This document shows, in pieces, positions 1 to 64,000 of a stretch of 64,000 nt of DNA. The number at the start of each line of letters is the position of its first letter. Position 1 is the first letter of the stretch. Below the pieces are notes generated by a model that did no database searches, had not been told where the DNA came from, and saw only the letters and a list, made by a program, of their open reading frames with translations. Source of the stretch: Rhodospirillales bacterium (GTDB lineage: Bacteria > Pseudomonadota > Alphaproteobacteria > Rhodospirillales > JASLLZ01); the NCBI GenBank assembly GCA_030754885.1, contig JASLZL010000021.1:1-64000 (forward strand), read 5' to 3'. The translations under genes and the position numbers were made by a program.

Positions 1-16
1 ATATATTATGGAACGC

Positions 17-891
17 ATGACGGCCAAGGACTTCGATCAGGAACTGTTGGATCTGTATGACGGTTACGCCATGGGCTGATCGAGCGCCGCGAGTTTTTTG
101 ATCGCGCCGCCAAATTCGCCGTCGGCGGGGCTACCGCCGCCACCCTTCTTGAAACGCTGTCGCCCGATTACGCGCTCGCCGATCAGGTCGATAAGGCCGA
201 CCCGCGCATCAAGGGCGAGACCATCGAATACGCCTCGCCCAAGGGCTACGGAACCGTTCGCGGATACTTGGTCCGGCCGGCCGGCGGGGGCAAGCGGGGC
301 GGCGTCGTTGTCGTCCACGAGAACCGCGGCCTCAACCCCTATATCGAAGACGTCGCCCGGCGCGTCGCGGTCGCCGGTTTCACGGCGCTTGCGCCCGATG
401 GCCTGACGCCACTCGGCGGCTATCCCGGCACCGATGACGAAGGCAAGGTGATGCAGAAAAAGCTCGACAGAGGTAAGCTGTTGGAAGACTTCTTTGCCGC
501 CTTCGAGCGCCTAAAGTCCGATGCCAATTCGAATGGTAAGGTCGGGGTGGTCGGCTTTTGCTATGGCGGTGGGGTGTGCAATGCCATGGCCGTCCAATAT
601 CCCGATCTGGCCGCCGCGGCACCTTTTTACGGAAGTCAGCCGAAGGAATCCGACGTTGCCAAGATCAAGGCTCCCTTGCTGTTGCATTACGCCGCCCTGG
701 ACAAAAGGATCAACAAGGGGTGGCCGGCCTACGAGGCGGCGCTGAAAGCGCAAGGCAAGGAATACACCGCCCACGTCTATCCGAACGTCAACCACGGTTT
801 CCATAACGACACCACACCCCGATACGACAAGGCGGCGGCGGAACTGGCGTGGTCGCGGACGATCGCGTTCTTCAAGGCGAATTTGGCTTAG
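17..891 (+). pseudogene. Dienelactone hydrolase family protein, frameshifted near nt 70
   Basis: Frame 2 encodes [18 protein letters not shown] then stops (TGA 77-79). Frame 1 continues [20 protein letters not shown]...; the VGFCYGGG nucleophile motif and ...[14 protein letters not shown]... are intact. ATG-only ORF begins at 268. Confidence 0.75.
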
Positions 892-926
892 GACACTGGG
901 GGGCCGTTGCCCGTCGGGTGTTGGTA

Positions 927-1781
927 TTACTTTGGTTGCGGGCCGAGACGGTGCTCTTGATGCTCGACCGCGAAGACGTGACCAAACAGGTTGGCGACCG
1001 TTTGTTTCCCGCTCTGGGTTACCTGGAGATACCTGAGAGCATCCTTGATATAGGGATAGACCGATTCCCAAAAGAAGGCGGGATAGGCTTCCGCCAAGTC
1101 GGCTGGAGTTTTAAATTCATATTGTTTGGCAGCGCCGGTTTCCACGAACTCATAGAATAAGCAATTGATTTTTCGCATGTAGTTGGGATCGGCAAGTTGG
1201 CCGATCAAATCAGCCGCCCGCACCAATCCCGCGAAGTCCGTAGTATCTGGGTTGTCGGTAACGTCGGGAATCGGAAAGCGCGTCAATTCCAAACCCGCGA
1301 TGATCCGGTCCGCATCAAGGACCTCTGATCCTTCGCCAATTCGCTCACGCACGAAAATTTTTCCTCTTTCTACATGATATGGAGTGAGGAAAGCATCGGA
1401 TGCGCCGGGGGGCGGTTTTACTTTGTCCCCCTTTTCGTTGACCACGAATTCAGTTTCTGTATCGCCTCGGCAAATACCCCGGACGTAACCGATATCGTGG
1501 CACAACAAGGAAATAGTGAAGTGAAGCCAATCGTACGGCGTGACGCCGCCGTCTTTGATGTGTTTGCCCCTTAGGATGTCTTGGCCGACGACGGTCACCA
1601 GAATGGTATGCTCGACATCATGGTACAACGAATCGGTGTCGGAAATGCGCTCAAGAGCCATCCTTGCGCACCACGCGATGATGCCGGGATAACCCGGTTC
1701 CAGATTGCTGAAATTATGCTGATAGATTGTTTTTAAATGCTCGACAAAGGCGTCGATGACGATTTCGGTGGAGTTGAACAC
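927..1781 (-). CDS. HD-domain phosphohydrolase-like protein
   Basis: YHDVEHT...CHDIGY HD-type motifs. GTG start at 1781 preceded by GGAGG is preferred over the upstream ATG at 1844. Confidence 0.65.
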   Translation of the reverse strand: MFNSTEIVIDAFVEHLKTIYQHNFSNLEPGYPGIIAWCARMALERISDTDSLYHDVEHTILVTVVGQDILRGKHIKDGGVTPYDWLHFTISLLCHDIGYVRGICRGDTETEFVVNEKGDKVKPPPGASDAFLTPYHVERGKIFVRERIGEGSEVLDADRIIAGLELTRFPIPDVTDNPDTTDFAGLVRAADLIGQLADPNYMRKINCLFYEFVETGAAKQYEFKTPADLAEAYPAFFWESVYPYIKDALRYLQVTQSGKQTVANLFGHVFAVEHQEHRLGPQPK

Positions 1782-1945
1782 GCAAATCCTCCGACTTAAT
1801 GCGGGGTAGCGGATATCATGGCACGGTGAACACGAACCGTCCATACTGAGGGTAGAATTTCACCACTCATTTCGGCCTTAATTGGACCTATGACTTTCGT
1901 CTAAGGATATTATCCAAATGCTTGCATTTCCCCGCTTCGCGCCCC

Positions 1946-3049
1946 TTAACGAAAGTCGATAACCGGCTCGCCCAGAACCTCAGGCAAAGGCGTGATGCCG
2001 AGGCCGGGTTGCCGCGATGCCGAGACGCGTCCGTCCCGGGCCTCCGGGGCGCCGTCGGCGGTCTTGAGCGACACCTTGAGACCGGCCAAGGTTACCGATA
2101 GAAGATATTTCTCGGGCGTCGATTGGGCGAGGTGGGCGACAGTTGCGTTGGTCACGTCGCCGCCGCCGGCGTCTTCGGTTGTCACAGCGATGCCGAGCGC
2201 GACGCAGAGGTCGCGCACCTGGCGCGCCCGGGTCAACCCGCCGACTCGCGAGATCTTGAGGTTGATGGCGTCCATGGCTCCGTCGGCGTGGCCGCGCACC
2301 ACCATGCTTAAGTCTTCCATGCATTCGTCCAAGACGAAGGGAAGATCGGTGCGTCGGCGGATCGCCAGGCATTCCTCATAAGTCGGGCAGGGCTGTTCGA
2401 TATAGACGTCGATGTCGGCCACGGCGCGCACGATCTTGGCCGCTTCGTGCATCAGCCAGCCGGTGTTGGCGTCGGCGATCAGGGTGTCGCCCGGTTCGGT
2501 CTCGGCGGCGCAGGCGCGGATGCGCTGGATGTCCTCTTCGATGACGCCGCCGACCTTGAGCTGGAACTTGTGGTGGCCCTGGGCGCGGTACCCCTTCAGC
2601 TTGGCCGCCATGGCCTCGGGCGAATCCCTGGATACCGAACGATAGAGCGCCACGTCGTCGCCGTAACGTCCGCCCAGAAGTTCGCACACCGGCATGCCGG
2701 CAGCCTTGCCCAGGATGTCCCAGCACGCGATGTCGATGCCGCTTTTGGCATAAGGGTGACCCTTCAGTGCCATATCCATGGTGCGGTTGAGGCGTTCCAG
2801 TTGCGTCGGGTCCTCGCCGATTAGCCTTGGTGCCAGCTCCGTAATGCCGGCGCGCACGCCGCCGGCGTAGGACGGCAGATAGACCGGTCCCAGGGGACAG
2901 GATTCGCCCCAGCCGATCAAGCCGTCGTCGGTTTCGATTCGAACAATGGTGCTGTCGAAGGCGGTGATCGACTTGCCGTCCGACCAGGCATAGATGCCGT
3001 CATGTAGCGGCAGGTCGACTTGATAGGCGCTAAGGCGCGTGATCTTCAT
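1946..3049 (-). CDS. Mandelate racemase/muconate lactonizing enzyme family (enolase superfamily), cis-3-hydroxyproline dehydratase-like
   Basis: Full-length 367 aa; KFQLKVGG, ADANTGW, IEQPC and LDECM motifs. Confidence 0.8.
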   Translation of the reverse strand: MKITRLSAYQVDLPLHDGIYAWSDGKSITAFDSTIVRIETDDGLIGWGESCPLGPVYLPSYAGGVRAGITELAPRLIGEDPTQLERLNRTMDMALKGHPYAKSGIDIACWDILGKAAGMPVCELLGGRYGDDVALYRSVSRDSPEAMAAKLKGYRAQGHHKFQLKVGGVIEEDIQRIRACAAETEPGDTLIADANTGWLMHEAAKIVRAVADIDVYIEQPCPTYEECLAIRRRTDLPFVLDECMEDLSMVVRGHADGAMDAINLKISRVGGLTRARQVRDLCVALGIAVTTEDAGGGDVTNATVAHLAQSTPEKYLLSVTLAGLKVSLKTADGAPEARDGRVSASRQPGLGITPLPEVLGEPVIDFR

Positions 3050-3106
3050 CGGTGTTCTCCTTGGTGAAACCTGAAGGGGAGACGGCGGCGATCCCCGGAG
3101 GAGGGC

Positions 3107-4486
3107 TCAACCCGCCTTACGGGCCGTTGGGGCAGGCCGCTTGTCGCGCATTGTGACGAATTCCTCGGCGGCGCTGGGATGGATGCCGATAGTGGCGTCG
3201 AACTGGGCCTTGGTCGCCCCCGCCTTGAGCGCCACGCCGAAGCCCTGCATGATTTCGGGTGCGTCCATGCCGACCATGTGGCAGCCCAGTACCCGGTCCG
3301 TCTCGCCGTCGACGACCAATTTCATCGCCGAGCTTTCGTCGCGTCCCGAAAGGGTGAACTTCATCGGCTTGAAGTGCGACAGATAGATATCGACGTTGGC
3401 ATGATCAGCCCGTGCCTCGGCCTCGGTCAGACCGACCGTGGCCAGGGGCGGCTGGCTGAAAACGGCGGTCGGGATGTTCGAACGATCGACCACCGTTGGG
3501 TTGTTGTTGAACAAAGCTTGAGCCACTTCCGCGCCCTCGGCGATGGCCACCGGGGTGAGGTTGAAGCGTCCCGTCACGTCGCCGACGGCAAAGATATGAT
3601 CGACCGATGTGCGCGAAGAGTCATCGACGGCGACGGCGCCCATGTCGTTGATCCGGACGCCTGCTTCTTCCAGCCCAAGACCCTTGATGTTGGGCGCCCG
3701 GCCCGTGGCATACATGACCAAGTCGGTTTCGATCGCCTCGCCCTCGGCAAGGCGCAGGCTGAAGGTGCCGCCGTCGGTCTTCTCAATGCCTTCCACCACC
3801 GTCCGGCTTTTGAGGTCGATGCCGCGCTTGATCATCTCTTCGGCGAGGGTCACGCGCATGTCTTCGTCGAAGCCGCGCAAGATGGTGTCGGCGCGCACCA
3901 CCTCAACGACGTCAACGCCAAGGGAATTAAAAATGCCGGCGAACTCGACGGCAATGTAGCCGCCGCCGACAATCACCATGCGCTGGGGCAGGCTGTTGAG
4001 CTCCAGCGCCTCGTTCGACGTGATGGTGTGCTCGATGCCGGGAATGTCGGGCATCACGGGCCACGATCCCGTGGCGACCAAAATATTTTCGGCGGTGATC
4101 GTCTTTTTACCGACTTCGATGGTGTGGGGATCAATGAGGCGCGCCCGCGCCGCCAATATCTCGACCCCGTTCTCGCTCAGAATGCGGATATAGACCTTGT
4201 TGAGGCGGTCGATCTCGCGGTTTTTGTTGGCGATCAATTGGGCCCAGTCGAATGGTGGCGTGATGGCGGACCAGCCGTAGTGCGCGGCGTCCTCAAAATC
4301 GTCGGCGTAGTGGGCGCCATAGATTAAAAGCTTCTTGGGCACGCAGCCGCGAATGACGCATGTGCCGCCGACGCGGCCTTCCTCGCAGATGGCGACCCGG
4401 GCGCCGAATTGGGCTGACATGCGCGACGCCCGAACACCGCCCGAGCCCGCGCCAATGGTCACCAGGTCATAGTCGTAGCGGGCCAT
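3107..4486 (-). CDS. gor: Glutathione-disulfide reductase
   Basis: MARYDYDLVTIGAGSGGVRAS...GGTCVIRGCVPKKLL redox-active Cys pair; C-terminal GIHPSAAEEFVT. Confidence 0.9.
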   Translation of the reverse strand: MARYDYDLVTIGAGSGGVRASRMSAQFGARVAICEEGRVGGTCVIRGCVPKKLLIYGAHYADDFEDAAHYGWSAITPPFDWAQLIANKNREIDRLNKVYIRILSENGVEILAARARLIDPHTIEVGKKTITAENILVATGSWPVMPDIPGIEHTITSNEALELNSLPQRMVIVGGGYIAVEFAGIFNSLGVDVVEVVRADTILRGFDEDMRVTLAEEMIKRGIDLKSRTVVEGIEKTDGGTFSLRLAEGEAIETDLVMYATGRAPNIKGLGLEEAGVRINDMGAVAVDDSSRTSVDHIFAVGDVTGRFNLTPVAIAEGAEVAQALFNNNPTVVDRSNIPTAVFSQPPLATVGLTEAEARADHANVDIYLSHFKPMKFTLSGRDESSAMKLVVDGETDRVLGCHMVGMDAPEIMQGFGVALKAGATKAQFDATIGIHPSAAEEFVTMRDKRPAPTARKAG

Positions 4487-4521
4487 GACCGATCCTCTTC
4501 CGCCTTGCGCCGGCGCCCGGC

Positions 4522-5979
4522 TCACCCATCCAGGCCGCCCATGCAGATGTATTTGATCTCAAGGAAGTCATCGATCCCGTACTTCGAGCCCTCGCGCCCG
4601 ATGCCCGATTCCTTGACCCCGCCAAACGGCGCCACTTCGGTCGAGATGATGCCGACGTTGACGCCGACGATGCCCGATTCCAGGGCTTCGGCGACCCGCC
4701 ATACGCGGCCGATGTCGCGGCTGTAAAAATAGGAACACAGCCCAAACTCGGTATCGTTGGCCATGGCCACGGCTTCGTCTTCGGTCTTGAAGCGGAACAG
4801 CGGCGCAACCGGTCCGAAGGTCTCTTCGCGGCTGATCGCCATGTCGGTGGTCACGTCGGCAAGAACCGTGGGCTCGAAGAAGGTGCCGCCAAGCGCGTGA
4901 CGATTGCCGCCGGCGATGACGCGCGCCCCCTTGGTGGTTGCGTCGGCGATATGCTCCTCCACCTTTTCGACGGCCGCCATTTCGATCAGCGGGCCTTGTT
5001 GCGCGCCGTCCTCGAAGCCGTCGGACACCTTCAACTCCCCGGCCGCCTCCGCCATGCGGGCAGCGAACTCGTCATAGATTCCATCTTGGACAAGGACCCG
5101 GTTGGTGCAGACGCAGGTCTGTCCCGTGTTGCGGTACTTGGATTGCACCGCACCGGCGACCGCGGCGTCGAGATCGGCATCGTCGAAGACGATGAAGGGC
5201 GCGTTGCCGCCCAGCTCGAAGGACACCTTCTTGACCGTTTCCGCGCATTGCGCCATCAAAATCTTGCCGATCTCGGTCGAGCCGGTGAAGGTGAGCTTGC
5301 GGACGATGGGGTTCGATGTCAGTTCGCCGCCGATGGACCTGGCCGCTCCCGTGACGACATTGAAGACTCCCTTGGGGAAGCCGGCGATCTCACCCAGTTC
5401 GGCCAGCGCCAGGGCCGAATAGGGTGTCATGCTGGCCGGCTTGACGACGACCGGACAGCCAACGGCGAGGGCCGGTGCGCACTTGCGCGTGATCATGGCG
5501 TTGGGGAAGTTCCAAGGCGTGATCGCGGCGACCACGCCGATCGGCTCCTTGGCCACGACGAGGCGGCGGTCGGGGCTTGGGGTGGGAATGGTGTCGCCAT
5601 AGACCCGCTTGGCCTCTTCGGCGAACCACTCGACGAAGGACGCGCCGTAGGCCACCTCGCCCATGGACTCGGCCAGCGGCTTGCCCTGTTCGGCGGTCAT
5701 AATGGCGGCCAGGTCTTCCTGGTTCGCCATCATGAGGTCGAACCACTTGCGTAGGATGGCGCCGCGTTCCTTGCCGGTCTTGGCGCGCCAGGCGGGAAAG
5801 GCGGCATTGGCGGCCTCGATGGCGCGCCGCGTCTCGGCCTCGCCCATGTCGGGAACGGTTCCCATCACCGAGTTGTCGGACGGGTTGACGACATCGAACG
5901 TGGCACCGCCGTCGGCATCGGCCCAGGCACCGTCGATGTAACACTTTTGGCAAAAGAGTTTGGGGTCTTTGAGTTTCAT
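4522..5979 (-). CDS. gabD: NAD(P)-dependent succinate-semialdehyde dehydrogenase family
   Basis: Aldehyde dehydrogenase motifs FELGGNAPFIVF and NTGQTCVCTNR; ATG at 5979. Confidence 0.85.
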   Translation of the reverse strand: MKLKDPKLFCQKCYIDGAWADADGGATFDVVNPSDNSVMGTVPDMGEAETRRAIEAANAAFPAWRAKTGKERGAILRKWFDLMMANQEDLAAIMTAEQGKPLAESMGEVAYGASFVEWFAEEAKRVYGDTIPTPSPDRRLVVAKEPIGVVAAITPWNFPNAMITRKCAPALAVGCPVVVKPASMTPYSALALAELGEIAGFPKGVFNVVTGAARSIGGELTSNPIVRKLTFTGSTEIGKILMAQCAETVKKVSFELGGNAPFIVFDDADLDAAVAGAVQSKYRNTGQTCVCTNRVLVQDGIYDEFAARMAEAAGELKVSDGFEDGAQQGPLIEMAAVEKVEEHIADATTKGARVIAGGNRHALGGTFFEPTVLADVTTDMAISREETFGPVAPLFRFKTEDEAVAMANDTEFGLCSYFYSRDIGRVWRVAEALESGIVGVNVGIISTEVAPFGGVKESGIGREGSKYGIDDFLEIKYICMGGLDG

Positions 5980-6125
5980 GACGACCTCTTGATCTGTCGG
6001 GAATGGGGAAATCGGGGAAATATTATAGAACCTCGTAAAGCGGCTGTTAATCGATTCCGTGGCAATCTCGACTTTTCCGCGACCCGGGGTGCCAGCGGAA
6101 GGCAACCGCCATGAGGAAGAAAACA

Positions 6126-6311
6126 ATGACAAGCCTTGATGCCATCAAGGGTACTTTCTACGTGGATCTGATCGCCGAATGGAAGGCCGGCACTTCTCAG
6201 CCGCCAAAAGAATCTGGCAAAAGCCAGCCCAAGGGCCGTCGGGCGCAACGTTCCCGCCGAACCAAGAGAGGCAAACTCGACCGTTCACCCGTCGCGGTGC
6301 TGGCCGCCTGA
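6126..6311 (+). CDS. Small basic hypothetical protein
   Basis: About 61 aa, Lys/Arg-rich; ATG at 6126 preceded by AGGAAG; divergent from gabD. No recognised family. Confidence 0.25.
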   Translation: MTSLDAIKGTFYVDLIAEWKAGTSQPPKESGKSQPKGRRAQRSRRTKRGKLDRSPVAVLAA

Positions 6312-6337
6312 GGCAACCCGCAGGGGCGTCGCCACCC

Positions 6338-8161
6338 TTATTCCACCGTCACGCTTTTCGCCAGGTTGCGCGGCTGGTCGACGTCGGTGCCCTTGATCAC
6401 GGCCACGTGGTAGGCCAAAAGCTGCACCGGGATGGCGTAGAGGATGGGGGCGACGAAGGCATCGACGGCGGGCAGCGCCACGGTGGAGGCGGCCACCTTG
6501 CCCAGGCGGTCGACGCCGGCCTGATCGGAGAAGAAGATAACCCGACCGCCGCGCGCCACCACTTCTTGAATGTTGGACGCGGTCTTGTCGAACAGGTCGT
6601 CGGTGGGTGCGATGACGATGACCGGCACGCCGTCGTCGATAAGGGCAATGGGGCCGTGCTTCATCTCGCCGGCGGCATAGCCCTCGGCGTGGATGTACGA
6701 GATCTCCTTTAGTTTCAGCGCCCCTTCCATGGCGATGGGGTAGCTGGTTCCGCGCCCCAGATAGAGCACGTCGCGGGCCTCCGCCACCTCGTGGGCCAGT
6801 TCGCGCAGGCGCTGGTCGTGATAGAGCACCTCGGCGGCATGCGCCGGCACCTCGACCAGGGCTTCTTCCAGGCGTGCCTCGGTGGCGTGGTCGATGGCGC
6901 CACGGGCGCGCGCCACGGCGATGGTGAAACAGGCCAGGACCGTCAACTGGGTGGTAAAGGCCTTGGTCGAGGCGACGCCGATTTCCGGACCGGCATAGGT
7001 CTGCAATACGGCATCCGATTCCCTGGCGATGGTGCTTTCCGCCACGTTGACCAAGGAGACGATGTGCTGTCCCTGGGAGCGGGCATAGCGAAGCGCCGCC
7101 AGGGTGTCCGCCGTTTCGCCCGATTGCGAGATGAACAGCGCCACGCCGCCCTTTGGCATGTCGGCGCCCCGGTAACGGAATTCTGACGCGATATCGACCT
7201 CGACCGGAACGCGGGCAATGCTTTCCAGCCAGTACTTAGCGACCAAGGCGGCATAGGACGACGTGCCGCAGGCAACCAACGTCACCTTGCTTGACCGCGC
7301 CGCATCGAAGGACATATCGGGAAGGACGACGGAGCCCTCGGCGGGATTGATGAAAGCCTTCAAGGTGTCGCCGATGACCTGGGGCTGTTCGTAAATCTCC
7401 TTCAACATGTAATGGCTGTGCCCGGCCTTGCCGATGACCTCATCCGAATGCTCGGTCTCGTGGATCGTGCGGTCCACTTGTTTCCCATCGGCGTCGTGGA
7501 TGGTGGCGCCTTGCGACGTCATCACCACCCAATCGCCTTCCTCCAGATAGGCGATCCTTCGGGTCAGGGGCGCCAGGGCCAGGGCGTCCGAACCCAAATA
7601 CATCTCACCCTCGCCATAGCCGACGGCCAGCGGGCTGCCGCGCCGGGCACCGATCATCAGGTCCTCATTGCCGGTAAACACAATGGCGAGCGCGAAGGCG
7701 CCGTGCAGGCGCTCCAGTGCCGCCCGGGTCGCCTCGGCCGGGCTTTTGCCTTCGTCCAGATAGAGGGTGATCAGGTGCACCACGACCTCTGTATCGGTGT
7801 CCGAAACCAAGGTCCGTCCATGGGCCTCGACCGCGTCGCGCAATTCTTGGAAGTTTTCGATGATGCCGTTGTGGACGATCGCGACGCGCTCGGTGGCATG
7901 AGGGTGGGCGTTGCGCTCGTTGGGCACGCCGTGGGTCGCCCAGCGGGTGTGGCCGATGCCGGTGTGTCCGGCGATGGGGTCTTCGGCCAAGCGCGCCTCC
8001 AGGTTGACGAGCTTGCCCTCGGCGCGTCGTCGTTCAATGCCGCCGTTGATCAAGGTGGCGATGCCGGCCGAATCGTAGCCCCGGTATTCAAGGCGCTTGA
8101 GGGCAGCCAGTAAATGTGCCGCTACGTCGTCGTTGCCGATGATGCCGATGATGCCGCACAT
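6338..8161 (-). CDS. glmS: Glutamine--fructose-6-phosphate aminotransferase (isomerizing)
   Basis: MCGIIGIIG N-terminal nucleophile, GHTRWATHG, two SIS domains, C-terminal DQPRNLAKSVTVE. Confidence 0.97.
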   Translation of the reverse strand: MCGIIGIIGNDDVAAHLLAALKRLEYRGYDSAGIATLINGGIERRRAEGKLVNLEARLAEDPIAGHTGIGHTRWATHGVPNERNAHPHATERVAIVHNGIIENFQELRDAVEAHGRTLVSDTDTEVVVHLITLYLDEGKSPAEATRAALERLHGAFALAIVFTGNEDLMIGARRGSPLAVGYGEGEMYLGSDALALAPLTRRIAYLEEGDWVVMTSQGATIHDADGKQVDRTIHETEHSDEVIGKAGHSHYMLKEIYEQPQVIGDTLKAFINPAEGSVVLPDMSFDAARSSKVTLVACGTSSYAALVAKYWLESIARVPVEVDIASEFRYRGADMPKGGVALFISQSGETADTLAALRYARSQGQHIVSLVNVAESTIARESDAVLQTYAGPEIGVASTKAFTTQLTVLACFTIAVARARGAIDHATEARLEEALVEVPAHAAEVLYHDQRLRELAHEVAEARDVLYLGRGTSYPIAMEGALKLKEISYIHAEGYAAGEMKHGPIALIDDGVPVIVIAPTDDLFDKTASNIQEVVARGGRVIFFSDQAGVDRLGKVAASTVALPAVDAFVAPILYAIPVQLLAYHVAVIKGTDVDQPRNLAKSVTVE

Positions 8162-8167
8162 GGGTTT

Positions 8168-9556
8168 TTAGGTCTTCCCCGGCCGCTTGGCGGCCGCCTT
8201 CTTGCCCGCCCGCAGCCGTTTGCGCATGCGCGCACCGCCGCCCTCGACTTCCCTTGCCGGGGCGCGGGTCAGGGCCAGGGCATCCGCCGCCACGTCACGG
8301 GCGATGACGCTGCCGGCGCCGACGATGGCGCCATCGCCGATTTTGACCGGCGCCACCAGGGCGGTGTTGGAGCCGATGAAGGCGCCGGCGCCGATGTCGG
8401 TCCAGTGCTTGGCGACGCCGTCATAGTTGCACGTAATGGTGCCGGCCCCGACGTTGGCCCCGGCACCGACCCGGGCGTCGCCGATGTAAGTCAGATGGGC
8501 GGCACCGGCTCCGGCCTCGATAACGGCGTTCTTGATCTCGACGAAGTTGCCGATTTTGGCGTCGCGCCCGATGCGGGTGCCGGGCCTGAGCCGCGCGAAG
8601 GGGCCGACGAAGGTGCCGGCGCCGATGGTGGCGCCCTCAATGTGAGAGAACGGGCGGATCTCGGCGCCCGCCTTGACCGTCACACCGGGGCCGAAAACCA
8701 CGTAGGGGCCGACCACGACATCGCGGCCGAGGCGGGTATCGAAACTGAGGTGGACGGTGTCGGGCGCCGTCAGCGTCGCGCCGCCTTTCATGGCCTTGGC
8801 GCGCAGCCGTGCCTGGGCCACCGCCTCGGCCCGGGCCAGGTCGGCGCGGCTGTCGACGCCGATCAGCTCACTGGCATCGCCCTCGATGACGGCGCATCGG
8901 CGTCCCTCGGCGCGGGCCACGGCCACGATATCGGTGAGATAGTGCTCACCCTTGGCGTTGTCGGCGCCGATGTGTCTTAAAAGACGGAACAGCACGGCGC
9001 CGTCGACCACCATGATGCCTGAATTGCAGAACCCGATACGGCGCTCGGCCGGTGTCGCGTCGCGGGCCTCGACGATGGCGTCGAGCGACCCGTCGTCGGC
9101 CACGATCAGGCGCCCGTAGTTGCCGGCATCGTCGGGCCGAAAGCCAAGCACGGCCACCGCCGGGTTGCTCTTGGCGCGCCTGGCCTTGATCAAGCGGCGC
9201 ATGGTTGCCGGCGTGATCAGGGGATCGGCGCCGAACACCACCAAAACGTCGCCGGTGAATCCCTTGAGCGCCTTCTTCGCCGCCAATACGGCGTGGGCGG
9301 TGCCCAATGGGGGGTCTTGAACCACGGTGCGGTGGGGCGCCACGGCTTGGGCTACCGCCTCCATACCCTTGCCGACGACGACGACGATGCGCCCAGGTGA
9401 AAGCCGGCTTAAGTTTTCCACCAGATGAGCGATCATCGGCCGCCCGGCCAGGGGATGCAGGACCTTGGGCGCATCGGACGCCATGCGCGTGCCCCGTCCC
9501 GCCGCAAGGACGATGACGGCGATGTCTTTCTTAGGCGTCGGCGATGGATTTTTCAG
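8168..9556 (-). CDS. glmU: Bifunctional UDP-N-acetylglucosamine pyrophosphorylase / glucosamine-1-phosphate N-acetyltransferase
   Basis: In-frame extension DIAVIVLAAGRGTRMASDAPKVLHPLAGRPM plus hexapeptide beta-helix. No ATG/GTG/TTG lies between the upstream stop and the motif; CTG at 9554-9556 has GGGGGA upstream. Confidence 0.9.
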   Translation of the reverse strand: MKNPSPTPKKDIAVIVLAAGRGTRMASDAPKVLHPLAGRPMIAHLVENLSRLSPGRIVVVVGKGMEAVAQAVAPHRTVVQDPPLGTAHAVLAAKKALKGFTGDVLVVFGADPLITPATMRRLIKARRAKSNPAVAVLGFRPDDAGNYGRLIVADDGSLDAIVEARDATPAERRIGFCNSGIMVVDGAVLFRLLRHIGADNAKGEHYLTDIVAVARAEGRRCAVIEGDASELIGVDSRADLARAEAVAQARLRAKAMKGGATLTAPDTVHLSFDTRLGRDVVVGPYVVFGPGVTVKAGAEIRPFSHIEGATIGAGTFVGPFARLRPGTRIGRDAKIGNFVEIKNAVIEAGAGAAHLTYIGDARVGAGANVGAGTITCNYDGVAKHWTDIGAGAFIGSNTALVAPVKIGDGAIVGAGSVIARDVAADALALTRAPAREVEGGGARMRKRLRAGKKAAAKRPGKT

Positions 9557-9741
9557 AACGATTATCCCCCGCTTCCCGGGTTCGACACCCCTTGAGGAAG
9601 CGAGCTGAACTTGCCACAGGGCCGCCAGTGCGCCAAGTCAAAGATTGTTACGGATTCTTGCAGCAAACGGCGGCCAATCACACCGCCGCCGCTTCCTTGA
9701 CAGCCCCCGCGCCGCCGCCTTATATGGCCGTCGCCGCCGGA

Positions 9742-9816
9742 GGGCGCGTAGCTCAGCGGGAGAGCGCTCGCCTCACACGCGAGAGGTCGCTGGTTCAATC
9801 CCAGCCGCGCCCACCA
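9742..9816 (+). tRNA. tRNA-Val (anticodon CAC)
   Basis: GGGCGCG-TA-GCTC..GAGC-G-CTCGC-CTCACAC-GCGAG-..-GCTGG-TTCAATC-CCAGC-CGCGCCC-A-CCA cloverleaf; CCA encoded. Confidence 0.95.
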
Positions 9817-9919
9817 TTTTAACCCTGGAGTATCAAGGGGTTATAGGCGGCTCCATCTTTCCAAAAACCATCGCAGACCAGACTGCTGCAACATTGGCAC
9901 AGTTAATGGGAGATTTGTG

Positions 9920-10903
9920 ATGGCTACCCTTCGCAAACGTGGAAGCAGATGGCACGTACAGGTCCGCCGCAAGGGATTTCCTTCAGTGAGCCGATCCTTC
10001 CAGTCGAAATCCAACGCCAAGGCCTGGGCACGAAACACGGAAGCCTCTATTGACCGCTACGACCTCCCCCGCAATTTTCGCTGTCTCGATACCCTTACCG
10101 TAGGCGACATTATCGAGCGATATCGCGATACGGTGACAATCAAGAAACGGGGCCGCAGGAACGAGATCATCATCCTCAATGCGCTAATTCGTCAACGCTT
10201 CGCAAGGTTGAGCCTGGCAGAAACTACACCCGACGTATTCAGCGCTTACCGGGATGCTCGCCTGCAGGTGGTTAAGCCGACCACGATCCGACGTGAGCTC
10301 TCCCTGCTGAAGCACGCCTTTGGGCTAGCTAAACGAGAATGGGGCATACCCTTGAAAGATAATCCGCTCGACGGGATCAGACGTCCTCCACCCGATCAGC
10401 CTCGGCAAAGACGTTTGAAAGATGGCGAACTGGCCCGTTTGCTTGAGGGATGCCAAAGGGGTCGGACGCTCCTACTTAGGCCCCTTGTCCAACTCGCAGT
10501 AGAGACCGGGATGCGACGGGGTGAACTTCTCAACATCCACTGGGAAGACATCAACTTCGAAAAACGGACACTTCGGATACCGATAACCAAGAATGGCCAT
10601 GCACGGACGATCCCTCTGACTTTGACAGCGATTTCAGTGTTGCGGGACCTTCCTCAGAATGGTGACGGCAGAGCCATTCCGACCACGGGCAACGCCATCC
10701 GATTGGCGTGGTGCCGCCTAACCAGGCGGGTAGGCATTGACGATCTCCACTTCCACGACCTACGACACGAAGCCATCAGCCGCTTCTTCGAGATGGGCCT
10801 GTCCGTGCCCGAGGTTGCCCTGATTTCGGGTCATCGGGATTACCGGATGTTGTTTCGGTATACGCATTTGAGGGCGGAGGATGTGGTGAAGAAACTCAAC
10901 TAG
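9920..10903 (+). CDS. Tyrosine recombinase/integrase
   Basis: MRRGELLNIHWED, HDLRHEAISRFFEMG and ISGHRDYRMLFRYTH catalytic boxes; GGGAG before ATG 9920. Confidence 0.93.
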   Translation: MATLRKRGSRWHVQVRRKGFPSVSRSFQSKSNAKAWARNTEASIDRYDLPRNFRCLDTLTVGDIIERYRDTVTIKKRGRRNEIIILNALIRQRFARLSLAETTPDVFSAYRDARLQVVKPTTIRRELSLLKHAFGLAKREWGIPLKDNPLDGIRRPPPDQPRQRRLKDGELARLLEGCQRGRTLLLRPLVQLAVETGMRRGELLNIHWEDINFEKRTLRIPITKNGHARTIPLTLTAISVLRDLPQNGDGRAIPTTGNAIRLAWCRLTRRVGIDDLHFHDLRHEAISRFFEMGLSVPEVALISGHRDYRMLFRYTHLRAEDVVKKLN

Positions 10904-10915
10904 CCCGGAGAATTC

Positions 10916-11566
10916 CTAATGTAAGGGGGATGGGTCCTCGACCCGGCCCATTGCCCCGAGACCAATCCGCCGAAGCTCTTTTGTTACGGCCATGATTGCG
11001 GTCAACATGGTCTCCACGTCCTTGGTGCTGAGCTCGATGATTTCACGGTAGTCGGCTATCGACATATCATCCTGATCCCGCTGCGGACCTTGAACACGTT
11101 CAGCCATTTCATCGGATCTGTCGGCAATATCCTTCAAACCGTCGAGAGCTTCTTCGAGGCTATTCGGAAGATTTTGATCCTCTCCGCTTCCAAAGAACCC
11201 CACCAGGAATCCGTCCCGTATTTCTTCCGCTCTCATGTGGAGAGCAGCCGTAACATCCTCCCATTCACGGAGCTTCTTCGGTTTTACCAACTTCACCACG
11301 ACACCGCCCTGATGCCGAGCCATGCGGTTCCACAAGCTCATCATTAGTTGGAAGAACTGTGAAGCCTCGTCCTCATTCTCAAACGTAGGGAAATTATCAC
11401 CCCAGAATGCATTGATCATTCTTGTGGGGCTTACACCAGGAATGAGACTGGCAATTCCACCCAGAAAACGCATCCGCACCACGTGGAACGGGGTTGGACA
11501 GTGGTATTTCTCCAGCAACTTTTGGAGAACTCGATCACCAGGATATTTTAGGTTCTGCCGTTTCAT
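10916..11566 (-). CDS. Hypothetical protein, weakly UPF0149/YecA-like
   Basis: 216-aa ORF convergent with the integrase; segments FFQLMMSLWNRMARHQ and IRDGFLVGFFG are reminiscent of UPF0149 helices. Confidence 0.5.
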   Translation of the reverse strand: MKRQNLKYPGDRVLQKLLEKYHCPTPFHVVRMRFLGGIASLIPGVSPTRMINAFWGDNFPTFENEDEASQFFQLMMSLWNRMARHQGGVVVKLVKPKKLREWEDVTAALHMRAEEIRDGFLVGFFGSGEDQNLPNSLEEALDGLKDIADRSDEMAERVQGPQRDQDDMSIADYREIIELSTKDVETMLTAIMAVTKELRRIGLGAMGRVEDPSPLH

Positions 11567-11640
11567 GCTTGTCGTAGCTTCGGGTGGTCGAACAGGTCAC
11601 CTTCAGTTATTTTACACGAATTGCATCGTAAGTGGGGACC

Positions 11641-11805
11641 ATGTCAGAGACACCTGAGACTCGCCTTCTCAAACTGACCGCCGTGATTGTGGCAGCCCAT
11701 GTCAGCAAGAACCCGACTTCCATCGACCAGCTATGCGATATGATTATGGATGCATTCGACAAAGAATACTTCGCAACCGTTCTGCGTGAGTGGGAACCTA
11801 AATGA
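11641..11805 (+). CDS. Small protein resembling the N-terminal domain of MucR/Ros regulators (no zinc finger)
   Basis: MSETPETRLLKLTAVIVAAHVSKNPTSIDQLCDMIMDAF... (54 aa) resembles the MucR/Ros LTA-IVAAYVSN region; below the ORF-track length cutoff; overlaps the next CDS by ATGA. Confidence 0.65.
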   Translation: MSETPETRLLKLTAVIVAAHVSKNPTSIDQLCDMIMDAFDKEYFATVLREWEPK

Positions 11806-12305
11806 ACCACCAGGTCACCTATTTACACTGTGGAGAACATCTCAAAGGGACTTTGAAGAGCGAAATGGATGAGGTGGTCCATATCGTGGAACTAATAGAG
11901 TGGGAGAGAGAATTCAAAGTTGGCAAATCAGGCTCAACACTTCTTCATCAAACTGCCTACAACAAGAGATTTGAGGCGGAATTCAAGAAGTTGGGGTGGG
12001 AAACGAAACCGATGTTGAGTCAGAGACCTCGACTAATAGGGGATTTTCGGAAAAACCTGGTGTTTGTGGAGGTCCAATTTGGAAACAGCGCAACCCTTTA
12101 TCGAGATTTTTATAAATTTCAGTATGGTCTCCAGAATGGACTTCTTTCACTGAGTGTCTTAATCGTACCCATCAATCCGAAGGAGTTCTTTCCCACTCGA
12201 CCTCGAAGTGTCAGCAACATGGCAGAGTATGATTTGGCACTTCGATATTTTTCTGTTCTGCCAATTTCAGTCCCTACAATGGTCATTGGTTTGCTTGCGA
12301 GTTGA
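11802..12305 (+). CDS. BglII-like type II restriction endonuclease (PD-(D/E)XK superfamily)
   Basis: GDFRKNLVFVEVQFGN matches the spacing of BglII catalytic D84-x8-E93-x-Q95 (DFGKRDTLVEVQFSN); similar C-terminal P-x-x-(L/V)-(V/I)-GL. Confidence 0.75.
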   Translation: MNHQVTYLHCGEHLKGTLKSEMDEVVHIVELIEWEREFKVGKSGSTLLHQTAYNKRFEAEFKKLGWETKPMLSQRPRLIGDFRKNLVFVEVQFGNSATLYRDFYKFQYGLQNGLLSLSVLIVPINPKEFFPTRPRSVSNMAEYDLALRYFSVLPISVPTMVIGLLAS

Positions 12306-12409
12306 GGGATCCTGTTGCGAAGAGTATCCAACCTATGAATTGATCTTGGGCCATAGATGCGTTGGGGTCACCATGGTAACAATCTCCTCTGACTTTCTCT
12401 CGATTGCTT

Positions 12410-12559
12410 GGGCACGACGGTGTTAAGGCCGTCGTTGCCGCCGAACAGTTCGACCAGCACCACGGTCCGATCCCAGCGGGCGTCGCCGAGGGGTGAACGG
12501 AAAGGTATCAGCGCCATGGGAAGCGCGCCGGCAAGGCTCAAGAAATGGCGGCGGTTCAC
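12410..12559 (-). pseudogene. DUF1501 family protein, N-terminal fragment
   Basis: GTG start, VNRRHFLSLAGALPM...RTVVLVELFGGNDGLNTVVP, then unrelated KQSRESQRRLLPW-stop. The intact copy at 21385-22596 continues NTVVPYSDANYHDLRP. Confidence 0.8.
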
Positions 12560-12570
12560 GAACCCTCTCC

Positions 12571-13983
12571 TCACTTGAGTTGAAACGCCGGATCGAGCAA
12601 CAGGCGGCGCTGGCGTGCGTGAGGCCCCTCGCCCGCGATCACCGGCACCGCTGCCGGTAGCGGCAAAAGCAAAGGCGCCAACCGGCCCGCCGGGGCAATC
12701 GCCGTCTTTTCCGCGCTTTGCCACACGTCGAGCAGGAAGGCGTGGCGCGCCGGCAGTGTGGCCGAGGTGATCCACGTCGTCCCTCCCGGCCATCCTCTGA
12801 CGTTGGGCGGGTCGAGAACGTCCTGGCCGAGCCGGCGGTTGAACGACGCCAACCAGCCCCTGTCGTCGGACCTGAGCTGCAACAGGCGCAAGGTGCCGAC
12901 GCTCAGGTCGATCGGCGATTTAACGAGGACACCACGATTGGCGGCGGCGCGGAATTGGGGTGAATTCAGAAGGCCCCTCAACAGCGGTCCAAGGACATGG
13001 CTCGAACGGCGGAATTGGGTGGCCAGCCGGTCAACCTCGGTGGGCGCCGGGGAAGGGGAGACGAAGACGCGCCATAGCTTCTCTGTGATGTGTTTGGCGA
13101 CGCGCGGCTCGTCGAGCACGATGTCGATGATGTCGTCGCCGGTGAAGCGGCCCCGGCGCCCCATGAAGGTCTTAATGCCGCCGTCGTGCAGGTCGCTGGC
13201 GAAGGTAAAGCCGCCACTCTCGGGATCGATCCGCCAACCGGTGAAGGCGCGGGCCGCCTCGCGGATATCGCCCTCCGTATAGCCACGGCCTTCGCCGAAG
13301 GTGAACAGCTCAAGGAATTCGCGGGCGAAGTTCTCGTTCGGATTGCCGGCGCGATTGGTCTGACCGTCGAGATAGAGAAGCATGGCCGGCTGCTTGGCCA
13401 CTTGGCGCAGGAGGTCGGCGAAATTGCCCGCCGCGTGGCGCCGGAACGTAGCGTTCTGGCGGTAGATGTAGGCCGGCCACTTGACCTGGCGCAGGGACGA
13501 GGGAAGGTGGTTGTGCCAAAAGAGGACGAGGCGCTCGGTCAACGGCGAGGTGGTCTCCAGCATTTCGCCGAGCCACCATTCCCGAAGGTCGCGGCCGCGC
13601 TCTCTCCTTCGTGCCCGCAAGGCCCGCTGCTCTGCCGCCGAGAGTGCCGCCCAAGCGGCGGGTGGCGGCGGCCTTTCCCCGACCCAGGGCGGCGGCGGCG
13701 TCATCGGTTCCCGGCGCAGGCCGCCGAGCAGGCGGTCCACCGCCGCCGTGTGATCGAGGGGCATCAGGGCGGTGACGCTGTCGACACTTGGCGCGCCGAA
13801 CCCGGTGCGGCTCAACAGATGGCGCGCCTCATCGAAGGTCAGGGCGTGGGCCGGCCAGCCGAGGGCCAGGACGAGGGCGAGGGACGCCACGGCGGCAGGA
13901 CCGAGCACGGGAAATCCCCAGCCCGCCCTGCCGCGCCGGGCGCCCGTCCGGCGCCCAGCGATAGTGTTTTGCCCGGCGAACAC
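12571..13983 (-). CDS. DUF1800 family protein
   Basis: ALTFDEARHLLSRTGFGAP...NENFAREFLELFTFGEG...PPNVRGWPGG; GTG 13983 start preferred because the upstream ORF extension is low-complexity. Confidence 0.85.
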   Translation of the reverse strand: MFAGQNTIAGRRTGARRGRAGWGFPVLGPAAVASLALVLALGWPAHALTFDEARHLLSRTGFGAPSVDSVTALMPLDHTAAVDRLLGGLRREPMTPPPPWVGERPPPPAAWAALSAAEQRALRARRRERGRDLREWWLGEMLETTSPLTERLVLFWHNHLPSSLRQVKWPAYIYRQNATFRRHAAGNFADLLRQVAKQPAMLLYLDGQTNRAGNPNENFAREFLELFTFGEGRGYTEGDIREAARAFTGWRIDPESGGFTFASDLHDGGIKTFMGRRGRFTGDDIIDIVLDEPRVAKHITEKLWRVFVSPSPAPTEVDRLATQFRRSSHVLGPLLRGLLNSPQFRAAANRGVLVKSPIDLSVGTLRLLQLRSDDRGWLASFNRRLGQDVLDPPNVRGWPGGTTWITSATLPARHAFLLDVWQSAEKTAIAPAGRLAPLLLPLPAAVPVIAGEGPHARQRRLLLDPAFQLK

Positions 13984-14006
13984 TAGGCCGCCCTCGCCGG
14001 GGCTTT

Positions 14007-14348
14007 TTATTTCCCTGCCGTGGCCACGATCTCGACTTGGAAGTCGTTGGCCAGGACCGCCTGGACGCAGGCGCGGGTCGGGCAGTTGTCGGGATCGACC
14101 CATTCCATCCACGCCTCCTGCATCTCCTCCCACTTATTCATGTCGGAGACATAGATCAGGGCGTTCAACAGCTTCGACTTGTCGGTACCGGCGGTGGCCA
14201 GATATTCGTCGATCTTGGCCAGAACCTGTTGGGTCTGGCCCTTCATGCCCTGGGTGATGTCGGGCGCCGTGCCGACGCACATCACCATTCCGTTGTACTC
14301 AACGATCTGGCTGCGGCCTGGGTTTCCGGGGGTGCGGGTAATAGTCAT
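14007..14348 (-). CDS. RidA (YjgF/YER057c/UK114) family protein, copy 1
   Basis: RidA fold: MTITRTPGNPGRSQIVEYNGMV...; ATG 14348 with upstream SD. Confidence 0.85.
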   Translation of the reverse strand: MTITRTPGNPGRSQIVEYNGMVMCVGTAPDITQGMKGQTQQVLAKIDEYLATAGTDKSKLLNALIYVSDMNKWEEMQEAWMEWVDPDNCPTRACVQAVLANDFQVEIVATAGK

Positions 14349-14423
14349 TGTTTCCTCCTTGGACATTCGGTGAAAGTCGGTCGGAGGAGTTATAGACCGT
14401 GCCCGCCGCGCGGCCAACCGTGG

Positions 14424-14753
14424 CTATTTGGCCGCCTGGGCGACAATTTCAATCAGGCAGCCACCGGCCAGGCCAACCTCGACGCAGGCGCGCAAGGGAC
14501 GGGCCTCGGGATCGACCCACGCCATCCAGGCTTCTTGCATGTCTTCTTTGCGTTCCATGTCGGTGATGAAGACGGTCGCCGACAGCAGCCGCGACTTATG
14601 GCTGCCGGCCTCAACAAGAAGTGCATCGATGGTTGCCAATGCCTGCTCGGCCTGCCCCTTGAGGTCGGCGGCGGTGGCGACCATTTGAACCACGCCATTG
14701 AACTCAACGTATTTGCTTCTTCCCGGATTGCCGGGCGCGCGGGTGATTGTCAT
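14424..14753 (-). CDS. RidA family protein, copy 2
   Basis: MTITRAPGNPGRSKYVEFNGVV..., closely similar to copy 1. Confidence 0.85.
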   Translation of the reverse strand: MTITRAPGNPGRSKYVEFNGVVQMVATAADLKGQAEQALATIDALLVEAGSHKSRLLSATVFITDMERKEDMQEAWMAWVDPEARPLRACVEVGLAGGCLIEIVAQAAK

Positions 14754-14913
14754 GACGTCCTCCTTCAATGGGATAAGATGAAGTGCCGCGGCCTTGATAG
14801 ACCACATTCGAGGTACGGCACCAGCCCGCACCCCTGCTCGGCCACCCATGGCATTGTAAGCTCGGGGTGGCCGGGCGGGGTTGCGGGCTGGTGCCGCATA
14901 AACCCTTAACGCC

Positions 14914-15786
14914 CTAAACGATTTTTTGGATCGGCAGTTCCAGAATGCCCTGGGCGCCGGCGGCGCTGAGCCTGGGGACGAGGGCGCGCACTTGGTCGCG
15001 CTCAACCACCGTCTCGACGGCCAGCCAGTCGGTATCGTAGAGGTGGCTGACGGTGGGGGCGTTTAGGCTGGGCAACAGCTTGACGATGGCATCGACCTTG
15101 TCGGACGGCGCGTTCAGCTTCAACAGCACCTTGCCGCGTGCCGTAAGCGCGCTGGTCAGCATCATGGCCATCTGGTCGATCTTGGCCTTCTTCCACGGAT
15201 CGGCGAGGGCCGACTTGTTGGCGATCAAGACGGTGTGGGTTTGCAACAGATCGCAGACGATGCGCAGGCCATGGGCGCGAATAGTGCTGCCGGTTTCGGT
15301 AATCTCGACGGCGGCGTCGGCAAGTCCCTGGACCACCTTGGCCTCGGTGGCGCCCCACGAGAACTCGACATCGGCCTTGACACCGCGCTCCGTTAGGTAA
15401 CGCCGCGTGAAGCCGACCAGCTCGGTGGCGATCTTGCCGCCCTCCAGTTCCTCGACCTTGGTGACGTCTGAGTCCTTGGGCACCACCAGTACCCAGCGCG
15501 CGACGCGGTCGGAGGCCTTGGAATAGACCAAATCGCAGACCGTCTCCACGTCGGCCTCGGTTTCCATCACCCAGTCGAGACCGGTCAGCCCGGCGTCCAG
15601 CGCGCCGCCGGCGACGTAGGGCCCCATCTCTTGTGAACGGACCAGGGCACAGCTCAGCTCGTCATCGTCGACGGACGGGAAGTAGTTGCGCGAGCGCGAA
15701 GATATGGCCCAGCCCGCATCGGCGAAGAGCTCGACTGTGGCAGCCTCTAGGCTACCCTTGGGGATTCCCAGTTTCAGTTGCGGCAT
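14914..15786 (-). CDS. hisG: ATP phosphoribosyltransferase
   Basis: LGIPKGSLE, DAGLTGLDWV, VEITETGSTIRAHGL; C-terminal regulatory-type domain. Confidence 0.9.
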   Translation of the reverse strand: MPQLKLGIPKGSLEAATVELFADAGWAISSRSRNYFPSVDDDELSCALVRSQEMGPYVAGGALDAGLTGLDWVMETEADVETVCDLVYSKASDRVARWVLVVPKDSDVTKVEELEGGKIATELVGFTRRYLTERGVKADVEFSWGATEAKVVQGLADAAVEITETGSTIRAHGLRIVCDLLQTHTVLIANKSALADPWKKAKIDQMAMMLTSALTARGKVLLKLNAPSDKVDAIVKLLPSLNAPTVSHLYDTDWLAVETVVERDQVRALVPRLSAAGAQGILELPIQKIV

Positions 15787-15856
15787 GACGGTTTCCAGCT
15801 TCGGCGTTTCGGCCCGAGCCAATAGCAGGGCCGGCCGCCCGTGGCAAGCTTGGCAA

Positions 15857-16732
15857 TCACCGACGCAGCACCAGGGTTGTCCAACCATCGAGGGTGATGC
15901 GGCGTTGGAGACGCAGGCCACGGCGGCGGTGCGGCGAGAGCACGCGGGCGGCCTCGTCATCCAAAAGGCCGGCAAGGACGACGACGCCGCGCCGCGCAAG
16001 GTGGCGTTCAAGACCCGCCGCCAGACGGCACAGGGGCCGGGCCAGGATGTTGGCGACGATCAGGTCGTAGGGCGCCCGGCGACGTAGCGCCGGCGCCCGG
16101 TAGCCGTTACTCGCGACCGCCTTGAAGAGCGCCGCCACCCCGTTGCGCTTGGCGTTCTCGGCGGCGACGCGCACCGCCTCGCCGTCGACGTCGGCGGCGA
16201 CCACCCGGCAGCCCCAGGTCTTGGCCATGGCGATGGCAAGGATGCCCGAGCCGCACCCAAGGTCGAGGCCATTGCGGAAATGGCTTTTGGGCGCCAGTTC
16301 GTCGAGGGCCATGAGACAGCCCCGGGTCGAGCCATGCTCGCCCGAGCCGAAGGCGGTGGCAGCGTCGAGCCGAAGCCCGATCCGGCCGGCTGGCACGGAG
16401 CCCCGGAAATGGGAGCCGTGGATGAAGTAGCGTCCAACCTCGACAGGTGGGAAAGCACGCCGGTTCAGGGCCAGCCAGTCGCGCCCCGCCAGCCAATCGA
16501 CGTCGAGTGCCGGCGGCGCCAGGCCGAAGGCCGCCGCGACCTCGCCGAGCAGCGCCTCAAGCAGCGCCCGGTTGGGCTTGTTTTCCGAAATCACCTCGAC
16601 GCGCGCCCGGCCGCCAACGGGTTCGGTCCACGAGGTACTGCTGGCATGGGGTTCAAGGGCCTCGGCGAAGGCCGCCGCCGCTTGGCCCGCAACGTCGAGC
16701 CGGATCCGCCACAGGCCGGGGGAGACGGCCAT
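15857..16732 (-). CDS. prmA: Ribosomal protein L11 methyltransferase
   Basis: ATAFGSGEHGSTRGCL, LDLGCGSGILAIA, DLIVANILARPL motifs. Confidence 0.9.
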   Translation of the reverse strand: MAVSPGLWRIRLDVAGQAAAAFAEALEPHASSTSWTEPVGGRARVEVISENKPNRALLEALLGEVAAAFGLAPPALDVDWLAGRDWLALNRRAFPPVEVGRYFIHGSHFRGSVPAGRIGLRLDAATAFGSGEHGSTRGCLMALDELAPKSHFRNGLDLGCGSGILAIAMAKTWGCRVVAADVDGEAVRVAAENAKRNGVAALFKAVASNGYRAPALRRRAPYDLIVANILARPLCRLAAGLERHLARRGVVVLAGLLDDEAARVLSPHRRRGLRLQRRITLDGWTTLVLRR

Positions 16733-16738
16733 ACCCCC

Positions 16739-18958
16739 TCACGCCTGGGTGACGAAGCTTGTCATCACCTTCTTATGGCCGGCCTTTTCGAAGTCGATCT
16801 CCGCCTTATCGCCGTCGATGGCGACGATGCGGCCGTAGCCGAATTTTTGGTGAAAGACCCGCTGGCCTGTTGCCAGGTTCTCGTCTCCGCCGCTGGGCGG
16901 CGCCAACCAGGTCGCGTCGGCCAATGGAATGGCGTGGGGGACGGCGCGCTGCCTTCGGCGCCACGAACGGTCCTCGCCACCCCCTTGGCCGCCGTAGAGG
17001 CCGGGCTCGGTGGTGTGATCAACGCAATCGGCGGGCAGTTCGTCGATGAAGCGCGACGGAAGGGCGCTTTGCCACTGGTTGTAAATACGCCGGCTGGCAG
17101 CGAACGAGATTATGGCCCGGTGACGCGCCCGGGTGAGGCCGACGTAGGCCAGGCGCCGTTCCTCCTCCAGGCCCTTTTCCCCTTCTTCGTCGAGGGCGCG
17201 TTGGTAGGGAAACAGCCCTTCCTCCCAACCGGGCAGGAAGACAGTTTCGAATTCCAGGCCCTTGGCACCGTGCAGCGTCATCAGGTTAACCTTGTCGTCG
17301 ATGGTTTGGTCGTCGTTCTCCATGACCAAGCTGACGTGTTCCAAAAATCCGCCCATGGTATCGAACTCGGCCAGCGCCACGACCAGTTCCCTGAGGTTAT
17401 CCAGGCGGCCCGGCGCCTCTATGGACTTGTGGTTCTTCCACATCTCGGTATAGCCCGATTCGTCGAGCATCAAGCCGGCCAGTTCGGCGTGGGGCATGGT
17501 ATCGAGGAGCGAACGCCAACGCTCAAAATCGACCATCAGCCGCGCCAGGCTGCCCCGTGCCCGGGGTCTGATCTCGTCGGTTTCAATAAGGCGGCGGACC
17601 GCTTGGGTCAGCGGAATGCCCTCGGCGCGAGCCAGGCGATGCACGGTCTGCAAGGTTGCCGCGCCGAGGCCGCGCCGGGGCACGTTGACGATGCGTTCGA
17701 AGGCCAGGTCATCGCTGGGCTGGACGATGATGCGGAAGTACGCGATGGCGTCGCGGATCTCCATGCGCTCATAGAAGCGGGGGCCGCCGATGATGCGGTA
17801 GGGAACGCCCAAGGTGATCAGGCGTTCCTCGAACTCACGGGTCTGGAAGCCGGCCCGTACCAGGACCGCCATCTCATCCAGCAAATGGTCCTTGGCGTGC
17901 AGGGCCTCGATTTCGTCGCCGACCAGGCGCGCTTCTTCGGCGCCGTCCCAGACACCCCTGACGCGCACCTTCTCGCCTTCGTTAACCTCGGTCCACAGCG
18001 TTTTACCAAGGCGGCCCTGGTTGTTGGCGATGAGGCCGGAAGCGGCGCCCAGGATGTGGGGCGTCGAGCGGTAGTTGCGTTCCAACCGGACGATGCGGGC
18101 GCCGGGAAAATCGCTTTCGAAGCGCAAGATGTTGCCGACCTCGGCACCGCGCCACGAATAGATCGACTGATCGTCGTCGCCGACGCAACAGAGATTGCTG
18201 TGCGAACGGGCAAGCAGGCGCAGCCACAGGTATTGGGCGACGTTGGTGTCTTGGTATTCATCGACCAAGATGTAGCGGAATTGGCGCTGGTATCTATCCA
18301 GCACCTCGGCGTTGTCCTGGAAAAGTTCCAGCGCCAGCAATAAAAGATCGCCGAAGTCGACGGCGTTGAGGGTCTTGAGCCGCTCTTGGTATTGGGCGTA
18401 AAGGACCAGGGCCTTGCCGTCGGCCACCTCCGAGCCCTCGGCGTCGGTAACCTTGTCGGGGGTCAGCCCGCGGTCCTTCCAGCGCTGTATGACGCCGAGC
18501 ACGACCCGGGGCGGCCATTTCTTGAGGTCGATGTCTTCGGCCTCTAAGAGCTGCTTCAACAGCCTTTCTTGGTCGTCCGTATCCAAGATGGTGAAGTTAG
18601 GGCGTAGTCCCACCGCCTCGGCGTGGCTGCGTAGGATGCGGGCGCTAAGCGCGTGGAAGGTGCCGATCCACCAGCCTTCTACCGGTCTTCCAAGGAGCCC
18701 CGCGACCCGGTCCTTCATCTCGCGTGCTGCCTTGTTGGTGAAGGTGACGGCGAGCATTTCCATGGGCCGCGCCTTGCCTTCCAGCAAGATGTGCGACAGG
18801 CGCGAGATCAGCACCCGGGTCTTGCCGGTGCCCGCCCCGGCCAGCACAAGAACCGGCCCCTCGGTCGTCTCAACGGCTTCGAGCTGGCTCTCATTGAGGC
18901 CGTCGAGATGGGTGGCGGCGGGCGGCGCGGATGGGTGGGGGTCGAGGGAGCCGGACAT
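16739..18958 (-). CDS. uvrD: UvrD/PcrA-type ATP-dependent DNA helicase
   Basis: LAGAGTGKTRVL Walker A, VDEYQDTN, GDDDQSIYSWRGA, LMTLHGAKGLEFE, VGLTRAR. Confidence 0.93.
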   Translation of the reverse strand: MSGSLDPHPSAPPAATHLDGLNESQLEAVETTEGPVLVLAGAGTGKTRVLISRLSHILLEGKARPMEMLAVTFTNKAAREMKDRVAGLLGRPVEGWWIGTFHALSARILRSHAEAVGLRPNFTILDTDDQERLLKQLLEAEDIDLKKWPPRVVLGVIQRWKDRGLTPDKVTDAEGSEVADGKALVLYAQYQERLKTLNAVDFGDLLLLALELFQDNAEVLDRYQRQFRYILVDEYQDTNVAQYLWLRLLARSHSNLCCVGDDDQSIYSWRGAEVGNILRFESDFPGARIVRLERNYRSTPHILGAASGLIANNQGRLGKTLWTEVNEGEKVRVRGVWDGAEEARLVGDEIEALHAKDHLLDEMAVLVRAGFQTREFEERLITLGVPYRIIGGPRFYERMEIRDAIAYFRIIVQPSDDLAFERIVNVPRRGLGAATLQTVHRLARAEGIPLTQAVRRLIETDEIRPRARGSLARLMVDFERWRSLLDTMPHAELAGLMLDESGYTEMWKNHKSIEAPGRLDNLRELVVALAEFDTMGGFLEHVSLVMENDDQTIDDKVNLMTLHGAKGLEFETVFLPGWEEGLFPYQRALDEEGEKGLEEERRLAYVGLTRARHRAIISFAASRRIYNQWQSALPSRFIDELPADCVDHTTEPGLYGGQGGGEDRSWRRRQRAVPHAIPLADATWLAPPSGGDENLATGQRVFHQKFGYGRIVAIDGDKAEIDFEKAGHKKVMTSFVTQA

Positions 18959-19076
18959 GGAGCCTGTATAGCACGGCCCGGCCCCGGCTTAAGAGCCTAT
19001 CGTCGGCACGGGTTTGCGCCCGGGACCCAGACGGGTACCATTGGAAGGCTCAAGCCTGGAATAAAGGATGCGCGCC

Positions 19077-19559
19077 ATGGCTCAGTGCCCCTGTGGCTCC
19101 GGCCTCGATTTCGATGGATGCTGCGGTCCCATCCTGGGCGGTGCGCCCGCGCCGTCTCCGGAAGCGCTGATGCGGTCCCGGTTCACGGCGTTCGTTCGCG
19201 GCGATCTGGATCATATCGAAAGCACCCATGCCGCCGAAGTGCGCGATACCTTCAACCGCTCGGCGGCCGAAAGCACGGCCAGTTCGGTCGAATGGGTCGA
19301 TTTGGAGATTTGCGAGACTTCCGACGGCGGCGAGGGTGACGACATTGGCACGGTCGAGTTCAGGGCGCGCTTCAAGAAGGACGGCGAGTTGATGGTTCAT
19401 CACGAAAAATCAAATTTCCGCCGCGAAGAGGGACTATGGGCCTACGTCGATGGCAAGATGAACCCCAAGGGCAAACCGCGCCGGGTCGAAAAGGTGGGAC
19501 GTAACGCGCCGTGTCCGTGCGGGTCGGGAAAAAAATACAAAAAATGTTGCGGGGCCTAA
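19077..19559 (+). CDS. YchJ-family SEC-C motif protein
   Basis: [13 protein letters not shown] at N-terminus and [14 protein letters not shown] at C-terminus. Confidence 0.85.
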
Positions 19560-19565
19560 GCGACG

Positions 19566-20351
19566 ATGGACCGCCGATTCTCGTGCACCGCCTGCGGTAA
19601 GTGCTGTTACGGCTTGGTGCCGCTGACGATCGATGATGCTCTTGCCCATGCCGATAAATACCCGCTGGTCGTGATCTGGACGCCGGTGCGCCAAGGCGGG
19701 CGTTCGTTTCGCATCACCGCCGATTTGGGCATCACCATCGAGATTAAGAAACACAAACGGGCGGCTGTTCAGATTGCGCCGACTGCCTATATTCCGCCCA
19801 CTTTGCCCTGTCCCGAGCTGAGCGAAGACGGACTTTGCCGCATCCACGACGCGAAACCTCAGAGGTGCCGGACCATGCCGTTCTCGGCCTATCGTGATGA
19901 AAACGATCAAGAGGATCTGACTTTACCCCGACCCGGCTGGGAGTGTGATACGTCGGACGCGGCGCCGGTCGTTTATGGCGACAAAAGCATCCTTGATCGA
20001 AACGACTTCGAGATTGAGCGCAAACAGCTTGTTCGCGATGCGGCTATCTTGAAGCCCTATGCCGAATGGCTGCTCGACAGCGTGCCGTCCCTGAGACCGG
20101 AACTTCAGAAAATTGCCATGAAACCTAGCGGCGGTCGGGTCGTGGTCGGTTTTTCCACCCTTATCCCCAGGCTCCCGAAAGTCGATATCTATGCCTTCGC
20201 CCGCAAACAATTGCCTGTGATGAAGACTTTCGCGGAAAGAACCGTGGGTGATCCGGGTCTGGTGGATTTTCACCAACGCTACGTCGATGGCCGGACGGAG
20301 TGGGAAAAGGTTGCTCGCCCAAATTCTGGTACGCGCGCCGGTTCCGTCTAA
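19566..20351 (+). CDS. YkgJ-family cysteine cluster protein
   Basis: FSCTACGKCC..., CRIHDAKPQRCRTMPF. Confidence 0.8.
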   Translation: MDRRFSCTACGKCCYGLVPLTIDDALAHADKYPLVVIWTPVRQGGRSFRITADLGITIEIKKHKRAAVQIAPTAYIPPTLPCPELSEDGLCRIHDAKPQRCRTMPFSAYRDENDQEDLTLPRPGWECDTSDAAPVVYGDKSILDRNDFEIERKQLVRDAAILKPYAEWLLDSVPSLRPELQKIAMKPSGGRVVVGFSTLIPRLPKVDIYAFARKQLPVMKTFAERTVGDPGLVDFHQRYVDGRTEWEKVARPNSGTRAGSV

Positions 20352-20408
20352 CCCGGCTTTGGGTTAGGCTTCCCTTCACGGACACAATTTTCGACGGGGG
20401 GAAAGCGG

Positions 20409-21377
20409 ATGACGCACATTTTGGTCGCGGGACGCATTCACGACAAGGGCATGGAATTGCTGGAGGGCCGCGCCGATGCCACGGTCGAGGTGCTGGAGGC
20501 GCCCGACCAGGCGGCGGTGCTGTCACGTATCGCCGAGGCCGACGCCGTCCTTGTGCGCTCCGGCCTTACGGCCGAGGCGGCGACGGCCGGCGAGCGCCTG
20601 CGCGTCGTCTCGGTGCACGGCGTCGGCTATGACGACGTTGCCGTCGCCGATTTGAGTAAACGTGGCGTGCCGGTGGCGGTGATCGGCGGTGTCAACGCAA
20701 CCACGGTCGCCGAGCACGCGATGTTCGTGATGCTGGCCCTGGCCAAGCAATGCTTCGCCCATGACCGCGCCGTGCGCGAAGGACGCTGGGCGGTGCGTTC
20801 CAGCTTTGCCGCCCGCGATGTCTTGCAAAAAACCCTGCTCATCGTCGGCATGGGGCGTATCGGACGCGAGGTGGCGAAACGGGCCGCCCCCTTCGGCATG
20901 GAGGTTCTTGCCTACGATCCCTACGTCGACGCCCCCGCCATGGGCGCCGATGGTGCTGCCAAGGCGGAAGACCTGCAGGCGGCTCTTGGGCGCGCCGACG
21001 TCGTCACGCTTCACGTGCCCAGTACCGATGAGACCGAGAATATGATCGGCGCCGCCGAGCTGGCTGCCATGCGGCCCGACGCCCTTCTCATCAACACGGC
21101 GCGGGGCGAGGTGGTCGACCACGCGGCGCTTTGCGACGCGCTCAAATCAGGCGCCATCGCCGGCGCCGGCATTGACGTCTTCGCCGGCGAACCGCCGCCC
21201 GCCGACGATCCGCTCTTTGGGTTCGACAACGTGATCCTCAGCCCCCACACGGCCGGCCTAACGGAAGAATGCGGGGCACGCATGGGGATCGCCACCGCCG
21301 AAAACGCACTCGCCGGTCTCGACGGCCGCCTCGATCCAGACCTCGTGGTCAATGCTGAGGTGTTGGGGAAGGGTTGA
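20409..21377 (+). CDS. D-isomer 2-hydroxyacid dehydrogenase (phosphoglycerate dehydrogenase-like)
   Basis: GMGRIGREVAKRAAPFGMEV Rossmann motif, LLINTARGEVVD, SPHTAGLTEE. Confidence 0.85.
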   Translation: MTHILVAGRIHDKGMELLEGRADATVEVLEAPDQAAVLSRIAEADAVLVRSGLTAEAATAGERLRVVSVHGVGYDDVAVADLSKRGVPVAVIGGVNATTVAEHAMFVMLALAKQCFAHDRAVREGRWAVRSSFAARDVLQKTLLIVGMGRIGREVAKRAAPFGMEVLAYDPYVDAPAMGADGAAKAEDLQAALGRADVVTLHVPSTDETENMIGAAELAAMRPDALLINTARGEVVDHAALCDALKSGAIAGAGIDVFAGEPPPADDPLFGFDNVILSPHTAGLTEECGARMGIATAENALAGLDGRLDPDLVVNAEVLGKG

Positions 21378-21384
21378 ACCCGCC

Positions 21385-22596
21385 TCAGGCGATACAGCCC
21401 AACCCTTTTTCCTTTATAAAGTCGGCCTTCAGGCCCCACCATTCGCGGGCCGCCGTGGCGTAGAGGCTGCGGAAATGGAGCCTGTGCTTCAGGTTGCGCG
21501 CGACCAGATCGTCGAGGGGCGGCTGTTCGCCGTAGAAGCCGCCCCGCACCCGCCCGCCCATCAGGAAATGGGGCGCGGACGTGCCGTGATCGGTGCCGTC
21601 GCTGTCGTTCTCCTTGGGGCGGCGTCCGAATTCCGAGTACGTCATCACAAGCACCCTGTCCCAGTGCCCCTTGGCTTTGACAGTCTGGACGAAGGCGGCT
21701 AGGCCGTTGGCGAGTGAGGCCAGGAGTTCCGGGTGGTCGACCGACTGGCCGGCGTGGGTGTCGAAGCCCTTGATCGCCGTCTTGATGACCGGCACCGGGG
21801 ACGAGCTGACTATCAGGCGGGAGGCGATTTCCATTTGCTGACCGAAGGCATCTTCGGGAAATTCGGTGCCCAGTTCGACGTCCTCAAGGTGTTTTTCAAG
21901 GATCACCCGGGCGGCGTGACGGGCATCGGTCTGCACCCCCGTCAGGTGGGCCAGGGCGGGGTTCTCCTCGGCCATGGGAAGTTTCCGCATGCGCTTCGCC
22001 ACCTTCAACAGATTGGGATTGTTGAGGACGGCCGTGCGTATGTTCTTGCCCTTGACCGGGCCGATGGCGTTGCGCCCCAACACAACTGCGTCGGCGGCGA
22101 ACTCGGCCGGCGGGCGGGCCTCGGCAAAGAGCCTGGATATCCACCCCTCGGAAAGGAATTCGTTGGATCCGGACGCGGTGTCCCAAATGTCGATGGAACG
22201 GAAGTGCGAGAAGTTGGGTCCGGGATAACCAACGCCGAGCGCCACTGCCATCTGGCAGCTTTTCCACAGCGGCAGCAGGGGCTCCAAAAGCGAATTGAAG
22301 CCCAGGCGTTCATCCAACTGGATGACGTTCTCGCGTGCCAGGGCCTTGGTTGGGCGCAGATCGTGGTAGTTGGCGTCGGAGTAGGGGACGACGGTATTGA
22401 GGCCGTCGTTGCCGCCGGCCAGCTCGACCAGTACTAGGACCTTGTTCCAACGCTCGGTGTCCTCGAATGTGGGGGCTTGGCAGGCCGGTACGATGGGAAC
22501 GTCGGAAAAGCGCATGGCCTCGGTCGAGCGGCAGGCGGCGGGGAGCATCAACAAAGGCAGGCCGGCGGCGCGGCGGAGAAACTGTCGGCGGTTCAC
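21385..22596 (-). CDS. DUF1501 family protein (putative Tat-exported)
   Basis: VNRRQFLRRAAGLPLL twin-arginine-like N-terminus; VLVELAGGNDGLNTVVP; SEFGRRPKENDSDGTDHGTSAPHFLMGG. Confidence 0.85.
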   Translation of the reverse strand: MNRRQFLRRAAGLPLLMLPAACRSTEAMRFSDVPIVPACQAPTFEDTERWNKVLVLVELAGGNDGLNTVVPYSDANYHDLRPTKALARENVIQLDERLGFNSLLEPLLPLWKSCQMAVALGVGYPGPNFSHFRSIDIWDTASGSNEFLSEGWISRLFAEARPPAEFAADAVVLGRNAIGPVKGKNIRTAVLNNPNLLKVAKRMRKLPMAEENPALAHLTGVQTDARHAARVILEKHLEDVELGTEFPEDAFGQQMEIASRLIVSSSPVPVIKTAIKGFDTHAGQSVDHPELLASLANGLAAFVQTVKAKGHWDRVLVMTYSEFGRRPKENDSDGTDHGTSAPHFLMGGRVRGGFYGEQPPLDDLVARNLKHRLHFRSLYATAAREWWGLKADFIKEKGLGCIA

Positions 22597-22607
22597 GGGG
22601 CTCCCCT

Positions 22608-23951
22608 TCACTTCAGTTGGAACGACGGGTCAAGCAGCAAGAGCGCCAGTCGTTGGCGGGAACGCGCCGTCTCCTCGGGCGGCGTCACCGGCGCGACGGC
22701 CAGCAACAATTCCATCAGGTCCTCGTCGCCGCCGTCGGGCATCGCCACATTCATCGTGCCGCCGCGCGCGACGCGGTTGAGGAACTGGTGGCGCAGCGGC
22801 AAGGTATTGGTGGTGACCCAGGCCTCGCCGCCCGGCCAGCCCTTGACGTTGGGCGGTTGGAACAGGTCCTGGCCCAGCCGACGCTGAAAGGATGTCACGT
22901 TGCGGGGTTCAAGGCCGGGGTTTCCCAGTACGCGCAGGGTGCCGACCACCAGATCGACCGGCGACTTGATCATGGTGCCCGGGTTGTCGGCGGCGCGGAA
23001 CTGGGGCGTTGTCAGCAGGCCTTTCATCAACGGGCGAAGTTCGTAGCCCGAATTGCGGAAGGCGGCGGCCAGGCGGCTTACCTGTCCCGGTTCGGGCTCG
23101 GCTGAGACGAACTCGCGCCACAGCTTTTCGGTAATGAACTCGGCGACGCGTGGTTCTTCGAGCAAGATATCGATGACATCGTCACCGCTGAACCGGCCCT
23201 GGCGCCCAAGGAAGGATTTGGTCCCGTCGTCGTGACGTTTGGGGTCAAAGACGAAGGTGCCCTTGGCGGGATTGATGGACCAGCCGGTAAAAGCCCGCGC
23301 CGCCTCGACAATGTCGTCTTCGGAGTAGCCCCGGCCCTCGCCCAAGGTGAAGAGCTCCATGATCTCACGGGCGAAGTTCTCATTCGGGCGGCCTTTGCGG
23401 TTGGTCCGTCCGTCCAGATAGATGAGCATGGCCGGCCCCTTGGCCATGCCGCGCAGCAGTGTGGCGAAGTTGCCCAGTGCGTGATGCCGAAAAAGGGCGT
23501 TCTGGCCGTACATATACCCGGCCCATTTGACCTTCTTGACCTCGGAAACGAAGTGGTTGTGCCAGAACACGACGAGGTGCTCGGTCAGGGGTGACGGGGT
23601 GGCCAACATCTCGCCCGCCCACCATTGCTTGAGCGGCTGCCACCGGGTGCGTGTGGCCTTGTTGAATTCCACACGTTGGGCCGCCGTCATCGCTTTCATT
23701 TCCTTGGAAGTCGGCGGCAACTCATCAATCCAGGGCGGCGGCGACGTTGCCGGTTGGGTGCGCACGCCGCCGAGTACGCGATCCACCGCCGCCTCGTAGT
23801 CGAGCTGTTGCAGGGCTGCAACTTCGGCGGCCCTGGCGATGCCGAATCCGGTGCGGGCCAAAAGGTGCCTGGCTTCTTCGAAGGGCACGGCGCCGGCCGG
23901 CAAGGCAAAAATCAGCGCGGCGAGGAATGAAACGACGCGGGTCTTACTCAT
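22608..23951 (-). CDS. DUF1800 family protein
   Basis: PFEEARHLLARTGFGIA...NENFAREIMELFTLGEGRGYSE...PPNVKGWPGG. Confidence 0.88.
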   Translation of the reverse strand: MSKTRVVSFLAALIFALPAGAVPFEEARHLLARTGFGIARAAEVAALQQLDYEAAVDRVLGGVRTQPATSPPPWIDELPPTSKEMKAMTAAQRVEFNKATRTRWQPLKQWWAGEMLATPSPLTEHLVVFWHNHFVSEVKKVKWAGYMYGQNALFRHHALGNFATLLRGMAKGPAMLIYLDGRTNRKGRPNENFAREIMELFTLGEGRGYSEDDIVEAARAFTGWSINPAKGTFVFDPKRHDDGTKSFLGRQGRFSGDDVIDILLEEPRVAEFITEKLWREFVSAEPEPGQVSRLAAAFRNSGYELRPLMKGLLTTPQFRAADNPGTMIKSPVDLVVGTLRVLGNPGLEPRNVTSFQRRLGQDLFQPPNVKGWPGGEAWVTTNTLPLRHQFLNRVARGGTMNVAMPDGGDEDLMELLLAVAPVTPPEETARSRQRLALLLLDPSFQLK

Positions 23952-24056
23952 GGCCCCTCCGTGGTGAGGCGCGATCGAATGACCGGAACCCCTTTTCTGG
24001 CGAACCGGAGTTATTAAATATAATGTAGTGGACCGTGTCTAATGGAAGGATACCCC

Positions 24057-25094
24057 ATGACCGTTTCCAGCACGCGAGCCCGGAATCTTTGGTCGCGGGT
24101 CGCCATAGCGGTTTTGGCGTTTGGCGCCTTGGCGCCGGGCCTGGCGGCGGCGCAGGAAAAAGGACAAGAAGTCGAACTGTCCGACGTTCTTGGTGCCATG
24201 GTGATGGTGCGCTCCGAAGTCGCGGCCGACGCCCGCACGGCGGGAAGCCTGGGCACGCGACGCGTTGGCAGCGGCGTCGTCATCGATGCCGAAGGATTGG
24301 TGCTGACCATCGGTTGCCTCATCTTGGAGGCCGAGCGCACCGAGCTCGTCATCCCCAGCGGCGACGCGGTGGAGGCAACGGTCGTCGGTTACGATCACGA
24401 GACCGGCTTCGGCCTTGTTCGCGCCGTTCGGCCGCTGGCGATCAAACCCATGCGCATGGGGAACTCGTCCGATCTGGCGGCCGGCAACCCGGTGGTGGCG
24501 GTAAGCATCGGTCCGCGTCCCATCACGCCCGGCATCGTCGTCGCCAGGCGCCCATATGCCGGCTATTGGGAATACCTGCTTGAAGACGCCATCCTGACCA
24601 CGCCGCCCCATCCCCAGTTCGGTGGCGCCGCCCTGGTCGGTGTCGACGGCCGCCTGCTGGGCATCGGTTCGCTCTATATCAACGTTGCCGAGGAGGGCCA
24701 GGAACCTCTTCCCGGTAACATGTTTGTTCCCATCGATCGGCTCAAGCCGATCCTGGCCGATCTCATCGAGAGCGGCCGTTCGGTACAGCCGCAGCGCCCC
24801 TGGCTTGGGCTCAGCACCGCCGAGGCCGGCGGCCGCATCCTGGTGCGCCGGGTGTCCCCCGGTGGCCCTGCCGAGAAGGTCGGGCTCAAGGCCGGCGACG
24901 TCATCGTCGGCGTCGGCGGAAAACGGGTCGACGGCCTGGCCGATTTCCTGCGCAAGGTGTGGGGTCAGGGCGGTCCCGGCGCGGCCATTCCCCTCGACGT
25001 GCTGCACCTGGATACCGGCGATTTGGCCATCAAACGCTACGACGTGCCGTCGATCAGCCGCTACGACTGGCTGAAATTGAAGCGCGATCTATAA
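24057..25094 (+). CDS. HtrA/S1C-like protein with PDZ domain; probable pseudoprotease
   Basis: Signal peptide, GSGVVIDAEGLVLT trypsin-like fold start, C-terminal PDZ (GLKAGDVIVGVGGKRV); catalytic H, D and S positions appear substituted. Confidence 0.75.
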   Translation: MTVSSTRARNLWSRVAIAVLAFGALAPGLAAAQEKGQEVELSDVLGAMVMVRSEVAADARTAGSLGTRRVGSGVVIDAEGLVLTIGCLILEAERTELVIPSGDAVEATVVGYDHETGFGLVRAVRPLAIKPMRMGNSSDLAAGNPVVAVSIGPRPITPGIVVARRPYAGYWEYLLEDAILTTPPHPQFGGAALVGVDGRLLGIGSLYINVAEEGQEPLPGNMFVPIDRLKPILADLIESGRSVQPQRPWLGLSTAEAGGRILVRRVSPGGPAEKVGLKAGDVIVGVGGKRVDGLADFLRKVWGQGGPGAAIPLDVLHLDTGDLAIKRYDVPSISRYDWLKLKRDL

Positions 25095-25097
25095 CCC

Positions 25098-26873
25098 TCA
25101 ATCGCCGCGTTCCTCGCGCCGGCTTTCGACCAGGGCCCGGTTGTAGGCGTTCATGACGTCCCGTTCGTGGACACAGCCCAAGTAGACCAAGGTGTCGGCG
25201 TCCTCGACCACGGCGATGTGGGGCTCGCCGGTGCTGCGGAACAGTTTGAGCGCCGTCTCAAGGTCGTCGCCGGCGGTCAAGGTCAAAGGCGTCAACCGAG
25301 CCACGTCACCGGCGTTGATCAAGGTGTCCACGGCGTGGTCGAAGGCCGCCTCACTAAGATCGGCCAGGGTAATGGTGCCGAACAAGTGGCCGCCTTCGTC
25401 GACGACGAAAAGCTGGCCCACCGCACTGGCTTGCAACTTGGCGCGTACGGTGGGCAGGTCCGTCTCCGGACGGACCACGCCGCTGTCGCGGGCCATTACC
25501 TGGCTGACGTCGCGGGCCCGCAACAGAGCCGATTCGAATCCTTCCTTGAGATCGTAGCCGCGCCGCTCCAACTGCTTGGCGAAAAACGACTGGCCATAGA
25601 AATTCTGTGTGATCACCGAGGCTACTACCACCGCCACCATGACAGCCATGGTCAGCGCGTAGTCGCCGGTCATCTCGAAAATGATCAAGGTTGTCGATAT
25701 GGGTGCCCCCAGCACCGCCGCCGCCACCGCCCCCATTCCGACGATGGTGTAGGCACCGGGTCCGGACGAATATTCCGGCAGCAACGCGGTGACGGCAAAC
25801 CCGTAGGCGCCGCCGAGCATGGCGCCGATGACCAGAGACGGGCTGAACACACCGCCGCCGAAGCGAAACCCCAGGCACACCGCCGTTGCCGCGACCTTGG
25901 CGAACAACAGCGCCACCAAAAGCCAGAACGGAAACACCACCTTGAGGGCCGCCTCGGTGGCGCCGTAGCCCACTCCCAGCACCTGGGGGAATGCAATGGC
26001 AAGCGCGCCCACCGCCAGGCCCGCTGCCGCCGGGCGCAGCCAGATCGGCAGGCCCGACCTTTCGGCCACGGTCGCCGCCAGACCGACGCTGCGCATGAAG
26101 GCGATGGCCGTGATCGCCGACGCCACTCCGAGACCAAGAAACGCGGCATATTCCCAGACCGAAGTAATTCCCGAATGAACGAGTGTGAAGGCCGGGAAAT
26201 CACCGAAATAGACCCGCGAGATAACCGTGCCGGTGACGCTGGCGATGACGATGGGGGCGAAAGCGCGGAGCGCGTAGTGCCCGACGACCACTTCGGTGGC
26301 GAACAGCGCCCCGGCGATGGGGGCGTTGAACGATGCCGCCACCGCGGCAGCGACGCCGCATCCAAGAAGGGTGCGTGAATTGGACCGGGTTAATTCGAGC
26401 CGGCCGGCCAGCCAGCCGCCGAAGGTGGCGCCCAGGTGCACTGCCGGCCCTTCGCGCCCGGCAGAGGCGCCAACGCCAAGCGAGACCGCGCTGATCAGGG
26501 CCGCCACCAAACCGGTTTTGGCCGACATACGTCCGCCGCGGAGCGCCGCCGCCTCAATCACGTCGGCCACCGCCTGGGGGCGCTGGCTGGGCATGAAGTG
26601 GCGCACCAGCAAGCCGACGATCAGCCCACCCGCGGCCGGCGCCAACAGGACCCGCCACCACGGCAGGTCTTGGACGTACAGGTACAAACGCTCGCTGCCG
26701 GTGGTGAAGAAGACTGTTTGAACCAGGCCGATGGCCTCGCGGAATCCAATGATTGCTCCGCCCGCGGCGGCACCGACGACGAACCCCAGGATCGACAAGG
26801 TAAGCTGGTCGTTTCGAATGATACGCCGAAGCCGCACATAGAGGCGGCCCAATCTGAACCGTCGTCGGGTCAT
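25098..26873 (-). CDS. ClC-family chloride channel/transporter with C-terminal CBS domains
   Basis: GREGPAVHLGATFG, multiple TM segments, two CBS-like regions at the C-terminus. Confidence 0.9.
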   Translation of the reverse strand: MTRRRFRLGRLYVRLRRIIRNDQLTLSILGFVVGAAAGGAIIGFREAIGLVQTVFFTTGSERLYLYVQDLPWWRVLLAPAAGGLIVGLLVRHFMPSQRPQAVADVIEAAALRGGRMSAKTGLVAALISAVSLGVGASAGREGPAVHLGATFGGWLAGRLELTRSNSRTLLGCGVAAAVAASFNAPIAGALFATEVVVGHYALRAFAPIVIASVTGTVISRVYFGDFPAFTLVHSGITSVWEYAAFLGLGVASAITAIAFMRSVGLAATVAERSGLPIWLRPAAAGLAVGALAIAFPQVLGVGYGATEAALKVVFPFWLLVALLFAKVAATAVCLGFRFGGGVFSPSLVIGAMLGGAYGFAVTALLPEYSSGPGAYTIVGMGAVAAAVLGAPISTTLIIFEMTGDYALTMAVMVAVVVASVITQNFYGQSFFAKQLERRGYDLKEGFESALLRARDVSQVMARDSGVVRPETDLPTVRAKLQASAVGQLFVVDEGGHLFGTITLADLSEAAFDHAVDTLINAGDVARLTPLTLTAGDDLETALKLFRSTGEPHIAVVEDADTLVYLGCVHERDVMNAYNRALVESRREERGD

Positions 26874-26927
26874 TGTCCCATATACTAGATTCTATCCACT
26901 AGAGCACTTCGATGCCCCGCGAGCGCA

Positions 26928-27983
26928 CTACGATTTGTCGGCCATGTTGGCTGTTATCTGGCGTTCCGTCAGCACGCGGTCGCGCCCGGCGTGCTTGGCG
27001 GCATAAAGCGCCGCATCGGCGCGGGCAATAAAATCGGACAGGTCCTCTCCGAGCAGATAGCACCCGACACCGATGGAGACGGTGACGCGGCCCATAATTT
27101 CGCCCGTTGACCTGTTCTTGAGTTCCTTCTCTTTGGTTCGCCTACGAATGGTCTCGGCGACCTTGACGGCGTTCTGCAAGCTGGTTTCGGGTAAGATGAC
27201 GGCGAATTCCTCGCCCCCATAGCGCGATGCGGTGTCGCGGCCCTTGATGGTGTCGGTGAGCATGTTAGCCAACAATTTCAAAATCAGGTCGCCGATGAGA
27301 TGACCATAGGTGTCGTTAAAATTCTTAAACTTGTCGATGTCGATCATGAGGAGGCATAGGTTCTCGCTGCTCTCCTCGGCCAAGACTGCTTCCTCGCGAA
27401 GGGATATGTCGAAAAACCGCCGGTTGAAAATGCCGGTCATGGCGTCGGTGATGGCCTCGCGCCGTACGTCCTCCAGATCCTCACGTAGGCGGGAAATCTC
27501 GGACGACGACGACTCAAGCTGCTGTTCCAGATCGTGATTTTGGCGCTCCATGGCGCGGGTCGCCGTCGCGATGTCGGAAAGGACGGCACCGAACGCTTCG
27601 CTCTCCTCGGCCCCCGCGAGTTGTTCCGAGAACGTGTCCAAGGTGCGCCCGTATTGGGCCGCGTCGTCGCCGGCGGTCCCCAACCGTTTAAGGATTTCGT
27701 TCAGTTCTTGTTTGATCTCGGTGGCGGTGTTGTGGACGACGGTGTTTTGGCCTTCGCCCAAAATGAATTCCCGGTGGATTTCGGCGCTGCGTTCCATACT
27801 GATCGCTTCGTCGCCTTTGAGCAGCGTGTCCAGGGACCGATTCATTTTCGGGTCCCGGCCCGCGAAGTATAGGTACCATATGGCGAAGTTATCGGGGGTC
27901 GCGGCGATCCCCCTCTCCTCCATGAGGTTGAACGCCGAGCGGGCGAATTCCGCCGCCTGTTCCAAGGTGTCCGAGTGGTCCAC
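26928..27983 (-). CDS. GGDEF-domain diguanylate cyclase
   Basis: DAMTGIFNRRFFD...DIDKFKNFNDTYGH...SRYGGEEFAVILP. Confidence 0.93.
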   Translation of the reverse strand: MDHSDTLEQAAEFARSAFNLMEERGIAATPDNFAIWYLYFAGRDPKMNRSLDTLLKGDEAISMERSAEIHREFILGEGQNTVVHNTATEIKQELNEILKRLGTAGDDAAQYGRTLDTFSEQLAGAEESEAFGAVLSDIATATRAMERQNHDLEQQLESSSSEISRLREDLEDVRREAITDAMTGIFNRRFFDISLREEAVLAEESSENLCLLMIDIDKFKNFNDTYGHLIGDLILKLLANMLTDTIKGRDTASRYGGEEFAVILPETSLQNAVKVAETIRRRTKEKELKNRSTGEIMGRVTVSIGVGCYLLGEDLSDFIARADAALYAAKHAGRDRVLTERQITANMADKS

Positions 27984-28226
27984 GTCCGCCTCATCACGAC
28001 TTACCGGACGGCACGTCCCGTCCGACTTGGAACGTCATTTCAATCATCCACGGCGCCCGTCGTCAACCGGAACGTTTGTTCGACAACCCGAGGCATTCCG
28101 TCTGGACCGCTTGACGTCGGCCAAGACCGGATCGCGGGGTCTTTGCGGCGGAAAGGGATTTGCCGCGTCGGTCCGCCCGTGCCATAACCGGCCTTCCAGG
28201 CACCGGATATCCCGTATTCGAGAACC

Positions 28227-29048
28227 ATGGCCGCGCCGCAGACCAAGAACGCCGCCCCATCCCCGTCACCGGGTTCGCCGGTGCTCTCAGTCGTCGTGCC
28301 GGTCCTGGACGAGGCCGAGAACCTGCGTCCCCTGATCGAGGAGATCGCCGCCGCCCTCGACGAAGGCCCCGACTATGAGATCGTCTACGTGGACGACGGC
28401 AGCGGCGATGGAACCCCGGATCGCCTCGCCGATCTCGCCGCCGAGCTTCCACGCCTGCGTTGGGTGCGCCACCGCACCCGATGCGGCCAAAGCGCGGCTA
28501 TCTGGAGCGGCGTTGAGGCGGCGCGGGCATCACTCATCGCCACCCTCGACGGCGACGGACAGAACGACCCCGCCGACATCCCCAAGTTGCTCGCCCGCTT
28601 TGACGCCGAGGGTGGGGACAATGATGGCCCGATGATCGTCGGTGAGCGTGCTAAGCGGCGGGACACACGCCTGAAACGGATATCGTCGCGGATTGCCAAT
28701 GGCGTGCGCGCCGGCCTCTTGGCTGACCAGACCCCGGACACCGGCTGTGGCCTGAAGGTGTTTCCGCGCGCCGCTTTTCTTGCCATGCCGCGCTTCGACC
28801 ATATGCACCGCTTCCTGCCCGCCCTGATGATGCGTAGCGGTGGAAGGGTCGTTTCCGTTGTGGTCGGCCACCGGCCCCGCGGCACCGGCACGTCGAAGTA
28901 CGGTGTCCTGGATCGTTTGTGGATCGGTATCGTCGATCTCCTTGGCGTGATGTGGCTTCAGCGCCGCCCCATGACCCCCGATATCGTGGACGACGGGAAG
29001 GACAAGACATCAAGACCTGCCCAAGGCCCAAGGAGCCACGCACCATGA
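28227..29048 (+). CDS. Glycosyltransferase family 2 (polyprenyl-phosphate sugar transferase-like)
   Basis: LSVVVPVLDEAENLRPLIEEI, VYVDDGSGDGT, LDGDGQNDPADIP. Confidence 0.85.
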   Translation: MAAPQTKNAAPSPSPGSPVLSVVVPVLDEAENLRPLIEEIAAALDEGPDYEIVYVDDGSGDGTPDRLADLAAELPRLRWVRHRTRCGQSAAIWSGVEAARASLIATLDGDGQNDPADIPKLLARFDAEGGDNDGPMIVGERAKRRDTRLKRISSRIANGVRAGLLADQTPDTGCGLKVFPRAAFLAMPRFDHMHRFLPALMMRSGGRVVSVVVGHRPRGTGTSKYGVLDRLWIGIVDLLGVMWLQRRPMTPDIVDDGKDKTSRPAQGPRSHAP

Positions 29049-29746
29049 ATCCGCGCATCTTGTTGCGTGGCTTGATCTTGATCGCCGTACTGGCAGCCAT
29101 CGCCTGGGCCTTCGAAAAGACGGGGCTGAGCACCGCCCTCGATACGACCTGGATCGATAAGGAGGTGCGCGGCAAGGGCGTACTGGGCGAGGTCCTCTTC
29201 TTCGCCGTGGCGGCGCTGTTCTTGTCGGTTGGCCTGCCGCGACAAGTGGTTAGCTTCCTTGGCGGCTATGCCTTCGGTTTTCTTGTCGGGACGTTGCTGG
29301 CGCTGGCGGCCACGGCATTGGGGTGCGTCATTGCCTTTGGCTACGCGCGCTTGCTTGGCCGCGCCATGGTGCGCAAACGGTTTTCAGCGCGCATCCAACG
29401 GATCGACGCTTTTCTGCACGAAAACCCCTTTTCCATGAGTCTTCTCATTCGCCTGCTCCCCGCCGGCAGCAACTTGCTCACCAATCTGGCGGCTGGCGTC
29501 TCCAGCGTTTCGGCAGCGCCCTTTATCGCCGGCTCGACCCTCGGATTCATACCGCAGACCATGATCTTCGCCCTCGCCGGCAGCGGAGTCAGCCTCGACC
29601 CCACCTTGCGCATCGGCCTTGCCATGGCGCTTTTTGTCGTCGCCGGAGCGATCGGCCTCTCTCTCTACCGCAAGCATCGCCACGGCAAGGTTTTGGATGA
29701 ATCCGTCGACCGCGCCATCGGGGCGTCGGAAACGGATCTCCGTTGA
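29045..29746 (+). CDS. TVP38/TMEM64 (DedA-like, SNARE-associated) membrane protein
   Basis: FLGGYAFGFLVGTLLALAATALGC..., LIRLLPAGSNLLTNLAAG; ATGA overlap with the upstream CDS. Confidence 0.8.
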   Translation: MNPRILLRGLILIAVLAAIAWAFEKTGLSTALDTTWIDKEVRGKGVLGEVLFFAVAALFLSVGLPRQVVSFLGGYAFGFLVGTLLALAATALGCVIAFGYARLLGRAMVRKRFSARIQRIDAFLHENPFSMSLLIRLLPAGSNLLTNLAAGVSSVSAAPFIAGSTLGFIPQTMIFALAGSGVSLDPTLRIGLAMALFVVAGAIGLSLYRKHRHGKVLDESVDRAIGASETDLR

Positions 29747-31389
29747 CTTCCCCCTTCTCAGATTTACGCCAGACGCCGATCCCGATTGCGGCGGTGCTAT
29801 GGCTGGGGGTTGTGGCCGTCGCCCTGGCCAGCCGTCCGGTGTTGCCCGTCGATGAGACTCGGTATCTCGCTGTCGCCTGGGAAATGTGGAGCCGGGGCGA
29901 CTTCGTTTTGCCCACTCTCAACGGCGAAGCCTATAGCCACAAGCCGCCGCTGCTGTTTTGGATCATTCACGCCGGGTGGGCCGTCTTTGGCGTTAACGAA
30001 TGGTGGCCGCGTCTGGTGGCGCCACTGTTCGGCCTGGGCGCCTTGTTCCTGACCGCCGAACTGGCGCGCCGGTTGTGGCCCGAACGGCGCGACGTGGCAT
30101 CGGCGGCGTCCCTGATCCTGATGGCAAGTGGATTTTGGGCGATGTTCACCACGCTGACAATGTTCGACATGATCCTTGCCTTCTTTGCCCTCTTGGGCCT
30201 GCTCGGCATCCTCGACGCATGGCGCCACGGGGGTTGGAGGGGCTGGGCGATCCTTGGTGCAGCAATCGGATTTGGTCTCTTGACCAAGGGGCCCGCCATC
30301 GCGCTGCATGTCCTGCCGGTCGCTTTGCTAGCGCCGTTGTGGGGCGGGCGTCTCGAGGGTGCGGGGCGCGTGCGCCCGGGTTGGGGCGCCTGGTACGGCG
30401 GCATCGTCCTTGCCCTTGTTCTGGGCCTGGCGATGGTCCTGGCCTGGGCTGTTCCGGCCGGGGATAAGGGCGGTGCGGCCTTTCGCGATGCCATTTTCTG
30501 GGGCCAGACGGCGGGGCGCGTGGTGGATTCGTTTGCCCACGGCCGCCCCTGGTGGTGGTACCTGGCGATGACGCCGCCGCTTCTTGCGCCGCTGATTTTT
30601 TGGCCGGGCTTGTGGCGGTCTCTGGGTCGGCGCGCCGTTGGCTTCGGTGACGGGGGACTTCGTGTCTGTCTCTGCTGGTTCGGACCCGCCTTCCTTGCCT
30701 TCACGGCAATCAGCGGCAAGCAACTGCACTACCTCCTGCCCATTTTTCCCGCTCTGGCCCTGGCCCTGGCACGATTTCTGACGGCGCCCGACGAAGAGAC
30801 ATCGGTGGTGCGCCGCGATCTGGCCGTGCCCGGTGCGATAGTGGCGTTCGTGGGTCTGGCCATCCTTGCCGTTGACGTCGCCACGCCATATCTGGACCTT
30901 CCCTCATGGGTCAATAACTTGACGCTTTGGTGGGCCCTAATTGCTCTCGGCGCCGGCATCACGGCGGCGGTTGTCCCATTGGCTGGATTGACGGCACGTT
31001 TGGCGATGCTCGCCTCTTTAAGCGCCGCCCTGGTGGTAACGGTCCATCTGGTGGCGCGCCCGGCCCTGAGCGCGGTTATGGACCTTGGCTCCTTGTCGGT
31101 TCGCCTTGGCGCCTGGGAACGCGAAGGCCTTCCCCTGGCCCATTACGGGAAGTATCACGGCCAATTTCATTTCCTGGGGCGGCTGTCAAAGCCCTTGGCC
31201 ATCATCGGCGATGGCGAGGTCGCGGACTGGGTACGGCGCAATCCCCGGGGCAAGATCGTCACCTACCACCGCCGGGTGCCTGACCGCGCCCAACCCGACT
31301 TCGTCCAGCCTTTCCGCGCCATGACGATTGCGGTGTGGGACGTGGCACTGGTCAAAACTGATCTGGACCTGGTTAAGCGGCCAAAATAG
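29743..31389 (+). CDS. ArnT/PMT-like glycosyltransferase (GT-C fold)
   Basis: PVDETRYLAVAWEMWSRGDFVLPTLNGEAYSHKPPLLFW typical of GT-C; TTG start overlaps the upstream stop (TTGA). Confidence 0.85.
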   Translation: MTSPFSDLRQTPIPIAAVLWLGVVAVALASRPVLPVDETRYLAVAWEMWSRGDFVLPTLNGEAYSHKPPLLFWIIHAGWAVFGVNEWWPRLVAPLFGLGALFLTAELARRLWPERRDVASAASLILMASGFWAMFTTLTMFDMILAFFALLGLLGILDAWRHGGWRGWAILGAAIGFGLLTKGPAIALHVLPVALLAPLWGGRLEGAGRVRPGWGAWYGGIVLALVLGLAMVLAWAVPAGDKGGAAFRDAIFWGQTAGRVVDSFAHGRPWWWYLAMTPPLLAPLIFWPGLWRSLGRRAVGFGDGGLRVCLCWFGPAFLAFTAISGKQLHYLLPIFPALALALARFLTAPDEETSVVRRDLAVPGAIVAFVGLAILAVDVATPYLDLPSWVNNLTLWWALIALGAGITAAVVPLAGLTARLAMLASLSAALVVTVHLVARPALSAVMDLGSLSVRLGAWEREGLPLAHYGKYHGQFHFLGRLSKPLAIIGDGEVADWVRRNPRGKIVTYHRRVPDRAQPDFVQPFRAMTIAVWDVALVKTDLDLVKRPK

Positions 31390-31401
31390 CTCGGCCTTCC
31401 C

Positions 31402-31430
31402 TTGACATCGGACTCAAACGGACCTACATC
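31402..31430 (+). promoter_or_regulatory. Sigma70-type promoter for groESL
   Basis: TTGACA (31402-31407), 17-nt spacer, TACATC (31425-31430). Confidence 0.65.
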
Positions 31431-31431
31431 C

Positions 31432-31458
31432 TTGGCACTCGATGGGGGTGAGTGCTAA
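31432..31458. promoter_or_regulatory. CIRCE element (HrcA operator)
   Basis: TTGGCACTC-GATGGGGGT-GAGTGCTAA; one mismatch to TTAGCACTC-N9-GAGTGCTAA. Confidence 0.95.
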
Positions 31459-31507
31459 CAACGCCCCTTCAATCGTGTTTTTTCAATGGGTTGACGGAGA
31501 TATAACC

Positions 31508-31822
31508 ATGAAGTTCAGGCCACTGCATGATCGCGTTGTCGTAAGGCGGATCGAGCAGGACATAAAGACGGCAGGCGGGATCATTATCCCCGACACCGCG
31601 CAGGAAAAGCCCATGGAGGGCGAAATCGTCGCCGTTGGTTCTGGAACGCGTTCGGAGGACGGCAAGCTTACGCCGCTCGACGTCGAAGCGGGTCAGCGGA
31701 TTTTGTTCGGCAAATGGTCCGGTACCGAAGTCAAGATCGACGGCGAGGAGCTGTTGATCATGAAGGAATCCGACCTTCTCGGCATCATCGAGAGCGGTGC
31801 CAAGAAGAAGTCGAAGAAATAG
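31508..31822 (+). CDS. groES: Co-chaperonin GroES
   Basis: [16 protein letters not shown]...[22 protein letters not shown]. Confidence 0.97.
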
Positions 31823-31855
31823 TCGATCCCAACAGAATTCCCAAGGAAGGGTTAG

Positions 31856-33511
<1,656 letters not shown>

Positions 33512-33536
33512 TCCACCGACCACCGGCAAGACTAAC

Positions 33537-33566
33537 AAGGGCTGCGCCTTCGGGTGCGGCCCTTTT
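33537..33566 (+). terminator. Rho-independent terminator of groESL
   Basis: GGGCTGCGCC-TTCG-GGTGCGGCCC-TTTT: 10-bp stem with two G:U pairs and a TTCG loop. Confidence 0.85.
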
Positions 33567-33573
33567 CGTCGGT

Positions 33574-33734
33574 CGTGAAAAAGTCCCTCGCCTTTGGCTC
33601 GCTGTACTTTTTCCCGCTTTCAATATGGCCAAATCGGCCCTTGAGGCGGGCGCCGGGCCGCCCCAAGCGCGCCTTTCTCATTGTCGATATTGAAGAAAAG
33701 TACACTGAGCGATAGCGAAGGACTTTTCTTCACG
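33574..33734. repeat. Imperfect long inverted repeat (about 160 bp, arms about 40-50 bp)
   Basis: Left cgtgaaaaagtccctcgcctttggctcgctgtactttttc (33574-33613) versus reverse complement of 33695-33734, cgtgaagaaaagtccttcgctatcgctcagtgtacttttc. Confidence 0.85.
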
Positions 33735-33739
33735 GGCAA

Positions 33740-34621
33740 CTATTCTGGGTCCAGGACCTTGATCAGGGCGCTGTGGTCCAGATCGCCGAACCCGTCGGCG
33801 ATGAGGCGGTCATAGAGCTCCCTATTCAGAAGCGTGGCCGGCATCTCGAAGCCCAACTCGGCGGCGAGATCGAGGGCTTGGGCCAGGTCCTTGCGCTGGG
33901 TCGTCGCCTTGCCGCCGGGGCGAAAGTCGCCGCTGACCATGCGTTGGCCGTGCAGCTCCAGGATGCGCGAGTCGGCGAAGCCGCCCTTGAGCGCTTGGCG
34001 CACCTTGGCCGGGTCGGCGTCGGCGCGCCGGGCCAGCGTCAACGCCTCGGCGACGGCGCCGATGACCAAACCGACAATCACCTGATTGGCCGCCTTGGCG
34101 ACCTGGCCGGTGCCGATGGCGCCGACGTGGGTAAGGCTGGCGCCCAGAACCTCGAACACCGGTGTGGCGCGCCCGACGGCCTCTTCCGGACCGCCCGCCA
34201 TGATGGTCAGGGTGCCGTCTTCGGCCCCGACCGTACCGCCCGAGACCGGCGCATCCACATATTGGCCGCCGGCGCCGACGACAGCGGCGGCTAGGCGGCG
34301 CGTCGCCGACACCGCCGTGGTGCCCATGTCGATGATCAAGGAATCGGGGCCGACGGCGCCCAGGATTCCGTCCGCGCCGCCGATGACGGCCTCCGTCGCC
34401 GGTGTGTCGCTGACCATGACGATGACGGTCTTGGCCTTGGCCGCTACGGCGCCCGGGGTATCAGCGGCGACCATGCCCTTGGCCGCCATCTCTTCGACGA
34501 CCGGGCGCGAGCGGTTGTGGACGATCAAGCGCGCTCCCGCCTTCATTAAATTCAGGCTCATCGGCCGCCCCATCAGGCCAAGCCCGATGAAGCCGATGGT
34601 CTTACCGTCGAGTGACGTCAT
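33740..34621 (-). CDS. 3-hydroxyisobutyrate dehydrogenase-family NAD(P)-dependent oxidoreductase
   Basis: IGFIGLGLMGRPMSLNLMKAG, DAPVSGGTVGAEDGTLTIMAGG. Confidence 0.88.
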   Translation of the reverse strand: MTSLDGKTIGFIGLGLMGRPMSLNLMKAGARLIVHNRSRPVVEEMAAKGMVAADTPGAVAAKAKTVIVMVSDTPATEAVIGGADGILGAVGPDSLIIDMGTTAVSATRRLAAAVVGAGGQYVDAPVSGGTVGAEDGTLTIMAGGPEEAVGRATPVFEVLGASLTHVGAIGTGQVAKAANQVIVGLVIGAVAEALTLARRADADPAKVRQALKGGFADSRILELHGQRMVSGDFRPGGKATTQRKDLAQALDLAAELGFEMPATLLNRELYDRLIADGFGDLDHSALIKVLDPE

Positions 34622-34657
34622 GGGGTCTCTCGGAAGTGGAGCCGAATATAGACAACA

Positions 34658-35068
34658 CTACATCGTCGCGAAACGCGCCCGGGCACCGCGTTCAATGGCG
34701 GCGGCGGTCAGGCGGTCGATCCTCAGTTCATGGCGGATCATCTCCAGCATCCTAAGCTCTTCTTGGTGCGCCTCGCCGTCGACGGCGACGACGTCACAGG
34801 CAAGCGCATAGGCCGTTTCGCGGAGCTTGCCGGGCAACGCATCCTTGATCAGTTGGAAGACGCTGTCCAACCCGTCGTCATCTTCAAGAAGATCGGCGCA
34901 GCTGGCGACCGTGTCGGTTAACAGCGCGCTTTGGTAATCGGCGAACACGGGAAGGAAGTTGATGGTCTCGCCCATGGTCCGCATTTCGGCGTCGGTCATC
35001 TCGTTGTCGGCGGCCGATACCATGACCATGGTGTAGATCAGGGCAGCGTGGTGGCTGATCGCGGACAT
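34658..35068 (-). CDS. TerB-family protein
   Basis: Helical TerB-like architecture: AADNEMTDAE...CDVVAVDGEAHQEELRMLEMIRHEL. Confidence 0.7.
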   Translation of the reverse strand: MSAISHHAALIYTMVMVSAADNEMTDAEMRTMGETINFLPVFADYQSALLTDTVASCADLLEDDDGLDSVFQLIKDALPGKLRETAYALACDVVAVDGEAHQEELRMLEMIRHELRIDRLTAAAIERGARARFATM

Positions 35069-35219
35069 CCGAACCTCGCGTGTGGTTTGCCAATCTCCAC
35101 CATACCCCCCCCGCCCAGCGCGCCGTCAAGGGCGGTGAACCAAGACGATTTCGACGATCCCGAGTTTAGTGCTACTTTGGCACGAAGCGGCAACAGATGG
35201 GCAAGCGGTTTTGATCCCC

Positions 35220-35498
35220 ATGATCTGGGTAAGATTGAGCAAGATTTTGATGGCTCTCGGCGGCGTGATGTTTATTGCCGCCACCGCCTGGTGGTACGTC
35301 TTTTTCGAGTCCATGCTGGGCGACGACGTAAAGGCGGCCAGCGCGTGTTTCTATCGCACGACGGAGAGCTGCGCTCTGGGAAACTTGGTGGGCATGTTGA
35401 GTGAAATCCCCGCTTACTCGCCCTGGGCCTTTTGGGCCGCGGTCGGGATGACGGCGGCGGGGATCGTCATTTACGCCGTGGCACCGCGCGGAAATTAG
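35220..35498 (+). CDS. Small membrane protein of unknown function
   Basis: Two hydrophobic segments flanking a Cys-containing loop; ATG at 35220. Confidence 0.45.
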   Translation: MIWVRLSKILMALGGVMFIAATAWWYVFFESMLGDDVKAASACFYRTTESCALGNLVGMLSEIPAYSPWAFWAAVGMTAAGIVIYAVAPRGN

Positions 35499-35622
35499 CG
35501 TTCTCTGACGGGTGGATCAGCGCACCAACGCGGCATCGTCGGCGCAACATTTATGGTATGATCGCGTCTCAAAGGGGGGGACAGGCTAGCCTTGCGTTGG
35601 GGGTGAACGAACGAGGTAAACA

Positions 35623-36114
35623 ATGATCAAGGGACTACACCATAATGCCTATCGCTGCCGGGATTCGGAGGAGACACGCGCTTTCTACGAGGACTTTCTT
35701 GGATTGACGCTTGAATCCACACTGGAAATTGGCGAATCCAAGACCGGGCGCAAGACCAGCGCCCTGCATACGTTCTACAGGCTCGATGACGGTTCCTTCC
35801 TGGCGTTTTTTGAGGTGCCGGACCAGTCCTTCGAATTCAAGGACCAACATGACTATGACCTGCACATCGCGCTTGAGGTTACGAATGATGTGCTGCACGC
35901 GATGTTCGAGAAGGGAAAAGCGGCGGGCATCGAAACGCGCGGCATTGCGGATCACAAATTCATCGATTCGATCTACTTCCGCGATCCGAACGGCTATGTC
36001 ATCGAACTGACCGCCAAGCGGGCCAATCACGACGAAGCCATGAACCCGGCGACCAACGGGGCGCGGGCCAAGCTCGACGCCTGGCAAGCCGAAAAGGAGA
36101 AGGCGCCTGCTTAG
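35623..36114 (+). CDS. VOC (glyoxalase/bleomycin resistance) family protein
   Basis: MIKGLHHNAYRCRDSEETRAFYEDFLGL...IYFRDPNGYVIELT. Confidence 0.85.
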   Translation: MIKGLHHNAYRCRDSEETRAFYEDFLGLTLESTLEIGESKTGRKTSALHTFYRLDDGSFLAFFEVPDQSFEFKDQHDYDLHIALEVTNDVLHAMFEKGKAAGIETRGIADHKFIDSIYFRDPNGYVIELTAKRANHDEAMNPATNGARAKLDAWQAEKEKAPA

Positions 36115-36120
36115 AGCTTG

Positions 36121-38931
36121 TTAATCGGGTTTCTCGCTCAGGAAAGCGCGCACCTCGGCTAGGGCCTCGGCCAATCCCAGGCGGCGAGGCGCGACACCTT
36201 CAGGGAAGGCGCCGCCGAGGCGCGACGGCATGGCCCTGTCCAGCATGACGAAAACGCCGCGGTCGGTAGCCCGGCGGATCAGCCGCCCATAGGCCTGCTT
36301 GATGCGCAGCCGGGTCAGCATCTCGTCGTAGGCACGACCGCCAAAGGTGTCGCGCCTGGCCCGGTGCAAGATGTCGGGGCGCGGCCACGGTACGCGCTCG
36401 AAGACGATGAGCCGGAGCGCCCGGCCCGGCACGTCGACGCCGTCGCGGACCGCGTCGGTGCCCAGCAGACAGGCATCGTCCTCGGCCCTGAAGATGTCGA
36501 TCAACGATCCGGTATCAAGCGCATCGACGTGCTGGGCAAGGAGCGTCAGGCCGGCTTGCTCAAGGGGCTGGGCAATGCGCTCGTGAACGGCACGCAGGCG
36601 CGAAATGGCGGTGAACAGGCCGAGCCCGCCGCCGCCCGCCGCCATGAACAGCTCGCGGTAGGCGGCCGCCACCTGATCGGCGTCATTCTTGGCCACGTCG
36701 GTGATCACCAGGACGCGGGTTTGGGCGGCGTAGTCGAAGGGCGACGGCACCTCGGCCAGTACCGCCTCCGCCGCCATGTGGCGGGCCCCGCTACGTCCTT
36801 CCGCCACCGCCCAATCGGCTTCTTCGTCGCCGCTGCCGTCGCGCAGGCTGGCCGAGGTGACGAGGAGACCCTGGGCCGGGCCGGCCATTGTTTCGGCGAA
36901 GGGCCGCGTCGGATCAACCCAGTGGCGGTGGAATCCGACGTCGAGGTCGCGGCCGTCGATGCGCTCGACGCTGAACCAATCGACAAAATCATCAGGCGTT
37001 TCGCCGCCCAAGGAGCGCAGCATGGATCGCCAGGCCTGAACGACCAAGCCGCCGCGTCTTTCGAGGCTTCGGCTGACGGCCTCCAGGCGCAGGCGCTGAC
37101 CGGTATCCAGGCTGTCGGCCTCGTCATCCAGGAAAGCCATCAGGGCCTGGACGAGCACGGTGACCGGTGCGCCGAGGCGCGCCAGGGCGGTCTCCAGTGT
37201 TGCCGCCGCGTCCAACAGGCCGGGCACGGCTGGGCGGGTCTCGGTCTCCAGGCTATAGGCGGTGCCGCCTTCGCGGTCGCGGGCGTAAACCTGTTGGCGG
37301 ACAAAGGTGAGGAAGGCCTCCGCCGGTCCCACAGGGGCGCCGCCGGCGAGGCGCTGGTGCCAGCCGGGGCCGGGCAGGGCGCGTGCCGCGCGCAACACCT
37401 CATCTAGGGCTTCGGCGGCTTCGGCGTTGCCCGAGAGCAGATCTTCGATGCGCGCCCTGAGCCCCCGTGAGCGCGATCGAGACCGGCTTTCGGCGCCTAA
37501 CAGCCAGCGCCTCAGCTCCTCTGCCTCGCGGCCCGAAAAATGGGCTGAAAAGGCCCCATCGGCGGCGTCGAACAGGTGGTGTCCCTCGTCGAAGACGTAG
37601 CGCGTCGGAAGGAACGCCTGGGCTGCCTCGTCACCGCCGCCGAGCGCCGCCTGCGCCATGATCAGGGCGTGGTTGCCGACCACGATCTCGGCGCGCCGGG
37701 CGCGCCTGACCGTGCGCTCGATGAAGCACTTGGCATAGTGGGTACAGGCCGAATAGACGCACTCGCCCCGGGTGTCGGTCAGCTCCATGGTCGCGCTCCG
37801 GCCCAAAAGGTCGGTAAGCCAGCCCGGGAAGTCGCCGCCCACCATGTCGCCGTCGCGGCTGACGCCGGCCCAGCGCGCCATCAGTCCCAGGGCCACAACA
37901 TCGGCGGCTCCGCCTGCCGGGACCCGGCCCACGGCTTCGTCGAAGTTCAACAAACAGAGGTAGTTTTCGCGCCCCTTGCGGACGACGACCTTCTTCTCCT
38001 TGACGGCGCGCTCGGGGTAGAGCCGGTCAAGCTCGGCGTCGAGCTGGCGTTGCAGGTTGCGGGTATAGGTCGAAATCCATACCGGACCCTTGTTCTTTTC
38101 GGCCCACACGCTGGCCGGTGCCAAATAGCCGAGCGTCTTGCCGACGCCGGTGCCGGCCTCGGCCAGGACCAGGCGTGGCTCACCGGCCTGGTCGCGGGGC
38201 AGAAAGGCGGCCGAGACCTGGCCCGCGTAATCCGCCTGCTCGGGCCGTTCCTCGGCGTCGGCACCCAACAGACGGACCAGCCGTGCCCGCGCTTCGACGG
38301 GCTCGACCGGCTGGTTGTCGGGCAGCGGCTCGGGGCCGCTGTCGTTCCAGTGCGGAAGTTTGTTCCACACCTTGAGCCCGTCAAGCAGGTTGGCCGAATG
38401 GGGGGCCTCGGAAGAACCGCCGAAGGCGGCGACCACAGCGGAGCCCCACGGCCATCTACCCCGCGCCATGACCTCCGCTGTGGCCAACGCGTCGGCGCCC
38501 GGCGGCGGTTTGCCCCGGGCCAAGGTGGCGAGCAGTGACTGGGCGGCACCAAGCAGCGCCGCCGCCTCGTCCCCAAGGCTCTCGGGAAGGGCTAGGCCAA
38601 GGGTGCGGGCAAGGCCGCGCGGCGTCGGCACGCAAAACCGCGCCGGGTGCGCGAAGGCGAATAGCTCAAGCACGTCGAGGGCCGGGAACCTGGCCGTCCC
38701 CAGGCGCCGGGCGGCGGCCCGCGCATGGCACACGACCGGCACGGCGCCGCCTTCGACGCGCCGGACGGCCTCGGCCAGCGTTAGGCTTTCGACCTTGCCA
38801 TCGGCCGATATCCATGCCGCCCCACCGACGCCGGCCACCAGGACCGGCGCTTGGGGCATTCTCACGGGAATAGACTCAGAGTCAGTGGCGGCCATGGGCC
38901 GGAGTATAGGCAATGAAGGGTCTGCGTCCAC
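36121..38931 (-). CDS. DinG/XPD-like ATP-dependent helicase
   Basis: LAEAGTGVGKTLGYLAPA, Fe-S-type cysteines (CVYSACTHYAKC), VGNHALIM, DEGHHLFDAADGAF, KQAYGRLIRRATDRGVFVMLD. Confidence 0.85.
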   Translation of the reverse strand: MDADPSLPILRPMAATDSESIPVRMPQAPVLVAGVGGAAWISADGKVESLTLAEAVRRVEGGAVPVVCHARAAARRLGTARFPALDVLELFAFAHPARFCVPTPRGLARTLGLALPESLGDEAAALLGAAQSLLATLARGKPPPGADALATAEVMARGRWPWGSAVVAAFGGSSEAPHSANLLDGLKVWNKLPHWNDSGPEPLPDNQPVEPVEARARLVRLLGADAEERPEQADYAGQVSAAFLPRDQAGEPRLVLAEAGTGVGKTLGYLAPASVWAEKNKGPVWISTYTRNLQRQLDAELDRLYPERAVKEKKVVVRKGRENYLCLLNFDEAVGRVPAGGAADVVALGLMARWAGVSRDGDMVGGDFPGWLTDLLGRSATMELTDTRGECVYSACTHYAKCFIERTVRRARRAEIVVGNHALIMAQAALGGGDEAAQAFLPTRYVFDEGHHLFDAADGAFSAHFSGREAEELRRWLLGAESRSRSRSRGLRARIEDLLSGNAEAAEALDEVLRAARALPGPGWHQRLAGGAPVGPAEAFLTFVRQQVYARDREGGTAYSLETETRPAVPGLLDAAATLETALARLGAPVTVLVQALMAFLDDEADSLDTGQRLRLEAVSRSLERRGGLVVQAWRSMLRSLGGETPDDFVDWFSVERIDGRDLDVGFHRHWVDPTRPFAETMAGPAQGLLVTSASLRDGSGDEEADWAVAEGRSGARHMAAEAVLAEVPSPFDYAAQTRVLVITDVAKNDADQVAAAYRELFMAAGGGGLGLFTAISRLRAVHERIAQPLEQAGLTLLAQHVDALDTGSLIDIFRAEDDACLLGTDAVRDGVDVPGRALRLIVFERVPWPRPDILHRARRDTFGGRAYDEMLTRLRIKQAYGRLIRRATDRGVFVMLDRAMPSRLGGAFPEGVAPRRLGLAEALAEVRAFLSEKPD

Positions 38932-39028
38932 GCGGACGAAGACTAGCTTCCCTCATTCCGTCACACCGGAAACCGCGGTTGGGGACCTTAAACCACGCAC
39001 GCGAGCAAAACACAAAATCTCCAGAGGG

Positions 39029-39946
39029 TCATGCCGATTTCAGAAACCTATCGTAGTACTTCAAAATTAGGTCTTTGTGCCGTGGGTTGCGTGAGATGAC
39101 GTGGCGGATGATGTTAGAATTGGTGTGATCGATATAGGGTGAGGTTAGTTTAATTAACTTTCCAGCCTCTCGCACGGTAATCCTAATTATTTCTAGTTCT
39201 TTTTCCAAAGGCCCTCCTTCGTATTTTATTTTCTCGTATTGTTTCCACAGACAATTTATGGATCCCATAGAAGGTTCACGCGAAAGATTTCTAATGCAAT
39301 ATTGTGGGGGAGTATCCTTATAGTTCTTATATATTCGTGCGAAACTTGGCCTTACATGTTTTTCGACAAATTCAAGGTATGGCGTGTCGTAGTCTACGGC
39401 TGGATTCCAAGGATTCTCGACGAGGGGATTGCCGTCCGACGTCAGCCTGTCCGGATCCAACACAAAATTCCAGGAAGGGAAAATCTTAACCGCACTCCCA
39501 ACCGTCCGGTTGTGATTGTAGTCGTGGAAAACCGCATTGCCGATAACGGATAGGTGTACGTGGCTCGTGCCGCTGCTGCCGGTCCCGGTGGCTCCCTCGC
39601 GTCCGATCACAGTGTATCGGTCAACTTCGGTTCCTGGCTCAATAAGCAGTTCTTCTTGATGAGCCAGCAAGACTTCGGTGAATCCGTACTGGATGGTCGT
39701 TGTTTTCCCACTGACAGGAGAATTTCTAACACTGCTTATCCGACCCTTTACGGGACTGACAATTGGGACTCCGTGGCCAAAGGTCAGATCAATGCCGCCG
39801 ATCCCTCGAGTGCTGGTCTCCGCCTCATTCTCCACGTGCTCCTGGAAGGTTGCCATGCCGCTCGAGCCTGGAAGATATCTCGGCACACCCAGGGCGCACC
39901 CGCCCACACCCAGAAGGGCCAACCCGCCACCACCGAGGCGAAGCAT
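39029..39946 (-). CDS. M23/LytM-like peptidase domain protein, putative lipoprotein
   Basis: LALLGVGGC lipobox; GIDLTFGHGVPIVSPVKGRI; SHVHLSVIG (HxH). Confidence 0.6.
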   Translation of the reverse strand: MLRLGGGGLALLGVGGCALGVPRYLPGSSGMATFQEHVENEAETSTRGIGGIDLTFGHGVPIVSPVKGRISSVRNSPVSGKTTTIQYGFTEVLLAHQEELLIEPGTEVDRYTVIGREGATGTGSSGTSHVHLSVIGNAVFHDYNHNRTVGSAVKIFPSWNFVLDPDRLTSDGNPLVENPWNPAVDYDTPYLEFVEKHVRPSFARIYKNYKDTPPQYCIRNLSREPSMGSINCLWKQYEKIKYEGGPLEKELEIIRITVREAGKLIKLTSPYIDHTNSNIIRHVISRNPRHKDLILKYYDRFLKSA

Positions 39947-40047
39947 TTCCCTGCGGTTCAGCCAATGAATTGATTGCTGAATTTTGCCCTCCGATGCGCC
40001 AGTGTCCGCCCCGGATTGACCGAGTCAATTAAACGCAATTCCCCTCC

Positions 40048-43724
<3,677 letters not shown>

Positions 43725-43728
<4 letters not shown>

Positions 43729-44672
43729 GGCTTGGACTCTCCTTGATCGGGATGGCGCACGCCCAGGATATGGCAAATGGCAAAAACCAGATCGGCACGG
43801 TTCAGGGTGTAAAAATGAAATTGCTCGACGCCGTGGGCATTGAGCACGCGGCACTGTTCGGCGGCAATGGTTGCCGCCACCAGTCGGCGGGTGTCCGGGT
43901 CGGCGTCCAGGCCGTCAAACAGATCCGCCATCCAGCCCGGCACCGAGGCGCCGCAAGTTTTGCTGAAGTCGAGAATGCGGGAGTAATTGGTTACCGGCAG
44001 GATGCCGGGCACGATGGGAACGGTGATGCCAGCCGCCGCCACACGATCGCGGAAGCGAAGAAAGACGTCGTTGTTGAAGAAGAACTGAGTGATGGCGCGC
44101 CCGGCGCCGGCGTCGATTTTGCGCTTCAAATTGTCCAGGTCGGCGGCGGCGCTGGCGGCCTCGGGATGGACTTCGGGATAGGCGGCGACGCTGATCTCGA
44201 AATCCGCGACGCGCTTCAGTCCAGCGACCAAATCGGCGGCATAGGCGTAGCCGCCGGGATGGGCCTGGTATGCCTCGGTCGCGTCCGGCGCGTCGCCACG
44301 CAGTGCCACGATGTGGCGGATGCCGGCTTCCCAGTAACGCTTCGCAATGGCATCGATCTCGTCTCGGGTCGCCTCGACGCAGGTCAGATGGGCGGCGACC
44401 TGAAGCGCCGTCTCGCGGCGGATGCGCAAGACCGTGTCGTGGGTGCGCCGCCGGGTCGAGCCGCCGGCCCCGTAGGTGACGGAGAAGAAGGCCGGATCCA
44501 GGGGCGCCAGACGACTAACGCAGGACCACAGCGAACGCTCCATCTTCTCCGTTCGGGGGGGGAAGAATTCGAACGACACCTTGACGCCGAGCGGCGCCGC
44601 GACCGCCAGGGCCGACAGTGCCGGGGTTACGCCGGTGGTGGTTTCTTCCGTGGAATTCCTTGTCACGGTCAT
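43725..44672 (-). CDS. metF: 5,10-methylenetetrahydrofolate reductase
   Basis: [43 protein letters not shown]; overlaps metH start by 4 nt. Confidence 0.95.
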
Positions 44673-45625
44673 GATCCTTGCGCTCCACGCTTGCTGGCCA
44701 ACCAGACGGTCACTGTTAACGGATCGCCCGGTAGATGTTCGATCGCCTTGATCTCTAAATAGGTTGCCTCGCACCAATCGCACAGCTGGTAATCGCCGAA
44801 CCCCAGGCGCCGGTGTTCGTGCTCGCGGCGCAGATACTCAAGATCGTGGGGCGCGAAGTCGGCAATCAACAGGTGCCCGCCCGGACGCAGCACGCGCGCC
44901 GCCTCAACCAGGGCGCGGGCCGGATCGTCGGCGAAGTGCAGGACCTGATGCACGCTCACCGCGTCAAACGAGGCGTCGGGGAAATCGAGTTGATACATAT
45001 CGCCCTTGCGCAGTGCCAGGTTCTTCAGGCCCGAGCGTTCCAAATTGACGCGCGCCACCGCCAGCATGTCGTGCGAGAGGTCGATACCCAGTGCCCGGCT
45101 GAACCGGGGTCCAAAAACCTCAAGCATGCGCCCGGTTCCGGTGCCGATGTCCAACAGATCCCCAACGCCGGTGGCCGGAAGCAAGCGCTTGAGGACGTCC
45201 TCCACTTCCCCTTCGTCGACATGGAGCGAACGCAGTTCGTCCCACCGTTTTGCATTGCGGCGGAAATAGTCGGCGGCCGCCCGGGACCGTTCCTCCTTAA
45301 CCTCGGCCAGACGTTTGAGGTCGAGCGTAAGAACCGGGTCGTCCGCCGGCATAAGGGCGCACAAGCGCCTGGCGGTCTCGGCGCCCGGACCTTCCTCGAT
45401 CAGTCTGTGAAAGACCCAGCTGCCCTCACGGACCCGGTCCAGCAGGCCGGCCTCGGCGAGCAGCCTAAGGTGGCGCGACACACCGGGTTGGCTTTGGCCG
45501 AGGATGTGAACCAACTCGCTCACCGTCAACTCGGCCTGGGCGCATAGGCCCAGGATGCGCAACCGGGTTGGCTCCGCCGCCGCTCGCAAGGCGCTTAACA
45601 GGGCATCCAAGGGTCGGCTCTCCAT
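44669..45625 (-). CDS. ArsR-family regulator fused to SAM-dependent methyltransferase
   Basis: N-terminal wHTH (EPTRLRILGLCAQAELTVSELVHILGQSQPGVSRHLRLL), C-terminal LLDIGTGTGRMLEVFG; 4-nt overlap with metF. Confidence 0.9.
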   Translation of the reverse strand: MESRPLDALLSALRAAAEPTRLRILGLCAQAELTVSELVHILGQSQPGVSRHLRLLAEAGLLDRVREGSWVFHRLIEEGPGAETARRLCALMPADDPVLTLDLKRLAEVKEERSRAAADYFRRNAKRWDELRSLHVDEGEVEDVLKRLLPATGVGDLLDIGTGTGRMLEVFGPRFSRALGIDLSHDMLAVARVNLERSGLKNLALRKGDMYQLDFPDASFDAVSVHQVLHFADDPARALVEAARVLRPGGHLLIADFAPHDLEYLRREHEHRRLGFGDYQLCDWCEATYLEIKAIEHLPGDPLTVTVWLASKRGAQGS

Positions 45626-45663
45626 GCTCCAATTGCCCACCATCAGGCTGAGCAGTGAATTAA

Positions 45664-45690
45664 TGATATATATATATCTTTATATATATT
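45664..45690. promoter_or_regulatory. AT-rich palindrome upstream of the ArsR-methyltransferase/met operon (candidate operator)
   Basis: tgATATATATATATctttATATATATt, about 40-65 bp upstream of the start codon. Confidence 0.5.
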
Positions 45691-46032
45691 GCAAGGGTTG
45701 TCCCTATCCCCTTGTTTTCATTTTGTTGCCCTGTCTGGCGGCGCATTGTAAATTTACAACATGCGTGTCTTTTTGCTCACATTGAACCCCCATCTCTCTG
45801 GTTTTTTGGCCTCGGCTGTGGTACGACAACCATGATCGCATCTGTATGGCAATGATTTGTCGGTTTCAGCGACGGCAATCGTAACAGTCCGTCGAATAAC
45901 AAAATCTAGTGTAAGGCCGGCTTTTCGATCCCAACAGGTAGAGATAATTGAATCGGACACCGGGGAATTGTCCCGGGAAGAACCCCTAAGGGGCCGGGAG
46001 ATGGGCGTAACCACAAACGTTCGGTGATCGAT

Positions 46033-46863
46033 ATGAAACGACGAACAGGAATCCTTTTCCCTACCCGGCTGGGCGCTGTCCTTTTGGCGGCTTTCATGTT
46101 CGCCGGTTGTGCCACTATGCCCGACCCCGCCGATAAGGAAGCGGTGGCCGAGTTCAAGGAAATTAATGATCCAGGTGAGCCCGCCATGCGGGCCATATTC
46201 GAATTCAACCTGGTCCTCGACAAGATGGTCCTGAAACCCGCCGCCGAATTCTACAAGGGTTTCATTCCCCCTGTCCTACAGAGCGGCGTGCACAATTTTC
46301 TCAACAACCTGCGCACGCCGATCATCCTGCTCAACGACGTTTTGCAGGGCAAGTTTGAACGGGCGGGAACGACCCTTTCGCGGTTTATTGTCAACACCAC
46401 CGTTGGTGTTCTCGGTTTAAGTGACAAGGCGGCGGAAATGGGGATGGAATACCACAACGAGGACTTCGGTCAGACCCTCGCCGTCTGGGGTGCCGACGAG
46501 GGACCGTACTTGATGCTGCCTATCTTCGGTCCCTCCAATCCGCGTGACGCCGTTGGCCTTGCGGTTGATTTCCTTACCGACCCCATCAACTTATGGGCCA
46601 ACAATACGAACCGCGAAGAGGTGGTTTGGGCGCGTACGGGAACGCGAGCCGTTGACGAGAGAGCGCGCAACTTCGACGTCATTGAGGATCTGGAAAAATC
46701 GTCGCTCGATTTCTACGCCACCGTCCGCAGCCTCTATCGACAACGGCGCAAGGACGAAATCAACGACGGCAAAGCGTCGGGCAACATGCCGGCGCCGGGG
46801 CTTGGCGAGAACTCTCCATTCCCCATGACGATCGACGGTTCAGAGATCTCGCAGTCGAAGTGA
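46033..46863 (+). CDS. mlaA: MlaA/VacJ-family lipoprotein
   Basis: Lipobox FMFAGC; FNLVLDKMVLKPAAEFYKGFIPPVLQSGVHNFLNNLRTPIILLND; LPIFGPSNPRDAVG. Confidence 0.93.
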   Translation: MKRRTGILFPTRLGAVLLAAFMFAGCATMPDPADKEAVAEFKEINDPGEPAMRAIFEFNLVLDKMVLKPAAEFYKGFIPPVLQSGVHNFLNNLRTPIILLNDVLQGKFERAGTTLSRFIVNTTVGVLGLSDKAAEMGMEYHNEDFGQTLAVWGADEGPYLMLPIFGPSNPRDAVGLAVDFLTDPINLWANNTNREEVVWARTGTRAVDERARNFDVIEDLEKSSLDFYATVRSLYRQRRKDEINDGKASGNMPAPGLGENSPFPMTIDGSEISQSK

Positions 46864-46865
46864 CC

Positions 46866-47504
46866 ATGGCGTTTCGCCGCTGCCTTGCCATCGGCCTCGT
46901 GGGTTTGGTGCTGACTTCAATGGTCAGCGGCCCGGTACGCGCCGCCGACCCCCTTGAGGCCCACGCCGAAACCTTTATCGCATCCCTTGCCGACAAGGCG
47001 GTCCAGGCGCTTACCGTCGAGGGTGCCCAGCGATCGGAGCGCGTGAGCCGGTTCCGCCGACTGTTCAACGATCACTTCGCCGTCCACGGCATCGCCAAGT
47101 GGGTACTCGGGCGCTATTGGCGCCGCGCGAGCGATGACGAGCGCAGCGAATACTTGATCCTCTTCGAGGACATGATCGTCGTTTCCTACGTCGATCGCTT
47201 TGCCGGCTATACGGGCGAGGCCCTGGCCATTACCAAGGCGGTGGCGTTGAACGACGACAGCGCCATGGTATATTCCGAGATCGTGCGGCCAACTGGCGGC
47301 CCTCCGGTCCGTGTCGATTGGCGTGTCGCCACCGAGGATGAAAACTTGCACGTCGTCGATGTGGTCATCGAGGGGACCTCCATGAGCACGACGTTGCGCT
47401 CTGACTTCAGCTCCATCATCCGCCGCGAGGGCGGCAAGGTTGCCGGCCTCCTCAAGGTGCTGCGCGACAAAACGAAGAGCCTGCGCCAAGACCTGGCTAA
47501 GTAG
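46866..47504 (+). CDS. mlaC: MlaC/Ttg2D-family phospholipid-binding protein
   Basis: Signal peptide; FRRLFNDHFAVHGIAKWVLGRYWR; adjacent to mlaA. Confidence 0.85.
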   Translation: MAFRRCLAIGLVGLVLTSMVSGPVRAADPLEAHAETFIASLADKAVQALTVEGAQRSERVSRFRRLFNDHFAVHGIAKWVLGRYWRRASDDERSEYLILFEDMIVVSYVDRFAGYTGEALAITKAVALNDDSAMVYSEIVRPTGGPPVRVDWRVATEDENLHVVDVVIEGTSMSTTLRSDFSSIIRREGGKVAGLLKVLRDKTKSLRQDLAK

Positions 47505-47517
47505 CCTTTCTCTGAAT

Positions 47518-49242
47518 TTACCAGACCAGTGCCTGGCCATCGCGCCGGGGATCGGCGGCCGCCATCAGGGCGCCGCTTGCGCCGTCCACTTGGATCGCCC
47601 CGGCACTGCCCGTTGCCCCCCAGGCTTCCAGGACCTCGACGGTGTGGCCCAGGCGGCCAAGCTCGGCCGCGACATCGCCACCGAGGCGGTCCTCGATCTC
47701 CAAGGCGTTGCGCTTGGCATGGGGGAACGTGGAATTCATGCGTTCTTGGTGATGGGTCCAACGCGGCGCTGCCATCGCCTCGCCGACGTTCAAACCGTGG
47801 TCAAAAATAGCCGAGACCACCTGCATGTTGGTTTGGACCTGGGTATCGGCGCCGGGCGTTCCGCATATCAGCTCCAACCGCCCTCCGGCGTCGGCCGGTG
47901 CGGCGAAGACCATGACCGGGTTCATGGTATGGCGCACCCGCTGGCCGCCATGCAGGCGATCGATATGATCGGGGTCCAGGTGCCAATAGGTCATGCGGTT
48001 GTTGAGCAAGATGCCGGTGCCGTCGGCGACGATTTGGGAACCGAACAGGGTCTGGATGCTCTGCAATTCGCTGACCGCGTTGCCCCAGCGGTCGACGACG
48101 CAGAAATGGGTGGTATCGGACCCTCCGTCAGCACCGCCGTCCGGCCGGTGAAAACGTTTGGTCCCATCGGGGGGAGCCGTTTGGAAGGCCCAGGCGTCGC
48201 CTTCGCGAACGTTTGCACTGGCGCGTCCGGGGTCGATCAGGTTCGCGCGTTGGGCGGCGTAGTCTTTCGATAACAGACCGGCGACGGGAACGTCGACGAA
48301 TTCCGGGTCGGCGAGATAGGCCTCACGGTCGGCAAAGGCAAGGCGCTTTGCCTCCACCATTACGTGGATGGCGTCAGCCGTATTGTGGCCCAGCGCCGCC
48401 ATGTCGAAGGCTTCAATCAGGTTGAGCTGCTGCAAAAGCACGTGGCCGTTGGTGTTAGGCGGCGATTCATAGACGCTGCGACCGCGATACGTGGTGGTAA
48501 TGGGGTCCTGCCATCGGCTGCGGTGGCGGCGTAAATCCTCAAGCGTCAGGAGACCGCCTTGTTCCTCCGAGAAACGAACCAGTCGATGGGCGATCTCACC
48601 GTCATAGAAGGCGTCGCGTCCGCCCTCGGCAATAAGACGGTAGGTGCCGGCCAGGTCCGGGTTGCGCCGCACCTCGCCGGCCCGCAGCGGCCGTCCATCA
48701 GGTGCGAAGATGGCGGCTGAAGCGGGAAAGCGATGCAATTGTTCATAGTCGGACGCGATCCGTGCCTGATAATGCGATACTGGCACGCCGTCCTCGCACA
48801 GTGCGATCGCCGGCTCCAGACAGCGTGCCACCGCCAGCGTTCCGTAGCGCCCGTGTGTCTCCAAAAGCGCGTCCACGACGCCCGGTACCGAGACCGAAAG
48901 AATACCGGTCAAGGGGATGGTGCCCTGGTAACGCTCTGGCGTCGCCGCCAGGGGCGCGGCCCCGGTGCCGTTGACGACCTCAAGCGTGCCGGCCTTTTGC
49001 ATGTGCACCATGACGATGCCGTCGCCGCCGATGCCTGAGCCCTGGGGCTCGGCGGCACCAAGTGCAAAGCCAATGGCCAAGGCCGCGTCGACAGCGTTAC
49101 CGCCGTCAATCAGCGCCTCCATGCCGGCCATGGCGGCCAGGGGATGATTGGCAACCACGGCGCCTTGAGTGCCCATGGAAGTCGGCGAGAATGCTTCGGA
49201 TTTGATACCGTGGGGAGAGGGTTGCATGGTTTGCCCGCTCAT
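47518..49242 (-). CDS. ggt: Gamma-glutamyltransferase family protein
   Basis: GGSDTTHFCVVDRWGNAVS nucleophile Thr; GTGILLNNRMTYW. Confidence 0.9.
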   Translation of the reverse strand: MSGQTMQPSPHGIKSEAFSPTSMGTQGAVVANHPLAAMAGMEALIDGGNAVDAALAIGFALGAAEPQGSGIGGDGIVMVHMQKAGTLEVVNGTGAAPLAATPERYQGTIPLTGILSVSVPGVVDALLETHGRYGTLAVARCLEPAIALCEDGVPVSHYQARIASDYEQLHRFPASAAIFAPDGRPLRAGEVRRNPDLAGTYRLIAEGGRDAFYDGEIAHRLVRFSEEQGGLLTLEDLRRHRSRWQDPITTTYRGRSVYESPPNTNGHVLLQQLNLIEAFDMAALGHNTADAIHVMVEAKRLAFADREAYLADPEFVDVPVAGLLSKDYAAQRANLIDPGRASANVREGDAWAFQTAPPDGTKRFHRPDGGADGGSDTTHFCVVDRWGNAVSELQSIQTLFGSQIVADGTGILLNNRMTYWHLDPDHIDRLHGGQRVRHTMNPVMVFAAPADAGGRLELICGTPGADTQVQTNMQVVSAIFDHGLNVGEAMAAPRWTHHQERMNSTFPHAKRNALEIEDRLGGDVAAELGRLGHTVEVLEAWGATGSAGAIQVDGASGALMAAADPRRDGQALVW

Positions 49243-49247
49243 CGCCG

Positions 49248-50930
<1,683 letters not shown>

Positions 50931-51076
50931 GGCGCTCTCCTTGGGCGGCTGTGAGTGGCGCGATAAAACCCCGGTGCGCCCGTCGCCGGATGAAAGCACC
51001 GCCGCCGCCTGGGTTCAAGGGGTCCCGTGTCGTCGACGGTGAAATGCGGTGGCTTTTGCCGGCGCGACGTGAAACC

Positions 51077-53059
51077 ATGCGCGCGTTAGAGTTAAATCCG
51101 GCGTATGGAGAGGCCTTCTTGACGGCAAAGGGTGTCTGGCTGTTCTCGTTGCTCGCCGCCTACTGGGCCTATTGCATTGCCTGGGGCTGGCGCGGGGCGC
51201 GGCGGACGAATTCCCCCAGCGATCATTTCGTCGCCGGTCGCGGGATCGGGCTTTGGGTCTATGTCCTGGCGGCCACCGCCACATCGCTCTCGGCCTGGGT
51301 TTTTGTGGGCCACGCGGGCCTCGTCTACAGCGACGGCTTGCCTTACGCCACCGTCGGATTAATCGCCATTACCGTCCCCCTGAGCGGGGTCCTGTTCCTC
51401 AAGCGCCAATGGATGGTCGGCCGGCGTTTCGGCTATCTGAGTTCGGGCGAGATGTACGCCGATTATTACCGGGGCGAGGCTATTGGAATACTTGCCGTCG
51501 TCGTCGCGGTTCTTTTCGCCGTTCCCCTCGTGGCAATACAGTTCAAGGCATCGGGCTATCTGATCGAGGGGCTCACGGAAGGTCGGGTAAGCCGCCAGTG
51601 GGGCATGGGGATCATTGCCCTGGCTGTCCTTGTCCACGTGGCGATGGGCGGCGTGCGCGCGGTGGCCCGGGTCGGTGCCGCACAGTTCGTCCTTTTGGCC
51701 CTGGGTCTGGTGATAGCCACTTTTTGGATCCTCGATACCGTCGGTGGCTGGGAAGCGGTGCAGGACGGGTTGGCCAGGTTGGGTGCCTCCAAAGACGCCA
51801 TCGGAGGGACGACGGGCGGCCAGGGTGGCGGTGATTTTGACGCCGCCTTCGCTATTCCCGGTGTCATCCAGTTCACCGCTGGCGTGGATCTGGCGGCCCC
51901 CGTCGGCAGTTCGTGGACCGGCGTCATGGGACTCAGCTTTATTATCGCCATGATGGGCGTCCAGGCGTCCCCGGCGTTCACCATGTGGGCGTTCTCCAAC
52001 GCCTCACCGCGCGCCTTTGCCGCGCAGCAGGTTTGGGCGTCGTCCTTTGTCGTCGGCCTCTTGCTCGTGGTTTTTGCCGCCGGGCTTGGCATGGGCGCCC
52101 GTTTGCTCGGCGCCGACGGGTTAGCGGCAGCCGTCGGCGAGACCCCCGATACCTTGGTGCCCCATACTCTTAACCTGCTGGCAAGTTCGGCCCCGTGGCT
52201 GGCCGGCCTGATCGCCGCCGCTGCCCTTGTCGTCATGCAGGCTCTCGGCACCGCTTGCCTGTCGACGACCGGCGCCATGCTGTCGCGCGATCTCTATCGG
52301 CGTATTTTCAACCCCAAGGCGGGAGATGGGGCACAAGTGATGGTGAGCCGCCTGAGCACCTTTGGCCTCGCCGCACTGGCGCTCGCGGTGGCCGGTGTCT
52401 CGGACGACGCCGTGGTAATTCTGGGCGGCTTGGCGGTGGCCTTCGGAGTACAGATGGTACCGCCTTTGGCCGGGCTCGTGTGGTATCCGTGGGTCACGCG
52501 CCAAGGGGCGACATGGGGCTTGGCGGCGGGTCTTCTCGGCGTTTTTCTGACCGAGTCCGCCGGTTCCGCCATCCTCCAGGCCGTCGGCCTGGAATTGTGG
52601 GGCCGCTGGCCCGGGACCATCCATTCGGCGGCCTGGGGCTTGGCGGCCAACGTCGTTGTTTGCGCTCTCGTCTCGGCTTTAACCCAAGACGGGCGCGACT
52701 TAGAGCACCGCATGACGGTGCATGGCTTCCTCGGCCGCCACGCCGCCTTGCCGGCCGACAAGATGAGCCTTAGGCCCGTCGCCTGGATCATGGTTCTTGT
52801 CTGGTTGTTCTTCGGCGCCGGGCCGGGGGCGGTCATTGGCAACGACGTCTTCGGCGCACCGGACGCCGGGGTCCAAGGCTGGACCTTCGGCATTCCATCC
52901 TTATGGGCGTGGCAGATCGTGTTCTGGGGGCTCGGCGTCGCGATGATGTGGTTCCTTGCCTACAAGATGGAGATGTCCACCGTGACCAAGGATGAAATCG
53001 TGGCCTTGACCAAGGATGAGGATTCCACATCCACCGCCTTGGAGACGCCATGCATTTGA
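51077..53059 (+). CDS. Sodium:solute symporter family transporter
   Basis: Multi-TM; DHFVAGRGIGLWVYVLAATATSLSAWVFVGHAGLVY; YLSSGEMYADYYRGE. Confidence 0.85.
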   Translation: MRALELNPAYGEAFLTAKGVWLFSLLAAYWAYCIAWGWRGARRTNSPSDHFVAGRGIGLWVYVLAATATSLSAWVFVGHAGLVYSDGLPYATVGLIAITVPLSGVLFLKRQWMVGRRFGYLSSGEMYADYYRGEAIGILAVVVAVLFAVPLVAIQFKASGYLIEGLTEGRVSRQWGMGIIALAVLVHVAMGGVRAVARVGAAQFVLLALGLVIATFWILDTVGGWEAVQDGLARLGASKDAIGGTTGGQGGGDFDAAFAIPGVIQFTAGVDLAAPVGSSWTGVMGLSFIIAMMGVQASPAFTMWAFSNASPRAFAAQQVWASSFVVGLLLVVFAAGLGMGARLLGADGLAAAVGETPDTLVPHTLNLLASSAPWLAGLIAAAALVVMQALGTACLSTTGAMLSRDLYRRIFNPKAGDGAQVMVSRLSTFGLAALALAVAGVSDDAVVILGGLAVAFGVQMVPPLAGLVWYPWVTRQGATWGLAAGLLGVFLTESAGSAILQAVGLELWGRWPGTIHSAAWGLAANVVVCALVSALTQDGRDLEHRMTVHGFLGRHAALPADKMSLRPVAWIMVLVWLFFGAGPGAVIGNDVFGAPDAGVQGWTFGIPSLWAWQIVFWGLGVAMMWFLAYKMEMSTVTKDEIVALTKDEDSTSTALETPCI

Positions 53060-53065
53060 GAGGCA

Positions 53066-53773
53066 TTAGCGAGACAGCAAGATTCCCGACACATGGGCTT
53101 GGGCCGGCGTCTCGGCGGGCTGGCCGGCGACGCCGATGAAGACGATCCCTACTTGGCCTTGGTCGTCTTGCGGCCACGCACGAGCATAAAGGTCGGCCAG
53201 GTCGGCCGTTTCCAGCCACCACGAACCGGTGTTCTCTCGTCCGCCGCGTTGGAAGTAGCGATGACCGGTTTTCCGGACGTATTCATCAAAACTTCCCCTT
53301 TTCAGGGCCGCCGCGCCCCAAACGATGGTCACTCGGCGGTCATGGATAGGCAGGGCCGTTCCCGGCCAGCCCCAGGTGGTGGCGCCCGCGCCTTGCAGGT
53401 TGCCACCCCGGAAGCCGACGACAAGGCTGACGGGGTGGGTCACACCATCGTGGGGTCCCATATTCCAGGCCCAGCTCAGATAGGGCGTGGCGAGCAATTT
53501 CGCCCGGGTGAGCCGAGCCAGGAGAAAGCTGTCCGAACCGCTGTTGAAAAGCAGCGCCGGCACCCCGTCCTTATTGACCACCGAGGCCCGCCCGGGTTTG
53601 TCCAGCGTCCCCTCGATTACCCAGCTGCTGGGCGGGGTGGTGGGGGAAAAACCGGGCGCGGGACCCAGGACCCGGATCTGTCCGCCGTCCGGCTCAATCA
53701 CGGTGTGGGGCACCGCGCAACCGACGAGTAGCACGATCGCAAGGGCGAGAAACTTAATCGAGCGGGCCGCCAT
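53066..53773 (-). CDS. DUF3047-family lipoprotein
   Basis: Lipobox VLLVGC; LSWAWN...VGFRGGN...DDQGQVGIVFIGVAGQPAETPAQAHVSGILL. Confidence 0.75.
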   Translation of the reverse strand: MAARSIKFLALAIVLLVGCAVPHTVIEPDGGQIRVLGPAPGFSPTTPPSSWVIEGTLDKPGRASVVNKDGVPALLFNSGSDSFLLARLTRAKLLATPYLSWAWNMGPHDGVTHPVSLVVGFRGGNLQGAGATTWGWPGTALPIHDRRVTIVWGAAALKRGSFDEYVRKTGHRYFQRGGRENTGSWWLETADLADLYARAWPQDDQGQVGIVFIGVAGQPAETPAQAHVSGILLSR

Positions 53774-53782
53774 GGACGGTGC

Positions 53783-55165
53783 TCACTCCTTCTTTTCCTC
53801 GGCGGCTGCTTGGATGTCCTGGGCCTGGAGCCAGGCCGGCGAGCCTCGAGGGAGGACTTTTTCAGCACGCTTTGCATGGTAGCGCGCGTCGCGCTTTTTA
53901 CCCTTGAGGAAAGCCTCTTCGGCCATGGACAGGGCGCTCATGCCCATTTGGCCATCGCGGCCGTAGGCGATCGCCAGTTGATGCCAGATAGAGGCGCTAT
54001 TGGGCTGATTCAGTAAGGCGGCACGCAGGTTGAGGATTGCCGAGGCAAGGAGGGCCGGATCGTTATTTTCCAATTGGGCGCGGGCCAGCCCGATGCGCAG
54101 TAAATAGGAACCGGGTTGAAGTTGAACGGCGCGGCCAAAAGGATCAAGGGACTCGGCCACGCGACCGTTCTCGAACAACATCTGGCCCCGTAACTCTTGG
54201 AAAAAAGGGTCGGCGGGGCGTTCGCGAATGAGCCCTTCGATCAACGCCAGCGCTTTATCCAGTTCGGCCCTGCGTTGACCGGGTCCGCATCCGCAATAGG
54301 CGATGGCGCGGGCATACCGTGCCTCGATAGCGGTGTCCGTCGCCTTGTATTCCCGCAAAGTTCGAGAGATGGGATTGAGGAAGGCCATGAGTTTGGCGCG
54401 CATGCGCCGATGCCTTTCACTGTAGTCAGCCGGCAGCGCCCTTGCACTCGTGGAGCGCGACAAGTGGTCGCGCAGGGCTTCGACGCGGTCGAAGGTCAGC
54501 GGGTGCGTGCGGACATAGGGATCTTGGTGACGGACGCTCAACAACTCCTGATCACCCAGGATCTCGAAAAATTCCAACAAGCCTTGCGCCGAGGTGTTGG
54601 TGGCTTCGAGCAATCGAAACGCTGCCTGATCGGCCGCAGATTCCTGGGTCCGGGTATAGCGCAGAAAAGTGCGCAAGGCGGCTTGTTGTCCGCCCAAGAT
54701 GATAGCCTGGCCAAGCTCCGGGCGTCCCGTGCCAATGGCTGCGGCGCCCCCCAGAACGTAAGCCAGAATGGATTGCGCCGTAGTGTCGCGCATGGCATCG
54801 TGGATGCGCGACAGATGGCCGCCCGCGATGTGTCCAATTTCGTGGGCGATAACCCCGATCACTTGGCCGGCGTGTTCGGTCCGCATCAACAGACCCGTAT
54901 TGAGGAACAGGTTCTGTCCGCCGGCGACGAAGGCGTTAAGCGACTTGTCGCCAACCAGATGAATGCGTACTGACGAAGGGTCAAGGCCGGCTGCTTGGAA
55001 GAGTGGCGTCGCATAGACGCGGATGGTATTTTCAATTTCCGCGTCGCTGACGAACGAGAGTTTTTTGGCTGCCTTGGCGGGTGACCACGGCGATAGGGCG
55101 CAGATCACGGCAAACACCGCAATCAGGGCAAGCATGGGACCAGGAACCGAATTCAAGCGTTTCAT
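53783..55165 (-). CDS. M48-family metalloprotease with TPR-like C-terminus (BepA-like)
   Basis: VIAHEIGHIAGGH zinc motif; signal peptide; C-terminal repeats. Alternative ATG start at 55135. Confidence 0.88.
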   Translation of the reverse strand: MKRLNSVPGPMLALIAVFAVICALSPWSPAKAAKKLSFVSDAEIENTIRVYATPLFQAAGLDPSSVRIHLVGDKSLNAFVAGGQNLFLNTGLLMRTEHAGQVIGVIAHEIGHIAGGHLSRIHDAMRDTTAQSILAYVLGGAAAIGTGRPELGQAIILGGQQAALRTFLRYTRTQESAADQAAFRLLEATNTSAQGLLEFFEILGDQELLSVRHQDPYVRTHPLTFDRVEALRDHLSRSTSARALPADYSERHRRMRAKLMAFLNPISRTLREYKATDTAIEARYARAIAYCGCGPGQRRAELDKALALIEGLIRERPADPFFQELRGQMLFENGRVAESLDPFGRAVQLQPGSYLLRIGLARAQLENNDPALLASAILNLRAALLNQPNSASIWHQLAIAYGRDGQMGMSALSMAEEAFLKGKKRDARYHAKRAEKVLPRGSPAWLQAQDIQAAAEEKKE

Positions 55166-56801
55166 CCGAACAATAGGTAGTGTCCGGCAGCTTCGCCGTC
55201 AATTCGCCGTCGGTGCCGTGGCGCTGCTGGCTTGGGGATGTGCCTCGGACGATGAAAAGAATCTGGGCGAGATCGGTATCGTCGAGGGCTTCCTTGGCGG
55301 CGTGGCGGCGGACGAGCCGCGGGCGGCGTTGATCGGGCGAGACGTCTTGAGCGCCGGCGGCACAGCTGCGGACGCTGCGACGGCAGTCTATTTCGCCCTT
55401 TCCGTTACCTTGCCGTCTTCGGCCAGCCTCGGCGGTGGTGGGGTTTGCCTGGTTCATGACGCCACGAGCGCGCGAACAGAGGCCTTGCGGTTCCTGGTTC
55501 GCCGACCGGCCGCCGTGCCGCCGGGGACGGCGCGGCCAACTGCCGTTCCCGGCAACCCGCGCGGCTTCTTTGCCCTTCACTCCAAATATGGCGTCCTGCG
55601 CTGGGCGCAGCTTGTGGCGCCGGCAGAGAGCCTGGCCCGTTTCGGCACGCCGGTATCGCGCGCTCTGGCCCACGACTTGGGTCAGGTGGGCGATGCCCTG
55701 CTGGCCGAGCCGGGCAATCGGACCCTGTTCGGGCGACGAGACGGCCAAGGCGTTCTTCGCGAAGGCGATTTTATGACCCAGGTGGGGCTGGCGGCCCAGT
55801 TGTCACGGCTGCGAAGTTTGGGGCCGGGCGACTTCTATGTCGGCCGTTTGGCGCGCACCTTGGTCAATGCGGTGGCTCAAGCGGGCGGCTCATTGAGCGC
55901 TGGGGACTTGAGGTCGTTCGCCCCCATCTGGAGCGATACCGTCACCGTCGCTTTCGGAAATGAAACAGCCCATTTTGCACCGCCACCGTCGGCGGCGGGA
56001 AGCGTGGCAGCACAGATGTGGGCCCTGTTGACGCGCGACGACGGGTATGACGATTCGGATATCGACGAACGGTCCCACCTGTTTGTCGAGGCGGCGTTGC
56101 GCGCCTTTGCCGACCGCGGGCGATGGATGAATGATGACGGATCAAGCCGCGTTGTCCCCGGTGACCTGACCTCGAAGGCCCGCCTCAACGCTCTCATGGC
56201 CACTTTTCGGTCCGACCGCCACGTACCGGCGGCGCAATTGGACCCGGCGCCCGTTCAACGCCTCGAAAATCCCGCCGCCACCAGCTTCGTGGTGCTGGAT
56301 CGCCATGGCTCCGCCGTCACTTGCGCCTTGACGATGAACAATCTGTTCGGAAATGGCCGCGTCGCGCCAGGTACCGGCATCGTGATGGCCATGCCTCCCG
56401 GGCAAGGCGGTCGCGGTCCCATCTCACTTGGTCCCATGATTGTGGTCAACAAACACGTCAACGAGTTCTATTTCGCCGCCGCCGCTACGGGCGGTGTCGC
56501 GGCGCCGACGGCCTTGTTGAACGTAGCGGCCAAAACGTTGGTTGGCGAAATTTCGCTGGAGGATGCCGTACAAGCGCCGCGCCTCCATCACAGCGGTGCC
56601 CCGGATCTGGTCTATTTCGAGCAAGGTTTCGACCGTGATCGACTCGGCGCATTGACCGGCCTTGGCCATCGTATCGGCGCCACCAATACCCTGGGCCGGG
56701 TCAACGCGGCGTTTTGTTCCGGTGGCCTGCCGCCCAAGCCCGAGACCTGCACGGTCAAGACCGATCCGCGCGGGTTTGGGTTGGCGGCCAGCGCCGATTA
56801 G
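55134..56801 (+). CDS. Gamma-glutamyltransferase-like lipoprotein (divergent Ntn-hydrolase fold)
   Basis: Lipobox LLAWGC; DVLSAGGTAADAATAVYFALSV; AATSFVVLDRHGSAVTCALTMNNLFGNG. Start uncertain. Confidence 0.75.
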   Translation: MGPGTEFKRFIRTIGSVRQLRRQFAVGAVALLAWGCASDDEKNLGEIGIVEGFLGGVAADEPRAALIGRDVLSAGGTAADAATAVYFALSVTLPSSASLGGGGVCLVHDATSARTEALRFLVRRPAAVPPGTARPTAVPGNPRGFFALHSKYGVLRWAQLVAPAESLARFGTPVSRALAHDLGQVGDALLAEPGNRTLFGRRDGQGVLREGDFMTQVGLAAQLSRLRSLGPGDFYVGRLARTLVNAVAQAGGSLSAGDLRSFAPIWSDTVTVAFGNETAHFAPPPSAAGSVAAQMWALLTRDDGYDDSDIDERSHLFVEAALRAFADRGRWMNDDGSSRVVPGDLTSKARLNALMATFRSDRHVPAAQLDPAPVQRLENPAATSFVVLDRHGSAVTCALTMNNLFGNGRVAPGTGIVMAMPPGQGGRGPISLGPMIVVNKHVNEFYFAAAATGGVAAPTALLNVAAKTLVGEISLEDAVQAPRLHHSGAPDLVYFEQGFDRDRLGALTGLGHRIGATNTLGRVNAAFCSGGLPPKPETCTVKTDPRGFGLAASAD

Positions 56802-56816
56802 GTAAAGTTGAAACCC

Positions 56817-57974
56817 ATGGTTTTGAAGACAGCCAATCGCGGGCGGGTGCCGCCCTTCATCGTCATGGACGTGATGCGCGCCGCCAATGAACGCGAGGCC
56901 GAGGGCGAACGGGTGCTGCATCTAGAGGTCGGGCAGCCCAGCACCGGCGCCCCCGCCCTTGTCGTCGAGAGAGCCAAGGCGGCCCTGGAGTGCGAACGGC
57001 TTGGATATACCGATGCATTGGGCATCCCCGCATTGCGCCAGGGCATCGCCGGCCACTACCGGACCGCCTATGACATAGAGGTCGATTTCCGCCGCGTCGT
57101 TGTTACCACGGGATCGTCGGGTGCATTCATTCTGGCCTTTTTGGCCGCTTTCGACGTCGGCGACCGGGTCGCCCTGGCCAGCCCCGGATATCCCGCCTAT
57201 CGCAATATTCTAAAGGCCCAGGGAGTCGAAGTGGTCGATTTGGCCGTCGGGCCGGAAACTAATTTTCAGCCGACGCCAGAAATTCTGGACTCCGTCGCAG
57301 GCGGACTGGACGGTTTGATCGTCGCCAGCCCGTCCAACCCGACGGGGACCATGATGGGCAGGGACGATCTGAAGTCCTTGGTCGCCTATTGCGCCGATCA
57401 GGGCATCCGCGTCGTATCGGACGAGATTTACCACGGCATCACCTATGGCGAGGCGGCCTCTTCGGCTCTGTCGTTCACCAACGACGCCTTGGTGATCAAC
57501 AGCTTCTCAAAGTATTTCTCAATGACCGGTTGGCGTCTGGGCTGGATGGTCGTACCCGAGGATTTGCTGCGGCCCATTGAATGTCTGGCCCAAAATCTCT
57601 TCATCTCAGCGCCGAGCTTGTCCCAGTACGCGGCGGTTGCCGCCTTTGACTGCACCGACGAATTGGACGGCCACGTTGTGCGCTATGGCCGCAACCGGGC
57701 ACTCTTGCTGGACGAGTTGCCGAAGGCGGGCTTTCACAAGCTGGCCTCGGCTGACGGCGCGTTCTACATCTATGCCGACGTCGGCCAAATGACCAACAAC
57801 AGCCAGGAGTTCTGTCAGCGGATGCTGGCCGAGACCGGCGTCGCGGTCACCCCCGGCGTCGATTTTGATCCTTCTCGCGGCAACCGGTATGTGCGATTTT
57901 CCTTCGCCGGTTCCTCCGAGGACATGGCGGCTGCGGCTCGCCTGCTACGGGACTGGCGGCACGTCAATCCGTGA
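56817..57974 (+). CDS. PLP-dependent class I/II aminotransferase
   Basis: SPSNPTGTMMGRDDL, VVSDEIYHGITYG, NSFSKYFSMTGWRLGW. Confidence 0.92.
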   Translation: MVLKTANRGRVPPFIVMDVMRAANEREAEGERVLHLEVGQPSTGAPALVVERAKAALECERLGYTDALGIPALRQGIAGHYRTAYDIEVDFRRVVVTTGSSGAFILAFLAAFDVGDRVALASPGYPAYRNILKAQGVEVVDLAVGPETNFQPTPEILDSVAGGLDGLIVASPSNPTGTMMGRDDLKSLVAYCADQGIRVVSDEIYHGITYGEAASSALSFTNDALVINSFSKYFSMTGWRLGWMVVPEDLLRPIECLAQNLFISAPSLSQYAAVAAFDCTDELDGHVVRYGRNRALLLDELPKAGFHKLASADGAFYIYADVGQMTNNSQEFCQRMLAETGVAVTPGVDFDPSRGNRYVRFSFAGSSEDMAAAARLLRDWRHVNP

Positions 57975-60423
57975 GGCGTTTCCACCATCCGGTACGCCCC
58001 GCACCGGCGGCCCTATTTCCACTTACTACTGACCCGACTTCGGTTACGCTCGGATTGTCGGTTCCCGGCGATTCTCCGGCGCTCTTGCTCGACGCCGCCA
58101 CAGTGATTGCCGGTACCGGTTCGGGGCGCTGGATTTCGGTTTGAGTGCGGTCCGTCGGCGGAGTCGCATCACCGGTCGACGGCTTCTCCGTCTTCTCCTC
58201 CACCGGTAATTTCTCCTCAACGCCGGCCTTGGAAGCAGCCCGTCCCACCTTCTTCGGCCCATCTTTGTTGGTCGATGGGCGGGCGGCGCGCCGGCGCCGG
58301 CGCGGTTTCTTGGCCTTAGGTTCGGCTTTGCCCTCGGATGGGGCTTCCGGGGCGGGCTCCACGGCGGTTGGCGCCGGGTCGATGGTCGCCGGTTCCGGTG
58401 CGGCCCGGGTAACGGCACTCTCAGATGCCGTTTCGTTGGTCGCCTCACCGGCCTCACGGGTTTCGCCCTGGTTCGCAACGGTTTTTTGCCGCCTGCGCCC
58501 ACCGCGCCTGCCGCGGCGACGGCGCTTGGCGCGCCCTTCCTCGCCGCCGGCCTTGGCCTCCGTCGCCGGGGTCTCCTCAGCCGTGGTCTCGGGCTCGGTC
58601 GAAGCGCCGGTACTGGCGGCCTCAGTGGCGGTCTCGGTGGCCGCCTCGGTGACCGCCTCGCCGCCGTCCTCGCTGCGGCCACGTCGCCGGGGCTTGCGCC
58701 GCCGCCGCCGTTTGCCGTCTTGATCGCCGCTTGCCTGTTCGTCGGTGGTTTTGTCCGCCTCGCCTTGGCCGGAGGACGGTCCTTTTTCGCGCTCGATCCG
58801 ATGTTGGGGCGGGATCAGCGAGTCGTCGCCGGCGAAGGTCACCGTCAGCTCGTAACGACTTTCCAGTTCCGCTACGGCCGGGCGTTTGGCGTTGAGAATA
58901 TAAAGCGCCACCGTTACCGATACGTGGATGATCAGCGAAGACTTAGGCCGGCGCAGGCCCTCTTCCTCGATGGCGCGCAGTACGTGGAGAGCGGTCGATT
59001 CGGTTGAGCGCCGGAAGCCCGAACCGCCACAGTGCGGGCACGGGCCAAAGCTGGTTTCAAAAAGACTTGGGCGGAGCCGCTGGCGCGACAATTCCATCAG
59101 ACCGAAGGGGCTGATCCGTCCCAATTGTATACGCGCCCGGTCTTGGCGCATGGCCTCTTTGAGGCGGCGCTCCACCTGGATCTGATTGCGCGTGTTCTCC
59201 ATGTCGATGAAATCGATGACGATGAGGCCGGCCAGATCGCGCAGGCGCAACTGGCGGGCGACCTCGTCCGCCGCTTCGATGTTGGTTTTGAGCGCCGTCG
59301 ACTCGATATTTCGTTCACGTGTCGAGCGCCCCGAGTTGACGTCAATGGAGACCAGGGCCTCGGTGGGGTTAATGATGATGTAGCCACCCGACTTCAATTG
59401 CACATCCGATCCGTGCATGGCATCAAGCTGGTCTTCCACCTTGTAATGGCGGAACAAAGGGGAATTGCCGGCAGGCCACGGCTTGATCCGTTTGACGTGG
59501 CTCGGCATCAAAAGCTTCATGAACGCCTTGGCCGTTTGGCAGGCTTCCTCGCCGTCTATGACGATCTCGTCGATGTCGCGGCTATAAACGTCGCGGATTG
59601 TGCGTTTGATCAGGTTGGCTTCTTCGTAAACCATGGTCGGCGCCGAGGACTTGAGCGTCAGATCGCGCACACTGCTCCATAGCCTGAGAAGGTAATCGTA
59701 ATCGCGCTTGATTTCGGCCTTGTTGCGTTCCTCGCCGGCGGTTCTGACGATGACGCCCATGCCGTCGGGAATATCGAGGTCGCCGAGAATGCTTTTCAGG
59801 CGCCGACGGGTGGCGCCGTTGTTGATTTTGCGCGAGATGCCGCCTCCACGCGCCGTATTCGGCATCAACACGCTATAGCGCCCGGCGAGCGACAAATAGG
59901 TGGTCAGTGCCGCTCCCTTGTTGCCGCGCTCTTCCTTGGCCACTTGGACAAGCAGGATCTGGCGCGCCTTGATAACCTCTTGGATGCGGTAGCGACGTGG
60001 CGAGGCCTTGCGTCGGCGGACGTCGACCTCCTCGGTGTCGTCGCCACCCACCACTTCGACATCGCTGGGTGAACCTTCGCCTTCGCCTTCGCCGTCGTCG
60101 GCGCCGGTTTCGGCGTCGTCATCGACCTTTTCGGCGGCGTCATGCTCGGCCAGCACAACCTCGCGGTCGGCGACCGGGATCTGATAATAGTCCGGGTGAA
60201 TTTCGCTAAAGGACAGAAAACCGTGGCGATTGCCGCCATATTCGATGAACGCTGCCTGTAGGGACGGCTCTACCCTCGTGACTTTCGCGAGATAGATGTT
60301 CCCTTTGAGCTGCTTGCGCGATGCGACCTCGAGGTCATATTCCTTCAAACGGTCTTCGTGCAGAACCACCACCCGGGTTTCCTCCCGGTGGGTGGCATCG
60401 ATCAACATGCGTTGAGTAGCCAT
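57964..60423 (-). CDS. rne: Ribonuclease E/G
   Basis: MATQRMLIDATHREETRVVVL; S1 domain; LIVIDFIDMENTRNQ; CPHCGGSGF zinc link; Lys/Arg-rich tail. Confidence 0.95.
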   Translation of the reverse strand: MATQRMLIDATHREETRVVVLHEDRLKEYDLEVASRKQLKGNIYLAKVTRVEPSLQAAFIEYGGNRHGFLSFSEIHPDYYQIPVADREVVLAEHDAAEKVDDDAETGADDGEGEGEGSPSDVEVVGGDDTEEVDVRRRKASPRRYRIQEVIKARQILLVQVAKEERGNKGAALTTYLSLAGRYSVLMPNTARGGGISRKINNGATRRRLKSILGDLDIPDGMGVIVRTAGEERNKAEIKRDYDYLLRLWSSVRDLTLKSSAPTMVYEEANLIKRTIRDVYSRDIDEIVIDGEEACQTAKAFMKLLMPSHVKRIKPWPAGNSPLFRHYKVEDQLDAMHGSDVQLKSGGYIIINPTEALVSIDVNSGRSTRERNIESTALKTNIEAADEVARQLRLRDLAGLIVIDFIDMENTRNQIQVERRLKEAMRQDRARIQLGRISPFGLMELSRQRLRPSLFETSFGPCPHCGGSGFRRSTESTALHVLRAIEEEGLRRPKSSLIIHVSVTVALYILNAKRPAVAELESRYELTVTFAGDDSLIPPQHRIEREKGPSSGQGEADKTTDEQASGDQDGKRRRRRKPRRRGRSEDGGEAVTEAATETATEAASTGASTEPETTAEETPATEAKAGGEEGRAKRRRRGRRGGRRRQKTVANQGETREAGEATNETASESAVTRAAPEPATIDPAPTAVEPAPEAPSEGKAEPKAKKPRRRRRAARPSTNKDGPKKVGRAASKAGVEEKLPVEEKTEKPSTGDATPPTDRTQTEIQRPEPVPAITVAASSKSAGESPGTDNPSVTEVGSVVSGNRAAGAGRTGWWKRLTD

Positions 60424-60910
60424 GAGATAGTTGTCTCCAAGAACCCTGTCGCGCCTGCCGCGGAGACCGCGGCGGACGGCAGGGCACTATGTGTAGATGG
60501 CCGGCGGCGCATGCGAACGCGGGTGTCCCTTCCCGAATAGGAAAGATCCCCTGAAGTGTCGTTCGCGCTGCTCTAACCGGCATGAATAAACCCCAAAACT
60601 TGTGAGGCGATGAATATGCGACCGTGCCGCCTCTGGCGGAGATCACAAACCTGCTCGAAGAGCAGGATTACCAACCGCACCACTACCGGCGGAAAAACAC
60701 ACCTGAAGTATGCGGTTGCGGTAAAACGCTCCATTAACATAGCGTTCGGACGGCTGATCCACAATGCCCTTGTTCAAATTCACATGTGGCGTGAAGGGCC
60801 GATGAGGGTGGCGATCACGATTGGAGTCGGTTGGATTGAGATTGCGAATAAGCCCGCAAACGCGGTATATCTAGGGGGAGGCGGAAGCGATACATACGCT
60901 ATATAGGGAT

Positions 60911-62260
60911 ATGGGACGAACTGCTCCTAGCTTGCGTAGGGTCCTGGGATCGCTGATGACGGTGTCGGTTTTGGTGCTGTCGTGGGCTCTCTTTGGTGTG
61001 CCCCGCCCGGCTTCAGCCGAGGCCATCGTCGTCACTGACATCCGCGTTGGCCAACACGGAGATGTGACCCGGTTCGTTCTCGATTTCACTCAAAAGATTG
61101 AGTTTACCCTCTTTACCCTGGCTGAACCCGACCGGCTGGTCATTGATCTGCCCGAGGTCGGCTGGCGGTTGCCGCCGCGTCCCCTGCCCCGGCGGACAGG
61201 CGTGCTTGACGCCTTGCGTTATGGCCTGTTCAAGCCCGGCCTGTCGCGCGTGGTGGTGGACCTGACACGGCCGGTAGCGGCGCAACGGGCCTATCTCATG
61301 GACCCGGAGGGCGAGCGCGGCTACCGCTTGATCCTCGATCTGGTGCCGGCTTCTCGCGAGGCCTTTCTTGCGGTTGGCAAGAACCCACTGGCGCCAAAGG
61401 CGCCCGGGCAAGAAGCGCCAAAGGCGCCCGGGCAAGAAAGGCCAAAGGCGCCCGGGATAGCCGCTCCTCCGGCATCGCCAACCGGAGCCCCGCGACGCGA
61501 CGTCGTTGCGACGGTCGGTCGTCTGTCCTTCCCAACGCCACCCCGCAAACCTGAAATGGGTACCGTGAAACGGGTTATCGCCATCGATCCGGGCCACGGC
61601 GGCGTTGACCCGGGCACCGTCGGTGGATCGGGTATATACGAGAAGCAAATTACACTTTCCATGGCTCGTGAAATCCGTGACCGGCTACAGGCGACGGGGC
61701 GCTACAAGGTCGTATTGACCCGTGAGCGTGATGTATTCGTGCGACTGCGCGACCGCATCGCCGCCTCGCGCGAGGCGGGCGCCGAGCTTTTCATCTCAAT
61801 CCACGCCGACGCCATTAAGAACAGCAAGATTCGCGGACTTTCGGTCTATACCCTTTCTGAGAAGGCGTCCGACAAGGAGGCCGCGGCCCTGGCGGAAAAG
61901 GAAAACAAGGCCGACCTTATCGCCGGTATTGATCTGACCAAGGAAACGCCGGAGGTTACCAATATCCTCATCGACCTGGCGCAGCGCGAATCGATGAACC
62001 AGTCGGCCCGCTTCGCGGCGCACCTGGTCAAGGAACTGGCGCGCGAGACCAAGCTGTTGCGCAATACACACCGTTTCGCCGGCTTCGTCGTCCTCAAGGC
62101 TCCCGATGTTCCCTCGGTGCTGATGGAGCTCGGATTCCTTTCCAATCGCCAAGACGAGGCGGCCCTCAAGCGCAAAAGCTATCGGGCCAAACTGATCGCC
62201 GCCATGGCGCGCGCCTCCGACGCCTATTTCTCGCGCATCGAAGAAGCGGTCCGACCTTAG
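60911..62260 (+). CDS. amiC: N-acetylmuramoyl-L-alanine amidase with AMIN domain
   Basis: IAIDPGHGGVDPGTVGGSGIYEKQITL; FISIHADAIKN; VPSVLMELGFLSNRQDE; N-terminal AMIN-like region. Confidence 0.93.
   Translation: MGRTAPSLRRVLGSLMTVSVLVLSWALFGVPRPASAEAIVVTDIRVGQHGDVTRFVLDFTQKIEFTLFTLAEPDRLVIDLPEVGWRLPPRPLPRRTGVLDALRYGLFKPGLSRVVVDLTRPVAAQRAYLMDPEGERGYRLILDLVPASREAFLAVGKNPLAPKAPGQEAPKAPGQERPKAPGIAAPPASPTGAPRRDVVATVGRLSFPTPPRKPEMGTVKRVIAIDPGHGGVDPGTVGGSGIYEKQITLSMAREIRDRLQATGRYKVVLTRERDVFVRLRDRIAASREAGAELFISIHADAIKNSKIRGLSVYTLSEKASDKEAAALAEKENKADLIAGIDLTKETPEVTNILIDLAQRESMNQSARFAAHLVKELARETKLLRNTHRFAGFVVLKAPDVPSVLMELGFLSNRQDEAALKRKSYRAKLIAAMARASDAYFSRIEEAVRP
61391..61462 (+). repeat. 24-bp in-frame tandem repeat, three copies (third degenerate)
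   Basis: gcgccaaaggcgcccgggcaagaa x2 + aggccaaaggcgcccgggatagcc, encoding APKAPGQE-APKAPGQE-RPKAPGIA. Confidence 0.95.
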
Positions 62261-62449
62261 AAAAGAAGGCAAGGGGCGCCCGCTGTCGCCCGCAGGCGGC
62301 GAAAAAGTGTCGGACGGAATTCCCCGGGGCTAAAGGGAGAGAGAGTTCCTTTACACCCGGTATCAGATGTGCATAATCCCGCTGGAAAATTGAGGGAAAA
62401 TAATACCCCTGGTTCCCACCCAACTTGGATCACTTGAGGAGCGTAAATC

Positions 62450-63130
62450 ATGGGCTACGTATGGGACTTTGATGTCGTCCTAGCGTTCACTGATTTCTGG
62501 TTGAAGGGTGCCAGTATCACACTCGCTTACGCGTTCGGGACTATCGTTGGCGGTCTCATCCTTGGCGTTTTTTGCGGTATGGCGCTTCTTTTCCAATCCA
62601 GGAAATACCCCTGGTTAGGGCCCATCGTCTCGGCTCCGGTATACGGCTACGTACAAGTCTTCCGTTGTACGCCGCTACTGGTCCAGATCGTATGGTTTTA
62701 TTATGCCCTACCGGTCCTCTGGGGGGCCGCAATGCCCGCCTGGATGGCTTCGGGATTGGGGTTGATGCTCTACATGGGAGCTTTCTCGTCGGAAATTTTC
62801 CGTGCCGGTATCATGTCCATCGACAAGGGGCAGTGGCAGGCGGCGCGGGCCTTGGGCATGACCTACCAGCAGATGATGTCTCGTATCATTCTGCCCCAGG
62901 CGACGCGGCGCATGGTGCCGCCGTTCGTCAACCAGTCGATTCTGCAGCTCAAGAATACGTCGCTGCTGTACGTGGTGGCGGTGCCTGATCTGATGTACAC
63001 GGGCGCGATCATTGTCGCCGAGACGTTCCGGCCTCTCGAAGTTTATACCAGTGTTGCGATCATGTACTTCTGCATGCTTTTCCCGCTGCAAAGGTTTGCG
63101 GCACGAATGGAGGCGCGTCGTGACATCTAA
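62450..63130 (+). CDS. Amino acid ABC transporter permease
   Basis: HisM/GlnP-type: [23 protein letters not shown]...[37 protein letters not shown]. Confidence 0.9.
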
Positions 63131-63944
63131 TGGAAACGGAAAGGAAGTGATGATCCGGATCAAGGATCTTCACAAATACTTTGGTAACGTGCAGGCGGTG
63201 CGCGGCGTATCGATCGATGTGAACGTAGGCGAGGTCCTTTTCATCATCGGGCCCAGCGGCTGCGGCAAGTCGACGACGCTACGCTGCATAAACCTCTTGG
63301 AGCATCCGACCAAGGGCACCATCCAGGTGGGTGAGGATTCGCACTCCTTCGGTGCCGGAATGAGCATGCCGCCGGGCGGCGTCCTGGCGCGCTATCGCAC
63401 CCACATCGGAATGGTGTTCCAGCAGTTCGACCTCTTCCCCCACATGACGGCGATCGAGAATGTCATGGAGGGGCCGGTCACCGTCCTCAAAAAACCGAAC
63501 AAGGAGGCCGAGAAAATAGCCGTCGATCTCCTTGCCAAGGTCGGGCTGTCGGACAAGGAAGATGTCTTCCCGGCGCAGCTTTCCGGTGGCCAGGCCCAGC
63601 GTGTCGCCATTGCCCGGGCTTTAGCCATGCAGCCCAGGGTGATGCTGTTCGACGAGGTTACCTCGGCGCTTGACCCCGAATTGGTGAGCGAAGTGCTCCA
63701 CGTCATGCGCAATCTTGCCGAGGAGGGGACGACCATGGTCGTCGTCACCCACGAGATGCAGTTCGCCCGCGATACGGCCGACCACATCGTGATGATGGAT
63801 CAAGGCCAGTTTATCGAGCAGGGGGCGGCGGACCAGATTCTCGACAATCCGCAGAACGAAAGGACCAAGTCGTTCCTCGCCCGCTTCCACGGCGCCGCCG
63901 ACATTCGGGGCTCGGCGGGTGTCGTCCTTGAGAAGGAAGACTAG
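63120..63944 (+). CDS. Amino acid ABC transporter ATP-binding protein
   Basis: [57 protein letters not shown] start overlaps the permease stop. Confidence 0.93.
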
Positions 63945-64000
63945 TCCTTCGGAGGGAACTCTCGCGCCGACGGATTGGGGGGAATGCCCGAAAAGGCCGA

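Follow-up and report, generated by a model that had tools for sequence, protein, structure and literature searches.

Gene content between tRNA-Val and the DUF1800 gene

The window, a 64,000-nucleotide stretch of a Rhodospirillales genome, carries a minus-strand glmU gene and a tRNA-Val (CAC) gene; the tRNA is followed by a foreign segment and then by the minus-strand DUF1501 and DUF1800 genes. The comparison genome was G001, a Rhodospirillales MAG (Arabian10_MAG_36), the sole same-genus genome compared, in which the region is rearranged. A scan of genome contigs gave matches only in G001 and in one Betaproteobacteria locus. The features are as follows.

9742..9816, plus strand: tRNA-Val (CAC), the target gene, the 3' half of which is the surviving attL (ARAGORN; body identical to the tRNA of the empty G001 site)
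9765..9818, plus strand: expected core, from the anticodon stem to CCATT, with a putative extent taken by analogy with 50–65 bp repeats in loci L073, L076 and L083
9817..12409, no strand: foreign segment (island remnant), 2,593 bp (single copy in the genome, absent from G001 contigs C148 and C68, composition)
9917..10903, plus strand: complete tyrosine recombinase (integrase), 327 aa from the ATG at 9920 (PF00589, E 5.7e-29)
10916..11566, minus strand: 216-aa protein (weak UPF0149 / PADLOC candidate PDC-S12 match)
11641..11805, plus strand: 54-aa open reading frame, profile match resembling the ROS/MUCR N-terminus (below cut-off), overlapping the next start
11802..12305, plus strand: BglII-like restriction endonuclease, 167 aa (PF09195, 34 bits, cut-off 26)
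12306..12409, no strand: last 104 bp of foreign sequence, with no attR-like repeat and no significant match to the G001 flanks
12368..12559, minus strand: DUF1501 remnant, consisting of 50 native codons (12559–12410), 13 foreign codons and a stop
12571..14133, minus strand: open frame with the DUF1800 gene, the partner of DUF1501 (89% identical to the G001 ortholog over 333 aa)

The GC content of the foreign segment was approximately 47–59%, compared with approximately 62–70% in its surroundings. An integrase of the phage-integrase family lies near one edge, and no match to it was found in G001 at 1e-40. At the corresponding glmU/tRNA-Val site of G001 (L023 3555–3629, contig C68), the tRNA body is identical and other chromosomal sequence follows directly after the CCA. 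Because the window parts from this empty site immediately after the CCA, the left boundary was placed exactly at the tRNA 3' end. The earlier note had proposed that the tRNA-Val/DUF1800 locus be compared with that of an island-free relative; in G001 the tRNA-Val site (C68/L023) was indeed empty and DUF1501 (C148/L015) intact, allowing for the rearrangement of that genome.

The truncated DUF1501 gene and the ancestral gene order

On the right side, the DUF1501 gene starts with a GTG at 12559, and its first 50 codons are intact. The match to the G001 ortholog (L015 8217–9368) was nearly unbroken until ...GTCGTGCCC and ended exactly at nt 12410, at codon 50/51, and the truncation previously placed at about nt 12410 is accordingly confirmed to the nucleotide. 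Past this position, the frame continues for 13 codons of foreign sequence and stops at 12368, reading KQSRESQRRLLPW; in other words, the translated frame (12559–12368) is VNRRHFL...LVELFGGNDGLNTVVPKQSRESQRRLLPW followed by the stop. The G001 ortholog is intact (383 codons), adjoins the same DUF1800 gene and goes on as NTVVPYTDPEYHRL. The part lost from the window therefore amounts to approximately 1.0 kb, or 333 of 383 codons (87%). An intact copy with a different continuation had been described in the earlier note, and such a copy exists, but it is a paralog within the window (22596–21391, minus strand), which reads NTVVPYSDANYHDL and is approximately 55% identical to the G001 ortholog. Two DUF1800/DUF1501 pairs are thus found in the window, one broken (12410–13911) and one intact (21391–23901).

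A search for the missing DUF1501 portion, which the same note had recommended, found neither this portion nor the TPR gene behind it in the assembly of the window's own genome (G000); this supports loss, with the reservation that absence from an approximately 95% complete assembly is no proof. Translocation of the missing part to another place was rejected, as the genome search returned just the paralog at 21.4 kb. An approximately 80 bp repeat (ggctgtcccagataacccatttggggggttatc...) is common to the ends of many G000 contigs (for example, C29, C103, C10, C4 and C92) and probably represents an insertion sequence present in many copies, at which the assembly broke. The surviving 50 codons showed 94% amino acid identity to G001, with a dN/dS of approximately 0.21 calculated from very few sites; the values between the window and G001 were approximately 0.27 for DUF1800, 0.19 for glmU and 0.17 for prmA. 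The identity and dN/dS of the remnant are compatible with a recent truncation and prove little more. The titles and abstracts examined on DUF1501/DUF1800 and degenerate islands held nothing specific.

Behind DUF1501, G001 contains a gene that matches TPR weakly, a second copy of tRNA-Val (CAC) and a fragment of an M23 peptidase gene, and its glmU and first tRNA-Val lie on a different contig from DUF1501/DUF1800. An amidohydrolase-like gene is reciprocally split in G001, its pieces being adjacent in relatives, and an intact M23 peptidase gene, the two halves of which match the two G001 contigs back to back, is present on G000 contig C94. It is thus G001 that has been rearranged; a rearrangement in the window's genome, considered from the position of glmU in G001, was rejected on account of the intact peptidase gene. 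The reciprocal rearrangement (L015 11465–11608, L023 4201–4202) is located near the two tRNA-Val (CAC) copies of G001. Few genomes of the order (7 of 317) have homologs of the amidohydrolase-like gene, and in the other loci retrieved these homologs do not neighbour tRNA-Val. When the event in G001 was undone on paper, the order became glmU, tRNA-Val, ..., DUF1501, DUF1800, colinear with the window. G008, from another family of the order, has DUF1800–DUF1501, uvrD, prmA, tRNA-Val (CAC) and glmU within approximately 12 kb. In G001, the distance from tRNA-Val to the DUF1501 break is approximately 3.8 kb (summed from coordinates).

The missing attR and islands of the same integrase family

The 27-nt tRNA 3' end plus TT had a single occurrence in the window with up to three mismatches allowed. 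With the 29-nt version, a genome-wide search gave one other place, a normal tRNA-Val (GAC) gene in a neighbourhood that is syntenic in G001. Within positions 12251–12560, no ungapped alignment resembled the core more closely than shuffled sequence did. The reported absence of attR, or of a second tRNA-Val 3' end, at the right edge was borne out in this way, the genome-wide search proposed for it included. Two candidates were rejected. A degenerate attR at 12371 (CACCAT..TAAC, compared with the tRNA end CACCATTTTAAC) is short and lies within what shuffled sequence gives, and what follows it has no match in any G001 flank. A displaced attR in the form of an exact second tRNA-Val 3' end on contig C111 proved to be the ordinary tRNA-Val (GAC) gene, which has the same downstream genes in G001. 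This contig truly lacks attR, and as the tRNA 3' end is not directly repeated at the far edge, the segment was filed as a decayed remnant rather than an intact island.

Of the 317 genomes of the order, 77, about a quarter (own genome counted), encode this integrase or a relative of it, and att repeats are now supplied for this family, an unsurprising addition. Among 30 loci scanned, including that of the window, a tRNA gene lies approximately 80–130 bp from the integrase in 20, and its 3' end faces the integrase in 18. The integrase relatives at L059 and L060 lie beside the 5' end of an opposite-strand tRNA instead of the 3' end. In the L073, L076 and L083 islands, exact direct repeats of 50–65 bp, running from the tRNA to CCATT, mark the far end. 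No attR repeat was found in four of seven integrase relatives for which approximately 17–18 kb was searched, and islands of this family are therefore not always cleanly bounded. Because complete islands of the family can be as small as approximately 3.2 kb, the known 2.6 kb remnant may be nearly the whole island.

Origin of the right junction and comparison with known systems

We regard the following history as probable on the sequence comparisons. A small integrase-bearing island would have entered the chromosome at the tRNA-Val (CAC) 3' end, downstream of glmU, and a later deletion, starting inside the island or at its right end, would have crossed attR and any chromosomal sequence beyond and entered the convergent DUF1501 gene at codon 50/51, taking attR and most of this gene with it. 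The integrase is complete, but an island without attR should no longer excise, and the island is probably fixed in place. The order of the two events (integration first), the deletion mechanism and the immobility of the island are what we infer from this arrangement. The earlier note had argued for integration at tRNA-Val followed by deletion; integration and the subsequent loss of attR and 87% of DUF1501 are well supported, whereas the loss of other cargo that it also proposed is only a possibility.

An alternative history, to which we assign a small but appreciable probability, is that DUF1501 had already been cut, by a deletion or insertion of independent origin, when the island arrived, and that the right end of the island decayed separately or the events merged. 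A single genome does not reveal which event came first, and the segment from tRNA-Val to DUF1501 is itself unstable in G001, containing the second tRNA-Val, a truncated amidohydrolase-like gene and a rearrangement breakpoint. However, the foreign sequence directly abuts DUF1501, so that two events need an extra coincidence, and the identity and dN/dS of the remnant's 50 codons, few as the sites are, give no sign of long decay. A misjoin by the assembler at 12410, bringing the left portion of a larger island up against the DUF1501 flank, is unlikely: G000 is fragmented (131 contigs), with many contig ends in the shared repeat, and lacks the 3' part of DUF1501, but there is no misleading repeat at 12410, the region 9817–12440 has no other copy except for a 31-bp match of approximately 90% at the DUF1501 paralog, and the flanking gene order on both sides agrees with the ancestral order. 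Errors in att-site choice are known for tyrosine recombinases, and the integrase here is complete; nevertheless, recombination by the integrase with a secondary site inside DUF1501 is a very improbable source of the junction, given that no core-like sequence, direct or inverted, exceeds the shuffled range at 12410 and that the cores of this family are 50–65 bp long and exact in three relatives.

The endonuclease matched PF09195 above the cut-off, but no cognate methyltransferase was found in the island, and the window's genome contained no PF01555 match and no N4/N6 methylase gene. Each of four endonuclease homologs in other families directly follows a methylase gene, and the one methylase tested belongs to PF01555. 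Loss of the methylase with the right-end deletion was rejected: in the homologs the methylase precedes the endonuclease, on the side away from the break, and the right-end break therefore does not explain its absence. Selection for attR loss, locking in the methylase-less endonuclease, the activity of which is only predicted, as a stably inherited gene with DUF1501 loss as collateral, appears extremely improbable. Compared with BglII-type restriction-modification pairs, the window protein shares the PF09195 domain and a D...E.Q pattern with its homologs but is unpaired and shorter (167 versus 244–271 aa).

The closest comparisons are the intact islands of the same family, L076 at tRNA-Val (GAC), L083 at tRNA-Val (CAC) and L073 at tRNA-Arg, which resemble the window in integrase family, position relative to the tRNA and CCATT. 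They possess exact attL/attR repeats 3.2, 12.7 and 12.5/16.5 kb from the integrase start, respectively, whereas the window has no such pair. With genomic islands that tyrosine recombinases insert at tRNA 3' ends (P4-like or integrative-element type), the window shares an integrase approximately 100 bp inside the tRNA 3' end, a restored tRNA at the left, lower GC content and defence-type cargo; unlike them, it has lost its right end with attR, and the break cuts a chromosomal gene. The segment is a degenerate example of a familiar type of element, a case of ordinary island decay, and the genus-level comparison suggests, unsurprisingly, how an island at a tRNA gene can be fixed in place when its far att site disappears along with host DNA.
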